From contig JACJNZ010000019.1 in the NCBI GenBank assembly GCA_014695325.1, positions 1-64,000 of the forward strand: DNA of 64,000 nucleotides. The letters run 5' to 3'. The DNA is from Cyanobacteria bacterium FACHB-502. GTDB lineage: Bacteria; Cyanobacteriota; Cyanobacteriia; Elainellales; Elainellaceae. Shown here one piece after another: positions 1 to 64,000 of the stretch; the stretch's first letter is position 1, and each line of letters opens with the position of its first letter. The notes under the pieces were generated by a model. It did not search any database. It was given only the letters and a program-made list of their open reading frames with translations, and was not told where the DNA came from. The position numbers and the translations under genes were made by a program.

Positions 1-120
1 TTGGAGATTTTCCAGTGCAGGTGCGCGCATTCGGTTAGGGCATCTCTATCCTAAATTAAAGCATGCTAACTAGGCAAAGTTTATTTGGTGAACTACTAGC
101 TTTGGGGGAACTAATCCTCC

Positions 121-163
121 AAGCCCCCAGCATTGGGGGATTTAGGGGGAGATGCAGGAGCTT
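121..163. repeat. Dispersed G-rich repeat, copy 1
   Basis: This stretch contains CCCCCAGCATTGGGGGATTT followed by AGGGGGA, a few variable bases and CAGGAGCTT. A similar block occurs near the other end of the window (63476-63520) in the same orientation, sharing ATTTAGGGGGA and CAGGAGCTT. Its CCCCCA..TGGGGG part can form a short hairpin. Both copies are intergenic. Bases 1-207 hold no gene that I can support; the repeat and the terminator that follows are all I see there. Confidence 0.5.
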
Positions 164-207
164 AGTTGGGTTCTTCATATTTCTATTCAGCAACGCTTAA
201 AATCCCA

Positions 208-233
208 ATAAAAAAGCCCGCATTAGCAGGCTT
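208..233 (-). terminator. Rho-independent terminator of the P-type ATPase gene
   Basis: Read on the minus strand, AAGCCTGC, loop TAAT and GCGGGCTT form a hairpin with one mismatch, followed directly by a T run. It lies about 45 bases past the stop codon of the calcium ATPase gene, in the right orientation to end its transcript. Confidence 0.7.
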
Positions 234-276
234 CTGTCTTCTCAACTTTAGAATTCAGATCGATCGACCAATCCCA

Positions 277-3135
277 CTACGCTCGCACTTTTGCCTCACG
301 ATTCTTGAAGTAGAACCGGAAGAACAATTTTTCGAGTTCGACCCAAACGAACATCAACGAGCTGAAACCAATACAAATTAGCAGCTCAAATGGGCTGAGA
401 TAGTGAGTTCCAAAAAAGTCTTGGAGAGGCGGCACATACACCAGTGCAAGCTGTAGAAGGCTGGTTAAGCCCACTGCGAGCAGCAGGAACGGATTGGTGA
501 ACGGGTTAAGCTCGATCGTCAAGCGAGAATTCGAGCGAATTGCCAATGCGTGCCCCATTTGTGCCAGACAAAGCGTGGTGAAGACCATCGTTTTCCAGCG
601 ATCGCGCACCAGCAGTTCTGTTTGCACCTGCTCGGTGTAGCCATATGCCCAGACCATCAGCGAGATCGCGATAATTGCCAGCACGATTCCAATTCGCACC
701 ATGTATGAGCCCAGTCCCCGCGCAAAGATGCTCTCTTTCGGGTCGTGGGGCGGACGGTTCATCACGTTCGGTTCCGCAGGTTCAACCGCTAAGGCAAGTG
801 CAGGTAAACCATCCGTAACCAGGTTCATCCAAAGGATTTGTAGGGGAGTCAGGGGAACACCACCCGCACCCAGAAGCGGGGAAGCGGCGATCGTCAGCAC
901 TTCTCCAATGTTCGATCCCAGAATGTACTTAATAAAGCGGCGGATATTCGTATAAACAACCCGTCCTTCTTCGACCGCAGAAACGATCGTGGCAAAGTTA
1001 TCGTCCAGCAGCACCATATCGCTGGCTTCTTTGCTCACATCGGTTCCGGTAATGCCCATCGCGATCCCGATATCGGCTTGCTTTAGGGCAGGTGCGTCGT
1101 TCACCCCGTCTCCGGTCATGGCGGCAATTTTGCCTCGATTCTGGAGCGCCTGCACGATTCGCAGCTTGTGTTCGGGTGCAACGCGAGCGTAGATGCCAAC
1201 GCGATCGACCTGCTGCTCTAGTTCCTGCTGGCTAAACCGCTCCAGTTCCCGCCCAGTCAGCACTGCATCACCTGGATAAGAAATGCCCAAATCTTCTGCA
1301 ATTGCCTGTGCAGTAAGCTGGTGATCTCCGGTAATCATCACCGGACGAATGCCTGCCGTCCGACAGCGGGCTACGGCATCGCGCACTTCGGGTCGGGGCG
1401 CATCAAGCATATCCACCAGCCCCAGCCAGACCATATCCTGTTCTGCGTTGTCCTCATTGCCTTCGGGAAGCATCTGGGTCAGCGGTCTGGCAGCAAAGCC
1501 CAAAACCCGCAGTCCGCGTCCGGCAAGCTGGTTGTTTTGTTCTAGAATCTGCTGACGCTGCGCCTCGGTCAGAGTCTCAACGCGATCGCCCACCATCACC
1601 TGCTGACACCGCTCCAGCACCAGTTCAGGCGATCCTTTACAGAACATCACCAGCGGCGAATTGGGAGACAACAACGTCGGGAATTGCTGGTGCATTTCTC
1701 CGGTCGCATCTTTGACGACAACGCTCATCCGTTTGCGTTCGGAAGAAAAGGGAAACTCGCCCACCCGGGGAAGCTGATTATTCAGTGGCTCTTTCATCAG
1801 TCTGGCTTTGCCGCCGACAACCAGCAATGCGCCCTCGGTTGGGTCGCCGATGATTGCCCATTGACCCTTTTCAGTTTGCAGAGCCGCATCGTTACACAAA
1901 ACACAAGCCAGCAGAAGAGCTTGAAGATCGGCTTTATCGGGAGCCTCGATCGGTTTCGTTTCGCCCGGATGGAAAAACTGCCCTTCAGGAACGTAGCCTT
2001 CGCCCGTCACCTGAAGCGACCCAGAGAGCGGATGCACCGACTGCACCACCATTTTGTTTTGGGTCAGCGTTCCGGTCTTGTCCGAACAAATCGTTGTCAC
2101 CGAACCCAGGGTTTCTACCGCAGGCAGTTTACGGATGAGAGCCTGACGGCGCACCATTCGCTGCGTTCCCAGTGCCAGGGTGACGGTAATGACTGCAGGC
2201 AGACCTTCGGGAACGACCGCAACCGCCATACTGAGCGACACTTCCAGGAAGTCGCGGAGCTGTCCAATTCCGGTCGCCAAAACCCCGCCAATGACGACGA
2301 TCGCCACCAGTGCCAGGGCACCTGAAACCAGAACCTTGCTGAGCTGGTCCATCCGCTGCTGGAGCGGAGTCGGCTCAGATTGAACGCCCTGAAGCAGAGT
2401 GGCAATTTTGCCCAGCTCGGTTCGCATTCCCGTTCCCGTCACCAGGACATTGCCGCGCCCATTTACAACTTCGGTTCCCTGAAACACCATATTGACCCGA
2501 TCGCCCAGTGAAGCATCCTGGGGTAGTTGGGCGTTTGCCTGCTTGACGACGGCGTGGGCTTCTCCCGTCAGGGCAGCTTCCCGAACTTGCAGGTTCGCCG
2601 CTTCCAGCAAACGACCATCGGCGGCAATTTGCACTCCGGCTTCCACCATCATCACATCGCCCGGAACCACATCCTTTGCATCAATTTCGCTGATTCTGCC
2701 GTCGCGCAGCACCCGCACACGGGGCGAAGCTAAATTCTTCAGCGCAGCCAGAGCTTTTTCAGCGCGGCTTTCCTGCACGTAACCCAAAATGCCGTTGAGA
2801 ATGACGATCGCCAGAATTGCAATCGTGTCTTTAAAGGGAATTTCATCTGGCGAAGCAGTGCCTGCCCGGAGATCGATTAAGTCCAGCACGCCGGAAATAA
2901 GGGCAACTGCAATCAGCATGATCAGCATAATGTTCTTAAACTGATCAAGCAAAATTTCCCAAGAGCTGCGCCCGCTTGTCTCTTCTAGCTCGTTGAGACC
3001 ATATTGCCGCTGCCGTTCGGCGATTTGTTCTGGGGATAATCCTGCTTGTCGATCGCCCTGAAGAATTTGGACCGCTTTATCAGCTTCCAGTGTGTACCAG
3101 AGTGGAGTTTGAGAAGACGGAACATCGGTAGTCAT
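277..3135 (-). CDS. Calcium-type cation P-type ATPase (P2A, PacL-like)
   Basis: This 952-residue protein is a full-length ATP-driven cation pump of the inner or thylakoid membrane. It has an N-terminal cation-ATPase domain, paired membrane helices near residues 65-110, an actuator domain with the LTGEA motif, and the phosphorylation motif DKTGTLTQ with Asp352. The ATP-binding domain carries MITGDH and the hinge motif TGDGVNDAP, and a C-terminal six-helix bundle follows. PEGLPA in helix M4 and NLVTDGLPA in helix M6 are the Ca2+-ATPase (SERCA/PMCA) signatures rather than those of Na/K or heavy-metal pumps, so calcium export is the likely role. Mn2+ or another divalent cation cannot be excluded. 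It is transcribed divergently from gdhA and ends in a good terminator at 208-233. Confidence 0.92.
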
Positions 3136-3432
3136 GAATCAGCTCACAGGAAATTTTGAAGGTCTGGGAATAAGAAGGGCTAGTCGTTATGAAAAAGACT
3201 CATCAGACCCATCCTATTGCGATCAGGATAAGCTCCGCTATTATTTTGCGGCTAGCAATTTAACAATATTCTCTTCTAAGGATAACTATTAAAAAAAGAT
3301 AAAACGTAAAACCTGGAGAAGTAAATTGTTTGGGGCACAACCTATTCCTGCATAATAAGCGCCAGAGAATAGGAGCAATCCGCACTCCTTTAATATTTAG
3401 TTTTGTATCTTTTACTCAATAAATAATAAATT
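3136..3432. other. Divergent intergenic region, ATPase and gdhA promoters
   Basis: This AT-rich gap, together with the leader up to 3577, separates the divergent ATPase and gdhA genes. I see no coding potential. The features I can support are the NtcA-type palindrome at 3433-3446 and two short tandem duplications in the gdhA leader, listed separately. Confidence 0.5.
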
Positions 3433-3446
3433 GTAGTTTTTGCTAC
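3433..3446 (+). promoter_or_regulatory. NtcA-type binding site upstream of gdhA
   Basis: The sequence TGTAGTTTTTGCTACA (3432-3447) contains an exact GTA-N8-TAC palindrome, the consensus bound by the nitrogen regulator NtcA. It lies 131 bases before the chosen gdhA start. I do not see a clean TAN3T -10 element at the canonical 22-23 base distance, so whether this is an activated class II promoter or another arrangement is open. The target, a nitrogen-assimilation enzyme, makes the site plausible. Confidence 0.65.
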
Positions 3447-3479
3447 AGTTTTTCGGGAAAGATAGAGATAGCAGGACAG

Positions 3480-3518
3480 ACCATCGCTTCAAATCATCAC
3501 TTCAAACCATCGCTTCAG
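3480..3518 (+). repeat. Three 13-bp tandem copies in the gdhA leader
   Basis: Units ACCATCGCTTCAA, ATCATCACTTCAA and ACCATCGCTTCAG lie head to tail. They are followed at 3535-3556 by a second small duplication, CATTGAGAAGT then CATTGAGAATT. Both lie between the NtcA-type site and the start codon, so they would be transcribed in the 5' leader. Confidence 0.8.
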
Positions 3519-3577
3519 TCGTCTCCTGCTCAGCCATTGAGAAGTCATTGAGAATTTCCGCAATGAGGAGGCATCGA

Positions 3578-4897
3578 ATGTCTAACCCAAACTCCGGCAC
3601 GATCGCTCATCAAGTGTCCGGTTCTCTTTTATCTGACGCAAATACTCGACTTGAAAAAGCTTTGCGCTACGTGACGATCGGCGAAGATGCGATCGAACGG
3701 CTCAGAGCACCCAAAGCTAGCCTTACCGTCTCGATCCCAGTGAGAATGGATGACGGTTCGCTACGTGTTTTTCAGGGCTATCGCGTCCGCTATGACGACA
3801 GCCGGGGTCCAACAAAAGGTGGGATTCGCTTTCATCCGGGCGTGACGCTCGACGAAGTTGAATCTTTAGCATTTTGGATGACCTTTAAATGTGCCGTGCT
3901 GAATCTGCCGTTTGGCGGCGCAAAGGGTGGCGTGACCGTGAATCCTAAGGAGCTGTCTAAATTTGAGCTAGAAAGCCTGAGCCGAGGCTACATTGACGCG
4001 ATCGCCGACTTTATTGGACCCGATGTGGATATTCCCGCCCCCGATGTCTACACGAATGCCATGATCATGGGCTGGATGATGGATCAGTACAGCACGATCC
4101 GCAGGCAAATTACCCCTGGAGTTGTGACGGGCAAACCGATCACCATGGGCGGCAGCCTCGGACGTGAAACTGCAACCGCAATGGGGGCTTTCTTCTCGAT
4201 CCAAACACTGATGCCGAAGCTCGATCGCAAACCTAGCGAAACGACGGTAGCTGTCCAGGGATTTGGCAATGCTGGAGCAGTTTTGGCAGAATTGCTCTAC
4301 CGGGCAGGCTACAAAGTCGTGGCGGTCAGTGATTCGCAGGGCGGCGTTTATGCAGCACAAGGACTGGATATCCCCAGCGTCCGCCAAATCAAAGACGCAA
4401 CACGCGGCATCAAAGCAGTTTATTGCAGGGGCAGCGTGTGCAGCCAGATTGACCATGAAGTCATCACCAATGGGCAACTGCTCGAACTGGATGTTGATAT
4501 CTTGATCCCGGCTGCGCTCGAAAACCAGATCACTGCTGAGAACGCCGATCGCATTCAGGCGAGATACATTTTCGAGGTGGCAAACGGACCCATTACATCG
4601 GCAGCCGACGCAATTTTGGAAAGCAAGGGAATTCAGGTGTTTCCCGATATTTTGGTCAATGCGGGCGGCGTCACAGTTAGCTACTTTGAGTGGGTGCAAA
4701 ACCGCAGCGGGCTTTACTGGAGCCTGGAAGAAGTGAACCGCCGCCTCAATGAAAAAATGACCGAGGAAACCGAGCGGATTTGGGTAACGGCAAAAGAGCT
4801 TTCCTGCTCAATGCGAACCGCCGCCTATGTTCATGCCCTCGATCGCCTGGGACAAGCTCTGCGGACACGAGGTACGCGGGAAGACTACCGCAGCTAA
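3578..4897 (+). CDS. gdhA: Glutamate dehydrogenase (Glu/Leu/Phe/Val family)
   Basis: This soluble enzyme interconverts 2-oxoglutarate plus ammonium and glutamate using a nicotinamide cofactor. From the chosen ATG it has 439 residues, normal for the hexameric small-subunit family. The substrate domain shows TKGGIRFHP with Lys80 and the active-site motif PFGGAKGGV with Lys116. The dinucleotide-binding domain shows VQGFGNAGAV and NAGGVTVSYFEW. An open frame continues upstream to 3440, but that start falls inside the NtcA-type site. The ATG at 3578 has GAGGAG seven bases upstream, and the conserved fold begins only after it. A leucine dehydrogenase-type specificity cannot be excluded by sequence reading alone, but the length and motifs favour glutamate. 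Confidence 0.9.
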   Translation: MSNPNSGTIAHQVSGSLLSDANTRLEKALRYVTIGEDAIERLRAPKASLTVSIPVRMDDGSLRVFQGYRVRYDDSRGPTKGGIRFHPGVTLDEVESLAFWMTFKCAVLNLPFGGAKGGVTVNPKELSKFELESLSRGYIDAIADFIGPDVDIPAPDVYTNAMIMGWMMDQYSTIRRQITPGVVTGKPITMGGSLGRETATAMGAFFSIQTLMPKLDRKPSETTVAVQGFGNAGAVLAELLYRAGYKVVAVSDSQGGVYAAQGLDIPSVRQIKDATRGIKAVYCRGSVCSQIDHEVITNGQLLELDVDILIPAALENQITAENADRIQARYIFEVANGPITSAADAILESKGIQVFPDILVNAGGVTVSYFEWVQNRSGLYWSLEEVNRRLNEKMTEETERIWVTAKELSCSMRTAAYVHALDRLGQALRTRGTREDYRS

Positions 4898-5099
4898 GCT
4901 TGCCAATTCAGTCAGGAATCCTTCCGCAAAAAAAGTGACGATCGCACGAGTCCCCCTTATACTTTTGGAACGGTCAGATTCATGCACTTGGCTGTGGTGG
5001 AAAACTCCTTTATCTAGCGTTAGTCGTGCTGAATTAATGGGATCGTGCTATAGCAGTAGAGATTAAATTCTGAAGGGTCATTCTAAAAGGTGAAAGGCT

Positions 5100-5795
5100 A
5101 TGACGGCTGTGCTTGATCCCAGTGCTGCTCGGCGGAAATCGTCCCGCTCCTCAACAGCACCCCGTCGGAAAAATTCGGCAACGCGATCTTCACTTCGAGG
5201 AACTGCGAAGCAATCGACTCGGGGAGAGGCGAAGCAAGGTAGAGCGAAAGTGGTTCCGCTGCGGCAAACCAATCCTGTCTCAGATCCTGCTTCAGACCTG
5301 ACGATTTCGGCAGGAAAACTGCGATCGATCGCCCCAGAAGCCAACTTGCGCCATCTGGAGCAATCTTCCTTAGGGAAAGCCACAACCCGTTCGGCTGCAA
5401 AGCGATCGTCAGTGCGAAGCCTGCCCCAGCCCCAGCCGCTTCCCCTCTGGCTGCGGGGACTGTTTGCCTTACAGCAGGGATCAACGCTGATTACGCTCTT
5501 GCTGGTGATTGCAGGACTGGGCGTTTATGGCTGGACGGTTTACACCCAGCAGCGATGGAGCGACGCTTATCGGCAGCTCGAGCGATTGCAGAAGCGGGAA
5601 CGGCAGTTTCTCACGACTAACGAAGTTCTTAAAAATCAGATGGCAGAGCAGGCAGAAAAGCCGGGAACAGGTTTAGTGCCACCCGACCCCAACAGCACAA
5701 TTTTCCTCAGTCCTGCCCCCCTGCGTCCTGCGACTGCCCCTGAAGTAACCCCTATGCCGGATACTCCAATTCCTGCCCGTCCTTTGGGCTATTAA
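5100..5795 (+). CDS. Single-pass membrane protein upstream of ftsI, FtsL-like architecture
   Basis: I do not recognise this 231-residue protein by sequence. About 115 residues of basic, Ser/Arg-rich and low-complexity N-terminus precede one membrane helix (around residues 117-145, LFALQQGSTLITLLLVIAGL). A short coiled-coil stretch, QRWSDAYRQLERLQKRERQF, follows, and then a Pro-rich tail. A basic cytoplasmic tail, one membrane span and an extracytoplasmic heptad segment, directly before ftsI, is the layout of the divisome protein FtsL, so that role is inferred from position and shape only. The start has AAGGTGAAAGG just upstream. The next gene begins about 100 bases later on the same strand, so co-transcription is likely. 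Confidence 0.65.
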   Translation: MTAVLDPSAARRKSSRSSTAPRRKNSATRSSLRGTAKQSTRGEAKQGRAKVVPLRQTNPVSDPASDLTISAGKLRSIAPEANLRHLEQSSLGKATTRSAAKRSSVRSLPQPQPLPLWLRGLFALQQGSTLITLLLVIAGLGVYGWTVYTQQRWSDAYRQLERLQKRERQFLTTNEVLKNQMAEQAEKPGTGLVPPDPNSTIFLSPAPLRPATAPEVTPMPDTPIPARPLGY

Positions 5796-5895
5796 TTCGG
5801 CATTTTCTGTTTAACATTTTTTGACATTTAATGTTGAGCAGAATTTTTCTGTTCAGATTATCGTTCTGGCATCACTCCCTGTTTCGAGTTGGTCG

Positions 5896-7881
5896 ATGGC
5901 TACTCCTCCTTTCCCGTTTTCTGCTCAATCTGCTGCCCAATTTTCGCGCCGTGCCTCTGCCCGAAGTCGCCGTCGTGCCTCAGGAACTCCAATTCCGCAG
6001 CAGCGATCGTCCCGCCGGGAAAACCGCTTTAGCTCGGTTTCTGTAGCGCGTTCTCGATCGAAAAACCCCATTCGACGCGATCGAGTCCAGCGCGATCGAA
6101 AAGTTTCGGGTTCTGGTTCCGGTTCTTTTGGGATTTCGCCAAAGGTGCAGCGGCAGCGATTGCTGATTGTCTGGCTGATTATGCTGGGTGCAATGCTGCT
6201 TTTGCTGCTCAATTTGCTGAAAATTCAAGTATTCCAGGCAGGGATGCTGCAAGAACGAGCAAAAGAACAGCAGGTGCTCGATCTGCGCCCGGTCATGCCC
6301 CGTCGTCCGATTGTGGATCGATCCGGGAATGTGCTGGCGATCGATCAGCCCGTTTATACGCTATTTGCCCATCCTTTTCTGTTTAACGAAGCTAAAGAGA
6401 AGGTTGCCGCAGACTTGGCGCCGATCGTGGGACAGTCGGTGCAGCAGTTAATGGACAAATTTAAAGCTCAGGAAAGCGGTATTCGAGTTCGGGATGATAT
6501 TTCAGAAGATACCCAGGAGCGAATTGCAACTCTGGGGTTCGACGGCTTAGAGTTGGTTCCTGAGCAGGAAAGGATTTATCCGCAGCAGGCTCTTTTTCCG
6601 GAAATTGTGGGATTTGTGAATGCCGATCGCCAGGGTCAGTCCGGCGTTGAAGCTTCTCTAGAACCTCAGATTGAGCAGTCGATCGCGTCAATGACGCTCA
6701 GACGATCGGGTGATGGGGGAATTGTGCCCATTAACCTGCCCGAGCATTTTCTTCAGCATCAGAAAGACGATTTGCGGCTTCAGCTTACAGTAGACAGTCG
6801 GCTTCAGCGGGCGGCTCGTTCTGCGTTGGATGGGCAAATGCAGAAGTACAACGCCAAGCGGGGAGCTGTGGTGGTTATGGATGTGCAGGACGGCTCAATT
6901 CGATCGCTGGTCTCCGCCCCTGCCTTTGATCTCAACAAGTTTTATGAAGCAAAAATCGAGCAGCTGAAAAACTGGATTTTGACCGACCTATATGAGCCGG
7001 GGTCAACCTTTAAGCCCGTTAACGTGGCGATCGCGCTGGAATCTGGAGCTGTGGGTTCCGATGCTTCTTTCTACGACGAAGGGGCGATCGAAGTAGACGG
7101 TTGGCCCATTCAAAACGCAGACTTTAGCTACGCAGGCGGGCGCGGACAGCTTTCCCTCACTGAAATCTTGCAGCATTCCAGCAACGTGGGCATGGTGCAT
7201 TTGATGGAAACGCTACAGCCCGGTGTGTACTACGGCTGGCTCGAAAAGCTGAAGATCAATCAGCCAACAGAAATTGATCTGCCCTCGGAAGCGACCGGGC
7301 AGCTTAAGGACTACACGCAGTTTACCGAATCCGTGATTGAACCCGCGACCACCGCATTTGGACAAGGCTTTTCGCTCACGCCGATCAAACTGCTTCAGCT
7401 TCACGCCATGCTGGCAAACGGTGGTAAGCGAGTTACGCCCCATGTGGTGAGAGGCTTGGTTGACCCCCATGAAAGCCTGGTCTGGAAGCCGGACCTGCCT
7501 ACGCCCGAAGCAGTCTTCTCACCCAAAACGGCAAACGCCGTACTGAACATGATGGAACACGTTGTTGAGGAAGGAACCGGAAAGGCTGCTCAGATTCCTG
7601 GCTACCGCATCGCTGGAAAGACGGGAACCGCTCAGAAAGCAAGCCCCGACGGAGGCTATATCGACGGCGCACGCATCACCAGCTTTGTTGGCATTTTCCC
7701 GGTTGAGGCTCCCCGTTATGTGGTGCTGGCAGTAGTCGATGAGCCGCAGGGCGATGATGCTTATGGTTCAACTGTCACTGCACCGATCGTCAAATCCGTC
7801 ATGGAGTCGATTATTGCGATCGACCATCTCCCCCCTGCCAAGCCCACTGATCAGCCCCAGGAAGAACCCGCACAACCTTAA
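5896..7881 (+). CDS. ftsI: Septal peptidoglycan transpeptidase, class B PBP (FtsI/PBP3 family)
   Basis: This penicillin-binding protein cross-links peptidoglycan at the division septum. A long basic Arg/Ser-rich cytoplasmic tail precedes one membrane helix (LLIVWLIMLGAMLLLLLNLL), then a PBP dimerisation domain starting near RPIVDRSGNVLA, then the transpeptidase domain. Catalytic motifs are complete: STFK with nucleophile Ser370, SSN at 428-430, and KTGT with Lys575, numbered from the ATG at 5896. The frame is open back to a TTG at 5821, but that would add a short hydrophobic segment not expected in this family, so I prefer the ATG, giving 661 residues. No C-terminal PASTA domain is present. 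It converges with the glutamine synthetase-like gene. Confidence 0.9.
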   Translation: MATPPFPFSAQSAAQFSRRASARSRRRASGTPIPQQRSSRRENRFSSVSVARSRSKNPIRRDRVQRDRKVSGSGSGSFGISPKVQRQRLLIVWLIMLGAMLLLLLNLLKIQVFQAGMLQERAKEQQVLDLRPVMPRRPIVDRSGNVLAIDQPVYTLFAHPFLFNEAKEKVAADLAPIVGQSVQQLMDKFKAQESGIRVRDDISEDTQERIATLGFDGLELVPEQERIYPQQALFPEIVGFVNADRQGQSGVEASLEPQIEQSIASMTLRRSGDGGIVPINLPEHFLQHQKDDLRLQLTVDSRLQRAARSALDGQMQKYNAKRGAVVVMDVQDGSIRSLVSAPAFDLNKFYEAKIEQLKNWILTDLYEPGSTFKPVNVAIALESGAVGSDASFYDEGAIEVDGWPIQNADFSYAGGRGQLSLTEILQHSSNVGMVHLMETLQPGVYYGWLEKLKINQPTEIDLPSEATGQLKDYTQFTESVIEPATTAFGQGFSLTPIKLLQLHAMLANGGKRVTPHVVRGLVDPHESLVWKPDLPTPEAVFSPKTANAVLNMMEHVVEEGTGKAAQIPGYRIAGKTGTAQKASPDGGYIDGARITSFVGIFPVEAPRYVVLAVVDEPQGDDAYGSTVTAPIVKSVMESIIAIDHLPPAKPTDQPQEEPAQP

Positions 7882-7920
7882 ACCTCACTTCTTATCTCCT
7901 CATCCCCTTACTCTCACCTC
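7882..7920. repeat. Pyrimidine-rich spacer between convergent genes
   Basis: The whole 39-base gap between the ftsI stop and the end of the next gene is C/T-rich (CTTATCTCCTCATCCCCTTA and similar). On the other strand it reads as the GAGGRG-type purine spacer seen at several other gene ends in this window. Confidence 0.55.
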
Positions 7921-9267
7921 CTAGTACCGCTCCAGCAACATCCCCACCTCCTCCTCCAGCGTCATTTCCTGCATCGCTGCCCATTCTGCTTGCCGTACTG
8001 CCAGAAATGCCTGTGTCAGCGGGGTTCCCAGCGCGTTCAAAAGATGCTCATCCTGCTTCAGATGCTCGATCGCCTCACCCAGCGTTGAAGGTAAGCGATC
8101 GATCTTGCGCTGCTGCCGTTCTGCTTTTGAGAAATTACCGGGATCGATCGTCACTTCTTCACCCGGCGTGAGGGCGCGTCGGATACCGTCCAGCCCAGCA
8201 GCGACCGTGGCTCCCAGAGCCAAATAGGGATTGGCAGACGCATCCACGGTTTTTAGTTCCAGATGGGTCGGACTCGGTGGAACGGGACTGCTCGGAATCC
8301 GAACGGCTGCTTCCCGGTTGTCTTTGCCCCAGCAGCGAAACGCGCCGCTCCAGAAGTGAGGCTGCAACCGACGGTAGGAATTGACGCTGGGTGTCGTGAT
8401 TGCCATCAGCGCAGGCAAATGATCGAGGATCCCGGCAACAAAAGCCAGGGCGATCGGACTCAGTTCACCCGGTTGCTGTGGGTCAGGCATGAGATTTGCC
8501 CCCTGCCGCCACAAACTTAGATGCAGATGACAACCGCTGCCTGCCTGGTTTGCAAAGATCTTGGGCAAAAACGAAGCAATCAGCTCATGCTGAAGGGCAA
8601 CACCATGAACGGTTTCGCGAAACGCAATCTGCTGATCGGCGGCTGTGAGTGCCCCAGTATAGCGAATCGAAATTTCATGCTGACCGTGGCCGGACTCTGG
8701 ATAATACCGCTCGACTGCAATTCCCTGGGCGATCAGGGCAGCCACGATGTCATCAATCACAGCTCGATTTTGATCCATACTCAGCGACGCACCAAACAGC
8801 GTGCGATCGACGGGCGCAATTCCCTCGCTGCTGCGGGACAGCAGATAAAACTCGTTCTCAAACGCTGCTTTCACCTCTAAGCCGATTGCCTGTGCCTGAG
8901 CAATCATGCGCTGCAAAAAACTGCGCGGACAAAGTGCCCAGGGTTGCCCCTCACGCATCATCTTTCCCACCACACGGGCATGACCGGGGGCATAGGGCAA
9001 TAGCGCAAGCGTAGACCAATCCGGCACTAGCCAGGCTTCTCCCACCGGACCCAAACCACTCTCTGGCGCAGGCGCATCAGCCATCACGGGAACGGCTTGT
9101 TGGGCGATCGAAATCCCAATGCCCCAATCCTGATGTTCTTCCAAAAATGCCGTATGAAATGCCTTCGCCCGAATCACATTCGCATTATCACACCAGACAA
9201 TCCGCACAAAGCGCACTGCTGCTGAATCAAGGAGCCGCTGCCAGTCTTGCATCATCGCTTTCACCAT
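7921..9267 (-). CDS. Glutamine synthetase family ligase (possible gamma-glutamyl-amine ligase)
   Basis: This 448-residue protein has the glutamine synthetase fold: a short N-terminal beta-grasp part (VRFVRIVWCDNANVIRAKAF) and a catalytic domain. Visible metal and ATP residues lie in FENEFYLL, PESGHGQHEI and GSGCHLHLS, and ELKTVDASANPYLALGA closes the active site. It lacks the adenylylation loop and the full N-terminal length of the housekeeping type I enzyme. That pattern fits the GlnT/PuuA-like group, which ligate glutamate to ammonia or to amines such as polyamines. The substrate cannot be read from sequence. ATG codons at residues 5 and 6 are alternative starts. No NtcA-type site is visible upstream. 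Confidence 0.8.
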   Translation of the reverse strand: MVKAMMQDWQRLLDSAAVRFVRIVWCDNANVIRAKAFHTAFLEEHQDWGIGISIAQQAVPVMADAPAPESGLGPVGEAWLVPDWSTLALLPYAPGHARVVGKMMREGQPWALCPRSFLQRMIAQAQAIGLEVKAAFENEFYLLSRSSEGIAPVDRTLFGASLSMDQNRAVIDDIVAALIAQGIAVERYYPESGHGQHEISIRYTGALTAADQQIAFRETVHGVALQHELIASFLPKIFANQAGSGCHLHLSLWRQGANLMPDPQQPGELSPIALAFVAGILDHLPALMAITTPSVNSYRRLQPHFWSGAFRCWGKDNREAAVRIPSSPVPPSPTHLELKTVDASANPYLALGATVAAGLDGIRRALTPGEEVTIDPGNFSKAERQQRKIDRLPSTLGEAIEHLKQDEHLLNALGTPLTQAFLAVRQAEWAAMQEMTLEEEVGMLLERY

Positions 9268-9794
9268 TGATTCTGCCTGAGTTTGAAAGCCATTGTGACG
9301 GGGAGTTCTATCTTTGGCAAGCAGATTCTATAGTCCGCATTGCTCATCTATATCACTGTTGTATGACTGTGTTTTAGTGTCGCCTTTGAGAATTAGCTAC
9401 TTTAGAAGCCAAGAATTTTTAACACAAATTGCTAACGCTCATTGGATGACAAGCTAAACAGCCTATTCTTGCGCCTTTGGTTGAAAAAATAATGATTGAA
9501 AGAATAGCTTTTACTAAAGCGGCTGTCCAAAAAATTTGGATTCAGCAAAGTTCAAAACTCGGGCAGATCGTAGAAGCCTTCTGTAATCTTTCTTTAGGGC
9601 AAAAGACATTTCAAAGATGCCTTGAGACAAGCAGAGCAGCAAACGGATAAAGGATTTTAGCATTGTTTTACTTAACCTCACCGATCGCCTCTAAATATCA
9701 CCTCTAAATAAAAACCATTTCACATCGCCCCAATTCCCTCTCAACGTAATGGAATTGCGACAATAATGAAGGAAAGTCTCTCAAAAAATGTGCG
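9268..9794. other. Long divergent intergenic region with a doubtful 52-residue ORF
   Basis: This 527-base gap separates the glutamine synthetase-like gene from the divergent metallo-beta-lactamase-fold gene. It is more AT-rich than its neighbours and has few HIP1 cores. An ATG at 9492 opens a 52-codon frame to a TAA at 9648-9650, starting MIERIAFTKAAVQKIW. It lacks a good ribosome-binding site and I match it to no family. It could be a small gene, a relic or chance. I see no tRNA, repeat or hairpin here. Confidence 0.3.
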
Positions 9795-10556
9795 ATGTAT
9801 TTGACTTGGCTCGACACTAATTCCTGGCTGATTGAAATGGCAGGACAAAAAATCCTGCTCGATCCCTGGCTTGTAGGGTCGCTGATGTTTGGCAAGATGT
9901 CCTGGCTGTTTAAGAGCGATCGTCGCTCCCAGCGTGCCATTCCTGATGCAATTGATCTGATTTTGCTCTCCCAGGGACTTGAAGACCATGCCCATCCGCC
10001 TACGCTAGAGCAGCTCGATCGCCAGATTCCTGTCGTTGCTTCTCCAAATGCGGCGAAAGTGGTGAATCGGTTGGGCTACGCGCAGGTAACGGCTCTGGCA
10101 CACGGCGAAAGCTTCACGCTGGCAAACGCGCTCAAGATTCAGGCAGTACCCGGTTCTTTGGTCGGACCGACGCTGGTTGAGAATGGCTATGTGCTAACCG
10201 ATCTTCAGCAAGGTACTTCGCTTTATTATGAACCGCACGGCAACCACGCCCCGATGCTGAAAGCACTTGCGCCGATCGATGTGGTGATTGCGCCGATCGT
10301 AGATTTGCAGCTTCCGATCGTGGGGGCAGTGATTCGCGGCAGAAGTGCGACGGTTGAACTGGCAAAAGTCCTGAATCCTAAAGTAATTCTGCCCACCGCA
10401 GCTGGGGGCGATATTGAGATGAGCGGTATTCTTCCCGGTCTACTTAAGGCAGAAGGCAGTGCGGCGGAACTACAATCACGCCTGGCAGCAGCAAAGCTCT
10501 CAGCACAGGTGATCGAGCCGAAACCAGGCGATCGATTAGAAGTGCCGATCGCCTGA
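9795..10556 (+). CDS. Metallo-beta-lactamase-fold protein with an altered metal motif
   Basis: This 253-residue soluble protein begins with the fold's typical strands (MYLTWLDTNSWLIEMAGQKI, then LLDPW), as in UlaG-like metal-dependent hydrolases. Where the family normally has HxHxDH, this protein reads SQGLEDH, so the first two metal-binding histidines are absent while Asp-His is kept. It ends without any additional domain. Homologues with the same substitution seem, from memory, to be common in cyanobacteria and plants, so this looks like a stable subfamily rather than decay. Activity and substrate are unknown; it may bind one metal or none. It is transcribed alone. Confidence 0.75.
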   Translation: MYLTWLDTNSWLIEMAGQKILLDPWLVGSLMFGKMSWLFKSDRRSQRAIPDAIDLILLSQGLEDHAHPPTLEQLDRQIPVVASPNAAKVVNRLGYAQVTALAHGESFTLANALKIQAVPGSLVGPTLVENGYVLTDLQQGTSLYYEPHGNHAPMLKALAPIDVVIAPIVDLQLPIVGAVIRGRSATVELAKVLNPKVILPTAAGGDIEMSGILPGLLKAEGSAAELQSRLAAAKLSAQVIEPKPGDRLEVPIA

Positions 10557-10587
10557 TTTTTGTTTGATCATCGCTGAAACTCAGACC

Positions 10588-11406
10588 CTACGAGGCAGAA
10601 ACCGAAACGCAATCGGCAGAGCCTTCCGAGAGTTCGCCGCCAAGCTGCCGCAGGGAATTTTCTAAATCCTGGGTAAGGTTTTGGGCACGCTGTTTCACGT
10701 TACCCTGCCCATATTGATTCACCTCAAGCGGTTTGCCGATCGCGATCTTAACCGGACAGCCCCAAGTGGGAAACTCCTGCCCATACTCCAGATGAATCGG
10801 CACAATTTTAACGCCCAATCCAGGCTGATTTCCTTCGGCTTGCAGCGCGAGTCTTGCGAGTCCGGGCTTCAGCGGGTGAACCTGATGGTCGCGAAAGATT
10901 CCCCCCTCTGGAAAGATCACCATCATTTCGCGGTTGTGCAGCACTTCAACGCCGAATCGAAGACTGGCGATCGCAGGCTGTCGCGGATTCACCGGAAACC
11001 CACCCAGTCGCTGAATCATCCAACCCTGAAGCCCTTTCACTTCATCGGCAGTCACCATAAATCGGATGTCGCGCCCTGTAACAAATCGACCTGCCGCATA
11101 GGGAACCAGCAGCGCATCCCAGCGCGATCGATGAGTTGGGGCAAGAATCACCGGACCCTCCAGGGGCAAGTTTTTCTGTCCCGTGATTTCAATCCGAAAG
11201 TAGTTGGGCAAAACGAACCAGCAGCCCAAAGGGTAAACCAGGGGTGTGAGCCAGGGAGAAATTCGCGATCGAATGGTCGTCACTGGAGCTTTGGAAGAGG
11301 GTTCCGGTGGCTCAGGCATTTGCGGGGTGGAAGCGGGTTGAATCACTTCAGGTTCAGCGGGGCGATCGTGAGAAGAGTGAAGCAAAACCATAGCTAAGCA
11401 GTTCAA
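10588..11406 (-). CDS. plsC: 1-acyl-sn-glycerol-3-phosphate acyltransferase (PlsC family)
   Basis: This membrane-associated enzyme is expected to add the second acyl chain in phosphatidic acid synthesis. The acyltransferase signature HX4D is present as THRSRWD, followed by the block FPEGGIFRD that binds the glycerol phosphate, and by VPIHLEYG further on. A Pro/Ser-rich N-terminus of about 45 residues precedes a hydrophobic segment (LTPLVYPLGCWFVLPNYFRI). The total of 272 residues is slightly long because of that tail, and the Met at residue 6 is an alternative start. It lies one gene before tadA on the same strand, about 65 bases downstream of the tadA stop. Another acyl acceptor is possible. 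Confidence 0.85.
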   Translation of the reverse strand: MNCLAMVLLHSSHDRPAEPEVIQPASTPQMPEPPEPSSKAPVTTIRSRISPWLTPLVYPLGCWFVLPNYFRIEITGQKNLPLEGPVILAPTHRSRWDALLVPYAAGRFVTGRDIRFMVTADEVKGLQGWMIQRLGGFPVNPRQPAIASLRFGVEVLHNREMMVIFPEGGIFRDHQVHPLKPGLARLALQAEGNQPGLGVKIVPIHLEYGQEFPTWGCPVKIAIGKPLEVNQYGQGNVKQRAQNLTQDLENSLRQLGGELSEGSADCVSVSAS

Positions 11407-11473
11407 TAAAGCCCATCACCATTGGGGCATACCTTATACCCACATTAGTTGCTCGTGTTCATCTCTCCCTCTT

Positions 11474-12019
11474 TCAGGGGACAGTTCCCTCGCCGTCTAT
11501 TGGCTGATTTGCGGGGCGGTGCTGTTCATGAGTTCGCCGACGCTGCCTAAACCAGTCTTGCAACTGCTGACGGCAGGCAAGTTCCAGGATGCCGCCTACT
11601 ACGGGAAGCCGATGAAAGGAGCAGGCACTATCGGGCAAATTGGCGACCGTCCGTACCGCCCCTGTCTTCGGGTCATCTGCCCCATACACCAACAGCCCCA
11701 GCCGCGCCTGCACGATCGCCCCAGCACACATCGGGCAAGGCTCCAGCGTCACATACAGCGTACAGGACTCCAAATGCCAGGAACTCAATTGCTGACCCGC
11801 CTGCCGCAGTGCCAGAATTTCTGCGTGAGCTGTTGGATCGCGATCTCGCTCTCGCCGATTTTCCCCCGTGGCAATCTCCCGATTTCCCTGAACAATCACC
11901 GCTCCCACCGGAATTTCTCCTGCTTCTCCTGCCGCCTGTGCCAACTCGATCGCCTGGGTCATCCAGTGATAGTGGATGAGGTAATCAGGATGATCGATCG
12001 GGGGTGGAGGAAGGGGCAT
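11474..12019 (-). CDS. tadA: tRNA-specific adenosine deaminase TadA
   Basis: This enzyme converts adenosine 34 of tRNA-Arg(ACG) to inosine. The cytidine/deoxycytidylate deaminase zinc site is complete: His65 and Glu67 in HAEIL, and Cys95 and Cys98 in PCPMC. The TadA-type N-terminus MTQAIELAQAAGEAGEIPVG is also present. The protein has 181 residues, with a basic tail of about 25 residues (RQRRRTHEQHRP) beyond the usual end. The start at 12019 keeps the short leader HPDYLIHYHW seen in cyanobacterial relatives; the Met at residue 20 is the alternative. A purine-rich spacer lies immediately upstream, on the way to the glutaredoxin gene. Confidence 0.9.
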   Translation of the reverse strand: MPLPPPPIDHPDYLIHYHWMTQAIELAQAAGEAGEIPVGAVIVQGNREIATGENRRERDRDPTAHAEILALRQAGQQLSSWHLESCTLYVTLEPCPMCAGAIVQARLGLLVYGADDPKTGAVRTVANLPDSACSFHRLPVVGGILELACRQQLQDWFRQRRRTHEQHRPANQPIDGEGTVP

Positions 12020-12118
12020 TGGAGTGGAAGGGAGAAGGGAGTGAGGGGGAGTTTTTTAAGGATTGCGCCTGGGACTGTTGTAATGCAGTTGTGATGCAGT
12101 GATGGCTGGAAGGTCTGA

Positions 12119-12430
12119 TTATTCAGGCTGCATTAGGAGTGCATCGAGCTTGCCTTCGCGATCGATCGTATAGAGATCATCACAGCCGCCAATATGTTGA
12201 TTGTTGATAAAAATTTGCGGAACAGTGCGCCGACCGTTGGCGCGTTCTGCCATTTTGACTCGTGCCGCTCCGTCTCCGTCAATTCTGTATTCCGTGAAAG
12301 GAACGCCTTTCCAGCGCAGCAGCACTTTTGCCCGAATGCAGTAGGGGCAGGTTTGCCAGGTGTAGACTTCGACGTTTGCCCTGATTTTCTCAGAAGGGCG
12401 TTTTAGGAGAAAGTTGAGGAGGTTTGGCAT
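12119..12430 (-). CDS. grxC: Glutaredoxin (GrxC type)
   Basis: This small cytoplasmic thiol oxidoreductase uses glutathione to reduce disulfides. The dithiol site CPYC is at Cys28-Cys31, and the glutathione-binding parts RRTVPQIFINNQHIGGCDDL are intact. I start it at the ATG at 12430, giving 103 residues. The open frame runs further upstream, but only through a low-complexity spacer that translates to Ser/Pro/Leu-rich sequence unlike any glutaredoxin. It lies downstream of the aldehyde dehydrogenase gene and upstream of tadA on the same strand. Confidence 0.9.
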   Translation of the reverse strand: MPNLLNFLLKRPSEKIRANVEVYTWQTCPYCIRAKVLLRWKGVPFTEYRIDGDGAARVKMAERANGRRTVPQIFINNQHIGGCDDLYTIDREGKLDALLMQPE

Positions 12431-12530
12431 GGGTTGAGGGGTGAAGGGGTGGATTAAGTAGAGGGGTAAGGGGGTGGAGGGGGTGATGAAGGAGTGAAGG
12501 GGCGAGGATCGCCTGGAGAAGTTTTGCGAT
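12431..12530. repeat. Purine-rich low-complexity spacer
   Basis: The plus strand is almost entirely G and A with repeated GGGGTGAAGG, GGGGTAAGGG and GGGGGTGATGAAGG. It fills the gap between the aldehyde dehydrogenase stop and the glutaredoxin start, so the glutaredoxin leader RNA would be pyrimidine-rich. A similar but shorter block lies at about 12010-12058 before tadA. Confidence 0.6.
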
Positions 12531-12561
12531 CGCTTTGGATGTCTGGATAAACTCCACCGCT

Positions 12562-13995
12562 TCACTTCAAAAGCAACTTTTTAATCTGCTCCAGCTTTCC
12601 CTGATACGGCGCGTATCGCCAGGGCAGATCAAGCCAGAAGGGCTTAGCGAGGATGCTTTTGTAGTGCGAGAAGGTGTCGAAGCTGGCTTTGCCGTGGTAT
12701 TTGCCGATGCCGCTTTCGCCCACGCCGCCAAAGGGAAGTTGCGCTACGCCGACGTGCATGATCGTTTCATTGAGGCAAACTCCGCCGGATGACGTTTCTT
12801 GGAGGATGCGCTGCTGGAGTGGTTTGTTGCGGGTGAAGAGGTAGAGGGCAAGCGGTTTGGGCTTGGACAGGATCAGGTCGATCGCCTCTTCAATATCGCT
12901 GTATTCAATCACAGGCAGGAGCGGACCAAAGATTTCTTCCTGCATAAGGGGTGCATCCAGATCCACGGAGTCGAGAAGGGTGGGGGCGATGTAGCGATCG
13001 CTTTCATTTAGTTGACCGCCGACAATCGGCTGACCGTTCTGCATCAGATGAGCCAGTCGCTCGAAGTGTCGATCGCTCACAATGCGTCCGTAGTCAGGGC
13101 TGGTTGCCGGGTCGTCACCATAAAATTCGCGCAGGGCTGCGGTGATGGCTTCGATGAGTTGGGGTTTGATGCGGCGATCAACCAGCAGATAATCAGGCGC
13201 GATGCAGGTTTGTCCGGCGTTGATAAATTTGCCCCAGACGATGCGTTTGGCGGCGGTTTTCAGGTCAATATCCGCATCGACAATGCAGGGACTTTTGCCG
13301 CCCAGTTCCAGCGTGACCGAGGTGAGATGTTTGGCAGCGGCTGCCATGATAATTTTGCCGATCGCCGTTCCGCCCGTGAAGAAAATATGGTCAAACTTTT
13401 CGTTGAGCACTGCCTGACTGACTTCGACCCCGCCTTCGACGATCGCAATATATTGGGGGTCAAAGGTTGCCTCGATCAGATCGGCGACGACGCGAGAGGT
13501 GTGGGGTGCAATTTCCGAGGGTTTGAGCAAAGCGCAGTTTCCGGCGGCGATCGACCCCACCAGGGGCGAAATCATGAGCTGAAACGGATAGTTCCAGGGT
13601 CCAATAATCAGCACCACGCCCAGCGGTTCAGGAATAATTTGGGCTTTCGCCGGAAACTGTTCGGGCGGCGCACCAATGCTTTTGGGCTTCATCCAACTGC
13701 GTAGATGCTTGATGGCGTAGTCAATTTCCTGAATCACACCAACTTCAGTCGCAAAGGCTTCAAAGCCGGGCTTTCGCAAATCTGCCTGCACTGCCTGCAT
13801 AATGGCTGCTTCCCGATCGAGGATTGCCTGCCGCAGCCGCTTGAGCTGATTAGTCCGAAACTCGATCGATCGCGTCTCGCCTGTCCGAAAATAGGCACGC
13901 TGTCGCCGCACGACACTTTCAATCTCAGCTTGCATCTGGTTTGTTTCGGAACCTGCGATAAATTGCACCATACCCAGCAACCTCTCCTGAGACAT
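12562..13995 (-). CDS. Aldehyde dehydrogenase, class 3-like
   Basis: This NAD(P)-dependent enzyme oxidises aldehydes to carboxylic acids. The 477-residue length, the short N-terminus and the C-terminal hydrophobic stretch (LAKPFWLDLPWRYAPYQGKL) match the class 3 group that includes fatty-aldehyde dehydrogenases. Visible motifs are PWNYPFQL, the nucleotide loop FTGGTAIGK, the catalytic Glu in LELGGKSP and the catalytic Cys in NAGQTCIAPDY. In cyanobacteria such enzymes can recycle fatty aldehydes from alkane metabolism or oxidise apocarotenals, but neither role is proved here. Met codons at residues 9 and 21 are alternative starts, and cyanobacterial relatives usually begin near the latter. Confidence 0.88.
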   Translation of the reverse strand: MSQERLLGMVQFIAGSETNQMQAEIESVVRRQRAYFRTGETRSIEFRTNQLKRLRQAILDREAAIMQAVQADLRKPGFEAFATEVGVIQEIDYAIKHLRSWMKPKSIGAPPEQFPAKAQIIPEPLGVVLIIGPWNYPFQLMISPLVGSIAAGNCALLKPSEIAPHTSRVVADLIEATFDPQYIAIVEGGVEVSQAVLNEKFDHIFFTGGTAIGKIIMAAAAKHLTSVTLELGGKSPCIVDADIDLKTAAKRIVWGKFINAGQTCIAPDYLLVDRRIKPQLIEAITAALREFYGDDPATSPDYGRIVSDRHFERLAHLMQNGQPIVGGQLNESDRYIAPTLLDSVDLDAPLMQEEIFGPLLPVIEYSDIEEAIDLILSKPKPLALYLFTRNKPLQQRILQETSSGGVCLNETIMHVGVAQLPFGGVGESGIGKYHGKASFDTFSHYKSILAKPFWLDLPWRYAPYQGKLEQIKKLLLK

Positions 13996-14215
13996 CTCTC
14001 TTCTACCCTAAATTCTTCTTAATAAATCGACAAGATTTCAGGAACGATCGGTTGAACTGCGGTAGCTAGAATTTGGGCAATTGGTTTTACGTTTGGTTTT
14101 ACGTGTGGTTTCACTTCGCCGCGCAACTGCTTTTTTAGGGTTTATCTCAAATTCAGCCAGGGAATTCCTACCAAAAGGTGTAACCAAAGGTCTGAAAAGT
14201 TCACCGAGATCAGCA

Positions 14216-14656
14216 ATGCGTGATTTAGATCAACAAAAAGCACTCTCGATTGTGTGTCATGCTTCGGTGTTTCTCAGTTCCGCGATCGTTTCCATTGTCA
14301 TTCCGATCGTCATTCTTGCCACCAACGAAAATCCAATCGTAAAAGCAAATGCAAGAGAATCAATCAATTTTCACATCAGTCTGTATATCTATGCGATCGC
14401 CGCGTTCATTGTCGGATTTTTTGGCTTAAGTCTTTTCATTCCCTTTGTTATGGACGACTCCTTGATTACGCTAAACCTGCCGTCCGTTCTTTATTCGTTT
14501 CTCTTCGAGATTTCGCTAATGATTATGGTGGGGGCTGTGCTGCTATTTGTCCTGCTCTGGCTTGCCAGCTTGATTTTGCCGCTCGCTGCGATCGTCCGAG
14601 TTGCCAAACGCCCTGAGGTTCCGTATCGCTATCCCCTGATCTTCCGGCTCCTTTAA
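14216..14656 (+). CDS. DUF4870 membrane protein, first of a tandem pair
   Basis: This 146-residue membrane protein has the DUF4870 pattern: an N-terminal block with an invariant His (LSIVCHASVFLSSAIVSIVI), then NPIVKANARESINFHIS, then two further membrane segments and the terminal motif PYRYPLIFRLL. The function of the family is unknown. I start at the ATG at 14216; the frame is open upstream but the extra residues are not family-like. It is followed after 11 bases by a shorter paralogue that ends in almost the same motif. The two are most similar at both ends and differ in the loop between the membrane segments. Confidence 0.8.
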   Translation: MRDLDQQKALSIVCHASVFLSSAIVSIVIPIVILATNENPIVKANARESINFHISLYIYAIAAFIVGFFGLSLFIPFVMDDSLITLNLPSVLYSFLFEISLMIMVGAVLLFVLLWLASLILPLAAIVRVAKRPEVPYRYPLIFRLL

Positions 14657-14667
14657 CCTTGATTCTT

Positions 14668-15006
14668 ATGCAAACCGAAACCAGTCAACGCAAACTCCTC
14701 TCTGCCCTCTGCCACGGCGCGATTTTGCTCAGTTCCACGATCGTTTCTGTTGCCATTCCAATTATTATCCTGTTGGTAAACGAAGACCCGGTTGTGAAAG
14801 CCAATGCGATCGAATCCCTCAACTTTCACATCAACGTTTTTCTCTATGGCATTATTTTCGGTGTGCTGACGGTGGTGTTGATTGGAATCCCACTCCTGGT
14901 TTTGCTAGGGGTTGCTACACTCGTGCTGCCGATTATTGCGATCGTCAAAGTCCTTGATCGCCCCGATCTGCCCTACCGCTATCCGTTTATTTTTCGCCTG
15001 CTGTAA
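14668..15006 (+). CDS. DUF4870 membrane protein, second of a tandem pair
   Basis: This 112-residue membrane protein is a compact DUF4870 member: LSALCHGAILLSSTIVSVAI, DPVVKANAIESLNFHIN, two more hydrophobic stretches and PYRYPFIFRLL. It is plainly a paralogue of the preceding gene and is likely to have arisen by tandem duplication. The ATG at 14668 is preferred over a TTG nine bases upstream. The two genes are almost contiguous and probably co-transcribed. The ExbB/ExbD pair follows about 110 bases later on the same strand. Confidence 0.8.
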   Translation: MQTETSQRKLLSALCHGAILLSSTIVSVAIPIIILLVNEDPVVKANAIESLNFHINVFLYGIIFGVLTVVLIGIPLLVLLGVATLVLPIIAIVKVLDRPDLPYRYPFIFRLL

Positions 15007-15116
15007 TCGGCTAAGCGACTACTTAAAGCATCAAGCTTGAACTCCCCACATGGGAGTATGCTATTAACGCAGTCGAACCTTACAGACTGAACATTGCAGA
15101 CTAAAGAGGACTTCTC

Positions 15117-15764
15117 ATGTCGATCGCTCGAATATTCGCCCTGGGCGGAGTCGTCATGTATCCCCTGTTGGGGCTGTCGATTCTGGCGATGGCTCTGATT
15201 CTAGAGCGGCTCATTTTCTGGTTTCAGGTCGGGCGAAAACAGGATGCCATTGTGCGCGATGTCCTGGCACTTTATCGTCGCAGTCCCAAAGCTGCCTTCC
15301 AGAAGCTCGAACAAAACGTGAACTTGCCGATCGCCCGCATTTTTTTAGCCGCCTTAGAGCTAGAGCAATCAACCCCCGACGAGTTTCGCTTAGCGTTGGA
15401 GAGTGCAGCGCAGGCAGAAATTCCCCTCCTGAAGCGATTTAACACCGTGTTTGAAACCGTGATCAGCGTTTCCCCCCTGTTGGGACTGCTGGGGACAATT
15501 CTGGGACTGATTACATCATTTGCCTCGCTGCGGATCGGCGAGTTGGGCGGACAGGCAACTGCAAACGTCACCGCAGGTATCAGCGAAGCCCTGATTTCGA
15601 CTGCGGCTGGCTTGGTCGTTGCTATTTTTACCCTGCTGTTTGCCAATATGTTTCGAGGACTGTATCTGCGTCAAATTGCGCTGATTCAGGAATATGGCGG
15701 ACAGCTTGAACTGATTCATCGTCGTCGCTACGAACGTGGAGGACTGCCTAATGCGTCTGCCTGA
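15117..15764 (+). CDS. exbB: MotA/TolQ/ExbB-family proton channel protein
   Basis: This 215-residue inner-membrane protein would form the proton channel pentamer that, with ExbD, energises outer-membrane transport or envelope functions. An N-terminal helix (GGVVMYPLLGLSILAMALIL) is followed by a large cytoplasmic region. Two helices follow, including the conserved SPLLGLLGTILGLI and AGISEALISTAAGLVVAI blocks characteristic of the family. It overlaps the ExbD gene by 14 bases, so the two are translationally coupled. There is no TonB gene nearby, so whether it serves TonB-dependent transport, a Tol-like system or something else is unknown. Confidence 0.9.
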   Translation: MSIARIFALGGVVMYPLLGLSILAMALILERLIFWFQVGRKQDAIVRDVLALYRRSPKAAFQKLEQNVNLPIARIFLAALELEQSTPDEFRLALESAAQAEIPLLKRFNTVFETVISVSPLLGLLGTILGLITSFASLRIGELGGQATANVTAGISEALISTAAGLVVAIFTLLFANMFRGLYLRQIALIQEYGGQLELIHRRRYERGGLPNASA

Positions 15765-16152
15765 TGAGCCGGAATCTCAGTTTCAAATCAACATCGTGCC
15801 GATGATCGATGTGATTTTTGCGATTCTCACTTTTTTCATTATGTCCACCCTGTTTCTGACTCGATCGCAGGGCTTACCCGTTAACCTGCCCAAAGCCGGA
15901 ACCACCGAGAATCAGTCCCAGGAACAGTTTGTCATCACGATCGACCCTGCCGGAAACCTTGCTCTCAACCGAGCCGCGATGCCGCTAGACACGATCGAGG
16001 CCCAAATCAAAGCCGAAGCTGCCACCGGTCAGCAGCCGCTCGTGGTGATCAACGCAGATACAGCAGTCAGCCACGGTAACGTTGTGCAGGTGATGGATCG
16101 GCTGAGGGCGATCGATGGGGTGCGGTTGGCGATCGCGACAGAACAGCCGTAA
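15751..16152 (+). CDS. exbD: ExbD/TolR-family protein
   Basis: This 133-residue single-pass membrane protein partners with ExbB. It shows FQINIVPMIDVIFAILTFFIMST, where the Asp in the membrane helix is the conserved proton-accepting residue of the family. A periplasmic domain ending in VVQVMDRLRAIDGVRLAIAT follows. The ATG at 15751 has GGAGG eight bases before it and overlaps the end of exbB, so I prefer it over the upstream in-frame GTG at 15736. Confidence 0.9.
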   Translation: MRLPDEPESQFQINIVPMIDVIFAILTFFIMSTLFLTRSQGLPVNLPKAGTTENQSQEQFVITIDPAGNLALNRAAMPLDTIEAQIKAEAATGQQPLVVINADTAVSHGNVVQVMDRLRAIDGVRLAIATEQP

Positions 16153-16158
16153 CGGGAA

Positions 16159-16758
16159 CTACGGACGGTTAATCGATCGCAGTAGCCACAGCGTTGATGC
16201 TAGCCCGATAAAGTGCGCCAGAATCGCGTTGGTGTTGGACTGCACGACCAGTAGATCGAGCGGCGTGATAAACCGGAGCGGATTGCCCGAAAAGATGACA
16301 AAGCCCTGTTCAAAAGACTTCAGCAGCAGTGCCCCCGCGATCGCCTGCGCTCCTAAAACTGTCACCAGCAACCCTGCCAGATTGATCAGCAGCCCGATTT
16401 CCAGAATCCGAACTGTATCGCCACGCTTGGGACGCTCGGCACTGTTAGCAGCGGTGAGCTTGCGGGCCAGGCGAGTATAGCGAAACGCCCAATAAATGCT
16501 GGCAGCCAGCGCAACTAGCCCAATAAAAGCAAAGAAAAGCCCTGCCCCAGTTCCCGGATTAGCAGCGACCGGAGTGGTAGGATTCCCCGGATTCGGCGCA
16601 GGGGCACGGAGATTTCCCCCGGCAAAAATCAGCACGATTCCTGCAACGACTCCCAAAATCACCTGTGACCAGAAACTCACCCAGCCCAGAATTCGCAGCG
16701 ATAAAGCAACGCGCCGGATCGCTGGAGAGACAGACACAGAACTCGATCGATTTGCCAT
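16159..16758 (-). CDS. DUF3611 family membrane protein
   Basis: This protein of about 199 residues has four predicted membrane segments, including the helix after RRVALSLRILGWVSFWSQVI, GLFFAFIGLVALAASIYWAF, and a pair near the C-terminus. The layout and the block RRVALSLRILGWVSFWSQV identify the DUF3611 family of cyanobacteria and plant plastids, whose function is not established. I choose the ATG at 16758; an in-frame GTG at 16767 is possible. It lies 46 bases downstream of the CPBP protease gene on the same strand and converges with exbD with six bases between the stops. Confidence 0.8.
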   Translation of the reverse strand: MANRSSSVSVSPAIRRVALSLRILGWVSFWSQVILGVVAGIVLIFAGGNLRAPAPNPGNPTTPVAANPGTGAGLFFAFIGLVALAASIYWAFRYTRLARKLTAANSAERPKRGDTVRILEIGLLINLAGLLVTVLGAQAIAGALLLKSFEQGFVIFSGNPLRFITPLDLLVVQSNTNAILAHFIGLASTLWLLRSINRP

Positions 16759-16813
16759 ATCCCGCACTCAAGGAAGATTCTCTCAGTGTAGATCGAGCGA
16801 TTCCCAACTTGAG

Positions 16814-17689
16814 TTAGCGATCGAAGAAAAAACTGCCCCGTCTCGATTGCCATGCCATCAAGCTTGCCAAACCGCCCAAAAACAGCAGCCCGATTGCCCC
16901 AGATAGCGGATTGCGATCAATTCCCGTCAGCAGCATGGGAACGCGACTAGAGTAGCGAATCAAATTGCCCACATTCACCATGTAATAGCCCCAGACCAGT
17001 CCGGCATGCAGCCCGATCGCAAGCCCGAGCCTGCCTTGAGGACAGCGCGGATCAGCCACAGGACGGGGAACGGCAGTCGATCGCTTTGCCCAAACCAATG
17101 CCAGCCCCAGCAGCACCAGTCCTGGAAACTGAGGAAAAGTGCGAATAATTTCTGCGGGGGATTTAATAAAGTGGAGGCAGGCAAAAATCAGGCTATCTGC
17201 CCAAAGCACCGTTTTGGGGGAATAGTCGCGCCGCAGTTCGTCATAAATCCAGCCGCGAAAGACAAGCTCCTCGGCAAAGCCGATGCCCAACGCCATCACG
17301 CCACCTTCCAGCCCAATTCGCAGAGATGGGGCGAACGCTTGCCACTCAACCCAGCCCAAACTGCTCTGCACACCAAACAGAAAAAACAGGCTAAGCAAAC
17401 CGATCGCCAGCCCCAACAATAGCTCCCGCCCATTTTGTTTGCTGAACACCAGCCCATAGGTCTGAAAAATTCGCCGATCGCCCTGTACCCTTTTACCCCA
17501 GACGCGAATCAGCAGCAGAAACGCGACAAACAGCAGAGACATGGTGAAGATCGTGACTTGATTGGCATCGCGCACGAGGAGGGCGATCGGCGCAGCAAAG
17601 GGCAGCCAGACTCCCACCACCAGCAGAAGAAACGCGATGATTCGGACTGGGGCAGGATAAAGAGCGAGGCGAGTCAGGATGGGTTTCAA
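16814..17689 (-). CDS. CPBP family intramembrane glutamic protease
   Basis: This 291-residue multi-pass membrane protein belongs to the CAAX-protease and bacteriocin-processing (CPBP/Abi) family. The diagnostic EExxxR motif appears as FAEELVFRGWIYDEL and the second motif as LIFACLHFIK. A third conserved block lies near GLHAGLVWGYY. The start appears to be a TTG at 17689, since no ATG or GTG lies nearby and the first residues look family-like. It sits downstream of clpS in the same orientation, so a shared transcript is possible. The substrate is unknown; some members act in protein prenyl processing and others have no known target. Confidence 0.8.
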   Translation of the reverse strand: MKPILTRLALYPAPVRIIAFLLLVVGVWLPFAAPIALLVRDANQVTIFTMSLLFVAFLLLIRVWGKRVQGDRRIFQTYGLVFSKQNGRELLLGLAIGLLSLFFLFGVQSSLGWVEWQAFAPSLRIGLEGGVMALGIGFAEELVFRGWIYDELRRDYSPKTVLWADSLIFACLHFIKSPAEIIRTFPQFPGLVLLGLALVWAKRSTAVPRPVADPRCPQGRLGLAIGLHAGLVWGYYMVNVGNLIRYSSRVPMLLTGIDRNPLSGAIGLLFLGGLASLMAWQSRRGSFFFDR

Positions 17690-17800
17690 GCAGGTTTTAG
17701 GGAGGCAAAACGATCGGGAAGGGGTTTATCAGGAGATTTGAAGAGGCGCCGAGGGTCTCCATTGCCCCGTTCGTTCAGGAAATCGTCAGGACAGAACCGT

Positions 17801-18088
17801 TTATTCATCAGGCTCGATCGTGCTGGTTAACCCCCGGCTCTTTAAACCTTCGCAGTAAAATTCGGCGTGTTCCTGGGCGCAAGTAATCACCAGGGCAATG
17901 CCATTGACGTGCGCTTCCATCATAATGCTGACGGCTTGCGGCATCGTCAGGCCACTGACGGTTTCCATCAGTGACTTAACCACATGCTCCATTGAATTAA
18001 AGTCGTCGTTGTGCAGCAGCACCTTATAGCGGGGAGCAGGTTTACGGACGGTTGATGTAGAACGCTCTTGAATCGTTTCGACTGCCAC
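17801..18088 (-). CDS. clpS: ATP-dependent Clp protease adaptor ClpS
   Basis: This 95-residue adaptor binds substrates with N-degron residues and delivers them to a ClpC/ClpP protease. The family core is clear: APRYKVLLHNDDFNSMEHVV, where the Asn-Asp pair contacts the N-degron, then IMMEAHVNGIALVITCAQEH and EFYCEGLKSRGLTSTIEPD. The start is a GTG at 18088, which gives the usual short N-terminal extension. It is transcribed towards the CPBP protease gene. I cannot tell from sequence whether it is ClpS1 or a second type. Confidence 0.93.
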   Translation of the reverse strand: MAVETIQERSTSTVRKPAPRYKVLLHNDDFNSMEHVVKSLMETVSGLTMPQAVSIMMEAHVNGIALVITCAQEHAEFYCEGLKSRGLTSTIEPDE

Positions 18089-18277
18089 AGGCTATCTCCT
18101 CAAATCGAAGTCTGACGGTTTTGCGAAGGAGTGCAATTCAGCTCACACGGTTTCCATGTTACAGAAAATTACGTGGGCAGGCTAAAGCCGCTGCGCCTGA
18201 ATCAGAACGTTGAATCAAGGTTAAATATAAGGTAGGGGACAGCGATCGTGACTTCCCCAGGTGCAGAGTCAACGCTA

Positions 18278-18324
18278 TAGATAGAGCCAGTTTTCCCTGA
18301 AAATCAATAAAATTGCTCTATCTA
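18278..18324 (+). promoter_or_regulatory. Nested hairpin just upstream of the repeat protein gene
   Basis: TAGATAGAGC at 18278-18287 is perfectly complementary to GCTCTATCTA at 18315-18324. Inside the loop TTTTC-CCT-GAAAA can form a second small hairpin. The structure ends 20 bases before the GTG start at 18345 and could act as a leader element or protein-binding site. It is not followed by a long T run, so a terminator is less likely. Confidence 0.45.
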
Positions 18325-18344
18325 GCCTTTTATGCCGTAACCTA

Positions 18345-20042
18345 GTGGGTGCTGCTCCCCAGGTTCAGCAGGTTCCCTTGAACAAGCCCCCGGACAAGCT
18401 TATGCAAGCAACCCCCAAAGGAAACGTTCTCCGTGTCAATTCCTCGACGGCAGACGATCAGCAAAATCCCTCGATCGCGATCGACGAGCGCGGCAATTTT
18501 GTAATCGCGTGGCAGAGCGACAGTGAGGAAGACGAAGAAGAAGTTCTCGCCCGCTTCTTTCTCCCCGGCGGCACGGCTTTTGCCCCAGAGTTTTTGGTGA
18601 ACTCGCTACGGGAGGGAGACCAGGAACGCCCCGCTCTCGGAATCGATGGAATTGGCAATACGATCGCGGTTTGGCAGGCTGAAAATCAAGGCGATGCAGG
18701 CAGCGGCATCTTTGCCCAGCAATATGAGTTCAGCGGAGATGATTTCCGGGAGAATGGCTCTGAGTTTCGCATTAACACGACCACTGAGGGACGGCAGCAA
18801 AATCCGGACGTTGCGTTTGAACCGCTCGGAACCGATGAAGAAAACCGGGAAGCGCGTAACTTTGTCGTGGTCTGGCAAAACGAAGGACGCACAACGAACG
18901 AAGTGATCGGGCGCGATGAGAGTGGATTCGGCATCTTTGCTCAACGCTACAACAGTTCTGGAGCGCGTCAGGGCAGAGCTTTTTTGGTGAACACAACGAC
19001 CGATCGCGCTCAGATCAATCCGGCGGTTGCAACGGACTCGGCGGGCAATTTTGTCGTGGTCTGGCAGAGCCGCACCCGGAACAACGGGTATGACATTTTT
19101 GCCCAACGATTTGATCGCTTCGGTAATCCGATCAACAATCAGTTTCAGGTGAATCCACGGGTCAGAGGCGATCAGATTAATCCTGATGTCACGGTTGGTC
19201 CGGCTGGTAATTTTGTCGTGGTCTGGCAGGACCAAGAGCAGGACGGGGACGGTTCAGGTATTTATGCCCGTCGCTACAACGCCAGAGGAAATGCGGTCGG
19301 TGCAGAGAATCTCCGCGTCAATTCCACCACAAACGGCGATCAGCAAACTCCGTCGATCGGCTCAGATAGGCAAGGCAACTTTACGATCGTTTGGGCCAGC
19401 GATAGCGATGATAATTTCAATGTGCTGGGACAGCAGTTTGGCTCGAATGGCAGCCGCATCGCCGGTGAATTCCAAGTCAACAAAACGACCGATAATGACC
19501 AGACCCTGCCCCAGATTGCAGTTCGTCCCAATGGCAATTTTGTTGTCGCGTGGCAGAGTGATGAGGGCGACGATCGCGGCACAGACATTCTGGCAAGACG
19601 CTTCACCGTTCCTCAAAATAGCGGCGGCAACGGCGGTAATAATGGCGGCAACAATAATGGCGGTAACGATGGCTCCCCGCCAACGACTCCTAGCCGACCC
19701 CGGCAACTGCGGGCAGCGCGATCGGCTCCTAAGGCAGATTTAATTGTGGGAACCGTAGAGGATGATCTGCTCAACAGCAGCAAAGGCAACGATCAAGGGT
19801 TCGGCAAAGCGCAATGGCTTGGCAAAGCGGGAGGCGATCGATTTGTGATTGGTAAAGGTCTAGGCATCAAGACCATTCTTGACTTTCAGCCAGGGAAAGA
19901 CCAATTGATCCTCAAGGGCAATCTGCAGCTAGATGACCTCGTTTTTCTCCCGCAGGGCAGAAACACTGCGATCGAGGTAAACGGTCACCCAATTGCCTTT
20001 CTACAGGGAGTCAACCTTACGACAGAAAGCTTCAGCATCTAA
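18345..20042 (+). CDS. Seven-repeat, probably beta-propeller protein with RTX-like C-terminal domain
   Basis: I know of no named function for this 565-residue protein. Seven imperfect repeats begin at residues 29, 83, 141, 213, 267, 323 and 376. Each has F-x-VN-x-TT-x-x-DQ, then P-x-hydrophobic, then GNFVVVWQS, then GxxIFAQRF. Seven units of about 55 residues with this strand rhythm suggest a seven-bladed beta-propeller. A Gly/Asn linker (NGGNNGGNNNGGND) follows, then a C-terminal domain with GGDRFVIGKG and ILDFQPGKDQLILKG, like the RTX-type calcium-binding ends of type I-secreted proteins. There is no N-terminal signal peptide, which agrees with type I export. The start is GTG at 18345; ATG at 18402 is the alternative. 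Confidence 0.7.
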   Translation: MGAAPQVQQVPLNKPPDKLMQATPKGNVLRVNSSTADDQQNPSIAIDERGNFVIAWQSDSEEDEEEVLARFFLPGGTAFAPEFLVNSLREGDQERPALGIDGIGNTIAVWQAENQGDAGSGIFAQQYEFSGDDFRENGSEFRINTTTEGRQQNPDVAFEPLGTDEENREARNFVVVWQNEGRTTNEVIGRDESGFGIFAQRYNSSGARQGRAFLVNTTTDRAQINPAVATDSAGNFVVVWQSRTRNNGYDIFAQRFDRFGNPINNQFQVNPRVRGDQINPDVTVGPAGNFVVVWQDQEQDGDGSGIYARRYNARGNAVGAENLRVNSTTNGDQQTPSIGSDRQGNFTIVWASDSDDNFNVLGQQFGSNGSRIAGEFQVNKTTDNDQTLPQIAVRPNGNFVVAWQSDEGDDRGTDILARRFTVPQNSGGNGGNNGGNNNGGNDGSPPTTPSRPRQLRAARSAPKADLIVGTVEDDLLNSSKGNDQGFGKAQWLGKAGGDRFVIGKGLGIKTILDFQPGKDQLILKGNLQLDDLVFLPQGRNTAIEVNGHPIAFLQGVNLTTESFSI

Positions 20043-20176
20043 CCTGCGGGTGATTCAATGCCGTCCGAATGCGGATCAAATGCCGATCGCCAATCCCCCC
20101 TGCGATTCCTGGACAGTCTCAGCGAGGGAGTTATCATAATAGGCAGTGTTGATGTTTCTTAACAAATCGAAACTGA

Positions 20177-21583
20177 ATGATAGCTTCCTCCCCTGGCTTA
20201 AGGGTCAAGGTTACAACGCTGCTGAAGGAAAAGGTTCTGTTCGGAAACGAACCCAGTCCAGAGCTGGCGGCAATTTTGCTGGTGTACTTTGTGCAGGGCA
20301 TTTTGGGGCTGGCGCGGCTGGCGGTCAGTTTCTTTCTGAAAGATGACCTGGGCATGAGTCCGGCGCAGGTGTCGGCTCTGCTAGGGGTGGCTGCGCTGCC
20401 CTGGATGATCAAGCCGCTGTTTGGCTTTGTTTCCGATGGACTGCCGCTCTTCGGCTATCGTCGTCGTCCTTACCTGATTTTGTCTGGTCTACTGGGCACG
20501 ACGGCATGGGTGGCTCTTGCGACGATCGTTCACGATGTCTGGTCGGCAACAGCAGCGATCGCGCTGGGTTCGCTTTCGGTGGCGTTTAGCGATGTGATCG
20601 TCGATTCGCTAGTGGTCGAGCGGGCGAGGACCGAGTCAGTGCAGGATGCCGGATCGCTGCAGTCCCTCACCTGGGGAACGGCTGCACTGGGCGGGTTCCT
20701 CACGGCTTACCTGAGCGGCATTTTGCTGGAGCGTTTTAGCAACCAGACGGTGTTTGGCATTACGGCAACGTTTCCGCTGATCGTGTCGCTGGTGGCATGG
20801 CTGATTACCGAAGAGCCGATCGACCACGCCACAGACTGGGCAGCGATTCGAGAACAAATCAGCCAGTTGCGAAAAGCAGTGAGCCAGCGAGCGATCTGGC
20901 TGCCAACGGCGTTTCTGTTTGTGCTTCAGGCAACGCCCACTGCCGATGCTGCTTTCTTTTTCTTTACTACCAACGAGCTGGGCTTCCAGCCAGAATTTCT
21001 GGGGCGAGTTCGGCTGATCACCAGTCTGGCTTCGCTACTGGGGGTCTGGATGTTCCAACGATTTTTTAAGGCAGTGCCGTTCCGGGTAATCTTTGGCTGG
21101 ACGACCGTCATCTCGACCCTGCTTGGTATGACAATGCTGCTGCTCGTTACCCATGCAAATCGGGCGATCGGCATTGACGACCATTGGTTTAGCCTGGGTG
21201 ATAGCCTGATTTTGACGGTGATGAGCCAAATTGCCTATATGCCGATTTTAGTGCTGGCGGCGCGGCTTTGTCCGGCAGGGGTGGAGGCAACCCTGTTTGC
21301 GCTGCTGATGTCAGTGGTGAACCTGGCAGGCTTGCTGTCCTATGAATTTGGGGCACTCATGATGCACTGGCTTGGCGTTACCGAAAGCAACTTCGATCGC
21401 CTCTGGCTGCTGGTGCTGCTTACAAACCTGAGTACACTGCTGCCGCTGCCGTTTCTGGGCTGGTTGCCCAATGCGGAAGAAAGCCAGATGCCTCAGACTG
21501 TGATTCTGCCAGAAGCCTCGGCGGAACCGATCGAAAATTTGGGCGCAACGAATCCCGAACTGGTCACCGAACTGCGCCAGTAA
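20177..21583 (+). CDS. Folate/biopterin transporter (BT1/FBT family)
   Basis: This 468-residue polytopic membrane protein belongs to the folate-biopterin transporter branch of the major facilitator superfamily, shared by cyanobacteria, plastids and trypanosomatids. Family features include PSPELAAILLVYFVQGILGL near the N-terminus, DDLGMSPAQVSALLGVAALPW, IKPLFGFVSDGLPLFGYRRR and the central VIVDSLVVERAR. About 12 hydrophobic helices are present, with an acidic C-terminal tail. It would move folates or pterins across the cytoplasmic membrane. It is followed 75 bases later by the carotenoid oxygenase gene, and the two may share a transcript ending at the terminator near 23305. Confidence 0.9.
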   Translation: MIASSPGLRVKVTTLLKEKVLFGNEPSPELAAILLVYFVQGILGLARLAVSFFLKDDLGMSPAQVSALLGVAALPWMIKPLFGFVSDGLPLFGYRRRPYLILSGLLGTTAWVALATIVHDVWSATAAIALGSLSVAFSDVIVDSLVVERARTESVQDAGSLQSLTWGTAALGGFLTAYLSGILLERFSNQTVFGITATFPLIVSLVAWLITEEPIDHATDWAAIREQISQLRKAVSQRAIWLPTAFLFVLQATPTADAAFFFFTTNELGFQPEFLGRVRLITSLASLLGVWMFQRFFKAVPFRVIFGWTTVISTLLGMTMLLLVTHANRAIGIDDHWFSLGDSLILTVMSQIAYMPILVLAARLCPAGVEATLFALLMSVVNLAGLLSYEFGALMMHWLGVTESNFDRLWLLVLLTNLSTLLPLPFLGWLPNAEESQMPQTVILPEASAEPIENLGATNPELVTELRQ

Positions 21584-21658
21584 ATTTCCTTAAAACCGCC
21601 GAATTGCCTTCAGGATTTTGCAGCTCCGCTCCCTACCCTTCACCGCCTACCGCTTGCT

Positions 21659-23149
21659 ATGCAACTCGAAACCAACCCGTCTTCAAAAAATGCGTCTCTG
21701 TCCTACGACTTGGATCAGTGGCAGAAAGGCTATCGATCGCTCAAACAAGAATACGACTATGCGATCAACGAAATCGAAGGACAAATTCCGCCCGAGCTAG
21801 AGGGAACCCTGTTTCGCAACGGACCCGGACTGCTCGACATCAACGGACAGCAAATTCATCATCCGTTCGACGGCGACGGCATGATTAGCGCGATTACGTT
21901 TCAGAATGGACAGGCCCACTATCGCAATCGGTTTGTCCGCACGCAGGCATTTTTAGAAGAGCAGCAGGCAGGCAAAATCCTTTATCGTGGCGTGTTTGGC
22001 ACCCAAAAGCCGGGTGGCTGGCTGGCGAATTTTATGGATTTGCGGCTGAAGAATATTGCCAATACGCAGGTAATTTACTGGGGCGGCAAACTGCTGGCAC
22101 TTTGGGAAGCGGCAGAACCCTATCGGCTCGACCCTGCCACGCTAGAAACGATCGGCTTAGACTATCTCGATGGCATCCTGGAACCGGGAGAAGCGTTTGG
22201 GGCACACCCGATCGTTGATCCGGCCTGCCAGTTTGACCAGGGCGCGCCCTGCCTGGTGAATTTCTCGATCAAGCCTAAGGGACTCTCGACCACGATCACC
22301 CTTTACGAACTCGATCCAGCCGGCAAACTGCTGCGAAAGCAAGTGCGATCGGTTCCCGGCTTTGCCTTTATTCACGATTTTGCCCTCACACCCAACTACT
22401 GCATTTTCTTCCAAAACCCGGTGGACTTTAACCCGATTCCGTTTGTGATGGGATTGCGCGGCGCAGGTCAGTGTCTGGAGTTTAAGGGCGATCGTCCGAC
22501 GCAGGCTCTCATTATTCCCCGTCAAGGGTCTGCCCCGATTCGAACCATTCCGATTCAAGCAGGCTTTGTGTTCCACCATGCCAACGCCTTTGAACAGGAC
22601 GGCGATTTGTTTGTCGATTCAATCTGCTACGACGCGCTGCCCAGCATCGAACCGGATGAAGACTATCGCCAGGTCAAGTTTGCTGAACTCGCACCGGGTC
22701 AGCTCTGGCGGTTCCAGTTCAATTTGCAAAGCAACAGCGTCACACGCCAGCTTATCGAAAGCCGCTGCTGTGAGTTTCCCTCGCTCCACCCCGATCGCAC
22801 AGCTCGTCCATACCGCTATGCCTACATAGGAGCCGCCCATAACCCGACCGGAAACGCTCCGTTGCAGGCAATTCTCAAAATCGACCTCACGACGGGAGAA
22901 CGTCAGCTCTGGAGTGCTGCCCCGACCGGATTTGTGGGAGAACCCGTCTTTGTGCCGCGTCCTAATTCGCTCAGTGAGGATGATGGCTGGCTGCTCACCC
23001 TGGTCTTTGATGCCAAGCGAGAGCGATCGCAAATCGTGATCCTGGATGCTCAGAACCTCGCTCAGCCCCTTGCCCGCCTACACCTCAAGCATCATGTTCC
23101 CTACGGACTGCACGGCACATTTACCCCAGAGTGCTTTATCCGTATTTAG
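21659..23149 (+). CDS. Carotenoid cleavage oxygenase (RPE65/apocarotenoid oxygenase family)
   Basis: This 496-residue non-heme iron dioxygenase cleaves conjugated double bonds of carotenoids or apocarotenoids. The seven-bladed fold's entry motif is PPELEGTLFRNGPG, and DGDGMISAI follows. The four iron-binding histidines can be placed in GAHPIVDP, FIHDFAL, VFHHANAFE and the terminal GLHGTF. Length and motifs match the cyanobacterial ACO/Diox1 group that makes retinal from apocarotenals. Cleavage site and substrate are not readable from sequence. It follows the folate transporter gene closely and is followed by a terminator-like hairpin. Confidence 0.92.
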   Translation: MQLETNPSSKNASLSYDLDQWQKGYRSLKQEYDYAINEIEGQIPPELEGTLFRNGPGLLDINGQQIHHPFDGDGMISAITFQNGQAHYRNRFVRTQAFLEEQQAGKILYRGVFGTQKPGGWLANFMDLRLKNIANTQVIYWGGKLLALWEAAEPYRLDPATLETIGLDYLDGILEPGEAFGAHPIVDPACQFDQGAPCLVNFSIKPKGLSTTITLYELDPAGKLLRKQVRSVPGFAFIHDFALTPNYCIFFQNPVDFNPIPFVMGLRGAGQCLEFKGDRPTQALIIPRQGSAPIRTIPIQAGFVFHHANAFEQDGDLFVDSICYDALPSIEPDEDYRQVKFAELAPGQLWRFQFNLQSNSVTRQLIESRCCEFPSLHPDRTARPYRYAYIGAAHNPTGNAPLQAILKIDLTTGERQLWSAAPTGFVGEPVFVPRPNSLSEDDGWLLTLVFDAKRERSQIVILDAQNLAQPLARLHLKHHVPYGLHGTFTPECFIRI

Positions 23150-23256
23150 CCGTAAATCTGAAGGCACTCGATCGCCCGTCGCGTGAATCCTGCCTAGCGC
23201 AAACCATCAATTGAATCAGGCCTCCTTTTAGTCGCTGTCGCCACGCAGCGCACACT

Positions 23257-23310
23257 GGGATGCAGGAATTCTGTCCCTGAATCGGGAGAGGTTTCTGGCA
23301 TCCCTTTTTT
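23257..23310 (+). terminator. Terminator-like hairpin after the carotenoid oxygenase gene
   Basis: GGGATGC at 23257-23263 pairs with GCATCCC at 23298-23304, followed at once by six T. Within the loop TCCC and GGGA can pair as a second small stem. It sits 107 bases past the carotenoid oxygenase stop. The long, itself structured loop is unusual for a plain terminator, so a small structured RNA ending here is an alternative. Confidence 0.6.
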
Positions 23311-23318
23311 ATTCTAAT

Positions 23319-23345
23319 GAAGGGTTTTAACGAAGGGTTTTAACG
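23319..23345 (+). repeat. 13-bp tandem duplication
   Basis: GAAGGGTTTTAAC occurs twice head to tail, with the start of a third copy (GAAGC). It lies in the leader of the next gene, just after the T run of the preceding hairpin. Confidence 0.8.
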
Positions 23346-23392
23346 AAGCAAACGACATCCACACAGGAGCTTAAACTTGATCGTCCTGAAGC

Positions 23393-24229
23393 TTGATAAA
23401 TCCATCGAATAGACAAGAAACTGCAATTAGCTCGCTCGGCTACTTCGAGGATTTAGTCCATTACAGAGACTTCGAGAAGCTTCAGACTATGTACAATCTG
23501 ATTAATTTCACGCAGGAAGATATGTATCGGTGTGCGATCGACCTTCGCAGCACTTATGCAGACGCAGACAATATGGAAGAAGTCGCAGAACGAATCGTTC
23601 GCTATCTTTACAACAATTGTGTAGATCCACAAACCGGAGAATCTGCCTGTGCGTTAGTCCGCCTGTTCAAAACTCATCCTTACAAAAACTTGCCGATCGA
23701 GCTTCAGATTGCTGCTCTTGATCTTTTGAAAGTTGATTCGATCGCCGACGAAACGAAGTGCTTAACCTTGATGGCAACGGCAGGAGACGAACCGCACTGG
23801 AACACAAGAGACGGCTCATCGGGACACAAAGCGATTCCCTTATTAAGCGTCGATTTTGTTAGCAAGATTCCGATGATCTCGCGACTAATTCAGCAATTTG
23901 GGTTAGAAATTGACACGGTTTTAGAACCCATACCCGACCTTTTAATTCACTCAGAGCGGAAAATTCATAGCACCTTTATCTTTCATGTTCCGACCGCGTT
24001 AGGTAGCCAATATATTCCTGCTCAAAAAGATTTTGTGGTTCCTTATCAGGTGAAGTCTGTTTTAGGCTTTGGCGGTTTACTTCCTTCTGGCAATCTTTTT
24101 GTGATCATCATGTTTACTAAAACCTGGGTTCCCCAAGAAACAGCAACACTCTTTAAATGGGTATCGACCTACACCTGGCTTGCTCTCACTGCATTTGACG
24201 GAAAAGCCGTATTTGCAAATCTGATGTAA
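23393..24229 (+). CDS. Stand-alone sensory domain protein, cyanobacterial type
   Basis: This 278-residue protein has no catalytic domain that I can see. The sequence pattern SLGYFEDLVHYRDFEKLQTM, then RIVRYLYNN, SACALVRLFKTHPY, CLTLMATAGDEP, GHKAIPL, and SVLGFGGLLPSGNLFVIIMFTK matches, from memory, the N-terminal input domain of some cyanobacterial hybrid histidine kinases and related signalling proteins. Here it stands alone and ends soon after that domain, so it may act in trans or be a detached input module. An in-frame TGA at 23387 and no ATG before residue 33 make TTG at 23393 the likely start. Its ribosome-binding site is weak. Confidence 0.6.
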   Translation: MINPSNRQETAISSLGYFEDLVHYRDFEKLQTMYNLINFTQEDMYRCAIDLRSTYADADNMEEVAERIVRYLYNNCVDPQTGESACALVRLFKTHPYKNLPIELQIAALDLLKVDSIADETKCLTLMATAGDEPHWNTRDGSSGHKAIPLLSVDFVSKIPMISRLIQQFGLEIDTVLEPIPDLLIHSERKIHSTFIFHVPTALGSQYIPAQKDFVVPYQVKSVLGFGGLLPSGNLFVIIMFTKTWVPQETATLFKWVSTYTWLALTAFDGKAVFANLM

Positions 24230-24242
24230 TCGATGAACTCAC

Positions 24243-24713
24243 TTACCCGCCATCTCCCATCTCCTCACCGACTCCCCACTCCCCACTCCCGACTTCCCCA
24301 TTAAATAACTCAAAACTCTGCCGACAAAACTCCCGAATTTGCCCTTTCATCTCCTCGATCGGCTCAGTCTTTCCGACAAATTGCCAGTTCTCGATCGTAG
24401 ACATCCGCCACTGTTCGCCGAGATGGGTAAACCCTGCGGCTTCGATGCCGATCGCCCGATTCTTCTTCGTCCCCGGGTCTTGGTAAAAGCGAATTTGCAC
24501 CAGGACACTGCGGCTTTGCAGGCGGCGACTCCAGCCCGGAAAGTGAAACCCGATGTCGATCGAGTCAGGGTCAACCAGATCACGGGTATCCGGGTCGTTT
24601 GCCCAGGGCTTCAGATCTGCCCGCGCATCGGGAAACTGTGCCTTAAACAAATTCACGACGGCGGCAATTTTGGTCGCTAGCTCTAGCCCGATCGCCTGTT
24701 CTGCTGCGTTCAC
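24243..24713 (-). CDS. Conserved hypothetical protein
   Basis: I do not recognise this 156-residue soluble protein. It contains DIGFHFPGWSRRLQSRSVLV, a likely beta-rich region QIRFYQDPGTKKNRAIGIEA, and a charged C-terminal helix near EPIEEMKGQIREFCRQSF. The last 18 or so residues (NGEVGSGEWGVGEEMGDGG) are encoded by the purine-rich spacer repeat found elsewhere in the window, so the gene has probably lost an earlier stop and reads into it. The start is a GTG at 24713. It converges with the sensory-domain gene, with 13 bases between the stops. Confidence 0.6.
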   Translation of the reverse strand: MNAAEQAIGLELATKIAAVVNLFKAQFPDARADLKPWANDPDTRDLVDPDSIDIGFHFPGWSRRLQSRSVLVQIRFYQDPGTKKNRAIGIEAAGFTHLGEQWRMSTIENWQFVGKTEPIEEMKGQIREFCRQSFELFNGEVGSGEWGVGEEMGDGG

Positions 24714-25352
24714 TCGTTACGATTCCTCCTACTTTTTTGAACGATGTCCCAAGCGCAATCGATAAAACAGTGTCAATTGATACTATTTTTTGCAGAATAT
24801 CGCCGTCTTCAGAGTCTTATTCATAAAATGAATCTACGAGTGACTTCCGTTCCCCTGACCAGTTAACCCAGAGGGAGGAAGCCAGACTCGCTTTCTTTAC
24901 CGTAATTTAACTGATATCTCTACAATTCCTTCGATCGTCCGGTAGATTCGGCGATCGTGCCCTTTGCGTTTTTGCGTTGCTCAAGACGATCGATCTTCAG
25001 AGAAACTGCTTCCCTTCTGCACTGGCTCACAGGTCGAGTTTTGTTTCTTAGAAAAATGTTTGAACAGTCCTGACTGTTCTCCGAATTGTTCCCCCAGCCC
25101 TCTAATCCTGAAGGGAACTGAGCCTTCTCTAACGTTCAAAGTCTCCATTAATGGGGATTCAGGAAGCAGCGCAGAACTGACACGACCTGTCAAACATCCC
25201 CTCAAAAAGGTCAGGTCAACTGCCCCAATTTTCTTCTGTTTCTCTCCAGTTTTTCTGCCTGGCAGTTTTGTGATCGTCGATTGCCCCCATTCGATCGCTG
25301 CCATCTTTCCTCGTTTTCGTTAAAAAGCTTTCGTGATTAGGAGCCGCACTTC
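24714..25352. other. Long intergenic region upstream of ppsA
   Basis: This 639-base gap lies between divergent genes and contains no convincing coding frame. The clearest element is the 18-base palindrome at 25062-25079. I see no riboswitch, tRNA or NtcA-type site. Length and AT-rich parts suggest the promoter region of ppsA, whose Shine-Dalgarno-like TAGGAG lies just before the start. Confidence 0.4.
25062..25079. promoter_or_regulatory. 18-bp perfect inverted repeat upstream of ppsA
   Basis: GAACAGTCCTGACTGTTC is perfectly self-complementary except for the two central bases (8-bp arms). It lies about 275 bases before the ppsA start. An operator for a dimeric regulator is possible; a transcribed hairpin is the alternative. 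No T run follows. Confidence 0.4.
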
Positions 25353-27878
25353 ATGACTCTTGCAAATCGGTTTCAAAATCTTCCCGTCCTCGATCAGGCG
25401 CAAAAAGAGCAGGCATTTGTGCTGTGGTTTGAGCAGGTCGGCATTCACGATGTACCGGTCGTGGGCGGTAAAAATGCCTCGCTGGGAGAAATGATTCAGC
25501 AGCTTACACCCAGAGGCGTGAATGTGCCAACCGGGTTTGCAACGACTGCCTATGCATTTCGCTATTTCATGCGGCAGGCAGGGTTGGAACCAAGGCTGAG
25601 GCAGCTATTCGCCAATCTGGACGTAAACGATATGGCGCAGCTTCGGGAGTGTGGTAGACAGGCACGGACGCTGATTCTGGACACGCCCTTTCCGCCGGAA
25701 CTGGATCGGTCGATCGTGGATGCCTACATTCAGCTTTGCGATCGGTATGGAGCATCGCTAGATATCTGTGAGGGCATGCGCGGCTTAGAGCGGGAAGACT
25801 GCTTGAGCAAGCATAGCGGTGTGGATGTGGCAGTGCGATCGAGTGCAACGGCAGAAGATTTGCCTGATGCCAGCTTTGCTGGACAGCAGGAAACCTACTT
25901 GAATATTCACGGCATCAGTCGAGTGCTGGAAGCCTGCCATCTGTGCTTTGCCTCGCTGTTTACCGATCGAGCAATTTCCTATCGGACAATCAAAAACTTT
26001 GATCACTTTGAAGTCGCGCTCTCAGTGGGTGTGCAGAAAATGGTGCGATCGGATCTGGCAGCCTCGGGCGTGATGTTTTCGATTGATACAGAATCTGGCT
26101 TTGAGAATGCTGCACTGGTGACGGCGGCTTACGGGCTAGGCGAGAACGTGGTGCAGGGTGTGGTGAATCCCGATGAATACATCGTGTTCAAGCCGACGCT
26201 GAAGAAGGGCTTTCGTCCAATTCTGGAAAAGCGGTTGGGCAGCAAAGAAATCAAGATGATCTATGACATTGGCGGCGGCAAAGCCACAGTGAACGTCCCG
26301 GTTGCCAAGTCGGAGCAGCAGCAGTTTGCGATCCATGACGCCGAAATCCTTCAGCTTGCAGAATGGGCTTGCATTATTGAAGACCACTATTCCTCGGTTC
26401 ACGGCAGCAAAACGCCGATGGATATCGAGTGGGCAAAGGACGGCACAACCGGAGAGCTGTTTATCGTCCAGGCTCGCCCAGAAACGGTTCACTCCCAGAA
26501 GGTGGGCAATGTGCTGCGCTCTTATCGGCTGAAAGACCCGGCTCCGGCTAACGTGCTGCTCACCGGACGCGCTGTGGGCGACATGATTGGACAAGGCAAG
26601 GTGCGAATTATCACCGAACTCGATCAGCTTGAAGCGTTCCAGGAAGGCGAAGTGCTGGTGACGACGCGCACTGACCCCGACTGGGAACCGATTATGAAAA
26701 AAGCAGGAGCTGTAATCACCAATCAGGGTGGGCGGACCTGTCACGCGGCGATTATTGCCAGAGAGTTAGGCATTCCGGCAATCGTCGGCAGCGGCGATGC
26801 TACGGGTTTGCTGCATCACGGTCAGGAAGTGACGGTTTCCTGTGCCGCAGGCGAAGAAGGACAGGTTTATGCCGGACTGCTACCCTTTGAAGTCGAAGAA
26901 CTGCCGCTCGACAATTTGCCTCCCACCCGCACCAAAGTCCTGATGAATGTGGGCAATCCGCACGAAGCATTTGGACTGGCTGCCCTGCCCTGCGACGGCG
27001 TTGGACTGGCCCGCACTGAATTTATTATTGCCAACCACATTCGCGTGCATCCCCTCGCCCTGATGAACTTCGATCGCCTCGAAGACAAATTCGTAAAGCA
27101 GGAAATTGCTCGGATCACGGCTCTTTATCCCCACAAACCCGACTACTTTGTCAGCCGCTTAGCTTCGGGAATTGGCATGTTGGCAGCCGCCTTTCACCCG
27201 AACCCAGTGATTGTGCGAATGTCGGACTTCAAGAGCAATGAGTATGCGAACTTGCTGGGCGGCAGAGCCTTTGAGCCAGAAGAAGAAAACCCGATGTTGG
27301 GCTGGCGCGGTGCATCTCGCTATTATGACCCGAAATATCGCGATGCCTTTGCACTGGAATGTCTGGCGTTTAAGCGAGTGCGAGACGAAATGGGCTTAAC
27401 CAACGTGATTCCGATGATCCCTTTCTGTCGCACTCCCGAAGAAGGTCGCAAAGTGCTAGCAGAACTCGCGAAACACGGCTTAGTTCGGGGCGAAAACGGC
27501 TTGCAGGTCTATGTGATGTGCGAACTGCCGAGCAATGTCATCCTGGCAGACCAGTTCAGCGAAATCTTCGACGGCTTCTCGATCGGCTCAAACGACCTGA
27601 CTCAGCTCACCCTGGGACTCGATCGCGACTCCGCCCTGGTGTCTCACTTATTCGACGAGCGCAACGAAGCCGTGAAAGAGCTAATCCGCATGGTGATTCA
27701 GCGTGCTAAGGCAAAAGGGCGCAAGGTCGGCATCTGCGGCCAGGCTCCCAGCGATTACCCTGAATTTGCCGCCTTCCTGGTAGAGCAGGGAATTGATTCG
27801 ATCAGCCTCAACCCGGATACGGTGCTGAAGACGAGATTGACGATCGCGCAGACAGAGGGGCGGAGAGTGGGTAGATGA
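25353..27878 (+). CDS. ppsA: Phosphoenolpyruvate synthase (pyruvate, water dikinase)
   Basis: This enzyme makes phosphoenolpyruvate from pyruvate and ATP, releasing AMP and phosphate, in gluconeogenesis. The N-terminal ATP-grasp domain (from VVGGKNASLGEMIQ, with VAVRSSATAEDLPDASFAGQ) is followed by the phosphohistidine swivel domain, whose His464 lies in GGRTCHAAIIARELGIPAIVG. The C-terminal TIM-barrel domain has RTEFI, EENPMLGWRG and GSNDLTQLTLG. The 841-residue length is slightly longer than usual because of the insert around residues 130-145. ATG at 25353 has AGGAG a short way upstream. The gene stands alone on its strand. Confidence 0.95.
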   Translation: MTLANRFQNLPVLDQAQKEQAFVLWFEQVGIHDVPVVGGKNASLGEMIQQLTPRGVNVPTGFATTAYAFRYFMRQAGLEPRLRQLFANLDVNDMAQLRECGRQARTLILDTPFPPELDRSIVDAYIQLCDRYGASLDICEGMRGLEREDCLSKHSGVDVAVRSSATAEDLPDASFAGQQETYLNIHGISRVLEACHLCFASLFTDRAISYRTIKNFDHFEVALSVGVQKMVRSDLAASGVMFSIDTESGFENAALVTAAYGLGENVVQGVVNPDEYIVFKPTLKKGFRPILEKRLGSKEIKMIYDIGGGKATVNVPVAKSEQQQFAIHDAEILQLAEWACIIEDHYSSVHGSKTPMDIEWAKDGTTGELFIVQARPETVHSQKVGNVLRSYRLKDPAPANVLLTGRAVGDMIGQGKVRIITELDQLEAFQEGEVLVTTRTDPDWEPIMKKAGAVITNQGGRTCHAAIIARELGIPAIVGSGDATGLLHHGQEVTVSCAAGEEGQVYAGLLPFEVEELPLDNLPPTRTKVLMNVGNPHEAFGLAALPCDGVGLARTEFIIANHIRVHPLALMNFDRLEDKFVKQEIARITALYPHKPDYFVSRLASGIGMLAAAFHPNPVIVRMSDFKSNEYANLLGGRAFEPEEENPMLGWRGASRYYDPKYRDAFALECLAFKRVRDEMGLTNVIPMIPFCRTPEEGRKVLAELAKHGLVRGENGLQVYVMCELPSNVILADQFSEIFDGFSIGSNDLTQLTLGLDRDSALVSHLFDERNEAVKELIRMVIQRAKAKGRKVGICGQAPSDYPEFAAFLVEQGIDSISLNPDTVLKTRLTIAQTEGRRVGR

Positions 27879-27911
27879 GTGAGTGGGTCGGTGAGTGAGT
27901 GAGGAGATGCG

Positions 27912-27980
27912 GGGCAGGTTTTGCTTGAGATATGGGAGATATATCAGATCAACCACAAGACCTGCCCTTAGGGCATTTTT
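27912..27980 (+). terminator. Possible ppsA terminator
   Basis: GGGCAGGTTT at 27912-27921 can pair with AGACCTGCCC at 27958-27967. The second arm continues into a small GCCC-TTA-GGGC stem followed by ATTTTTG. Either structure could end the ppsA transcript. A GAGTGAGTGG-type purine spacer lies between the stop and this hairpin. Confidence 0.4.
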
Positions 27981-28171
27981 GAGGGGGAACAATTCGCGAT
28001 CGGGGAAGCGATCGAATGATTACCGTGGCTAAATCACGAGATCAGTTCGCTCCCCATTGCTGGAGAACGCTCAAACACTCAAAGTCCCTCAGAATTGACC
28101 CCTTTGGGGCTACCTAACGCAGTCAAACTCAATCCTTCACCCTTCAGTCCAGCAACACCAAAATTATTTTG

Positions 28172-28966
28172 CTATTTTGCGTCGCGTTCAACAGGCTCCC
28201 TGATTCGCGCTGTCACCAGGACGGCAGGTTGAGAACTGGCTTGCAGCGAAGGTACACGAGCATCGAGGATTTGCAGGCTTTCCAGCAGGGCGCAGCAAAC
28301 GATCGGCTCGGTTTCGCGGTTCAGCATCAGGCGAAAGGTTTCTGCTAGTTCTTTTGGGGTGAGCAATAAAGACGGGTGAGGTTGGGTGAGGGCGTGGGTG
28401 AGTTGCCGCACTGCCAGCAGTCGCTTGAGCGGGTCGGAGTCTGCCAAATCGATGAACCAGTCTCGATCAAGCGCGGAATTCAGGGGAGCGTGGCTGATCT
28501 GGGTCTGCCGCCAAACTTGCCATGCCAACAGACCTAAAACAGTCAGAACGGCTGTGCCCTGAAGCACAAACCCGACCGCTACCCAAGACGATTGCATTTC
28601 CTGCCAGATCGAGAGCGTTAGATAGCTCATCCCTACGACGAAAATGCTACTGCCAAGGGTCAATATAAAGGGGCGATCGACGGTTTGCCACCAGTGCTGG
28701 CAGATTGCCCACAGCCGTCTTCCCTGTCCCTGTTGCAGCAAATACCCCGCTGATAGCGTCAGTAGCCCCAGCCCCAGCGAAATGACCAGTCGCCAGTTCC
28801 ACAGCAGCAGCACGAGCAGCGCAGCCCCGCTCAACAGCCAGCCCTTCGAGGCAGAGCTATAGCGAACGATTTGCTGAACGCTGGGTCGCTCCAGCCATTG
28901 CAGCGCATAACGCCGAAAGGTTTGACGAAGCGGATATCGGGAACGGGATGAAGATGCTTGTGCCAC
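28172..28966 (-). CDS. Conserved membrane protein with C-terminal helical-repeat region
   Basis: No enzyme motif is visible in this 264-residue protein. A basic N-terminal segment is followed by four predicted membrane helices (residues about 42-80 and 100-150). A cytoplasmic part with DPLKRLLAVRQLTHALTQ and PKELAETFRLMLNRETEPIVCCALLESLQIL follows, which looks like one or two HEAT/armadillo-type helical repeats. Cyanobacterial homologues are, from memory, often labelled armadillo-type fold-containing proteins. A scaffolding role at the membrane is the natural inference, but no partner is known. It is divergent from the alkyltransferase-like gene, with about 160 bases between. Confidence 0.65.
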   Translation of the reverse strand: MAQASSSRSRYPLRQTFRRYALQWLERPSVQQIVRYSSASKGWLLSGAALLVLLLWNWRLVISLGLGLLTLSAGYLLQQGQGRRLWAICQHWWQTVDRPFILTLGSSIFVVGMSYLTLSIWQEMQSSWVAVGFVLQGTAVLTVLGLLAWQVWRQTQISHAPLNSALDRDWFIDLADSDPLKRLLAVRQLTHALTQPHPSLLLTPKELAETFRLMLNRETEPIVCCALLESLQILDARVPSLQASSQPAVLVTARIREPVERDAK

Positions 28967-29128
28967 AGGACTAACGAAAAATCACACGAAGGGGATGAAC
29001 AAGAGAAAATAGACTGAAGCCAGCAGACCGGGAAGAATCCCTGAAAGGGTCTGAGGCATACCGTCCAGAGTCTAGCGCTTCCAGCGGCTAATCTCCAGTC
29101 TATCGTCTTGAAACTATAGGAAATTTGG

Positions 29129-29551
29129 GTGTCTCCTGTGTCTACTTACGATGCCATTTATGCGATCGTCCGGCAGATTCCTTCCGGCAAGGTCGCAACT
29201 TATGGTCAAGTCGCAGAGTTGGCAAGCCTTCCGGGGCAGGCGCGGCTGGTGGGCTATGCCCTGTATCGGGTAGATATGCAGTTGGACGACATTCCCTGGC
29301 ATCGCGTGATTAATGCGAAGGGGAAAGTGTCCGAGTCTCCTTTTCGGCACGGAACCGATTACCTGCAACGATCGCTCCTGGAGCAAGAAGGCATCGTGTT
29401 CAGCAAACAGGGAAAAGTGAGTCTGCGGCAGTATCGCTGGCAGCCCGAATTTGTCTCAAGCCCCTACCGAATGGTTTCCGAAGCAGCGGCAGGCTCAGAC
29501 GACGGCACGAGCGACGGCTCCTCGCAGTCCGCAGGCATCAGCCCGGTCTGA
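29129..29551 (+). CDS. Alkyltransferase-like protein (ATL), MGMT family
   Basis: This small DNA-binding protein resembles O6-alkylguanine-DNA alkyltransferase, but its active-site motif reads PWHRV at residues 56-60 where the enzyme has PCHRV. The acceptor Cys is therefore Trp57. That substitution defines ATL proteins, which bind O6-alkylguanine without transfer and hand the damage to nucleotide excision repair. SGKVATYGQVA and ARLVGYAL, with the arginine-finger position Arg39, are intact. The fold ends near residue 108; the last 32 residues are low-complexity and lie antisense to the end of the cyclase gene. The start is GTG at 29129. Confidence 0.88.
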   Translation: MSPVSTYDAIYAIVRQIPSGKVATYGQVAELASLPGQARLVGYALYRVDMQLDDIPWHRVINAKGKVSESPFRHGTDYLQRSLLEQEGIVFSKQGKVSLRQYRWQPEFVSSPYRMVSEAAAGSDDGTSDGSSQSAGISPV

Positions 29552-31701
29552 TGAAATTCATAGCAATTTTTGCCGCGCTGTTTGGCGCGATACATAGCAG
29601 CATCGGCTTGTTTCAGCAAATCTGAGGGCGTGATGCTATCAATTGGATAAAGGCTAATGCCCACACTGGTCGAAATCGAGAGCAGTTCTCCTTGCAGGAC
29701 GATCTTCTGAGAAAGGGTCAGCAAGATCTTATCGGCAACGCAAATCACATCCGAGATGCTGGGAATTCCGGGCAGCACAACGACAAATTCATCGCCGCCC
29801 AGGCGAGCCACCGTATCACTACTTCGCAAACAGCCGAGCAGCCGTTGCGCCACAGTTCGCAGCAGCAGATCGCCGATGTGGTGTCCATAGGTGTCGTTGA
29901 TTTGCTTAAACCCATCCAGATCAAGGAACAGCACTGCCACCATTTGATTTGGGTTTGCCCAGGTGAGTGCGCTGCTGAGGCGTTCTTGCAGCAGTTTGCG
30001 GTTAGCGAGTCCGGTCAACAGATCATAGAAGGCAAGCCGGGTTAAGTCTTCTTTAGCTTGCTGTAGCTCAGCGTTGGACTGCACCAGCTCAGCCGCCGTA
30101 CGCCGCAGTTCTTCTTCCACCTGCTTGCGTCGGGTAATATCGCGAATCACTCCCACCAGAAACACATTGCCCGCCGCGTCTCGGTGCAGCGATCGCTTTG
30201 TGGCAATCAGATAAGTCACGCCTTTAGCATCGGTGAATTCTTCTTCGGTTTCCTGCTGAGTACCGCGCTGAAACGTGAGTTGATCCTGTTCCCAAAAGCG
30301 GTTGGCTTCCTGAGCCGGGAAAAAGTCGAAGTCTGTCTTTTCCAGCAGCACGTCGATCGGGTAGCCAATAAAGTGGGCAAATGCCCGATTCAGCACAATC
30401 CAGCGATGGGACTGATTTTTGACAAAGACTGGATCAGGAATCGTATTAATGATGGAATTGAGAAATTCCTTGGATTTCTTGAGTTCTCCTTCCTGGCGAG
30501 CAATGCGTCCGGTCATCGCGATCGTTGCACCCAGCAGAGCACTCAGCGGTGGCACGAGCGGCAGCCAGTATCCCAGCAAAAAAGCGACATAGCAAATGAG
30601 CATGAGTCCCAGGCTAGCCACCCCCACCCGAACCGCCGATCGCTCCAGCGGACGAACCCACCAGCAGAGCGCAGCCCCCACCCAGCACCAGAGCCAGAGC
30701 CAGAGAATCTTAAACCCTTCTGGCGGAACGTGCAGCAGCGGACGCTGATCCAGCACTGCGCTTAAAAGCTGGCTGACAAACTGCGCCTGTAGCTCGACTC
30801 CGCTAATCGGCAGCGAGTTGCCACCCAATCCTCCGCTGTAGGAGGTGTAAAAAACGTCGCGGACGCTATCCGACGTGGAGCCAATCAGCACAACGCGATC
30901 GCGCATGATTTCTGGATCGAATTCGCCTGATAAGACCTGCGAGAGCGACAAGGATTCAAATGCGGCGGCGGGACTGCGCGGATTTGCCAGAATTTGATAG
31001 CCGCCCACATCCGCTCGCATATAACCCCCAACCTGGGAGGCGATCGGCAGCAGCTTGAGTGACCCAATTTCGACCTGAGTGCCTCGGGCACGTAAGCCGA
31101 TTGATTCTGGCTCCAGGTATTTCAGAGCAAGTTTAAGGGCAAAACTGCGGTGCAGCTCTTGCTTAAGCTGAAGAAACAGCAGCGATCGACGCACCACGTT
31201 ATCCGCATCAATCACCACGTTGTTAAAGCCCACCTGCTGCTGACGCTCGAGGGTTGTGGGTGGGGCGACTGCGGCACTCTCGTTATCGGGCAGCTTTTCC
31301 GTGCCAATTAGGTTGGGTGTGGTGGCGAAAATTCTTTCTAGCTCAGCTTGACCCTCACCGACTGACAGATCGCGATACAGCGTTAGCCCGATCGCTCGCG
31401 GCTCAGCCGTGCGAACTCGTTCGATCAGGTTTGCCAGCACTTGATCAGGAATAGGCCAAGCTTGAATCTGGCGGATATCGGCATCGCTAATCGTCACCAG
31501 CACAATGCGCGGATCGGCTGCCTCGATCGGGCGCAGACGAAACATCTGGTCGAGCATTGCCAGCTCAGGAGCCTGTAGCAAGCCAAAATAGCGCAGCAGC
31601 AAAATACTCGCCGAGATCACAAGGCTCACTTTCCACAGCGGACGATGCTCTCTTTTGAGAAGCACACGCAACCAATTGAACTGTTTCCGAAACTGCCTCA
31701 T
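29464..31701 (-). CDS. CHASE2-PAS-GGDEF diguanylate cyclase
   Basis: This 745-residue membrane-anchored enzyme would make cyclic di-GMP in response to extracellular and intracellular signals. An N-terminal membrane helix is followed by a periplasmic CHASE2 domain (LRPIEAADPRIVLVTISDAD onwards) and a cluster of three membrane helices near residues 320-395. A PAS domain (SIINTIPDPVFVKNQSHRW) with its PAC segment, a short coiled coil and a GGDEF domain follow. The active site is complete, GGDEF at 635-639, and so is the product-inhibition site RSSD at 626-629. There is no EAL domain. The last 25 residues pass the end of the domain and overlap the ATL gene by 88 bases. Confidence 0.92.
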   Translation of the reverse strand: MRQFRKQFNWLRVLLKREHRPLWKVSLVISASILLLRYFGLLQAPELAMLDQMFRLRPIEAADPRIVLVTISDADIRQIQAWPIPDQVLANLIERVRTAEPRAIGLTLYRDLSVGEGQAELERIFATTPNLIGTEKLPDNESAAVAPPTTLERQQQVGFNNVVIDADNVVRRSLLFLQLKQELHRSFALKLALKYLEPESIGLRARGTQVEIGSLKLLPIASQVGGYMRADVGGYQILANPRSPAAAFESLSLSQVLSGEFDPEIMRDRVVLIGSTSDSVRDVFYTSYSGGLGGNSLPISGVELQAQFVSQLLSAVLDQRPLLHVPPEGFKILWLWLWCWVGAALCWWVRPLERSAVRVGVASLGLMLICYVAFLLGYWLPLVPPLSALLGATIAMTGRIARQEGELKKSKEFLNSIINTIPDPVFVKNQSHRWIVLNRAFAHFIGYPIDVLLEKTDFDFFPAQEANRFWEQDQLTFQRGTQQETEEEFTDAKGVTYLIATKRSLHRDAAGNVFLVGVIRDITRRKQVEEELRRTAAELVQSNAELQQAKEDLTRLAFYDLLTGLANRKLLQERLSSALTWANPNQMVAVLFLDLDGFKQINDTYGHHIGDLLLRTVAQRLLGCLRSSDTVARLGGDEFVVVLPGIPSISDVICVADKILLTLSQKIVLQGELLSISTSVGISLYPIDSITPSDLLKQADAAMYRAKQRGKNCYEFHQTGLMPADCEEPSLVPSSEPAAASETIR

Positions 31702-32467
31702 AAACCTTGCGCGAAGGGTGGTATTGCGTGGAGCTACCGTAGATAGAATGCCCGATGGTCGCCTGTCGATCGCACCAAAACGCTGATGTATAAACAGCCA
31801 GAAACAAATGAGCAGAAACAGGAAAAAACTTTAGATGATCCTAAAGTAGCAGGAAAGGAATGGAGCACCTAGCTTGCGCCTTTAGCAGAGCAATTCCTGA
31901 GAAGCAGCTTGGACAGTGAGAGCAGGCTTTGAGCAATAAACTTTGAGCAATAGACTTTGAGCGATAGACTTTGAGCAATAGACTTTGAGCCACAGACTTT
32001 GAAAAGAACGCAGAGGTTCCCTCCGTATAAAGCGGCATTGCCCCACGCCCTTGTCCCTACCGGGCACTTTGTCAACGCGACAAGGGCAATTCGACAACAA
32101 AATTTGAGAGATTATCAGCAATTTGGTACTCTTTGTTAAGGTTTGTGATCAGCCTTTTGAAAAAAGACCGTTTTACTGCTTGCGATCGATCGGGCAATCG
32201 GCGGCGTTGACACCCTGCAAACAGCTTCACATCGAAGTCCTGGCTTGCAGCAGTCTATACCTTAGAGCGGTTGTCTCAATTTTTGGGACAGTTCTAAGCT
32301 AACCAGTACGATTGCACCGTTTTATTCCTTGTTTTATTCCTTTGTTGAGTTGAACTGCTGAACGCGATCGCATAATTTCTTTAATCCTGACTATCCAGCC
32401 CAGTTCAGCAAAATTGTTCAATCTGCCACTGTAATCTTCGTTATATTGCGTCTAGGTAGGTACATTC
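31702..32467. other. Long divergent intergenic region before glgB
   Basis: This is the longest gap in the window (766 bases), between the divergent cyclase and branching enzyme genes. It contains the 14-bp tandem array at 31926-32009. Apparent open frames on the minus strand here are made largely of that repeat and are not credible genes. I see no RNA gene. A promoter for glgB is presumably near the 3' part. Confidence 0.45.
31926..32009. repeat. 14-bp tandem repeat array
   Basis: Five full units and one partial unit lie head to tail. The consensus is ACTTTGAGCAATAG, with first unit GCTTTGAGCAATAA and variants ACTTTGAGCGATAG and ACTTTGAGCCACAG. The units begin at 31926, 31940, 31954, 31968, 31982 and 31996. 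No unique spacers separate the units, so this is not a CRISPR array. Confidence 0.9.
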
Positions 32468-34762
32468 ATGTCCATGACCGTTGCACCAGAGCAAATCGAA
32501 CGGATTGTTTGGAATCAGCACCATGACCCGTTTGAAGTTTTGGGACCGCACCAGCTTCATCAAAACGGAAAATCCGTTTGGGCAGTGAGAGCCTACCTGC
32601 CCCGTGCCAATGCTGCCTGGGTCGTTTACCCGGATGAGCGCAAAGAATACCCGATGCACGCGGTTCACGATCCGCACTTTTTTGAGTGTGTGCTCGATGT
32701 CGATGAACTGAAAAACTATCAGTTGCGGATTCAGGAAGGCGAACACGAGCGGGTAGTTTACGACCCTTATGCGTTTCGATCGCCTAGCCTCACTGATTTT
32801 GATCTTCACCTGTTTTCCGAAGGGAATCATCACCGCATTTACGAAAAGCTCGGCGCACATCCGACTGAAGTTGACGGCGTCAAGGGCGTTTACTTTGCGG
32901 TCTGGGCACCGAATGCCAGAAATGTCTCAGTGCTCGGCGACTTTAACCAGTGGGATGGGCGGCTACACCAGATGCGGGTGCGCGGAAATGGCGTTTGGGA
33001 GCTGTTTATTCCCGATATTGGCGCGGGCACGAGCTATAAATACGAGATTAAAAATCACGCGGGTCACATCTACGAAAAATCCGACCCCTACGGCTATCAG
33101 CAGGAAGTTCGCCCCAAAACCGCCTCGATCGTCACTGACCTTTCTTCCTACGAATGGAAAGATAGCGACTGGATGGAGCAGCGTCGCCACACCGATCCCC
33201 TGACGCACCCTGTTTCAGTGTATGAGGTGCATTTGGGCTCCTGGTTACACGGCTCAGCGGCCGAACCTGCCCATGATCAAAACGGCAATGTGATTCCGCC
33301 CGTCATTGTGGCAGACCTGAAGCCAGGCGCACGGTTCCTCACCTATCGGGAACTCGCCGATCGTCTGATTCCTTATGTGAAAGAGCTGGGCTATACGCAC
33401 GTCGAGCTATTGCCGATCGCCGAACACCCTTTTGACGGTTCCTGGGGCTATCAGGTGACAGGCTACTATGCGGTAACCTCCCGTCATGGCACACCTCAAG
33501 ATTTCATGTATTTTGTCGATCAGTGCCACCTGAATGGAATTGGCGTGATTGTGGACTGGGTTCCTGGTCACTTCCCCAAAGACGGGCACGGGCTGGCATT
33601 CTTCGACGGCACGCACCTGTACGAATACGCCGACCCCCGCAAGGGCGAACACAAAGAATGGGGCACGCTGGTGTTTAACTATGCCCGCAACGAAGTGAGA
33701 AACTTCCTGGTTGCCAATGCCCTATTCTGGTTCGACAAGTTCCACATTGATGGGGTGCGGGTGGATGCAGTGGCATCGATGCTGTATCTCGACTATCAGC
33801 GTCCGACAGGCGAATGGGTCACAAACGAGTATGGTGGACGGGAAAACATCGAAGCGGCGGACTTTCTGCGGCAGATGAATCACCTCGTCTTTAGCTACTT
33901 TCCGGGGACATTGACGATCGCCGAGGAGTCTACGGCATGGCCAATGGTGTCCTGGCCCACTTATGTCGGCGGGTTAGGGTTCAACCTCAAGTGGAATATG
34001 GGCTGGATGCACGACATGCTCGATTATTTCCACATGGACCCCTGGTTCCGCCAGTTCCACCAGAACAACGTCACCTTCAGCATCTGGTACGCTTTTAGCG
34101 AAAACTTTATGCTGGCGTTGTCTCACGACGAGGTCGTCCACGGTAAAAGCCCAATGATCGGCAAAATGCCGGGTGATGAATGGCAAAAATTCGCTAACCT
34201 GCGCTGCCTCTATACCTATATGTTCACGCATCCAGGTAAGAAGACCCTGTTCATGAGCAATGAGTTCGGGCAGTGGAGCGAGTGGAATGTCTGGGGTGAT
34301 CTGGAATGGAATCTGCTTCAGTTTGAGGCACACCAGAAGCTGAAATACTTCATGAGTCGGCTGAATCAGCTTTACACCAGCGAACCCGCTCTGTATCAGG
34401 TTGATTTTACCCAGGAAGGCTTTGAGTGGATCGATTGCAGCGATAACCGCCATAGCGTCGTGTCCTTTATTCGCCAGGCAAAAGACCCAGACGAGTTTGT
34501 CATCACCGTCTGTAACTTCACGCCGCAGCCCCATTCGCACTATCGAGTCGGCGTGCCGGAGCTGGGCTTCTACACGGAGCTATTCAACAGCGATTCTCGC
34601 GAGTACGGCGGCAGCAACATGGGCAACCTGGGCGGTAAGTGGGCAGAGGAATGGTCATTTCACAATCGCCCTTACTCGATCGACCTCTGCCTCCCTCCGT
34701 TGGGAGTGCTGGTGCTGAAGCTCGATCGCCAGAAACCCAAAGAAGCTGGGCGATTGGAGTAG
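32468..34762 (+). CDS. glgB: 1,4-alpha-glucan branching enzyme
   Basis: This GH13 enzyme introduces alpha-1,6 branches into glycogen. The 764-residue protein has two N-terminal carbohydrate-binding-like modules (YDPYAFRSP, then [24 protein letters not shown]). The catalytic barrel has the nucleophile Asp433 in [10 protein letters not shown], the acid/base Glu486 in IAEES, and the third acidic residue in [12 protein letters not shown]-terminal beta domain follows. It is full length for a bacterial GlgB with the long N-terminus. The start ATG is at 32468, with a second ATG two codons later. Other glycogen genes are not adjacent. Confidence 0.96.
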
Positions 34763-34953
34763 GACGGGGAACTGAAGCTCAACGATCGGCGACAAGAATA
34801 GGGATAAGAGGACTTTGGAGGAGTTTCGGAGGGGCTAAAACGTCTCAACCTTCAGCCAGGGTTGTCACGATAAAACCAAGGCTCATTCAGGTTCAATTGT
34901 CTCCTTTTAGCTTCACGGCTACGATAAGAAACAGTGTCAGGAGTTGAACGGGT

Positions 34954-35448
34954 ATGTGGATTGCTGCGATCGTCTGCTTTTTTGTTGCCTTTGTGCTGGC
35001 AAGCCTGGTTGAATACTGGGTTCATCGCAAAATGCACGTTGCCCCGGAATCTACGCTGGGGGCGCGACATCTGGATCACCATAAGAAGAATGACGGACAG
35101 GGCGTGTTCTGGGAATTTCTGGACTATCTGAAGGGCAGCTTTTTTCTGATGCTGCCGATGTTCCTGGTATCCTGGCAGATGGGGTTGGGCTGGACGCTGG
35201 GTGGCGTTGCGTTTGCGGTCTTTTCTGCATACGCGCATCAGCTTCAGCACGAAGACCCAACCAAGTGCTTCTGGATGAAAATGCCTGTTCACTATGTGCA
35301 TCACAAGTACGGCATGTGGCATCACAACTTTGGACTGGCAGTAGACTGGTGGGACCACGTTTTCGGCACGTACAAAGCTGTTAATTGGCTGGACGAACAA
35401 GAATTAAGCCGCCCGACGCGAAGCCATCTGGAATTACGCTGGTGGTAG
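34954..35448 (+). CDS. Fatty acid hydroxylase/sterol desaturase superfamily membrane protein
   Basis: This 164-residue integral membrane protein has the di-iron histidine clusters of the superfamily: HRKMH, RHLDHHKK, HQLQHED, and HYVHHKYGMWHHNFG. Three or four hydrophobic segments surround them. Such enzymes insert hydroxyl groups or double bonds into lipids or carotenoids. Size and spacing are like those of CrtZ-type carotenoid hydroxylases and short fatty acid hydroxylases, but the substrate cannot be decided here. ATG at 34954 follows CAGGAG. It lies downstream of glgB with 190 bases between. Confidence 0.82.
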   Translation: MWIAAIVCFFVAFVLASLVEYWVHRKMHVAPESTLGARHLDHHKKNDGQGVFWEFLDYLKGSFFLMLPMFLVSWQMGLGWTLGGVAFAVFSAYAHQLQHEDPTKCFWMKMPVHYVHHKYGMWHHNFGLAVDWWDHVFGTYKAVNWLDEQELSRPTRSHLELRWW

Positions 35449-35734
35449 AATGCCGCGAAGCTGTTCGCCCCGTCGGAAAAATCAAAAAAATTGCAAAATT
35501 TAGGCTAAAAACTCAGGTGCAGGATTCGAGAGAGAGAGTTCAAGCTGCATGATCGATTAAGACAGCCTTCCAGCTTCTTGGATCGCTGTCTAATTTTTTA
35601 TCAGCGACGATCGTCTGGCTGAGATTTGTGCTGAAAGAATTCTGCGGTAGATTGATGATTGGAAGGGAGTGTTTTGGGTTTGGCGATCGTGCCTAACCAT
35701 TAGAAGCTTAGCAATTAGGAATTTAACCCATTCA

Positions 35735-36070
35735 ATGATTAATCAAAATATTAAGATCATCCAGCTCACTGGAATTCTGGATGGAACGCAAGCAGATCAG
35801 CTCCGGAACGAAGTAAGCCAATGCCTGACTACAGGAGCAAGGTGCGTTTTGATCGATTTTCAAGATGTGACATTTATGGATAGTTCTGGTTTAGCAGCTT
35901 TGATTACAGCAGTTCGCTTAATTCACGATCAGGGCAAAAAACTTTATCTTTGCTCGGTCAATCAGCAGGTCAAGATGCTGCTCGAACTCACAAGCATGGA
36001 TCGAATTTTTCGCATCTTTGCAGATCAGGAAGAGTTTTTGACTCAGGCTAAAGATGAGCCTTCCAGCTAA
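35735..36070 (+). CDS. STAS-domain anti-sigma factor antagonist-like protein
   Basis: This 111-residue protein is a single STAS domain. After strands at NIKIIQLTGILDG, the phosphorylation loop reads VTFMDSSGLAALITAV, with Ser50 or Ser51 as the expected target of an anti-sigma kinase. An open frame upstream to 35669 adds residues outside the domain; the ATG at 35735 starts it correctly. It converges with a receiver-PP2C phosphatase gene, the class of enzyme that dephosphorylates STAS proteins. The two could form a partner-switching pair, as with RsbV and RsbU, but no RsbW-like kinase gene is nearby. Confidence 0.88.
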   Translation: MINQNIKIIQLTGILDGTQADQLRNEVSQCLTTGARCVLIDFQDVTFMDSSGLAALITAVRLIHDQGKKLYLCSVNQQVKMLLELTSMDRIFRIFADQEEFLTQAKDEPSS

Positions 36071-36101
36071 AAATATTAGCTAAAATCACTGTCTGAAATT
36101 A

Positions 36102-37226
36102 CTAGCTAAAATCAGCTCGGACAAGCGCGAGATCATCGCTTAAAGAACGCCCCTGAAACTGCTTAAATAGGCGATTGAGAACCTGCTCCAAATTGGTTTG
36201 CTGTCCAGCATCAATTAATAGCTGAATAAAGCTTTCCAGCCCCCACTGATTACTGGCGTGCTGCACCTCATAGGCTCCATCGCTGTAGAGATAAAGGACG
36301 CTATTCGCAGGAATTGTTGTGACCTTGCAGTTGACTTGAAATTGCTCAATCATACCGATCGGAAAATTAGGTGTTCGCAACAGTTGAGTCATGGTAGACA
36401 GGGCATCACTCGTGAGCAATACGGCAGGTGGATGTCCAGCACTGGCATAAGTGAGCTGTCGAGAACTGGGCTGATAAACGCCGTACCAGATCGTGAAAAA
36501 TTTCTGGTTCTGGCTATGCATTTGAAACGCCTGATTTAGAGCAGTCAAAACGGCTTCGGGATGACGAAAATCGACTTCGGGTAGAGACTGCGATCGCAGC
36601 AAGTTGAGCAGAATCACCGATGGCAAAGCCGCCCCCAGCCCGTGTCCCGACACATCGAGCAAATACAGCACCAGATGGTTGTCATCCAGCCAGAAGTAAT
36701 CAAAGCAATCGCCACCAAGCTGACTGGAAGGAATAAATCGAGCGTCAATAGAGACTTTGCCCTGCACCGGAGCAGGTAGGAGCGATCGAACATAGGCAGC
36801 CGCTTCGCTCAGCTCATCTTCAAGGCGCTGTTTTTGGGTTTGTAAATCTTGATTGAGCTGATACAGCCGCAGCCCAGCCCCAACCCTTGCTTTTAGCTCA
36901 CCAAAATCAACTGGCTTTGACAGAAAATCGTCCGCTCCATTATTCAATCCCTGAATTCGATCTTCGATCGCCATTCTTGAGGTAAAAAGAATAAAAAAAG
37001 TTGTTGTTAAACGAGGTTCTGCCTTGATTTGACGGCAAACTTCTAGACCGTCCATCGCTGGCATATTCCAGTCGCAAATAATCAGGGCAGGCTGAAACTG
37101 TTTTGCCTGTTCGATGCCTTCCTGGCCATTGGCGGCAGTCATCACCTCATGCCCATCATGCTGTAGCAGTTTTTTGACGGTCAAACAGATTAACGGATCG
37201 TCATCAATTACCAGAATCTTAAACAT
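36102..37226 (-). CDS. Response regulator with PP2C/SpoIIE phosphatase output
   Basis: This 374-residue cytoplasmic protein has an N-terminal receiver domain with phospho-acceptor Asp52 and conserved DDD at 8-10. A helical linker (LNQDLQTQKQRLEDELSEAA) follows, then a SpoIIE-type serine/threonine phosphatase domain. Metal-binding acidic residues are visible in QLGGDCFDYF, LLDVSGHGLGAAL, LYSDGAYE and SDDLALV. Receiver phosphorylation would control dephosphorylation of a STAS protein, and the convergent STAS gene 31 bases away is the obvious candidate. It lies downstream of the receiver-Hpt gene on the same strand, with about 30 bases between, so they may be co-transcribed. Confidence 0.92.
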   Translation of the reverse strand: MFKILVIDDDPLICLTVKKLLQHDGHEVMTAANGQEGIEQAKQFQPALIICDWNMPAMDGLEVCRQIKAEPRLTTTFFILFTSRMAIEDRIQGLNNGADDFLSKPVDFGELKARVGAGLRLYQLNQDLQTQKQRLEDELSEAAAYVRSLLPAPVQGKVSIDARFIPSSQLGGDCFDYFWLDDNHLVLYLLDVSGHGLGAALPSVILLNLLRSQSLPEVDFRHPEAVLTALNQAFQMHSQNQKFFTIWYGVYQPSSRQLTYASAGHPPAVLLTSDALSTMTQLLRTPNFPIGMIEQFQVNCKVTTIPANSVLYLYSDGAYEVQHASNQWGLESFIQLLIDAGQQTNLEQVLNRLFKQFQGRSLSDDLALVRADFS

Positions 37227-37258
37227 GAATTCGGAAACGAAAGAGAGTATAAATCTGT

Positions 37259-38101
37259 TTAACTTAGTGCATTTTTAAACTGAGCTAGATACTCCTGAAT
37301 ATGATTCAGCGAAGATTCAATTTCGGCTAACAAAGACTCGATCGATTTAAACTGCTGTTGGCCAGCCTGTTGCTCTAGTTCTGCCGCAGCCGATTGGATT
37401 GATTTTGCTCCAATATTAGCACTCGACCCGTTCAAATGATGAGCGGCTTGCTCTGCCAGACGATAGTTTTGCCGATCGATCGCCTGCCGCAAAGTCGTTA
37501 AATGGTCGTGACTGTCCTTCAGAAAAACGTGCAGCAACTCAAGCTCAAACTCTGGAGAGTTATCAGAGAGCTGATGCAGGTAGTGTAGGTCAAGATATGC
37601 CTCCAGCGACAGGGAAACTGCCTTTTGATCCGTTTGAGGAACTTCTGTGGATGGGTTAGAGCCTGGTTGCTCTGGCAATTTAAGTTGTTGCATCCATTGT
37701 TTCAGAACAGCTTCCAGCATCACACGTTGAATTGGCTTCTGAAGATAGTCATTCATGCCTGCGGCGATCGCCCGTTCCTGGTCACGCGGCAAATTGCTGG
37801 CAGTCATGGCGATGATGATTGCTGGCTGAGAATGGGTTAACGCTGTACCACCCGATAATGGGGGACTGGATAAAGCAATCTGCTCGTGCTGCCGGATGGC
37901 GATCGTCGCTTCAAATCCATCCATACCGGGCAGTTGACAGTCCATCAAAATCATGTCGTATTGCTTCTGGGCAGTTTTCTGAACCGCAGAGCGACCGTCT
38001 GCCGCAATTTCGACTATATAGCCCAATGATCTTAGCTGTTGGCTGATAATTTTTTGATTTGTAAGATTGTCTTCTACCAGCAAAATCAATTGGGATGACA
38101 C
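37259..38101 (-). CDS. Receiver-Hpt phosphorelay protein
   Basis: This 280-residue protein joins a receiver domain (Asp54, Lys122) to a C-terminal histidine phosphotransfer domain with His221 in AAHHLNGSSANIGA. The lysine usual after that motif's Leu is Asn224 here. The receiver has an insert of about 15 residues before MTAS. Such pairs are typical of the C-terminal end of hybrid histidine kinases. The frame is open for 34 more codons upstream of the GTG start and reads as a Ser/Gln-rich linker, so it may be a detached tail of such a kinase. It precedes the receiver-phosphatase gene and could pass phosphate to it. Confidence 0.85.
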   Translation of the reverse strand: MSSQLILLVEDNLTNQKIISQQLRSLGYIVEIAADGRSAVQKTAQKQYDMILMDCQLPGMDGFEATIAIRQHEQIALSSPPLSGGTALTHSQPAIIIAMTASNLPRDQERAIAAGMNDYLQKPIQRVMLEAVLKQWMQQLKLPEQPGSNPSTEVPQTDQKAVSLSLEAYLDLHYLHQLSDNSPEFELELLHVFLKDSHDHLTTLRQAIDRQNYRLAEQAAHHLNGSSANIGAKSIQSAAAELEQQAGQQQFKSIESLLAEIESSLNHIQEYLAQFKNALS

Positions 38102-38207
38102 TTCTAATGAACTCCGGGATTGGAGAATTTGTGAGATTAATTTCTGAGATGGAAGCGTTGAGGGTTCGCTTTGCTTTTCCTCGTTTTGCTCTGTTTGAAT
38201 AATCTAA

Positions 38208-38366
38208 CTAATCTTCCAGGAACCAGGCAGCCAACAGCAACCCGATCGCCACACTAAACCAGAACGGTAAACGCAGCGAAAACAGAAATTCCACTGGGAA
38301 ATAGACTGCTTTTTCAGTAAAGAAAACAGTGAGAATCAGCACCATTCCTAACAGAACAATTGGCAT
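38208..38366 (-). CDS. 52-residue small membrane protein
   Basis: This protein is too short for most gene callers. It begins MPIVLLGMVLILTVFF, continues TEKAVYFPVEFLFSLRLPFW and ends FSVAIGLLLAAWFLED, giving two membrane helices around a short conserved-looking loop. Its ATG lies five bases after the stop of the CPXCG protein gene on the same strand, so the two are almost certainly co-transcribed. The composition is clearly that of a real membrane protein and not of random sequence. I do not know its function. Confidence 0.65.
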   Translation of the reverse strand: MPIVLLGMVLILTVFFTEKAVYFPVEFLFSLRLPFWFSVAIGLLLAAWFLED

Positions 38367-38371
38367 TACGG

Positions 38372-38560
38372 CTACCCCTCGTATTCAGTGTCGATCGCAA
38401 TCTCCAGCGTGTCTTCGTCGATCGTGATATACAAGATGTTCGGACGACAGCATACCTGACAATCCTCCACGTAGGACTGAGTAGACCCCGCACTGAAATC
38501 GATAAACGTCAGGCTTGGTTCTCCACAATAGGCACAGACATATTCTGCGGTGTTTTGCAT
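38372..38560 (-). CDS. CPXCG-motif cysteine-rich protein
   Basis: This 62-residue protein has a pair of Cys motifs, CAYCGEPS near the N-terminus and CQVCCRPN 26 residues later, separated by a beta-like region. The rest is acidic (TIDEDTLEIAIDTEYEG). This matches the small CPXCG family, thought to bind one zinc; its function is unknown. Its start lies inside the last codons of the methyltransferase gene (52-base overlap), and the 52-residue membrane gene follows five bases after its stop, so the three form a tight operon. Confidence 0.82.
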   Translation of the reverse strand: MQNTAEYVCAYCGEPSLTFIDFSAGSTQSYVEDCQVCCRPNILYITIDEDTLEIAIDTEYEG

Positions 38561-39234
38561 TCGTTTTTCTCCTGATCATCTTGCTTTTTAAGTGCCTGAA
38601 TCCGCTGCAAGCTGCCGCCCGCCAGTAGAGTTTGCTGAGGATTTAAAAATCCTGCCGCTTCGAGTTCGCTGACCAGGTTTGTTTTTAGAAGCTCCCACGC
38701 CGTTTCGGTTTCAAACAGCCAGAAAAAGCCATAAAGCCCCGGCGTAAAAATCGGATTGGTCGGCTGATGAAAATCAATCAGGGTAAACACGCCGCCCGGC
38801 TTGAGAACGCGATGTACTTCTCGCAAAATCTGGCGGAGCTGATCAAGCTTCATTTCGTGCAGGGCTGCGCTGGTATGCACCAGGTCAAACTGTTCCGCCT
38901 CAAACGGCATCGCTTCTGCCCAGCCTTCGACAAACGCTGCTTCGGGTACATTTTTCTGCGATCGCTGAATCGACAGAGGTGAAGCATCCAGCCCGACCAC
39001 AGGGTTCGATGCGAAGCCCTTGCCCGATTGGGCTAATCGCCGCACGAGGTACCGAGTTGCCTGACCGCTGCCACAGCACAAATCGAGAATCTGCATTGCT
39101 GGATCGATCGACAGTCCTTCCAGTGCCAACTGCCGAAACCGTGCCTCTCCGCCCACCGTTAAAGCCGCCAGACGACTGATGCCATCGTACAGCCATTGAT
39201 AGCGATAGCTTAAATCTCGAAGAATCGTAGCCAT
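38509..39234 (-). CDS. Class I SAM-dependent methyltransferase
   Basis: This 241-residue enzyme has a Rossmann methyltransferase domain. Motif I is ILDLCCGSGQATRYL, an acidic ribose-binding residue follows in VVGLDASPLSI, and later motifs include FDLVHTSAALHEM and VLKPGGVFTLIDFHQP. The pattern resembles the UbiE/COQ5-like and related small-molecule methyltransferases, but the substrate is unknown. The last 20 residues (EKNECKTPQNMSVPIVENQA) lie beyond the fold and overlap the start of the CPXCG gene, indicating translational coupling. It is first in a three-gene operon. Confidence 0.88.
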   Translation of the reverse strand: MATILRDLSYRYQWLYDGISRLAALTVGGEARFRQLALEGLSIDPAMQILDLCCGSGQATRYLVRRLAQSGKGFASNPVVGLDASPLSIQRSQKNVPEAAFVEGWAEAMPFEAEQFDLVHTSAALHEMKLDQLRQILREVHRVLKPGGVFTLIDFHQPTNPIFTPGLYGFFWLFETETAWELLKTNLVSELEAAGFLNPQQTLLAGGSLQRIQALKKQDDQEKNECKTPQNMSVPIVENQA

Positions 39235-39310
39235 AGAGTCATCCGTAGGGAATTTGGAATTGCAGAACCTGGAACAGCGCGTTGGTTTGGAGGTTCTATC
39301 TGTAGTCTTG

Positions 39311-39378
39311 ACTCAGTCTTTGAGAGATTAAGTCACTGCTTGGCTCAGTCACTGCTTGATTAAGTCATTGAGAGATTA
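39311..39378. repeat. Imperfect direct repeats upstream of the methyltransferase gene
   Basis: TTGAGAGATTA appears near 39320 and again near 39368, and AGTCACTGCTTG appears twice between them, with AAGTCA copies interleaved. The 298-base gap 39235-39532 otherwise contains a pyrimidine-rich stretch with two imperfect copies of CCAATTC-type sequence close to the recombinase stop, and no gene. Confidence 0.6.
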
Positions 39379-39532
39379 GCGTTTATACTCCTCCTCTCAA
39401 TCTTGACACCAGGAGCAAGCGTCAGTACAACAAACCGATTGTCCCGTATAGACTCCCAATTCATTTCCAATCCCCAATTCCGAACCACAGATCATTCACC
39501 GCTCCCTTCCCATTCCAAATTCTGAACCCGAA

Positions 39533-40720
39533 TTACAGATTACGAATAATTCGCCGCTCTAGGGCAGCCTGAACCGCTTGCTGCTGATCTCGTCGGGTAA
39601 TCCAGCGATGATACGTGCGGTTATGGATTGCGACAGAGTGACCCATCATGCGGGCAGCCACTGTATCGGGAATCCCGAAATGAATCGTGCGAACTGCCCA
39701 GGCGTGGCGCAAATCGTAGGGCGAAAAGGGAATTTGATAGCGGCGAAACTGCGTGGCAACCTGCTGTCCGATGCGTTGAAGCGTGGTTTGATGCAGATCT
39801 AGATTGAGGGGCGGCAGCCGGACTTCGCGGAGATTAAAGCGATCGACCCATTCCGGGTAAAAGGGCCACACTTCATGGCTTCCGGTTTTGGTGGTGGGCA
39901 AAACTTCGATCGCGGCTTCGGCTTCGCCCTGGATCAGTGCACTGTAGTTGCAAAAGAAAACCTCGTGATTTCGCAGCCCGTAGGTCGCCATAACGCCATA
40001 GACAAATTGCCAGGTCGGGCTGGGAATCGTATCGAAAATCGCAATAATCTCTTCGTCTGACGGCAAGCGGCGCATCTGGGTTTTGCTGGGGCTATAGGTT
40101 CCCCACAGGGTTTTGAGGTCGATCGGCAGTTCCAAATGCAGAAATTGCGCCAGCGCGTTCAGAGCAGTACAGCAAACTTGCCGACTCCGGGCATTGGCGG
40201 GAATAGCTTGAATCGTGCTGTAAATTGCTTCGGTCAGGGTGAAATTGGGATGCGATCGAGTGGTGGCTTCCAGCTTTCGCAGATAGGGCGCGTAGGTTTT
40301 TTCCCAGGTGGTGCGGGTTGCGCCCGGATTGCTATCTTTTGCCAGATGCTCTAGAAAGTGCCGCTCGAACGCCTTCAGCTTTTCTGCCAGATCCATTTGA
40401 TGCAGCCGCTTTCCTCCAGCGACTGGTAAATGTTGCCGCCAGTCAAAGGTATTCTGGATAAGCTGTGCTGCAATGACTTTCACCTGCTGTTCTGCCTGCT
40501 TCAATCCGCTGGGCGTTGCCGGGAGATCAAGCGGAACTCTCTGCTGATGCGCCCGCAGGCGATCGCTTCCCGGACGGGGGGGCAGGGTTCCCCGCAGACA
40601 AAGCTTACTGCCGCGCCGCTCAATCTGAAGTCCCATACGAGCAGCCTTCAGACGTTGATTTGCCTGCTCGATGCGGGGATCGATCGAACTATCGGTGTCT
40701 TTCGATGACGAATCTGACAT
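39533..40720 (-). CDS. Tyrosine-type site-specific recombinase
   Basis: This 395-residue protein has an integrase-like catalytic domain in its C-terminal half. Arg is in YGLRNHE, the second block is YDLRHAWAVR (the usual HxxR His is Tyr), and His is in MMGHS. The nucleophile Tyr is in NRTYHRW. The N-terminal half contains a core-binding helical domain. No element-like neighbours, direct repeats or tRNA are present, so it looks like a chromosomal, possibly stably inherited recombinase. Its target site is unknown. It is divergent from hemH, with 235 bases between. Confidence 0.85.
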   Translation of the reverse strand: MSDSSSKDTDSSIDPRIEQANQRLKAARMGLQIERRGSKLCLRGTLPPRPGSDRLRAHQQRVPLDLPATPSGLKQAEQQVKVIAAQLIQNTFDWRQHLPVAGGKRLHQMDLAEKLKAFERHFLEHLAKDSNPGATRTTWEKTYAPYLRKLEATTRSHPNFTLTEAIYSTIQAIPANARSRQVCCTALNALAQFLHLELPIDLKTLWGTYSPSKTQMRRLPSDEEIIAIFDTIPSPTWQFVYGVMATYGLRNHEVFFCNYSALIQGEAEAAIEVLPTTKTGSHEVWPFYPEWVDRFNLREVRLPPLNLDLHQTTLQRIGQQVATQFRRYQIPFSPYDLRHAWAVRTIHFGIPDTVAARMMGHSVAIHNRTYHRWITRRDQQQAVQAALERRIIRNL

Positions 40721-40955
40721 CTTTTGTTAGGTTGCAGATAGACCGTGACTCATTTTTAATAAAAGGAAAGCTTACAATACACTGGTTAAGTAGAATGAGG
40801 GCATAGCAGGTGATGGCTTGCAGAGCCGATTGAGCGAGTAGTGAGGCAACGCTGGCGATTCTATTCAAGCAAAATCTCGATTGGAATTGAGCAGAGCGGC
40901 ACAAATTAGAAAAGATTATTGTTAAAATCAGTAACAAATATTAAGGGAAGGACGA

Positions 40956-42128
40956 GTGGCAGTTATGGGTCGTGTTGGCGTTCTACTACTCAATCTGGGC
41001 GGACCGGATCAGCTAGAGGATGTCCGTCCCTTTCTGTTTAACTTGTTTTCTGACCCAGAAATCATCCGTCTACCCTTTCCCTGGCTGCAAAAGCCGCTGG
41101 CGTGGCTGATTTCCTCGAGTCGTGCGAATAAATCGCAAGAAAACTACAAGCAAATCGGGGGTGGCTCTCCGCTGCGCCGCATTACCGAAGAACAGGCAGA
41201 CGCACTGCGCAATGCGCTGAAAGAAAAAGGGGAAGACGCTCAGATTTACATCGGAATGCGCTACTGGCATCCCTTCACCGAAGAAGCTGTGGCTCGAATT
41301 AAGCGCGATGGTATTGATCGCCTCGTGATTCTGCCTCTGTATCCGCAGTTTTCGATCAGCACGAGCGGGTCAAGCTTCCGCCTGCTAGAGCAGCTCTGGC
41401 AAGAAGACCCTGCGCTGCACGGGATCGATTACACAGTGATTGCGTCCTGGTATAAGCGATCGGGCTACCTGAAAGCAATGGCAGACCTGATCGCTAAAGA
41501 GCTAGACCAGCTCGAAAACCCGGATCAGGCCCATATTTTCTTCAGCGCCCACGGGGTTCCAGTGAGCTATGTGGAAGAGGCAGGCGATCCCTACCAGCAG
41601 GAAATCGAAGAATGCGTTGAGCTAATTATGCGAACGCTGAATCGCTCGAATCCCCATACGCTGGCGTATCAGAGCCGGGTGGGTCCGGTGGAATGGCTGA
41701 AGCCCTATACCGAAGAGGCGATCGGAGATCTGGCAAAGCAGGGCGTTGAGGATTTGCTGGTTGTACCCATCAGCTTTGTCTCAGAGCATATCGAAACCCT
41801 GCAAGAAATCGACATTGAATATCGCGAAGTCGCCGAGGAAGCCGGAATCGAGCACTTCCATCGCGTGCCTGCCCTCAATACCCATCCCATCTTTATTGAC
41901 GACTTGGCAGATCTGGTGATTTCTGCGATGAATTCGCCCAGTTTAAAGCTGGCAGAAGTCACCCAGATGAAGAAAAGGGTGAAGATGTACCCGCAGGAAC
42001 GCTGGGAATGGGGCATGACCACCACCGCAGAAGTCTGGAACGGACGAATTGCCATGCTGGGCTTTTTGGCACTGCTGATCGAGCTAATTAGCGGTCACGG
42101 TCCACTGCACTTTGTGGGTTTGCTGTAA
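40956..42128 (+). CDS. hemH: Ferrochelatase with C-terminal chlorophyll-binding-like helix
   Basis: This enzyme inserts Fe2+ into protoporphyrin IX to make heme. The catalytic domain starts [20 protein letters not shown] and has the active-site His199 in [13 protein letters not shown]. After residue 340 comes a linker and a single membrane helix with [12 protein letters not shown] (from Glu359), the chlorophyll a/b-binding or HLIP motif known in cyanobacterial and plastid ferrochelatases. That anchors it in the thylakoid and marks the phototroph lineage. The start is GTG at 40956, with an ATG three codons later; a purine-rich GGGAAGG lies before both. The last codons overlap a 17-bp repeat. 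Confidence 0.95.
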
Positions 42129-42169
42129 GGAGTTATTTGCTGTTAGGGATTATTTGCTGTCAGGGATTG
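42119..42169 (+). repeat. Three 17-bp tandem units seeded from the hemH stop
   Basis: TTTGCTGTAAGGAGTTA, TTTGCTGTTAGGGATTA and TTTGCTGTCAGGGATTG lie head to tail. The first unit contains the last sense codons and TAA of hemH, so the copies appear to have arisen by duplication of the gene end. The copies lie in the gap before the convergent cdsA. Confidence 0.85.
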
Positions 42170-42334
42170 GTTAAAGAGTCTCCAATGTCTCTTAACCGGA
42201 GCTGCGGGCGAAACGATCGGATGAGTGAGGGATATCGGTTGAAGTCCGATCGCGCCTGAGGAAATCGGAAATAGCTCATCGCCAATCCAGATCATCGCCA
42301 ACCCCTCTCCTTATCCCCTTACCTCCTCACTCCT

Positions 42335-43213
42335 CTACCCCGGCAACAGCGGCAGCAGCAGCGTTACAAAGTAATAAACCAGCGGTGCGGTAAAAACATA
42401 GCTATCGGCACGATCGAGAATTCCGCCATGTCCGGGAATAAGCTGCCCTGAATCTTTGACGCCCGCGTCGCGTTTCATCATTGATTCGGTTAAGTCACCA
42501 AGCAAGCTGGCGATGCCGATCATTAATCCTAATGCCATGCCGCTGAGGGGTGAACCTGCCCAGCCGAGATACCATGCGCCGATCGTCGCAACGGCCACAC
42601 TTGCCAGCACTCCGAACACTGCCCCTTCAACCGTCTTTTTGGGGCTGATATCGGTGAGGCGGGTTTTACCGAAGGTTTTGCCAAACACGTACGCGCCAAT
42701 ATCGGCTGCCCAGATGCAGAGAAAGGTGAGCAGCGTGGCGGTGAGCCCAACGGGAAGGTCTTGCAAGTGGGGCAGAGGAAAGGGAGGCCAGTAGCCGCTC
42801 AAGGGTAAGTTGCTGACTTCTGCACTGCCCAGTGCCCGCAATCGCACCCAATAGCTAGGCAGGTAGCCGCCATAAAACAAGCCTAGAATCGAAGCGGAAA
42901 TATCAGCGATCGTGGCAAATTTGGGCTGAAACAGCAGATAAAAGCAGATAAACGTTCCAGCAACAGGCATCACGGCATCAGCAAGCGGCGAGGAAAGGGT
43001 GGCAGTTACCAGCAGAATTTGACTGACGACGAGCGTAGTTTTTGCGGCAGGCGCAATGCCTTTGGCGCGGGTTAGCTCAAAATACTCTAGCTGCCCCAAA
43101 TAGACGATAATGCCGAAGCCAAGGGTAAAGTACCAGCCTCCCAGCAGCGTCATCCCCAACGCCAGGACGATCGCCACAATTGCACTGAGAATACGCGGTA
43201 GCGGTATGGGCAT
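42335..43213 (-). CDS. cdsA: Phosphatidate cytidylyltransferase
   Basis: This polytopic membrane enzyme makes CDP-diacylglycerol from phosphatidate and CTP, the branch-point of phospholipid synthesis. The family signature near the C-terminus is clear: GDLTESMMKRDAGVKDSGQL, then IPGHGGILDRADSYVFTAPL, with the catalytic acidic and His residues. Eight or so hydrophobic helices precede it. I use ATG at 43213, giving 292 residues; a TTG four codons earlier is possible. It converges with hemH and is downstream of a stretch of 12-bp repeats. Confidence 0.93.
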   Translation of the reverse strand: MPIPLPRILSAIVAIVLALGMTLLGGWYFTLGFGIIVYLGQLEYFELTRAKGIAPAAKTTLVVSQILLVTATLSSPLADAVMPVAGTFICFYLLFQPKFATIADISASILGLFYGGYLPSYWVRLRALGSAEVSNLPLSGYWPPFPLPHLQDLPVGLTATLLTFLCIWAADIGAYVFGKTFGKTRLTDISPKKTVEGAVFGVLASVAVATIGAWYLGWAGSPLSGMALGLMIGIASLLGDLTESMMKRDAGVKDSGQLIPGHGGILDRADSYVFTAPLVYYFVTLLLPLLPG

Positions 43214-43234
43214 AGTTTGACTCAAGACTTAGTT

Positions 43235-43290
43235 GCCTGAATGTTGGCCTGAATGTTGGCTGAATATTGCCTGAATGTGGCCTGAACAGT
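43235..43290. repeat. 12-bp degenerate tandem repeat upstream of cdsA
   Basis: GCCTGAATGTTG occurs twice, followed by degraded copies GCTGAATATT, GCCTGAATGTG and GCCTGAACAGT, about five in total. It lies 22 bases before the chosen cdsA start. The rest of the 309-base gap 43214-43522 shows nothing coding. Confidence 0.8.
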
Positions 43291-43522
43291 GAAGAGATAG
43301 CTTGACGAATGACGGCATAAAGTTCAGTTTCAGCACTACTCTGCCACAGATTTCAGTTCTACAGGAGAATTGACCGAACCGAGAACAAAATTGAACACCG
43401 TAGCATCCTTCCCACACCTGCTATCCACAAAAACGCAGCTAAACGCGATCGATTCAGGCTGAGAAGAGATTTGAGCAAAGGGAATTTGAGCCTGATCGGG
43501 CGAGGTCCAGCCGCAATTCCTC

Positions 43523-44125
43523 TTAGTCTACCTTTTCACCGCTCAGCACAAAAATGGGATCGACGGCGGCAAAGAGCTGATGGTTTCCGCGTGTTTCGAG
43601 CCGATTGACCGCCGATTGCACCACTTCAATATTGCGGGCACGCAGTTCTGCTAATCCTTCAGAAATGGCATACAGGCTTTCAAAATTGTTTGCCGTTGCC
43701 ACGATGCGACCCTGAGGCAAAAGCCGCTGCCACACTGCCTGCAAAATGGTTTTAATCGGACGCCCCCCCTCTAGACACACGCAGTCAGGCGCGTCACTTA
43801 AGTTCTGCAAGCAGTCGGGCGCACTGCCTTCGATCACTTCCACATTGCTAACGCCAAAGCGATCGCAGTTTCGCCGAATCAGGCTTGCCACTTCCTCATC
43901 TCGCTCGATCGCCACAATGCGCCCCTGTGGGCAGAGCAGCCCTGCCTCAACCGGAATCGTTCCCGTACCCGCACCAATATCCCACAGGATTGAATTTGCC
44001 TTGAGCCGCAGCGAAGAAATTAGCAGCACCCGCACTTCCCGTTTGGTGAGCGGAATACCGGGCAGTTGCTCGAAGAGGGCATCGGGAATACCGGGAGTCA
44101 CATAAGACCAGAGCGGAGAAGGCAT
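43523..44125 (-). CDS. cbiT: Precorrin-6Y/7 methyltransferase subunit CbiT
   Basis: This 200-residue cobalamin-pathway enzyme methylates C15 and decarboxylates the acetate side chain of a corrin precursor. The pattern YVTPGIPDALFEQLPGIPLTK is the CbiT N-terminus, followed by the SAM-binding motif LWDIGAGTGTIPVEAGL and IVAIERDEEVASLIRRN. The rest of the family fold is present. I choose ATG at 44125; a TTG six bases earlier is possible. No other cobalamin gene is next to it, so it is a scattered pathway gene. Confidence 0.9.
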   Translation of the reverse strand: MPSPLWSYVTPGIPDALFEQLPGIPLTKREVRVLLISSLRLKANSILWDIGAGTGTIPVEAGLLCPQGRIVAIERDEEVASLIRRNCDRFGVSNVEVIEGSAPDCLQNLSDAPDCVCLEGGRPIKTILQAVWQRLLPQGRIVATANNFESLYAISEGLAELRARNIEVVQSAVNRLETRGNHQLFAAVDPIFVLSGEKVD

Positions 44126-44195
44126 GGGCAAAGGAAGGGGGAGATAGAGGGATCAGGGGGTGGGGGAGTAGAGGAGTAAAGGAGGGGGTAGTTTG
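44126..44195. repeat. Purine-rich spacer upstream of cbiT
   Basis: The plus strand here is G/A-rich (AGGAAGGGGGAGATAGAGGG, then GGGGGTGGGGGAGTAGAGGA). It belongs by composition to the purine spacer family seen near 12431, 27880 and 58405. Confidence 0.5.
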
Positions 44196-44307
44196 CCATT
44201 TGATCTGGCGATCGAATCCCGTGACCTTTTGGGATCGGGTTTTTAATCAGCGTTGATGGCTGTTTGGCACAACTCCCTTTGTTGTATGACTTGTTGCATT
44301 ACTGCTG

Positions 44308-45795
44308 TTAATGCATCACGACTCGAATCGTTTTCAGGGTTAAGTCGGCGCAGCCTGTGATCATCCCACCTGCTTTCAGGATTTGCTGAAGCCGATCGAT
44401 CGCTTCGAGGGTCACGACTTCTCCTGGCAATAGTAGCGGAATTCCGGGGGGATAGGGGCAGACCAGCTCTGCGCTCACACGATCGATCGCCTTTGCCACA
44501 GGCAGGGTTTGGCTGGGCGCAAAAAAAGCAGCTCGGGGCGACATTGGAGCGATTATCTCTTCGGGAAACTGCGAAGCATCCAGCATCGGCAGAGGAGCAT
44601 CGGGCAAAAGCAAGGGAGATGCAGGCGGCATGCTGTAATCGTGGCTGAGACGCTGAAAGGCATGGACAAGGCGATCAGCATCCTCGATCAGATTGCCAAA
44701 GGTGAGGATAAAAGTGAGGGTGGTCATTCCCGGCAGCTCGGCAGTCACGCCAAACGCTTGATGCAAAATTTCGTCGGCGGCAAATCCGCTGAAGCCTAAG
44801 CCTGAAACCTCGATCGTTAAACGAGTCGGGTCAAGGGCAGGAAAACCCAGCCGTGCAACGGATTCAGGAGCCAGGAGGCGAATATCGGGAATCGAGGAAA
44901 TCTGGGAACGCACTCTCTCGGCAAGGGCGATCGTTTCACTCAGCAACGCTTTTCCCTGGGTTGCCATTTGCTGACGGGCGGCATCGAGCGAAGCCAGCAG
45001 CAGATAGTTTGGACTGGTGGACTGTACAAGCTGGAGGGCACGCCGAAGCCGATCGCGATCGATCCGGTTTCCCTGAACGTGCAGCATTGCCGCCTGGGTC
45101 AGAGCAGAAAGGGTTTTGTGGGTAGACTGAACCGCCAGATCGGCTCCTGCTTGCAGGGCAGACATCGGCAAATCCGGGTGAAAGCTAAAATGCGCTCCAT
45201 GCGCTTCATCCACCAGCAAAGGCAAATTGTGGGCGTGAGCGATGCGGGCGATCGATTCCAGATCAGCACAAACCCCGTAGTAGGTGGGCGAAACGATCAG
45301 CACGGCTTTCGCATCCGGGTTGCGATCGATGGCGGCTTGAACGGCTGCCGGAGTCACCGCATGAGCAATGCCCCAGGCTGGGTCAGCAACAGGCTCAATC
45401 CATCCCGGTGTGGCTCCCGACAGAATCAGGGCTGCGATCGCTGAGTGATGGGCATTACGGGGCAAGATAAGACGATCGCCGGGTTGACAAGTTGCCAGCA
45501 CTGCCGCTTCGATGCCGCAGGTCGAGCCGTTTGCCAAGAAATAGGTTGCCTCCGCTCTAAATGCCTCTGCTGCCAGGCGTTGCGCTGCTTCGATCACGCC
45601 TTCGGGCGCAAACAAATTATCGAGTTCGGGCAGTTCGGGCAAGTCTGCCTGCAACATTGCGAAGCCGACTCGCTGGGAAAATTTGTGCGGTGAGCCCTGT
45701 CCCTGTTTGTGTCCGGGGGTATGAAACACGGCTCGATCGCGCAGGGCGGCAGCGTTGAGGGCATCGAGTAACGGGGTTTGAGCTTGATCGGACAT
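44308..45795 (-). CDS. Orn/Lys/Arg decarboxylase-family PLP enzyme
   Basis: This 495-residue fold-type I PLP enzyme has ANGSTCGIEAAVLATCQPGD, VLIVSPTYYGVCADLESI, the cofactor-contacting LLVDEAHGAHFSFH, and the Schiff-base lysine in VQSTHKTLSALTQAAMLH. A C-terminal domain with TGCADLTLKTIRV follows. It is shorter than the inducible Lys and Arg decarboxylases, lacking their N-terminal wing domain, and fits the short group seen in Gram-positives and cyanobacteria. Arginine, lysine or ornithine could be the substrate, with polyamine synthesis as a likely role. The ATG at 45795 is clear. It is downstream of ppk1 on the same strand. Confidence 0.88.
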   Translation of the reverse strand: MSDQAQTPLLDALNAAALRDRAVFHTPGHKQGQGSPHKFSQRVGFAMLQADLPELPELDNLFAPEGVIEAAQRLAAEAFRAEATYFLANGSTCGIEAAVLATCQPGDRLILPRNAHHSAIAALILSGATPGWIEPVADPAWGIAHAVTPAAVQAAIDRNPDAKAVLIVSPTYYGVCADLESIARIAHAHNLPLLVDEAHGAHFSFHPDLPMSALQAGADLAVQSTHKTLSALTQAAMLHVQGNRIDRDRLRRALQLVQSTSPNYLLLASLDAARQQMATQGKALLSETIALAERVRSQISSIPDIRLLAPESVARLGFPALDPTRLTIEVSGLGFSGFAADEILHQAFGVTAELPGMTTLTFILTFGNLIEDADRLVHAFQRLSHDYSMPPASPLLLPDAPLPMLDASQFPEEIIAPMSPRAAFFAPSQTLPVAKAIDRVSAELVCPYPPGIPLLLPGEVVTLEAIDRLQQILKAGGMITGCADLTLKTIRVVMH

Positions 45796-45865
45796 GGGGC
45801 AGGCAAACTACAGAAGAGAATGAGCAATTTCTCTACTGTAAAGGTCTACTGGTGGATAAGGTCTA

Positions 45866-48124
45866 CTAAAGAGGCGAGGCTGCCATCTGCATAAAAATGG
45901 TTTGCGCGTCTCGTTCGTCTTGCTTCGATCGCGACTGACGCTGCACATATTGCCCGTTCGGTTGTAGCTCCCAAGCGTGGCGATTGTCCGAGAGCAGAAT
46001 GCCCAAAATCTCCTGAAGATCTTTGACGAGGAGCGGATCATCGATCGGGGTCATTGCTTCGATACGGTGATCGAGGTTGCGGGGCATCCAGTCCGCACTG
46101 CCGATGTAAACTTCTTCCTGTCCGCCATTGTGGAAATAGACAATGCGCGAGTGTTCCAAATAGCGACCGATAATGCTGATTACCCGAATTCGATCGCTCA
46201 TGCCGGGCAAACCCGGACAAAGGCAACACATGCCGCGTACAATCAGGTCGATTTGAACTCCGGCTTGCGAAGCTTCGTACAGGGCAGCGATAATTTGCGG
46301 GTCGACCAGGGCATTCATCTTGGCAACGATGCGTCCCGACCCGCCCTGCTGACAGTGCTGCATTTCTCGCCGAATCAGGGCAATTAGCCGATCGCGCAAA
46401 TTCACCGGAGCCATCAACAGCCTGCGATAGGTTTGCTGACGCGAATAGCCGGTCAGGTAGTTAAACAAGTCGGTCAAATCTGCACCCAGGTCTTCTCGGC
46501 TGCTCAGCAGTCCCAGATCGGCATAAAAGCGAGCGGTCTGGTGATTATAATCGCCTGTGCCAATGTGAACATAGCGACGAATGTGCTCCGCTTCTTGCCG
46601 CACGACCAGGATAATTTTCGTGTGAGTTTTTAAGCCAAGCAAGCCATACACCACATGAACGCCTGCTTTTTCCAGCTTACGTGCCCAGGTAATGTTTTTT
46701 TCTTCATCAAACCGGGCTTTTAGCTCAATCAGCACCGCAACCTGCTTGCCCTTTTCTGCCGCCATGATCAGGGCGTTGACGATCGGCGAATCGTCTGTGG
46801 TGCGATACAGCGTCATCTTGATTGCCAGCACTTCAGGATCGTTTGCCGCCTGGGTGATGAACTGCTGCACTGATGCGCTAAACGAGTGATAGGGATGATG
46901 CAGCAAAATATCTCGCTGTCGCAAAATCGAGAAAATGTCTTGCCCTTCTTTGCTTGCTTTTGATCGCTCAGTCCCATGCCGCAGCACAGGCGGAATCGTC
47001 GGACTCCAGGCAGGTTCTTTTAGCTCAGGCAGAGCCAGCGTGGTCAGGCTCATTACATCCCGCAAACAAAGCAAGCCCTCCAGTTCGTAAACATCCAGGT
47101 CGGTCAGCTCCAGTTCTTCCATCAGCATTTGCTTCAGGCGTTGCAAGGCAGCTCCCGCGACAGAACGATCGGGGGAGTAATTGGGCGCACTGGCTTCGAT
47201 TTCCAGGCGAACCACCCGACCGCCAATCCGCCGCTTGCGAAGCTCTTCTTCGATCGCCTCCAGCAAATCATCGGCTTGATCTTCTTCGAGTTCTAGATCC
47301 GAATCCCGCGTCACACAAAACAAATGAGCTGCCACGATTTCCATTCCCGGAAACAGTGCCCTGAGATTGTGAGCGATCACCTGCTCGACCGGAACCCCTG
47401 CCCAAATTGGCGGATTCGCATCCCATAGTTCAGACGGCAAGAGGATAAAACGCGGCAGCCCATCGGGCACTTTAACTCGCGCAAAACGCTCTGTTTTAGT
47501 TTCGCTATCCTGCACAATCACGCCCAGATTAAGGGTGAGATTTGAGATGTAGGGAAAGGGATGGCCTGGATCGACGGCCAGCGGCGTGAGCACGGGAAAA
47601 ATGCGATTGTCGAAATATTGCTCTAGATAGCTTTGCTGTGCCAGGGTCAGATCCTGATAGTCCAGCAAATAAATTCCTTGCGCGACAAGCTGGGGACGTA
47701 AGACCTCCTGAAAATGCTGCTGCTGCTGCACCACCATCGGACGGAGCCGCTGAGCGATTAACTGCATCTGTTCTTGCGGGGTGCAGCCATCGGGCGATCG
47801 CCTCATCACCCCGGCTTCGATCTGCTGTTTGAGTGCCGCCATCCGCACCATAAAAAATTCGTCGAGGTTTGAGCAGCAGACTGCCATAAACTTAACTCGC
47901 TCTAGCAAGGGCGTACGCGGATCGATCGCCTCGTGCAGCACGCGATTGTGAAACTCTAGCCAGCTCAATTCCTGGCTGAGATAGTGCTGCGGTTCAATTG
48001 CAATTCCTTCGTTAGCGGAAACGGCAGCACTTACCTCTGGGGCAACAGCCTCTGGGGAGGGACTGGTTTGCACCGGAGCAGTCGCAGAAGAAAGTCGGGA
48101 TGCAGCTTTTTTCGATCGCGGCAT
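45866..48124 (-). CDS. ppk1: Polyphosphate kinase 1
   Basis: This enzyme makes inorganic polyphosphate from ATP. The family blocks are all present: YLSQELSWLEFHNRVLHEA, the second domain with LLHHPYHSFSASVQQFI, the catalytic His region GLLGLKTHTKIILVVRQE, RRYVHIGTGDYN, and the C-terminal YIGSADWMPRNLDHRIE. I start at the ATG at 48124, giving 752 residues. The frame is open back to a GTG at 48238, but that stretch includes an 18-bp tandem duplication and does not look conserved. A Ser/Pro/Ala-rich leader of about 50 residues precedes the first domain. Confidence 0.95.
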   Translation of the reverse strand: MPRSKKAASRLSSATAPVQTSPSPEAVAPEVSAAVSANEGIAIEPQHYLSQELSWLEFHNRVLHEAIDPRTPLLERVKFMAVCCSNLDEFFMVRMAALKQQIEAGVMRRSPDGCTPQEQMQLIAQRLRPMVVQQQQHFQEVLRPQLVAQGIYLLDYQDLTLAQQSYLEQYFDNRIFPVLTPLAVDPGHPFPYISNLTLNLGVIVQDSETKTERFARVKVPDGLPRFILLPSELWDANPPIWAGVPVEQVIAHNLRALFPGMEIVAAHLFCVTRDSDLELEEDQADDLLEAIEEELRKRRIGGRVVRLEIEASAPNYSPDRSVAGAALQRLKQMLMEELELTDLDVYELEGLLCLRDVMSLTTLALPELKEPAWSPTIPPVLRHGTERSKASKEGQDIFSILRQRDILLHHPYHSFSASVQQFITQAANDPEVLAIKMTLYRTTDDSPIVNALIMAAEKGKQVAVLIELKARFDEEKNITWARKLEKAGVHVVYGLLGLKTHTKIILVVRQEAEHIRRYVHIGTGDYNHQTARFYADLGLLSSREDLGADLTDLFNYLTGYSRQQTYRRLLMAPVNLRDRLIALIRREMQHCQQGGSGRIVAKMNALVDPQIIAALYEASQAGVQIDLIVRGMCCLCPGLPGMSDRIRVISIIGRYLEHSRIVYFHNGGQEEVYIGSADWMPRNLDHRIEAMTPIDDPLLVKDLQEILGILLSDNRHAWELQPNGQYVQRQSRSKQDERDAQTIFMQMAASPL

Positions 48125-48133
48125 AATTCGAAT

Positions 48134-48169
48134 GAAGTCGGGATGGGGAGAGAAGTCGGGATGGAGAGA
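48134..48169. repeat. 18-bp tandem duplication before ppk1
   Basis: GAAGTCGGGATGGGGAGA is followed by GAAGTCGGGATGGAGAGA. It lies just upstream of the chosen ppk1 start. Because 18 bases is six codons, the open frame survives through it, which explains why an upstream start looks possible. Confidence 0.8.
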
Positions 48170-48374
48170 AGAGTTGTCCCCAACTAATTTTGCGGGGTAG
48201 TACGAGTAGATTGCCCGCGCTCTGGGCAAGACGTTCACACAACAACCCTATAAGGATTACCAGAATTAACGGCGGGTTGAATCGTTAAAGCTACTCAATT
48301 TGAGCTGGGAATAAACTCCAAACGCTGATTAAATCTCGCAGCTGGAAGAGCCGATCGAGCACTAATCCGACTAT

Positions 48375-48404
48375 AAACAAATAGGGGCAAGGAAACCTTA
48401 CCCC
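48375..48404 (-). terminator. Possible vipp1 terminator
   Basis: On the minus strand GGGGTAAGG, loop TTT and CCTTGCCCC form a stem with one mismatch, followed by TATTTGTTT. It is about 45 bases past the vipp1 stop and correctly oriented. Confidence 0.5.
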
Positions 48405-48450
48405 CAAAGTTCTGTTTTTCTAAATACAGTGCTCTTAGAGCTAATCAATC

Positions 48451-49239
48451 TTAGAGCTGATCAAGCTGTCGCTTCAGGTCTTCTAGCTCTGCGTCAACCG
48501 CCGGGTCCTGGGGAGCAGCCGGAGCTGAGGCAGGCGCCGTCGTTTGCGTACCCGGTAACTGTGCCTGGCTGGGGGTGGAACCTGTAAGAAGCTGAGACTT
48601 GAGCGCGGCTAGCTCATCGTCCACGTCGCTGCCCGATTCAAGCTGGGCAAACTGACTTTCCAAATCGGCTCCTGCCAGTTCTGCCGCTGCCTGCGATCGC
48701 GCTTCCATTTGCAGCACTTTGTCTTCCATCCGCTCAAAGGCAGACATTGCGCTGCCGGTTCCCAAAGCACCCACGGTTTTCTGAAGCTGCTCGTTTGCCT
48801 TGGCTGCACTGGCTCTGGCTTTGAGCATATCTTTCTTGGTTTTTGCCTCAGAAATTTTGCCTTCCAGGGCGATCAGGTTACGCTTCAGCGTGTCCACCGT
48901 GCCCGCCTGCTGATCGAGCTGGTTCTTGAGGGCAGTCCCGGTTTCAACGTTGGTTTTTCTGCGACTTAGTGCTTCCCGTGCTAGGTTTTCGTCGCCTTTT
49001 TCCAAGGCAAGTTTTGCCCGTCGCTGCCAGTTGTCTGCTTCAGAGTTTGCCTGGTTCATTTGCTGCTGGGTGCGCTTCTGGCTGGCGATTGCCGTAGCCA
49101 CTGCCTGACGCAACTGCACCAGGTCCTCCTGCATATCAATAATTGCCTGATCGAGAATCTTCTCTGGATCTTCAGCCGAACTGACGGCAGCGTTTAAGTT
49201 TGCCCGAACAACGCGGCTCACACGGTCAAATAGTCCCAT
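48451..49239 (-). CDS. vipp1: Vipp1/IM30, PspA-family membrane-remodelling protein
   Basis: This ESCRT-III-like protein supports thylakoid biogenesis and membrane repair. The N-terminal amphipathic helix MGLFDRVSRVVRANLNAAV is followed by EDPEKILDQAIIDMQEDLVQ and long coiled-coil helices to about residue 215. A Pro/Ala/Thr-rich linker then joins a C-terminal helix, DAELEDLKRQLDQL. That extra C-terminal helix separates Vipp1 from the bacterial stress protein PspA. The 262-residue length is normal for it. The ATG at 49239 is clear. It is divergent from the DUF1643 gene. Confidence 0.95.
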   Translation of the reverse strand: MGLFDRVSRVVRANLNAAVSSAEDPEKILDQAIIDMQEDLVQLRQAVATAIASQKRTQQQMNQANSEADNWQRRAKLALEKGDENLAREALSRRKTNVETGTALKNQLDQQAGTVDTLKRNLIALEGKISEAKTKKDMLKARASAAKANEQLQKTVGALGTGSAMSAFERMEDKVLQMEARSQAAAELAGADLESQFAQLESGSDVDDELAALKSQLLTGSTPSQAQLPGTQTTAPASAPAAPQDPAVDAELEDLKRQLDQL

Positions 49240-49395
49240 GACTCTCTTTCCTCTTCGGATACGAAAATTCGGTTTTAAAAAAGCAACTCCTGCGGGTTAT
49301 CCTAACCGTGATCCAGGTTTTGCCCCTGAGCAACCCTATCGCCACACTCAGCAGAGAGAAGCCCTATTTGTATTGTACGCAGGGAAACCCAGCCC

Positions 49396-49923
49396 GTGAA
49401 AAATCCTTGCACTTCCCTTCATTCCACTTTAGAAAAGACGATCTTGCCCAGCGGCGCAGTCTTTGACTCCACAGGTGACTATCGCTATTTACTCTGGCGC
49501 ACCTGGCAAATTGATGCCCCCCGCCTCACCTTTGTCATGCTCAACCCCAGCACTGCGGATGCCGATCGCAACGATCCCACCATTCGCCGCTGCCTTCAGT
49601 TTGCTCAAACCTGGGGCTACGGTTCACTGAAGGTCGTCAATCTCTTCGGCTTCAAAGCCACCCATCCTAGGGTTTTGCAGCAGGCATCTGATCCGATCGG
49701 CGCAGAAAACGATCGCCATCTCCTGACCGCAGTTCAAGAAAGCGATCGAGTAATGATTGCCTGGGGCAACTGGGGGACATTGGCAGGACGCGATCGAAGG
49801 GTGCTGGAGCTGATTGGAAATTATGGTGTGTATTGTTTGGGGGTAAATCGATCGGGTCAGCCGAAGCATCCGCTTTATTTGTCGGGGAAGACGGTGCCGA
49901 TGCTGTATCACCAGGTTTTGTAG
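49396..49923 (+). CDS. DUF1643 family protein
   Basis: This 175-residue soluble protein has the DUF1643 hallmarks: YLLWRTW, LTFVMLNPSTADADRNDPTI and RRCLQFAQTWGYGSLKVVN. LFGFKATHP, MIAWGNWG and PKHPLYLS follow. The molecular function is not known; members occur scattered in bacteria and phages. The start is a GTG at 49396, and the next in-frame Met lies inside the conserved region. It stands alone between vipp1 and gatB. Confidence 0.85.
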   Translation: MKNPCTSLHSTLEKTILPSGAVFDSTGDYRYLLWRTWQIDAPRLTFVMLNPSTADADRNDPTIRRCLQFAQTWGYGSLKVVNLFGFKATHPRVLQQASDPIGAENDRHLLTAVQESDRVMIAWGNWGTLAGRDRRVLELIGNYGVYCLGVNRSGQPKHPLYLSGKTVPMLYHQVL

Positions 49924-50244
49924 TCGCAAGCATCATATCGGCAGGCTTCAAGTAAAGGAGCAAGTAAAGGAGTTTTGGTGCAATTTGCCTGATGCGATCG
50001 ATTTTTCCTTGTAACAAATTTTCTCCAACATAAATTGTCTGCTGCGTGAGAATCAGCTCAGAAATGCTTGAAGGGTGATTTGTTCAATACACTCCATCGC
50101 CCCTTAAATTCCACATCAAGGATGGACATTGATCGCCTAGAGGAAAGCCGTACTCTCTGAAGTCCGATCGCTGGCAGCATCTAGGCTAAAATGGAGCCGT
50201 AGTCACCTAGACATTGGATTCTAGACACTCAAAGCACTGCGTCT
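49924..50244. other. Intergenic region upstream of gatB with a 12-bp duplication
   Basis: This 321-base gap includes CAAGTAAAGGAG repeated exactly head to tail at 49949-49972. I see no other gene, RNA or clear operator. The gatB start lies at its end. Confidence 0.55.
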
Positions 50245-51729
50245 ATGACAACCGCCACCCCCACCAAAACTCAGTACGAAGCGATTATTGGTCTGGAAAC
50301 TCACTGCCAGCTCAGGACTGATACCAAGGTTTTCTGTAACTGTTCCACCGAGTTTGGTACGCCACCCAATACCAACGTTTGCCCAATCTGCATGGGAATG
50401 CCGGGTGTGCTGCCCGTGCTGAATCAGCGGGTGCTGGAGTATGCCGTGAAAACGGGTTTGGCGTTGAACTGCCAGATTGCCGACTACAGCAAATTCGATC
50501 GCAAACAGTATTTCTACCCTGACCTGCCCAAAAACTATCAGATTTCGCAGTATGACCTGCCGATCGCCGAACATGGCTGGCTAGAAATCGAAGTGCTGGA
50601 CAAAGCAGGCAACCCGACGCGCAAGAAGATTGGCATTACGCGTCTGCATATGGAAGAAGATGCTGGAAAGTTAGTTCACGCAGGCAGCGAGCGGCTCTCA
50701 GGCTCGAAGTATTCCCTCGTAGACTACAACCGCACGGGCGTACCCCTGGTTGAGATCGTGTCAGAACCAGACATTCGATCGGGTCAGGAAGCAGCAGAAT
50801 ATGCTCAAGAACTGCGGCGAATTGTGCGCTATCTGGGCGTGAGCGACGGCAATATGCAGGAAGGATCGCTGCGCTGCGACGTAAATATTTCCGTACGTCC
50901 AGTCGGCACAGAAAAATTTGGCACGAAGGTCGAAATCAAAAACATGAACTCCTTCAGTGCAATTCAAAAGGCGATCGAATACGAAATTGAGCGGCAAATC
51001 GAAGCGATCGAATCCGGCGAACGCATTGTGCAGGAAACTCGCCTCTGGGAAGAAGGGGCACAGCGCACCATTAGTATGCGGGTCAAAGAAGGCTCGAGCG
51101 ACTACCGCTATTTCCCCGAACCAGACTTAGCCCCGATCGAAGTCAGTGCAGACCAGCGCAATGCCTGGAAAGACGAACTGCCCGAACTGCCTGCCCAAAA
51201 GCGTCACCGCTATGAGACTGAGCTGGGACTGTCCCCCTACGATGCCAAAGTGCTGACTGAGGATGGGACGATCGCTGCCTACTTTGAGTCTGCGCTGGCG
51301 ACAGGAGCAAGCGCGAAGCCTGCGGCAAACTGGATCATGGGTGACATTAGCGGCTATCTCAACAAAGAGAAGCTGAGCGTGAACGAGATTGCCCTGAAGC
51401 CGGAAACCCTGGCAGAAATGATTCAGCTGATTGAGTCCAACACGATCAGCAACTCTGCTGCCAAGGAAATCCTGCCGGAATTGTTGAAGGAAGGCGGCTC
51501 GGCAAAGGCATTGGTCGAAAAGAAAGGACTGGTGCAGGTGTCTGACCCGAAGGTGATCGAAGCGGCGATCGATCAAGTCCTGGCAAAGTTTCCCGACGAG
51601 CTAGAGAAATATCGGGGCGGCAAGAAGAATATGCTCGGCTTCTTTGTCGGTCAGGTCATGAAGGCAACGGGCGGCAAGGCTGATCCGAAAGTGACCAATC
51701 AACTGCTTCAGCAAAAGCTGAACGGTTAG
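50245..51729 (+). CDS. gatB: Asp-tRNA(Asn)/Glu-tRNA(Gln) amidotransferase subunit B
   Basis: GatB binds misacylated tRNA and activates its acyl group for amidation, giving Gln-tRNA and, where needed, Asn-tRNA. The N-terminal kinase-like domain ([15 protein letters not shown], with zinc-site cysteines in FCNCSTEFG and [10 protein letters not shown]) is followed by the helical domain. A YqeY-like tail ([16 protein letters not shown]) ends the 494-residue protein. Length is standard. GatA and GatC genes are not in the window, as usual for cyanobacteria. Confidence 0.96.
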
Positions 51730-51812
51730 GCGATTTATTCGAGCGAATAAAGGAGATTCGGGGCACAATCATCACCGTTTTGATGACCTGTTTTAGTGAC
51801 CCGGCTCCTGCT

Positions 51813-52247
51813 CTAACCACTGCTCAACTGCTCCAGATATCGCTCGATTAGCAGAATCGCTACAATATCGTCGATCGCTCGCGGCGGAGTGCGGAGTCCC
51901 CGGGGCAAGAGGCGCGTCAATCCGCGGGGGGGGAACATTTGCCAGTAGCGATCGCGGGCTTCCAGGGTGCTGTAGCGTTCGTTGATCAGGACAATGCGGG
52001 GCGGATCGGTGAGCTGCTCGCTGAGCTTCTGCTTCCATTCCTTCGCGCTGGTTTGATTGCCCATGACCAGAGTTGTGATGGGAAACCGCTGCCGAAGTTG
52101 TTCGATCGTCTGAATTGCGGCTTCGGCAGCGATGACTTGGTGAAAAAACAGGGTGCGATCGACTCCAACAATAGCCACACCACATTTTTGCCGTCCGGGA
52201 TCGAAGCCTAGAATCACAGGCTGAGCAGGCGCAGAGGGAACTTGCAT
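51813..52247 (-). CDS. YqgF/RuvX-family Holliday junction resolvase-like nuclease
   Basis: This 144-residue RNase H-fold protein shows the first catalytic Asp in ILGFDPGRQKCGVAIV, a glutamate in INERYSTLEARDRYW, and the final Asp in AIDDIVAILLIERYL. Those are the three acidic positions of the YqgF family, which processes the 5' end of 16S rRNA precursors and resembles RuvC. It is somewhat divergent from the classic YqgF sequence, as in other cyanobacteria, and the exact role is uncertain. It lies downstream of the DUF3084 gene on the same strand. Confidence 0.8.
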   Translation of the reverse strand: MQVPSAPAQPVILGFDPGRQKCGVAIVGVDRTLFFHQVIAAEAAIQTIEQLRQRFPITTLVMGNQTSAKEWKQKLSEQLTDPPRIVLINERYSTLEARDRYWQMFPPRGLTRLLPRGLRTPPRAIDDIVAILLIERYLEQLSSG

Positions 52248-52340
52248 GGATGCGGCAGCAGAAAACGACGGGAAAAACAGATTAGTTTCTAGACTTTAGA
52301 CGATCGACCCAGCGAAGGAAAGAGGCAAAGGACGCGATTC

Positions 52341-53759
52341 TTATGGAGCTTCGGACGGTGGATCGATCGCAGGCATTTGCAGGGTACTAAACAGGGGTTG
52401 CCCATTTTGAACTGCCTGTAGCTCGATTTGCAGCGGGCCAACGGTGCTGATATTGGTGGGGGCAATGACTTGAATGTCGATCGGCTGCTCAAGCGTTTTC
52501 ACCCGACCCAGAAAAGAGCGAACGGCTTCTGGATCATTGTTTGCCAGGGTTAGGGTTTCGGTCGGAATGCCTGCTCGCCCAGCGCGAAACACAACGGCAG
52601 ACAGCAACAGATTGAGTTCCTCTAACAAGTCGCTGTTGTCTTGGAGCAGGGGCGGATTGATGGTGGCAGAGGCAATGATTTCGTTTTGGCTAAAGACGCG
52701 CTCATTCAAAAACGCGGTGGCATAGACTTTGACGCAAGGTTCGCCTGCCAGCACACAGGGTTCACCCAACACATAGTTTCCCTGCGAGAGAATTCGCACC
52801 AGGTAATCGCGCCCGTCTTTGATCTGGTTTGCAAGCTGTTCGACTTCGACATTGGTAATCTGAATCACTTGCTGATTGCGATTTGTGCCGCCCGGAAACA
52901 CTCTTTGCAAAGCAGAACGATTTGCCTGACGCAAAAGCTGATCAACGGCTTCGGGAGCCGCATCAGGATTGACCACCCGCAGCACGCCCAATGCCAAAGG
53001 CTGGTTCCGAAATACGGCAACATTGCCCGATCGCAGCCCTTCGTATTCCTGCCGCAGAATTTCCACATCCTGAGCCAGAAGGGTGCGCTGCTGCTCTAGT
53101 GCTTCGAGTTGGGACTGCCGGGAAGCAATTTCCTGATCACGGGAAGCAATTTGCTGGTTGCGCTGGGCAACTTGGTTCTCTGCCTGCCCGATTCGCTGAG
53201 TCAATTCTTGACGATCGGACTGAAGCTGCTCAATTTCGTCTTGAAGCACAGCGGCTTGGCGCGAGACAGAACTTAGCAGAGTTTGCGCCTGCTCAAATCG
53301 GGACTGAATCTGCTGAAGCCGGGACTGGGTTTGCTCTAGCTGCCCCTGGGTTTGTCGCTGCCGTTCCTGAGAGGTTTGCAGCGATCGGTTAATTTGCTCT
53401 AGCTGTCGCTGGGCACCCCGTCGCTGCTGACGAGCCTCCTGTAGCCGATCTTCGACTTCTTCTTTTTCAGTGGTGGCATCTTCGAGATCCTGGCGCGTGG
53501 TTTCCAGATCATCCTGAATGTTTTGCAGCTCAAATAGCCCCGTTCGGAGCTGATCGCTGACCGCAAGCAGGACTGCCAGGGTTGAAGCGGAAATAAGTCC
53601 TCCAGTCAAAATTGTGATCAGGGTGGCGGTCTGCCGGGGTCGTAGTTTGAATAGGCTCAGACGCGCTTTGCCTACGCGCATTCCCAGACGATCGCCCACC
53701 GTGGCAATCACCCCGCCCAGAAGCAATACGGCAAAGATTAGGACCCACCCTGTGGTCAT
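52341..53759 (-). CDS. DUF3084 coiled-coil membrane protein
   Basis: This protein has 472 residues from the ATG at 53759. Two membrane helices (WVLIFAVLLLGGVIATVGDR and TATLITILTGGLISASTLAV) flank a short loop. A long coiled coil rich in Gln, Glu and Arg follows to about residue 240, then a globular C-terminal part. The pattern matches the cyanobacterial DUF3084 family, of unknown function. A TTG eight codons upstream is a less likely start. The coiled coil suggests a scaffold or envelope-spanning role. It is followed on its strand by the YqgF-like gene. Confidence 0.85.
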   Translation of the reverse strand: MTTGWVLIFAVLLLGGVIATVGDRLGMRVGKARLSLFKLRPRQTATLITILTGGLISASTLAVLLAVSDQLRTGLFELQNIQDDLETTRQDLEDATTEKEEVEDRLQEARQQRRGAQRQLEQINRSLQTSQERQRQTQGQLEQTQSRLQQIQSRFEQAQTLLSSVSRQAAVLQDEIEQLQSDRQELTQRIGQAENQVAQRNQQIASRDQEIASRQSQLEALEQQRTLLAQDVEILRQEYEGLRSGNVAVFRNQPLALGVLRVVNPDAAPEAVDQLLRQANRSALQRVFPGGTNRNQQVIQITNVEVEQLANQIKDGRDYLVRILSQGNYVLGEPCVLAGEPCVKVYATAFLNERVFSQNEIIASATINPPLLQDNSDLLEELNLLLSAVVFRAGRAGIPTETLTLANNDPEAVRSFLGRVKTLEQPIDIQVIAPTNISTVGPLQIELQAVQNGQPLFSTLQMPAIDPPSEAP

Positions 53760-53799
53760 CGTTTCATTGAAGGCACGTTCCAATCCAGCCTACTGTAAT

Positions 53800-53837
53800 T
53801 TGGGGCTGAGGTATCAGCTTGGGGCTGAGGTCACTGC
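53800..53837. repeat. 19-bp tandem duplication upstream of the DUF3084 gene
   Basis: TTGGGGCTGAGGTATCAGC is followed by TTGGGGCTGAGGTCACTGC, a second copy with three changes near its end. The rest of the 247-base gap 53760-54006 contains nothing I can support. Confidence 0.8.
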
Positions 53838-54006
53838 CATTGAGGAGTGGCTTTTTGCTGAAAGTTGGTCTCAGAAAAGTTTGGATCAAAGTCTGGATTC
53901 AAAAACGTTGGACAGCGCAAAGTTTAATTTTCTTTTCGGCTGGCTGCTCCACAAAGCCCTAGAAAACTTCTTATGCTGGTTTACTAGCGTTTCTTGACAT
54001 TGATTC

Positions 54007-55623
54007 ATGCCTTTTTTCGATCGGTTCACCCCGCTCTTTTCCTGCCTGAACCCTAAACGCATTGCTCGCATTAGGCATCCTGGGTTACGCCTGCTGGTGA
54101 TGGGGTTAACGGTGTTCAGTCTGGTTTGGAGCCAGTTTATGCCTGTCGCACTGGCGCAAACCGCTTCTTCGACCAATATTCAGCCTTATATTGATCGCGT
54201 CAAAAACCAAATCACGGAATTCACGCTCGATAACGGCATGAAATTTATAGTAATGGAGCGGCATCAGGCTCCCGTGGTTGCATTTGAAACCTATGTCACG
54301 ATCGGGGCTGCCTATGAGGAAGAGGGCAAAACGGGGGCAGCGCATTTTCTGGAGCATTTAGCCTTTAAGGGAACCAATCGAATTGGCACGACAAACTATC
54401 GGGCGGAGAAGCCGTTGCTCGATCGACTCGATCGGCTATTTGAACAGATTGAGGCAGCCAAGGCAGCAAACCGTACCGAAGAGGCAAATCGGCTTCAACA
54501 GGAATTTATTCAGGTGCGTCAGGAAGCCACAGCCTTTGTCAGGCAAAATGAATACGGGCAAATCGTGGAACAGGCAGGCGGCGTGGGGCTGAATGCGGCA
54601 ACTTCTGCGGATGCCACGATGTATTTTTACAGCTTCCCGGCAAACAAGCTAGAACTGTGGATGTCGCTGGAGTCTGAGCGATTTCTCGATCCGGTCTTTC
54701 GCGAATTCTACGAAGAAAAGGACGTGATCCTGGAAGAACGCCGGATGAGAACCGACAATTCGCCGATCGGCAAAATGATCGAGCAATTCCTCGAAACCGC
54801 GCTGCCGGGGCATCCCTACGGTCGTCCGGTGATAGGCTCCGAGGCAGATATTCGCGGCTTGACGCGCCAAGATATTATTCAGTTTTTTGATACTTACTAC
54901 ACGCCGGATAACATGATTGCGACGGTGGTGGGTGACGTTGACCCCGATCGCGTAAAAGAACTGGCACAAGCATATTTTGGACGCTACAAGGTGCGATCAA
55001 GTGCGCCAGATGTGCAGGCAACCCTGCCCAAGCAAACGCAGCCCAAAGAAGTCTTGCTGCAACTGCCGACCCAACCCTGGTATATGGAGGGCTATCAGCG
55101 TCCTGCGATTACTGACCCGGATGAGGTGGTTTATCAAGTGATCAGCAGCATTTTGGGCGACGGGCGAACGGCTCGGCTTTATCAATCGCTAGTGCTGAAC
55201 AACCAGTTGGCACTGGACTATAGCATTTCCAATAGTTTTCCGGGCGATCGCTACTCAAATCTAATGCTGATCTATGCGCTCACCGGGCCGGGACATACCG
55301 TTGAAGAAATTGCGGCAGTTTTTGATGCTGAATTCAATCGCCTCAAAACGGAGCCTGTCACCGCCGAAGAACTCGATCGCGTCAAAACCCAGTCCCGTGC
55401 CGGACTACTGCAAACCCTTGCCTCGAATGAGGGCATGGCAAGTTTGCTGGCTGAGTACGAAGCCAAAACAGGCTCCTGGCGCAACTTATTTGAGTTGATT
55501 CCAGCGATCGAGGCAGTTACTCCAGCCGACATTCAGCGTGTAGCACAGGCAACCTTTAGACCTGAAAAGCAAACGATCGGCAAACTGCTCTCGACGGATG
55601 CTCCGGTTCTGCCTGGACGCTGA
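54007..55623 (+). CDS. M16 family zinc metallopeptidase, catalytic subunit
   Basis: This 538-residue exported peptidase belongs to the insulinase/processing-peptidase family. The N-terminus has a signal-like segment (LRLLVMGLTVFSLVWSQFMP, cleaved near LAQTASS), so it acts outside the cytoplasm. The inverted zinc motif HxxEH is intact at His113-Phe-Leu-Glu-His117, with the distal Glu in EEKDVILEERRM. A second M16 domain completes the clamshell. It has an insert of about 45 residues after the zinc motif (FEQIEAAKAANRTEEANRLQ region). An M16 gene without the zinc motif follows after 94 bases, so the two probably form a heterodimer. Confidence 0.9.
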   Translation: MPFFDRFTPLFSCLNPKRIARIRHPGLRLLVMGLTVFSLVWSQFMPVALAQTASSTNIQPYIDRVKNQITEFTLDNGMKFIVMERHQAPVVAFETYVTIGAAYEEEGKTGAAHFLEHLAFKGTNRIGTTNYRAEKPLLDRLDRLFEQIEAAKAANRTEEANRLQQEFIQVRQEATAFVRQNEYGQIVEQAGGVGLNAATSADATMYFYSFPANKLELWMSLESERFLDPVFREFYEEKDVILEERRMRTDNSPIGKMIEQFLETALPGHPYGRPVIGSEADIRGLTRQDIIQFFDTYYTPDNMIATVVGDVDPDRVKELAQAYFGRYKVRSSAPDVQATLPKQTQPKEVLLQLPTQPWYMEGYQRPAITDPDEVVYQVISSILGDGRTARLYQSLVLNNQLALDYSISNSFPGDRYSNLMLIYALTGPGHTVEEIAAVFDAEFNRLKTEPVTAEELDRVKTQSRAGLLQTLASNEGMASLLAEYEAKTGSWRNLFELIPAIEAVTPADIQRVAQATFRPEKQTIGKLLSTDAPVLPGR

Positions 55624-55717
55624 GAGGATGTTGTACAAGTATCTTGTTTTACAGAATTCAGAGCCAAGATAGCCATTCCATTCCTTCTTCTCATAGCCCT
55701 TCTATTTCTCACCGCTC

Positions 55718-57202
55718 ATGAAATTTTCGCTTCGCCCCTGGCTGCGCTACAGCCTGACTTCGATCGCCGTCCTGCTCACTGTAATCCTGGGATTCGGACG
55801 TGCCCCGGCTCTGGCAGTCACGCCCCGCCACTACAGTGACTTGGAACTGCCTGCTGCACCCGAGATCACCCTGCCCGAATATAGCCGCTTTGAGCTACCC
55901 AACGGACTCCGGGTTTACCTGCTCGAAGACCACGAACTGCCTCTGGTCGGCGGCACGGCAACAATCTACACAGGCGATCGGCTAGAACCTGCGGACAAGG
56001 TAGGTTTGGCAGGTATTACCGGAGCAGTGATTCGCAGCGGCGGCACAGCAGCTCACCCGCCCGACATGTTAAATCAGTTGCTAGAGCAGCGGGCAGCCTC
56101 GATCGAAACGGGCATCGATACCACCGCAGGCAGTGCAGGCTTTAGTGCCCTGAGTGAAGATCTGGAAGAAGTGTTTGGCTTGTTTGCAGAAGTGCTACGC
56201 CAGCCTGCCTTGCCTCAGGACAAGATCGATCTGGTGAAAACGCAGATTCGTGGTTCGATCGCTCGCCGCAATGACGATCCAGACTCGATCGCCCAGCGCG
56301 AGTTTAGCAAGCTGCTCTACGGAGCAGACAGTCCCTATGCTCGTACTGTTGAATACGCCACGCTGGACAATATCTCGCGGCAGGATGTGCAGCAGTTCTA
56401 TCAGCAGTATTTCCACCCGAATAAGATGCTGCTCGGCATTATCGGCGACTTCGACTCGGCAAAAATGCGATCGCTGATCGAAGCAAAGCTGGGCGACTGG
56501 CAACCCGTCGGAGCAGATAAAATCGATCCGCCTCAAGCAACCCAGGCAAAGCAGGGCGGCGTATTTCTGGTTGATCAACCCCAGCTCACCCAGAGCTCAG
56601 TTCTGATGGGACATCTGGGCGGCAAGCTAAACGACCCGGACTACGCGCCGCTCACCGTGATGAATGAAGTTCTCAGTTCCTTTGGCGGACGCTTGGTGAA
56701 CGAAGTGCGATCGCGGCAGGGACTCGCCTACAGCGTCTACGCTTTCTGGTCACCCACCTTTGATTATCCGGGCACGTTTACAGCAGGCGGACAAACGCGA
56801 TCGGATGCCACTGTTCCCTTTATTCAATCCACGCTGGAGCAAATCGAGAAAATCCGCACCCGTCCTGTCACTGAAGCCGAACTGAGCCGAGCTAAGGACT
56901 CAGTGCTGAATGCCTTTATCTTCCGCTTCTCTACCCCTTTTGCCACCCTGTCGCGGGTCATGCGCTATGACTACTACGGCTATCCGCAGGACTTTATCTT
57001 TCAATATCAAAAGCAGGTCGAAGCGACCACTGCCGCAGACATTCAGCGAGCCGCTCAAACCCACCTTCAGCCTGACAAACTCGTAACGCTGGTGGTTGGC
57101 AACGCCAAGGACTTTACGCCACCGCTCCGCTCGATCGCCCCCAACGGTCAGGTCACCCCGATCGACATCACGATTCCGGCGGCTCTAGGGGCGAAGTCTT
57201 AG
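55718..57202 (+). CDS. M16 family peptidase-like protein, non-catalytic subunit
   Basis: This 494-residue exported protein has a signal segment (YSLTSIAVLLTVILGFGR, ending near PALAV) and both halves of the M16 fold: PEYSRFELPNGLRVYLLEDH early, and SSFGGRLVNEVRSRQGLAYS late. Where HxxEH should stand it reads VGLAGITGAVIRSG, so zinc-binding residues are lost. That is the alpha-type, non-catalytic partner of the upstream zinc peptidase, as in mitochondrial processing peptidase and bacterial M16 pairs. It contributes substrate binding. Its stop overlaps the stop of the convergent FemAB/GNAT-like gene by a few bases. Confidence 0.9.
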   Translation: MKFSLRPWLRYSLTSIAVLLTVILGFGRAPALAVTPRHYSDLELPAAPEITLPEYSRFELPNGLRVYLLEDHELPLVGGTATIYTGDRLEPADKVGLAGITGAVIRSGGTAAHPPDMLNQLLEQRAASIETGIDTTAGSAGFSALSEDLEEVFGLFAEVLRQPALPQDKIDLVKTQIRGSIARRNDDPDSIAQREFSKLLYGADSPYARTVEYATLDNISRQDVQQFYQQYFHPNKMLLGIIGDFDSAKMRSLIEAKLGDWQPVGADKIDPPQATQAKQGGVFLVDQPQLTQSSVLMGHLGGKLNDPDYAPLTVMNEVLSSFGGRLVNEVRSRQGLAYSVYAFWSPTFDYPGTFTAGGQTRSDATVPFIQSTLEQIEKIRTRPVTEAELSRAKDSVLNAFIFRFSTPFATLSRVMRYDYYGYPQDFIFQYQKQVEATTAADIQRAAQTHLQPDKLVTLVVGNAKDFTPPLRSIAPNGQVTPIDITIPAALGAKS

Positions 57203-58404
57203 CAATCGTCCCCAACTTTCTCTAACGGATTGGTCTGCTTAAACGGCAACTCCTGGTTGATTGCGTCCATTTCCTGCTGCTCCATTTCGTTGATTTCATC
57301 AATATAGGTATGCAGGATTTGGCTCAGCCGGGGCTGATAGAGACGGTGGAGTGAATAGTTAGGGGTTGCCGCGAAGCCGCGCCGTTTTTTGTGTCGTCCG
57401 CCTGCGCCCGGATCAAAAAGCTGAATGCCGTTGGCAATGCCCCACTCGATCGGTGTGTAGTAGCAGGTGTCAAAGTGCAGATTATCAAACTCCTGCGTTG
57501 CGCCCCAGTAGCGTCCATAGAGCCGATCGCCCTTGGTTAAACAGAAGGACATCCCGATGGGGTGCTGGTTTTCTTCGGTGGAATACACACCAAACAGCAC
57601 CACACGATCGAGATAGTCGGGATAAAGCTGCTCAAAAAAGCGGCGCGTCAGATATTTGCTGCCCCACCAGCCGAACTTGTCACAGGTATCGGCGTAGAAG
57701 TGGTACACATGCGACAGGAGCGATCGGCTAATCTCTTCCCCAGTAAGCGGCTGAAGCCGTAGACCGGCCTGGGAAACTGCTTTTCGTTCGCGCTTGATAT
57801 TGCGCCGCTGGTTGGCATTAAACGCGCCCAGATAATCCTCAAAGCTTTGAAAGTTCTGATTTTGCCAAATATAGCTGTGGTGCAGCCAGGTAAAAAAGCC
57901 GTGTCGCTCCATGGTCGATCGCCATTCGGGATCAACGTAGAGAAAATTGCAGCCAGAAATCTTGTGCCGCATACAGAAATGATCGATCGCGTTGACCATC
58001 AGCTCGGTTAATTCATCTTCGTCCTCACCGGGCGCAATCAGAAAGCGATAGCCTTCGGCAGGCGTAAAGGGCGACATCCCCAACATTTTGGGATAGTAGG
58101 CAACCCCGAGCCGCGCCGCCAGATCTGCCCATTGATGGTCAAACACAAACTCACCATAGCTGTGGCTCTTAAGATAGAGCGGAGCCGCCGCCACAAGGGA
58201 TCGATCGCGCCAGACCGTGAGATGAGTCGGCAGCCAGCCCGAGTTCGCACCGACGCTGCCCGATGTTTCCATGTTGTGCAGCCACGTCCACTCCAGAAAA
58301 GGCGTTTTGAGTGGCACAGCGATCGCATCCCATTCTGCTTGGGGAATTTCCTCGATTTTGTGAATCCACTGGACGGCGTAGCGAGGCTGGAGTTTTTCAA
58401 ACAT
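57199..58404 (-). CDS. Peptidogalycan/FemAB-like GNAT-fold protein (DUF482)
   Basis: This 401-residue soluble protein has the tandem acetyltransferase fold of the DUF482, or FemAB-related, group. Markers include AEWDAIAVPLKTPFLEWTWL, GFFTWLHHSYIWQNQNFQSF, FNANQRRNIKRERKAV and YYTPIEWGIANGIQLFDPGAG near the end. Such proteins transfer acyl or aminoacyl groups in cell wall or small-molecule synthesis; the exact reaction is unknown. The ATG at 58404 is clear. It converges with the M16 pair and follows the RibD-like gene on its strand, with 81 bases of purine-rich spacer between. Confidence 0.82.
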   Translation of the reverse strand: MFEKLQPRYAVQWIHKIEEIPQAEWDAIAVPLKTPFLEWTWLHNMETSGSVGANSGWLPTHLTVWRDRSLVAAAPLYLKSHSYGEFVFDHQWADLAARLGVAYYPKMLGMSPFTPAEGYRFLIAPGEDEDELTELMVNAIDHFCMRHKISGCNFLYVDPEWRSTMERHGFFTWLHHSYIWQNQNFQSFEDYLGAFNANQRRNIKRERKAVSQAGLRLQPLTGEEISRSLLSHVYHFYADTCDKFGWWGSKYLTRRFFEQLYPDYLDRVVLFGVYSTEENQHPIGMSFCLTKGDRLYGRYWGATQEFDNLHFDTCYYTPIEWGIANGIQLFDPGAGGRHKKRRGFAATPNYSLHRLYQPRLSQILHTYIDEINEMEQQEMDAINQELPFKQTNPLEKVGDDC

Positions 58405-58478
58405 GAGGAAAAGGATGGAGGGGTGGGAGGAGTAAGGGGTAAGGAGATGGGGGAATGAGGGAGTGAGGGAGGAGCGTT
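58405..58478. repeat. Purine-rich spacer
   Basis: The plus strand is GGGGTGGGAGGAGTAAGGGG, AGGAGATGGGGGAATGAGGG and AGTGAGGGAGGAG in sequence. It is the clearest example of the G/A-rich spacer family and lies immediately before the FemAB/GNAT-like gene start. Confidence 0.6.
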
Positions 58479-58485
58479 CTTTACA

Positions 58486-59205
58486 TTAGTTTAGATGAGT
58501 CTTTTGCTGGACGCGGTAGTGCAGGAACACCTCTTGATCGATCGCCTCTGCCGAGAGCAGTTCTAGCCGGGGCGCGAGATTTGCTGGAAAGCCGCTTCCT
58601 TCGACTGGGGTTGGAGCAATTGTGCCGCCAAGCAGCAACGGGCAAACGGTCAGCCAGAGTTCATGGACGCGATCGGCTGCCAGCAGAGAAGCCACCAGTT
58701 CGCCGCCGCCCATCACCAGCAGTTTATTTAGACCCAGTTCGTTGAACTGTTGAAGGACAGTATTCCAGTCAAACGGCTCAGGAAAGGGCAGAATGCGATC
58801 GAACTCAGTGCCCTCAGTCCCTTTGCAGGACTGCCAGCATTTTGCACCTGATTCGGTTGTCAGTAGCCAGCGCGGAACTCCCTGCTTGAAAAAGGGAAGT
58901 TGAGGATTGAACTCGCCCGAGGCAGAACAAACGATGTGAAAGGGCTGAGGCGGTTTGTGCTGTTGCTGCCGCTGAGCCAGCAAAGCCGGATTTTTGATCA
59001 GCAGCGTTGTGCCATACGCCCGCAGTGTCCCTGCGCCAAACAGAGCTGCATCGACTTCTGCAAGTCTGGCTTCTAGATGAGCCTTGTCCTGAGCCGAGCC
59101 GAATCGGGCAGCCGATCGATCGCGATCCGCAATTTTACCGTCTGCACTCATGGCAAGCACGACGATTGTATAGGGCAGGCGGGAGGAAGCAAACGCAGAA
59201 GTCAT
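58486..59205 (-). CDS. RibD C-terminal domain reductase-like protein
   Basis: This 239-residue protein is a dihydrofolate-reductase-fold NADPH reductase related to the C-terminal domain of RibD, the riboflavin pathway pyrimidine reductase. It shows YTIVVLAMSADGKIADRDRS, ALFGAGTLRAYGTTLL, KLLVMGGGELVASLLAADRV and HELWLTVCPLLLGGTIAP. No deaminase domain is present, so it is a stand-alone reductase, possibly complementing a separate RibD deaminase. I use ATG at 59205; a TTG ten codons earlier is possible. Confidence 0.85.
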   Translation of the reverse strand: MTSAFASSRLPYTIVVLAMSADGKIADRDRSAARFGSAQDKAHLEARLAEVDAALFGAGTLRAYGTTLLIKNPALLAQRQQQHKPPQPFHIVCSASGEFNPQLPFFKQGVPRWLLTTESGAKCWQSCKGTEGTEFDRILPFPEPFDWNTVLQQFNELGLNKLLVMGGGELVASLLAADRVHELWLTVCPLLLGGTIAPTPVEGSGFPANLAPRLELLSAEAIDQEVFLHYRVQQKTHLN

Positions 59206-59459
59206 CAGGAGCCATCCGGAAAAACGACTGAACAACAGAATTTATACGGAATTGTGCGGCATCCGGCAGGCGATTTGCACCAGATTTCAGCCCCGTGAAG
59301 CCCCACAATCGATCGCATCAGTGAAGCTTGAATCAGGTTTTGTCAGGAGTCTAAAGGAACCATTGCCGCAGGGGAACTCTTGAACAGTATCGTCTGAGAA
59401 GTATTGTTAAGGGCGATCGTTCAAGTCATTCCCAAGACAGCAGGATTCGGGGCGGCATT

Positions 59460-59849
59460 ATGCAGGGCATCGTTGGATTTTTGCTTCAAAACGCGCAATC
59501 GCTGTTTTTGTTGATCTTATGCGGCGTGATCGGCTGCGGAGTTTACCTTCTGGTACGGGAGCTTCAGGATCAGAAATCATTGCCTCGCCGTCAGCATTCC
59601 TCTATCCGCTCTACCCCTATCCGCTCCAGCCCTACCCGCTCCAGCCCTCAAAATCGCAGCATCAAACGAAATACTCCCGGTCGATTTCATCTAGCCCATC
59701 CCCTGCACGGCAAACTGGTTAAACTGCTGGGCGGGGATCAAAAGGCAGCTATCCGGCTGATTGCCAGCTATCAAGCCAAGTTTCCCGACAAGCCTAACCA
59801 ATGGCACTACGAGAAGGCAATTTATGACTTGAGCCGCGATCGCCACTGA
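59460..59849 (+). CDS. Small single-pass membrane protein with RSSP repeats
   Basis: I do not recognise this 129-residue protein. An N-terminal membrane helix (LLQNAQSLFLLILCGVIGCGVYL) is followed by a basic linker with three five-residue units IRSTP, IRSSP, TRSSP, encoded by a 15-bp tandem repeat (59604-59648). A conserved-looking C-terminal domain follows: GKLVKLLGGDQKAAIRLIAS, then YQAKFPDKPNQWHYEKAIYD. The end resembles a helical cyanobacterial domain of unknown function. It stands alone. Confidence 0.6.
   Translation: MQGIVGFLLQNAQSLFLLILCGVIGCGVYLLVRELQDQKSLPRRQHSSIRSTPIRSSPTRSSPQNRSIKRNTPGRFHLAHPLHGKLVKLLGGDQKAAIRLIASYQAKFPDKPNQWHYEKAIYDLSRDRH
59604..59648 (+). repeat. 15-bp in-frame tandem repeat in the RSSP protein gene
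   Basis: Three 15-bp units encode IRSTP, IRSSP and TRSSP. Unlike the non-coding tandem duplications in this window, the unit length is a multiple of three and keeps the frame. Confidence 0.85.
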
Positions 59850-60167
59850 GCAGTCGTTTGAAGTGCGTCGAGTGCCTGTGTCTTTTCAAACCTCCCTGCT
59901 GCGGGATCGCTACTGAAGCGAGGTTTAACTTCTGAGTAAAGAATGTTCGCCACTGCACCTCGATCGCAAAAGTTTGATATTACGATTAAGCCAGTTGGTT
60001 CACGGTCTTTTTAAAAAAAGGCTTTGTGTGAGGAGAATTTGAAATTATTCCGTTTGCCTGTGGATGCCAAGCCGTCGTGATCCATTGAGTATTAATGTGG
60101 ATACATTACGATGGAGTTCTGCATGTGATTGCGGAGTCGTTTTAGCACTCAAACAGCGGTTACGACT
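59850..60167. other. Intergenic region before the histidine kinase
   Basis: This 318-base gap contains a 23-codon frame at 59943-60014 (MFATAPRSQKFDITIKPVGS) with no support beyond its opening. TCTTTTTAAAAAAAGGCTTT follows it. I see no RNA gene or operator. Confidence 0.3.
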
Positions 60168-62159
60168 ATGCTTGGTCAGTCTTCCTTCCGCCGAATACTC
60201 CTGCTGCGGATTCTCCTGCTCAGCATCCCAATTCTGTTTCTGGGGATGGCAGTCACATTTCGCAATGCTCGCACGAGCCTGCTACACACCGCCCGGTTAA
60301 ACCTGGAACAGAGTGCCATTCGCAAAGCCGACACGCTGCAATCGTCGATTCAATCGCTCCAAACGACCCTCTCGGTCACGAGTCAGACTGCAATTTTAAA
60401 GTCGGGTTCGCCGACCACCGTGCAGCCCTTTTTGACGCAGGTTCAAAGCCAGTTGCCTAGCGTTCGCTGCCTTCAGCTCCGAGATTTTTCAACTCAGGTT
60501 TTGGTAGCAAGCACCTGTGGCAACCGGGTTCTGGATTTTGTACCGTCGAAAAACTGGAGCCCCAAGCGTAGCCCCGCTGAAGCCAACCAGTTTTCCCCCT
60601 TTTCGATCGTCCCCAATCGCCTGAACCCGCCCCAGCAGGACGGCATGATGAGCCTGATTAATCTGGTCATGGGCACACCTGTCTACAGCCCAGCAGGACA
60701 GCTCAAGTACACCCTTTCCGCGCAGGTCTCGCTTCAGCAAACCGAAGATGTTAATCCATGGCTATTGCAGGGTTACACTGTCCTGCTCAATGGGGATGGC
60801 ATGGTCTTGGCGCATCCGATCGCAAGCAGAGTGGGAACAACGATTGCCCAGGAGCCAGACAAAGATCGGCTAGAAGACATCCTGACGAACGTATTTCAGC
60901 GCGAAATGACCGGAGCCAGACACCTGTATGGCTTAGCAGGGGATTCGCACGAATGGATCGCAGGCTTTAGTCCGATAACGCTCAAGCTGAGCAACAACCA
61001 GTCCTCGACCTGGGCAATCCTGGCGGTAACGCGAATGGACAGCGCGCTTCAAGGACTTGAGAAGATTACCCAAATTCTGCTGATCCTCACAGTGGGCTTG
61101 CTGGCGGCGCATCTACTGGCAATGCTTTATATGGCGCGAGATCTCGCTTTGCCGATCGAGCAGTTGGGCAAGTACGCCATGCGGATTCACAAGCGCGACA
61201 AGCTAGAACGTGCGCCTAAAAACTTCCGAATTCGCGAACTCAACCACCTAGCAGAAGTGCTAGACAACATGGTGGGCAGGCTGGAGGAACGGGCAAAAGA
61301 GCTAGAATCTGCCTGGCAGGAAGCAGAAGCTGCGAATCAGCTCAAGAGCGAGTTTCTGGCAAATACGTCCCACGAGCTGCGAACGCCCCTGAACGCCATC
61401 ATCGGCTGTATTCGATTAGTGAAGGACGGCTGCTGCGATACCAGAGAAGAAGAAGAGGAATTTCTGGAGCAGGCAGACAAAGCAGCGATTCACCTGCTGA
61501 AAATCATTAACGACCTGCTCGACATCCAGCGCATTGAAGAAGAAAAACTGCCTTTGTCGATCAAAACAGTCGATTTGCGGCAGATTATTCGCGAGGCGAT
61601 GAACTTGCAAGCAGTACCAATTCAGCAAAAAGGCTTGACCCTCACCGTCACCGATCTTTCTGAGCCGATCTGGGTGCAGGCTGATCCCGATCGCCTCAAG
61701 CAAGTGTTGCTCAACGTGATCTACAACGCCACCAAGTTCACCGATCAGGGCGGAATCACGATCGACACCCGCATCCAGCCTGCTGCCGAACTGCCCACCT
61801 ATTATGCTCAGCAAAACGGGCATCGCGATAGTGAAACGGCAAGCCAGCCGTGGGTTGTAATCGCAATTCAAGACACCGGAATTGGGATTGACCCTTCGCA
61901 GCAGCAAAAGCTGTTCCGTCCGTTTGTGATGGTCGATGGCTCAACCACACGCAAATTTGAAGGCACAGGCTTGGGTCTAGCAATTTCCCGCAATCTGGTT
62001 GAAATGATGAGCGGGCAGATCACGCTGCATAGCGCAGGCTTAGGACAGGGGACGACGGTTAAGATTGCGATGCCGATCGCCCCTCAGCCGGCTCAGGGTC
62101 TTGCTGCTCAGGTAACCAGTCCGAGTACAGCAGTTGAGCGATCGATGATCGGCGGTTAA
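60168..62159 (+). CDS. Membrane sensor histidine kinase (Cache-like, HAMP, HisKA, HATPase)
   Basis: This 663-residue kinase has an N-terminal membrane helix (RILLLRILLLSIPILFLGMA), a large extracytoplasmic sensor region of Cache-like size (residues about 40-300), and a second membrane helix (ILLILTVGLLAAHLLAMLYM). A HAMP segment, a coiled coil and the HisKA box ANTSHELRTPLNAII with His402 follow. The ATPase domain has VIYNATKFTD (N box), DTGIGID and GTGLGLAIS. There is no receiver domain, and no response regulator gene is nearby. I use ATG at 60168; the frame is open to a TTG at 60129. Confidence 0.92.
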   Translation: MLGQSSFRRILLLRILLLSIPILFLGMAVTFRNARTSLLHTARLNLEQSAIRKADTLQSSIQSLQTTLSVTSQTAILKSGSPTTVQPFLTQVQSQLPSVRCLQLRDFSTQVLVASTCGNRVLDFVPSKNWSPKRSPAEANQFSPFSIVPNRLNPPQQDGMMSLINLVMGTPVYSPAGQLKYTLSAQVSLQQTEDVNPWLLQGYTVLLNGDGMVLAHPIASRVGTTIAQEPDKDRLEDILTNVFQREMTGARHLYGLAGDSHEWIAGFSPITLKLSNNQSSTWAILAVTRMDSALQGLEKITQILLILTVGLLAAHLLAMLYMARDLALPIEQLGKYAMRIHKRDKLERAPKNFRIRELNHLAEVLDNMVGRLEERAKELESAWQEAEAANQLKSEFLANTSHELRTPLNAIIGCIRLVKDGCCDTREEEEEFLEQADKAAIHLLKIINDLLDIQRIEEEKLPLSIKTVDLRQIIREAMNLQAVPIQQKGLTLTVTDLSEPIWVQADPDRLKQVLLNVIYNATKFTDQGGITIDTRIQPAAELPTYYAQQNGHRDSETASQPWVVIAIQDTGIGIDPSQQQKLFRPFVMVDGSTTRKFEGTGLGLAISRNLVEMMSGQITLHSAGLGQGTTVKIAMPIAPQPAQGLAAQVTSPSTAVERSMIGG

Positions 62160-62171
62160 GAGAATCAACGG

Positions 62172-63389
62172 CTAAAGGTAACTCATTGGGTCAACGGGTT
62201 CTCCATTTAGGCGCACTTCGAAATGAAGGTGGGGTCCGGTGGAGAGCCCAGTTGTGCCGATCGCTGCGATCGCCTGTCCCTGCTGAACGGACTGTCCCTC
62301 CGAGACGTAGAGTTCGCTGGAGTGCGCGTAGAGGGTGGTGAGGTTGTTGCCGTGGTCGATAATGATGGATTGACCGTAGCCGCCATACCATCCGGCAAAA
62401 ATCACCACGCCGGAATCTGCGGCAAAAATTGGGCTGCCCGTGTCGGCTCCAAAATCGACGCCTGCATGAAAGCGGTTATAGCCCAGAATGGGGTGCATCC
62501 GGTAGCCAAAGCTGCTCGTCATTTCGCCGATGCTGGGATATGCCATCTGCCCTGTACCCCGAACTGCGATGCGCGATCGATTGCCAGCCAGTCGCTGAAT
62601 TAGGACAGCCAAATTGCGTGAATCCCTGGCGAGCTGTTCTTCAGCGGCTTCTAGCGCAGCTCGATCTTGGCGCAGACGGTTGATGAGTTCCTGCTGAGAT
62701 TGTGCCTGCGCCTGATATTCAACTTTTTGCGCCTGAAGCTCCTGAGTGAGCAGCGCAACTTCGTTTTTTTGTCCTTCCACCTGTCGCCGCTGTCGCTCGA
62801 TCGCCACTGCTGCTGTTTGCAGCTGAGCCAGTGCTGTGCGATCGGCTTCATACACCCGCCGGAGCTGATGGCGGCGATCGAGAAATTCGTTCAGGTTTTC
62901 GCTTTCGAGCAGCAGTGCCCAGCCCCGACTTCCCTGCTGACGCTGCAAAAACTTGAGCCGTGCCACCGTCGCAGACTGTTTGCCCTGATAGCTTTTTTCG
63001 GCTTTGGCAAGCTGTGCCTCAAGCTTCACAAGCTCTTGGTTTGCCGCTTTGAGTTTTGCCTGGTTTTGGGCAATTTGGGCAGCCGTGGCGCGAATGCCTT
63101 GCTGAATTCCGCCGAGCCGCTTTTGTGCCGATCGTTCCAGTCCCTCAAGCTGATCCTGCTGCCGTTGCAAGCGCGATCGCTCTTCTTCTTTGCGCTGCTG
63201 CTGTCGCTGAAGCTCTTCGACAGAGTTAGTTACCTGTGCCAGGTAGGGTGTTTGGGGCGTGGAAGAAAAGAAATGTGAGGATAGCTTGGACAGCGAAACC
63301 GCAGGTAGACTCCAGCCCAGACCAAGCAAACCACTCAGCCCCAGCAGCAGCACCCCAGCCAGTAGCCTTTGATAAGCGCGTTTAACCAT
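62172..63389 (-). CDS. M23 family murein endopeptidase with N-terminal coiled coil
   Basis: This exported protein cuts peptide cross-links in peptidoglycan or activates enzymes that do. The N-terminus from ATG 63389 is signal-like (LLAGVLLLGLSGLLGLGWSL). A long coiled coil rich in Gln/Arg/Glu follows to about residue 260, then a LytM domain. Its zinc residues are visible: HAGVDFG (His, Asp) and GPHLHFEVRLNG (His), with YAHSSELYVSEGQ between. The layout matches EnvC/NlpD-type cell-division regulators, but the zinc site is intact here, so it may be a true enzyme. An open frame continues to 63476 without a better start. Confidence 0.9.
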   Translation of the reverse strand: MVKRAYQRLLAGVLLLGLSGLLGLGWSLPAVSLSKLSSHFFSSTPQTPYLAQVTNSVEELQRQQQRKEEERSRLQRQQDQLEGLERSAQKRLGGIQQGIRATAAQIAQNQAKLKAANQELVKLEAQLAKAEKSYQGKQSATVARLKFLQRQQGSRGWALLLESENLNEFLDRRHQLRRVYEADRTALAQLQTAAVAIERQRRQVEGQKNEVALLTQELQAQKVEYQAQAQSQQELINRLRQDRAALEAAEEQLARDSRNLAVLIQRLAGNRSRIAVRGTGQMAYPSIGEMTSSFGYRMHPILGYNRFHAGVDFGADTGSPIFAADSGVVIFAGWYGGYGQSIIIDHGNNLTTLYAHSSELYVSEGQSVQQGQAIAAIGTTGLSTGPHLHFEVRLNGEPVDPMSYL

Positions 63390-63475
63390 GTTTTTCAGGT
63401 AGGCATCCTGCTTCCAATACCGTCTCCCTGGTAAGCCAATTTTGGGGAGAACCGTGCCGACTCCGCTCCCGTTCA

Positions 63476-63520
63476 AAGTCCCCCAACGTTAGGGAATTTA
63501 GGGGGAATGTTCAGGAGCTT
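63476..63520. repeat. Dispersed G-rich repeat, copy 2
   Basis: GTCCCCCAACGTTAGGGAAT is followed by TTAGGGGGAATG, TT and CAGGAGCTT. It matches the block at 121-163 in ATTTAGGGGGA and CAGGAGCTT, in the same orientation. It lies in the M23 gene's upstream region. Confidence 0.5.
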
Positions 63521-63663
63521 TTATCCTCCTCACCCCCCCTTAAAGGCGATCGGCAGAAATGAACCTTGCCATTATGCCTCTTCCAGTGAAGCACTGGCTC
63601 ATCAATCAATCTCTTCCACCTCTCCCACCCATTTTCCCTAGCCAGGGGAACGGCTTCATACTG

Positions 63664-64000
63664 CTACCTTAAACTCAGAGCAATGATGCCAAAGGTAAGC
63701 AGCACCAGACCGGAAATGCGGTTGAGCCAGCGTAGCCAATTGCTCACGCGAGGAACCTGCTTGGCATCCGCACTGAAACGGGCACGAAACCAACTCACAC
63801 TGCCGCAGAGCAATAGCCACCACAGTGCAGAACCGATAAACACACCCAACACTAGTACCGTCGCTTGAGGGTAACTATTCTGGCTGTTGGCTAATCCTAG
63901 CCCCGCAAAAACTGCCACGAAGGAGAGAATTGTCGCTGGATTGGTCAGCGTCAGAAACACAGTCGAAAAATAAGCCCCAGCCAAAGCTTTCGCCTGATGA
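63664..64000 (-). CDS. LysE-type amino-acid exporter, C-terminal part (cut by window end)
   Basis: The frame is open to the window edge, so the N-terminus lies beyond 64000. The visible 112 residues include FLTLTNPATILSFVAVFAGL, the conserved TNP block of the LysE/RhtB family. Two or three further membrane helices follow, ending near LVLLTFGIIALSLR. Such exporters remove amino acids or homoserine lactone-like compounds. The TTG at 63984 is internal, not the start. It is the last gene before the edge. Confidence 0.85.
   Translation of the reverse strand, partial: HQAKALAGAYFSTVFLTLTNPATILSFVAVFAGLGLANSQNSYPQATVLVLGVFIGSALWWLLLCGSVSWFRARFSADAKQVPRVSNWLRWLNRISGLVLLTFGIIALSLR

Follow-up and report, generated by a model that had tools for sequence, protein, structure and literature searches.

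The 52-residue open reading frame next to a methyltransferase gene and a Cys-rich gene in the window (the whole 64,000-nucleotide stretch of DNA analysed here) is a genuine conserved gene of a so far unmodelled cyanobacterial family, and its most widespread genomic partner is the Hpt gene downstream of it, not the methyltransferase or the Cys-rich gene. This downstream linkage suggests that the encoded protein belongs to a signalling pathway as a small component at the membrane. The reading we prefer, to which we assign a probability of roughly 0.4, is that the small protein would be a membrane hairpin anchoring or tuning a soluble Hpt phosphorelay that feeds a partner-switching module. The features of the locus are collected in Table 1.

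Table 1. Genes of the locus in the window, with the basis on which each was named.
Feature	Position	Strand	Basis
Class I SAM-dependent methyltransferase, 241 aa	38509-39234	-	Pfam Methyltransf_25 domain
Cys-rich protein, 62 aa	38372-38560	-	Pfam PF14255
Membrane protein, 52 aa, two predicted helices, unmodelled cyanobacterial family	38208-38366	-	Family profile and predicted helices; ATG start
REC-Hpt response regulator, first gene 3' of the membrane gene (107 nt)	37259-38101	-	Pfam Response_reg 84.6 vs 30.2, Hpt 53.2 vs 24.6
REC-SpoIIE/PP2C phosphatase	36102-37226	-	Pfam Response_reg and SpoIIE
STAS-domain protein, anti-sigma-factor-antagonist type	35669-36070	+	Named from sequence; STAS neighbour cluster

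A single-sequence search with the small protein of the window returned matches in only 10 of 60 relatives, and profiles were therefore needed to follow the family further. Read directly from the DNA, hydrophobic frames of about 50 residues lie immediately 3' of the Cys-rich gene in most of the loci L011-L040. A profile built from 23 such sequences matched 127 of the 388 genomes of the class at E ≤ 0.01, and one built from 86 sequences matched 165 and left 223 without a match; these presence counts are profile-dependent and the absences uncertain, and with E-values calculated per genome some four chance matches are to be expected over the 388 genomes, so that the weakest rows should be read accordingly. 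Most genomes with a match hold a single copy, and members are present also in the small genomes of family f26 (2.1-2.8 Mb). Across a phylum-wide sample, 17 of 194 genomes matched at E ≤ 1e-5, all 17 of them within the cyanobacterial class of the window. Among 86 aligned members Trp48 is conserved in 85, Asp/Glu52 in 80, Pro24 in 79, Pro34 in 76 and Trp36 in 73, and purifying selection on the gene is evident from pN/pS values of 0.11-0.48, below 0.5 in all 27 of 27 pairs, which were hand-chosen for relatedness. The protein is predicted to be a membrane helical hairpin: an AlphaFold2 model calculated from 9 sequences places helices at residues 2-30 and 35-51, with a mean pLDDT of 83.5 and a pTM of 0.40.

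The first-pass annotation had described the frame as not obviously belonging to any family, and this holds for Pfam, NCBIfam and the PDB. The window protein matched nothing in Pfam or NCBIfam at E ≤ 1, 23 of its relatives gave scattered weak matches alone (best 0.043), two profiles of the family (A1 and A3) matched no PDB chain at E ≤ 1, and a search of PHROG returned single weak matches, the best at 0.042. Keyword searching of the open-access literature yielded no paper that we recognised as dealing with the family. The copies of Pfam and NCBIfam used here leave this conserved small gene uncovered.

The linkage to signalling genes was assessed in 100 loci, comprising the window and 99 others hand-picked from profile-matching genomes, with better scores and more genera favoured; one locus (L230), a methyltransferase locus, was left out. 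When the neighbours of the small gene were clustered, a response-regulator cluster ranked first, occurring in 44 loci with 59 of its 63 members on the same strand as the small gene. Within about 5 kb, Hpt domains were found at 50 of the 100 loci, REC domains at 53 and histidine kinases at 33, and domains of partner switching were also frequent (PP2C at 29, RsbW-like at 25, STAS at 18); at least one of these six signalling domains is near 65 loci, and none is near the other 35. Against this stand 52 control loci anchored on the Cys-rich gene and devoid of the small gene (80 loci, less 8 that hold the small gene and 20 shorter than 9 kb), where we found no Hpt, one REC and two kinase domains, no PP2C, RsbW-like or STAS domain, and any signalling domain at two loci; the control is an imperfect one, as most of its loci belong to families that differ from those of many tested loci.

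Of the 50 Hpt genes, 49 lie downstream of the small gene and on its strand. Contig ends truncate several loci, and among the 95 of 100 with 1.5 kb of downstream sequence a same-strand Hpt gene lies within that distance in 47. Between the small gene and the first REC, Hpt or kinase gene the median gap in 57 loci is 162 nt (range -18 to 696), and since such gaps are often wide, co-transcription stays putative; in the window itself the minus strand showed no terminator-like site in the interval from the small gene to the REC-Hpt gene. The Hpt domain occurs in three architectures, being joined to a kinase and REC in 19 cases and to REC in 18, and standing alone in 13. The lone Hpt protein of a locus in family f13 (L195), searched against the window genome, found the REC-Hpt protein of the window as its best match at 4.3e-22, the next being at 7.3e-7. 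Linkage differs between families: an Hpt gene is near the small gene in 21 of 34 loci in the family of the window (f1), 19 of 25 in f16, 4 of 7 in f13, 3 of 3 in f25, 1 of 4 in f34, 0 of 16 in f26 and 0 of 3 in f3. No stretch of 19 residues reaches a hydropathy of 1.8 in any of 18 REC-Hpt or 13 lone Hpt proteins, and one does in 3 of 18 kinase-REC-Hpt and 1 of 3 kinase-REC proteins; the Hpt partners thus look mainly soluble.

All 20 tested genomes hold a homologue of the REC-PP2C protein at E ≤ 1e-60. In two genomes (G012 and G018) the REC-Hpt gene adjoins the small gene while the PP2C homologue sits elsewhere. In four f1 genomes (G008, G013, G016 and G022) the small gene is distant from the best PP2C homologue. 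Conversely, the PP2C and STAS genes occur together without the small gene in all nine loci fetched from family f32, where a diverged copy of the small gene was sought next to PP2C and none of the nine gave a match at E ≤ 0.01; the small gene is therefore not obligatory for the module.

It is reasonable to postulate from this arrangement that the hairpin would hold the adjoining Hpt protein, or a hybrid kinase bearing the Hpt domain, at the membrane, or alternatively that the small protein would adjust the phosphorylation of the Hpt domain. Phosphate would then pass on to the REC-PP2C phosphatase, which in turn would act on the STAS protein within a partner-switching circuit; in many genomes the REC-PP2C and STAS genes would be the output of the Hpt pathway. 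Here we infer the physical contact, the recruitment to the membrane and the direction of phosphate flow. In family f1 the small gene has, in addition, come to lie closely packed with the Cys-rich gene, the methyltransferase gene or both. We offer only tentatively the fuller proposal that an undescribed cyanobacterial mini-protein, resident in the membrane, acts as input to a phosphorelay or as its anchor, and that a single Hpt protein, fused or free, hands phosphate within this relay to a REC-PP2C phosphatase and thereby controls partner switching. If it were true, a conserved membrane mini-protein that precedes Hpt and is kept through fusions and splits would constitute a directly testable upstream component of partner switching.

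HmpU, known from cyanobacterial partner switching, has a REC-PP2C architecture. The locus invites comparison with the Hmp partner-switching system (HmpU-HmpV-HmpW) of Nostoc punctiforme (PMC6495340), as described in the excerpts consulted. As in Hmp, the PP2C and STAS genes of the window are encoded together, and an RsbW-like kinase gene is found near many of the small-gene loci (25 of 100). Unlike Hmp, the window locus has no RsbW-like gene nearby, and neither a small membrane gene nor an Hpt protein is mentioned in those parts of the Hmp descriptions on which we draw. The RsbW-like homologues of the window genome are on contigs C32 (56%) and C34 (37%); the best of them, at C32:38205-38612, is on a different contig from the STAS and PP2C genes. 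In the literature consulted, partner-switching circuits are reported in the control of Nostoc hormogonium development and in that of Synechocystis carbon acclimation, for which the acting phosphatase is described as unresolved. MgrB, which has a single membrane span, gives a precedent, as far as the excerpted account goes, for small proteins that can tune two-component pathways. In that account it is a protein of 47 aa that inhibits the kinase PhoQ (PMC8404706). Both proteins are very small, sit in the membrane by observation or prediction, and are associated with two-component signalling, ours by gene linkage; the likeness is one of description, and our protein differs in having two predicted helices and partners that are mostly soluble Hpt proteins.

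All three frames of the trio of methyltransferase, Cys-rich and membrane genes were found on the minus strand at the positions given by the first-pass annotation, as were the 52-nt overlap by which the Cys-rich gene begins inside the methyltransferase gene and the ATG of the membrane frame, 5 nt past the Cys-rich stop. The final Cys-rich codons, GAG GGG TAG, lie immediately 5' of this ATG and could serve as a ribosome-binding site for the small gene. An overlap of 52 nt is confined to the window genome and the one relative of the same genus, whereas six other contiguous loci have a 1-nt overlap of the stop-start type; the long form therefore resembles an extension of the methyltransferase C-terminus (38509-38560) specific to this genus. 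The designation of the 62-aa product as a CPXCG protein is sound as regards family, since it scores 76.7 bits against PF14255 (Cys_rich_CPXG), for which the cut-off is 25.2; the literal motif is, however, absent, with CAYCG and CQVCC in its stead, and membership follows from the profile score. Genes of the PF14255 type are present in 169 of the 388 class genomes, and searches of the open-access literature for PF14255 and Cys_rich_CPXG by name and accession found no paper. One weak match of the Cys-rich profile to a collagen fusion protein in the PDB (E 0.0011) was judged to be due to chance. From the parts of its description consulted, Brz of Halobacterium salinarum is a tiny zinc-finger protein whose gene lies close to genes under its regulation (PMC2253796); the Cys-rich protein, as a putative zinc-binding protein of similarly small size, is likened to it by description only, Brz being an archaeal regulator of bop. 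The methyltransferase was found in 38 of 60 relatives and scores 73.6 bits against Methyltransf_25 (cut-off 27) and 69.4 against Methyltransf_11 (cut-off 21.2) in Pfam; it matched no solved structure at E ≤ 1e-10, and an assignment as a quinone methyltransferase of the UbiE/MenG type was rejected, the best score of 71 bits being far under the NCBIfam equivalog cut-off of 216.

The packing of these genes had been taken as a sign of functional linkage, and we consider it unlikely that they act as a single functional unit in which the methyltransferase modifies a target and its two small partners, Cys-rich and membrane, either bind the enzyme or bring it to the membrane. What speaks for such a unit is that the trio is a real cluster in close relatives, all three genes being present in 10 of the 34 f1 loci and contiguous in 8; the methyltransferase gene is joined directly to the Cys-rich gene in 8 of the 10 full trios (by the 1-nt overlap in 6 and the 52-nt overlap in 2), and of 28 Cys-rich-linked loci, 27 have the membrane gene at a spacing of -4 to 32 nt from the Cys-rich gene and the remaining one at 145 nt. 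The Cys-rich and membrane genes also tend to occur in the same members of the 388 genomes (104 with both, 61 with the membrane gene only, 65 with the Cys-rich gene only, 158 with neither), with an odds ratio of 4.1 that is uncorrected for shared ancestry. Yet each partner is dispensable within f1 itself, where 24 of the 34 loci are incomplete: 15 have the Cys-rich and membrane genes only, 5 the methyltransferase and membrane genes only, and 4 neither partner. Linkage of the Cys-rich gene extends to 3 of 3 f3 loci but to 0 of 63 loci outside f1 and f3, and the 65 genomes noted above carry it with no membrane-gene match. A methyltransferase match is linked in 15 of 34 f1 loci, 1 of 3 f3 loci and 3 of 63 others (two in f26 and one in f4), these being homologue matches and not established orthologues, and in one genome (G022) the three genes are scattered over three contigs. 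The trio is thus modular and not a fixed unit, and the best reading of its gene content is that the Cys-rich protein and the methyltransferase are facultative neighbours of the small gene. The comparison of gene order that the first-pass annotation had proposed, when carried across cyanobacterial loci, accordingly has two outcomes: the small frame is conserved and the trio order is kept in part of the window's family, but the wider recurrent neighbour is the downstream Hpt gene, which the annotation did not mention.

We also regard as rather unlikely, though deserving of more weight, that the Hpt linkage is inherited gene order devoid of shared function, with the small protein serving some other purpose at the membrane. 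CysE-like and 160-aa genes are conserved alongside the small gene as well, in opposite orientation to it and at 19 and 27 of 100 loci respectively, so that part of the linkage may be inherited order, and the f26 genomes carry the small gene with no Hpt neighbour in any of 16 loci. Inheritance of order alone is, however, not readily reconciled with Hpt genes that hold their strand and side in 49 of 50 cases despite three architectures and replaced upstream neighbours. For an anchored or tuned Hpt relay we count this same constancy, the 50 of 100 loci set against 0 of 52 controls, the persistence of Hpt while upstream neighbours vary by family, the best match of the L195 Hpt to the REC-Hpt of the window, the retention of REC-Hpt apart from PP2C in G012 and G018, the low hydropathy of the Hpt partners and the absence of a terminator-like site before the window REC-Hpt gene; against it we count the 50 of 100 loci without Hpt within 5 kb, among them every f26 and f3 locus. 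Membership in a photosynthetic or respiratory complex of the membrane, as a minor subunit, would suit a hydrophobic two-helix protein whose 17 matching genomes in the phylum sample are all of one cyanobacterial class and whose family extends to the small f26 genomes, but neither profile matched a PDB chain, for which reason a subunit of any solved complex was rejected, and 223 of 388 genomes have no profile match; we judge this role very improbable. Size and hydrophobicity, and nothing else, recommend a small toxin or holin-like element, and the recurrent chromosomal neighbours, the purifying selection, the single copy in most genomes and the isolated, weak PHROG matches render such an element exceedingly improbable.

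Upstream of the small gene the surroundings change from family to family, with Xer-like, methyltransferase and Cys-rich genes in f1 and divergent CysE-like and 160-aa genes in several other families. The CysE-like gene stands beside the small gene; the protein of about 160 aa has a signal-peptide-like start, and its gene is divergent from the small gene at L186, L194, L241 and L248, among others. In the window a 395-aa protein (39533-40720, minus strand) matches Phage_integrase of Pfam below threshold (18.5 vs 27.1 bits); 17 of 34 f1 loci carry a same-strand homologue in the upstream region, and the gene therefore looks like a resident and not a mobile one. Beyond it is a divergent gene (40956-42128, plus strand), which from its sequence we take to be ferrochelatase-like, and whose cluster is represented in 17 of 100 loci, on the opposite strand every time. 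Between the methyltransferase and the integrase-like gene, at 39307-39386, are three imperfect direct repeats of 32 nt that partly overlap.
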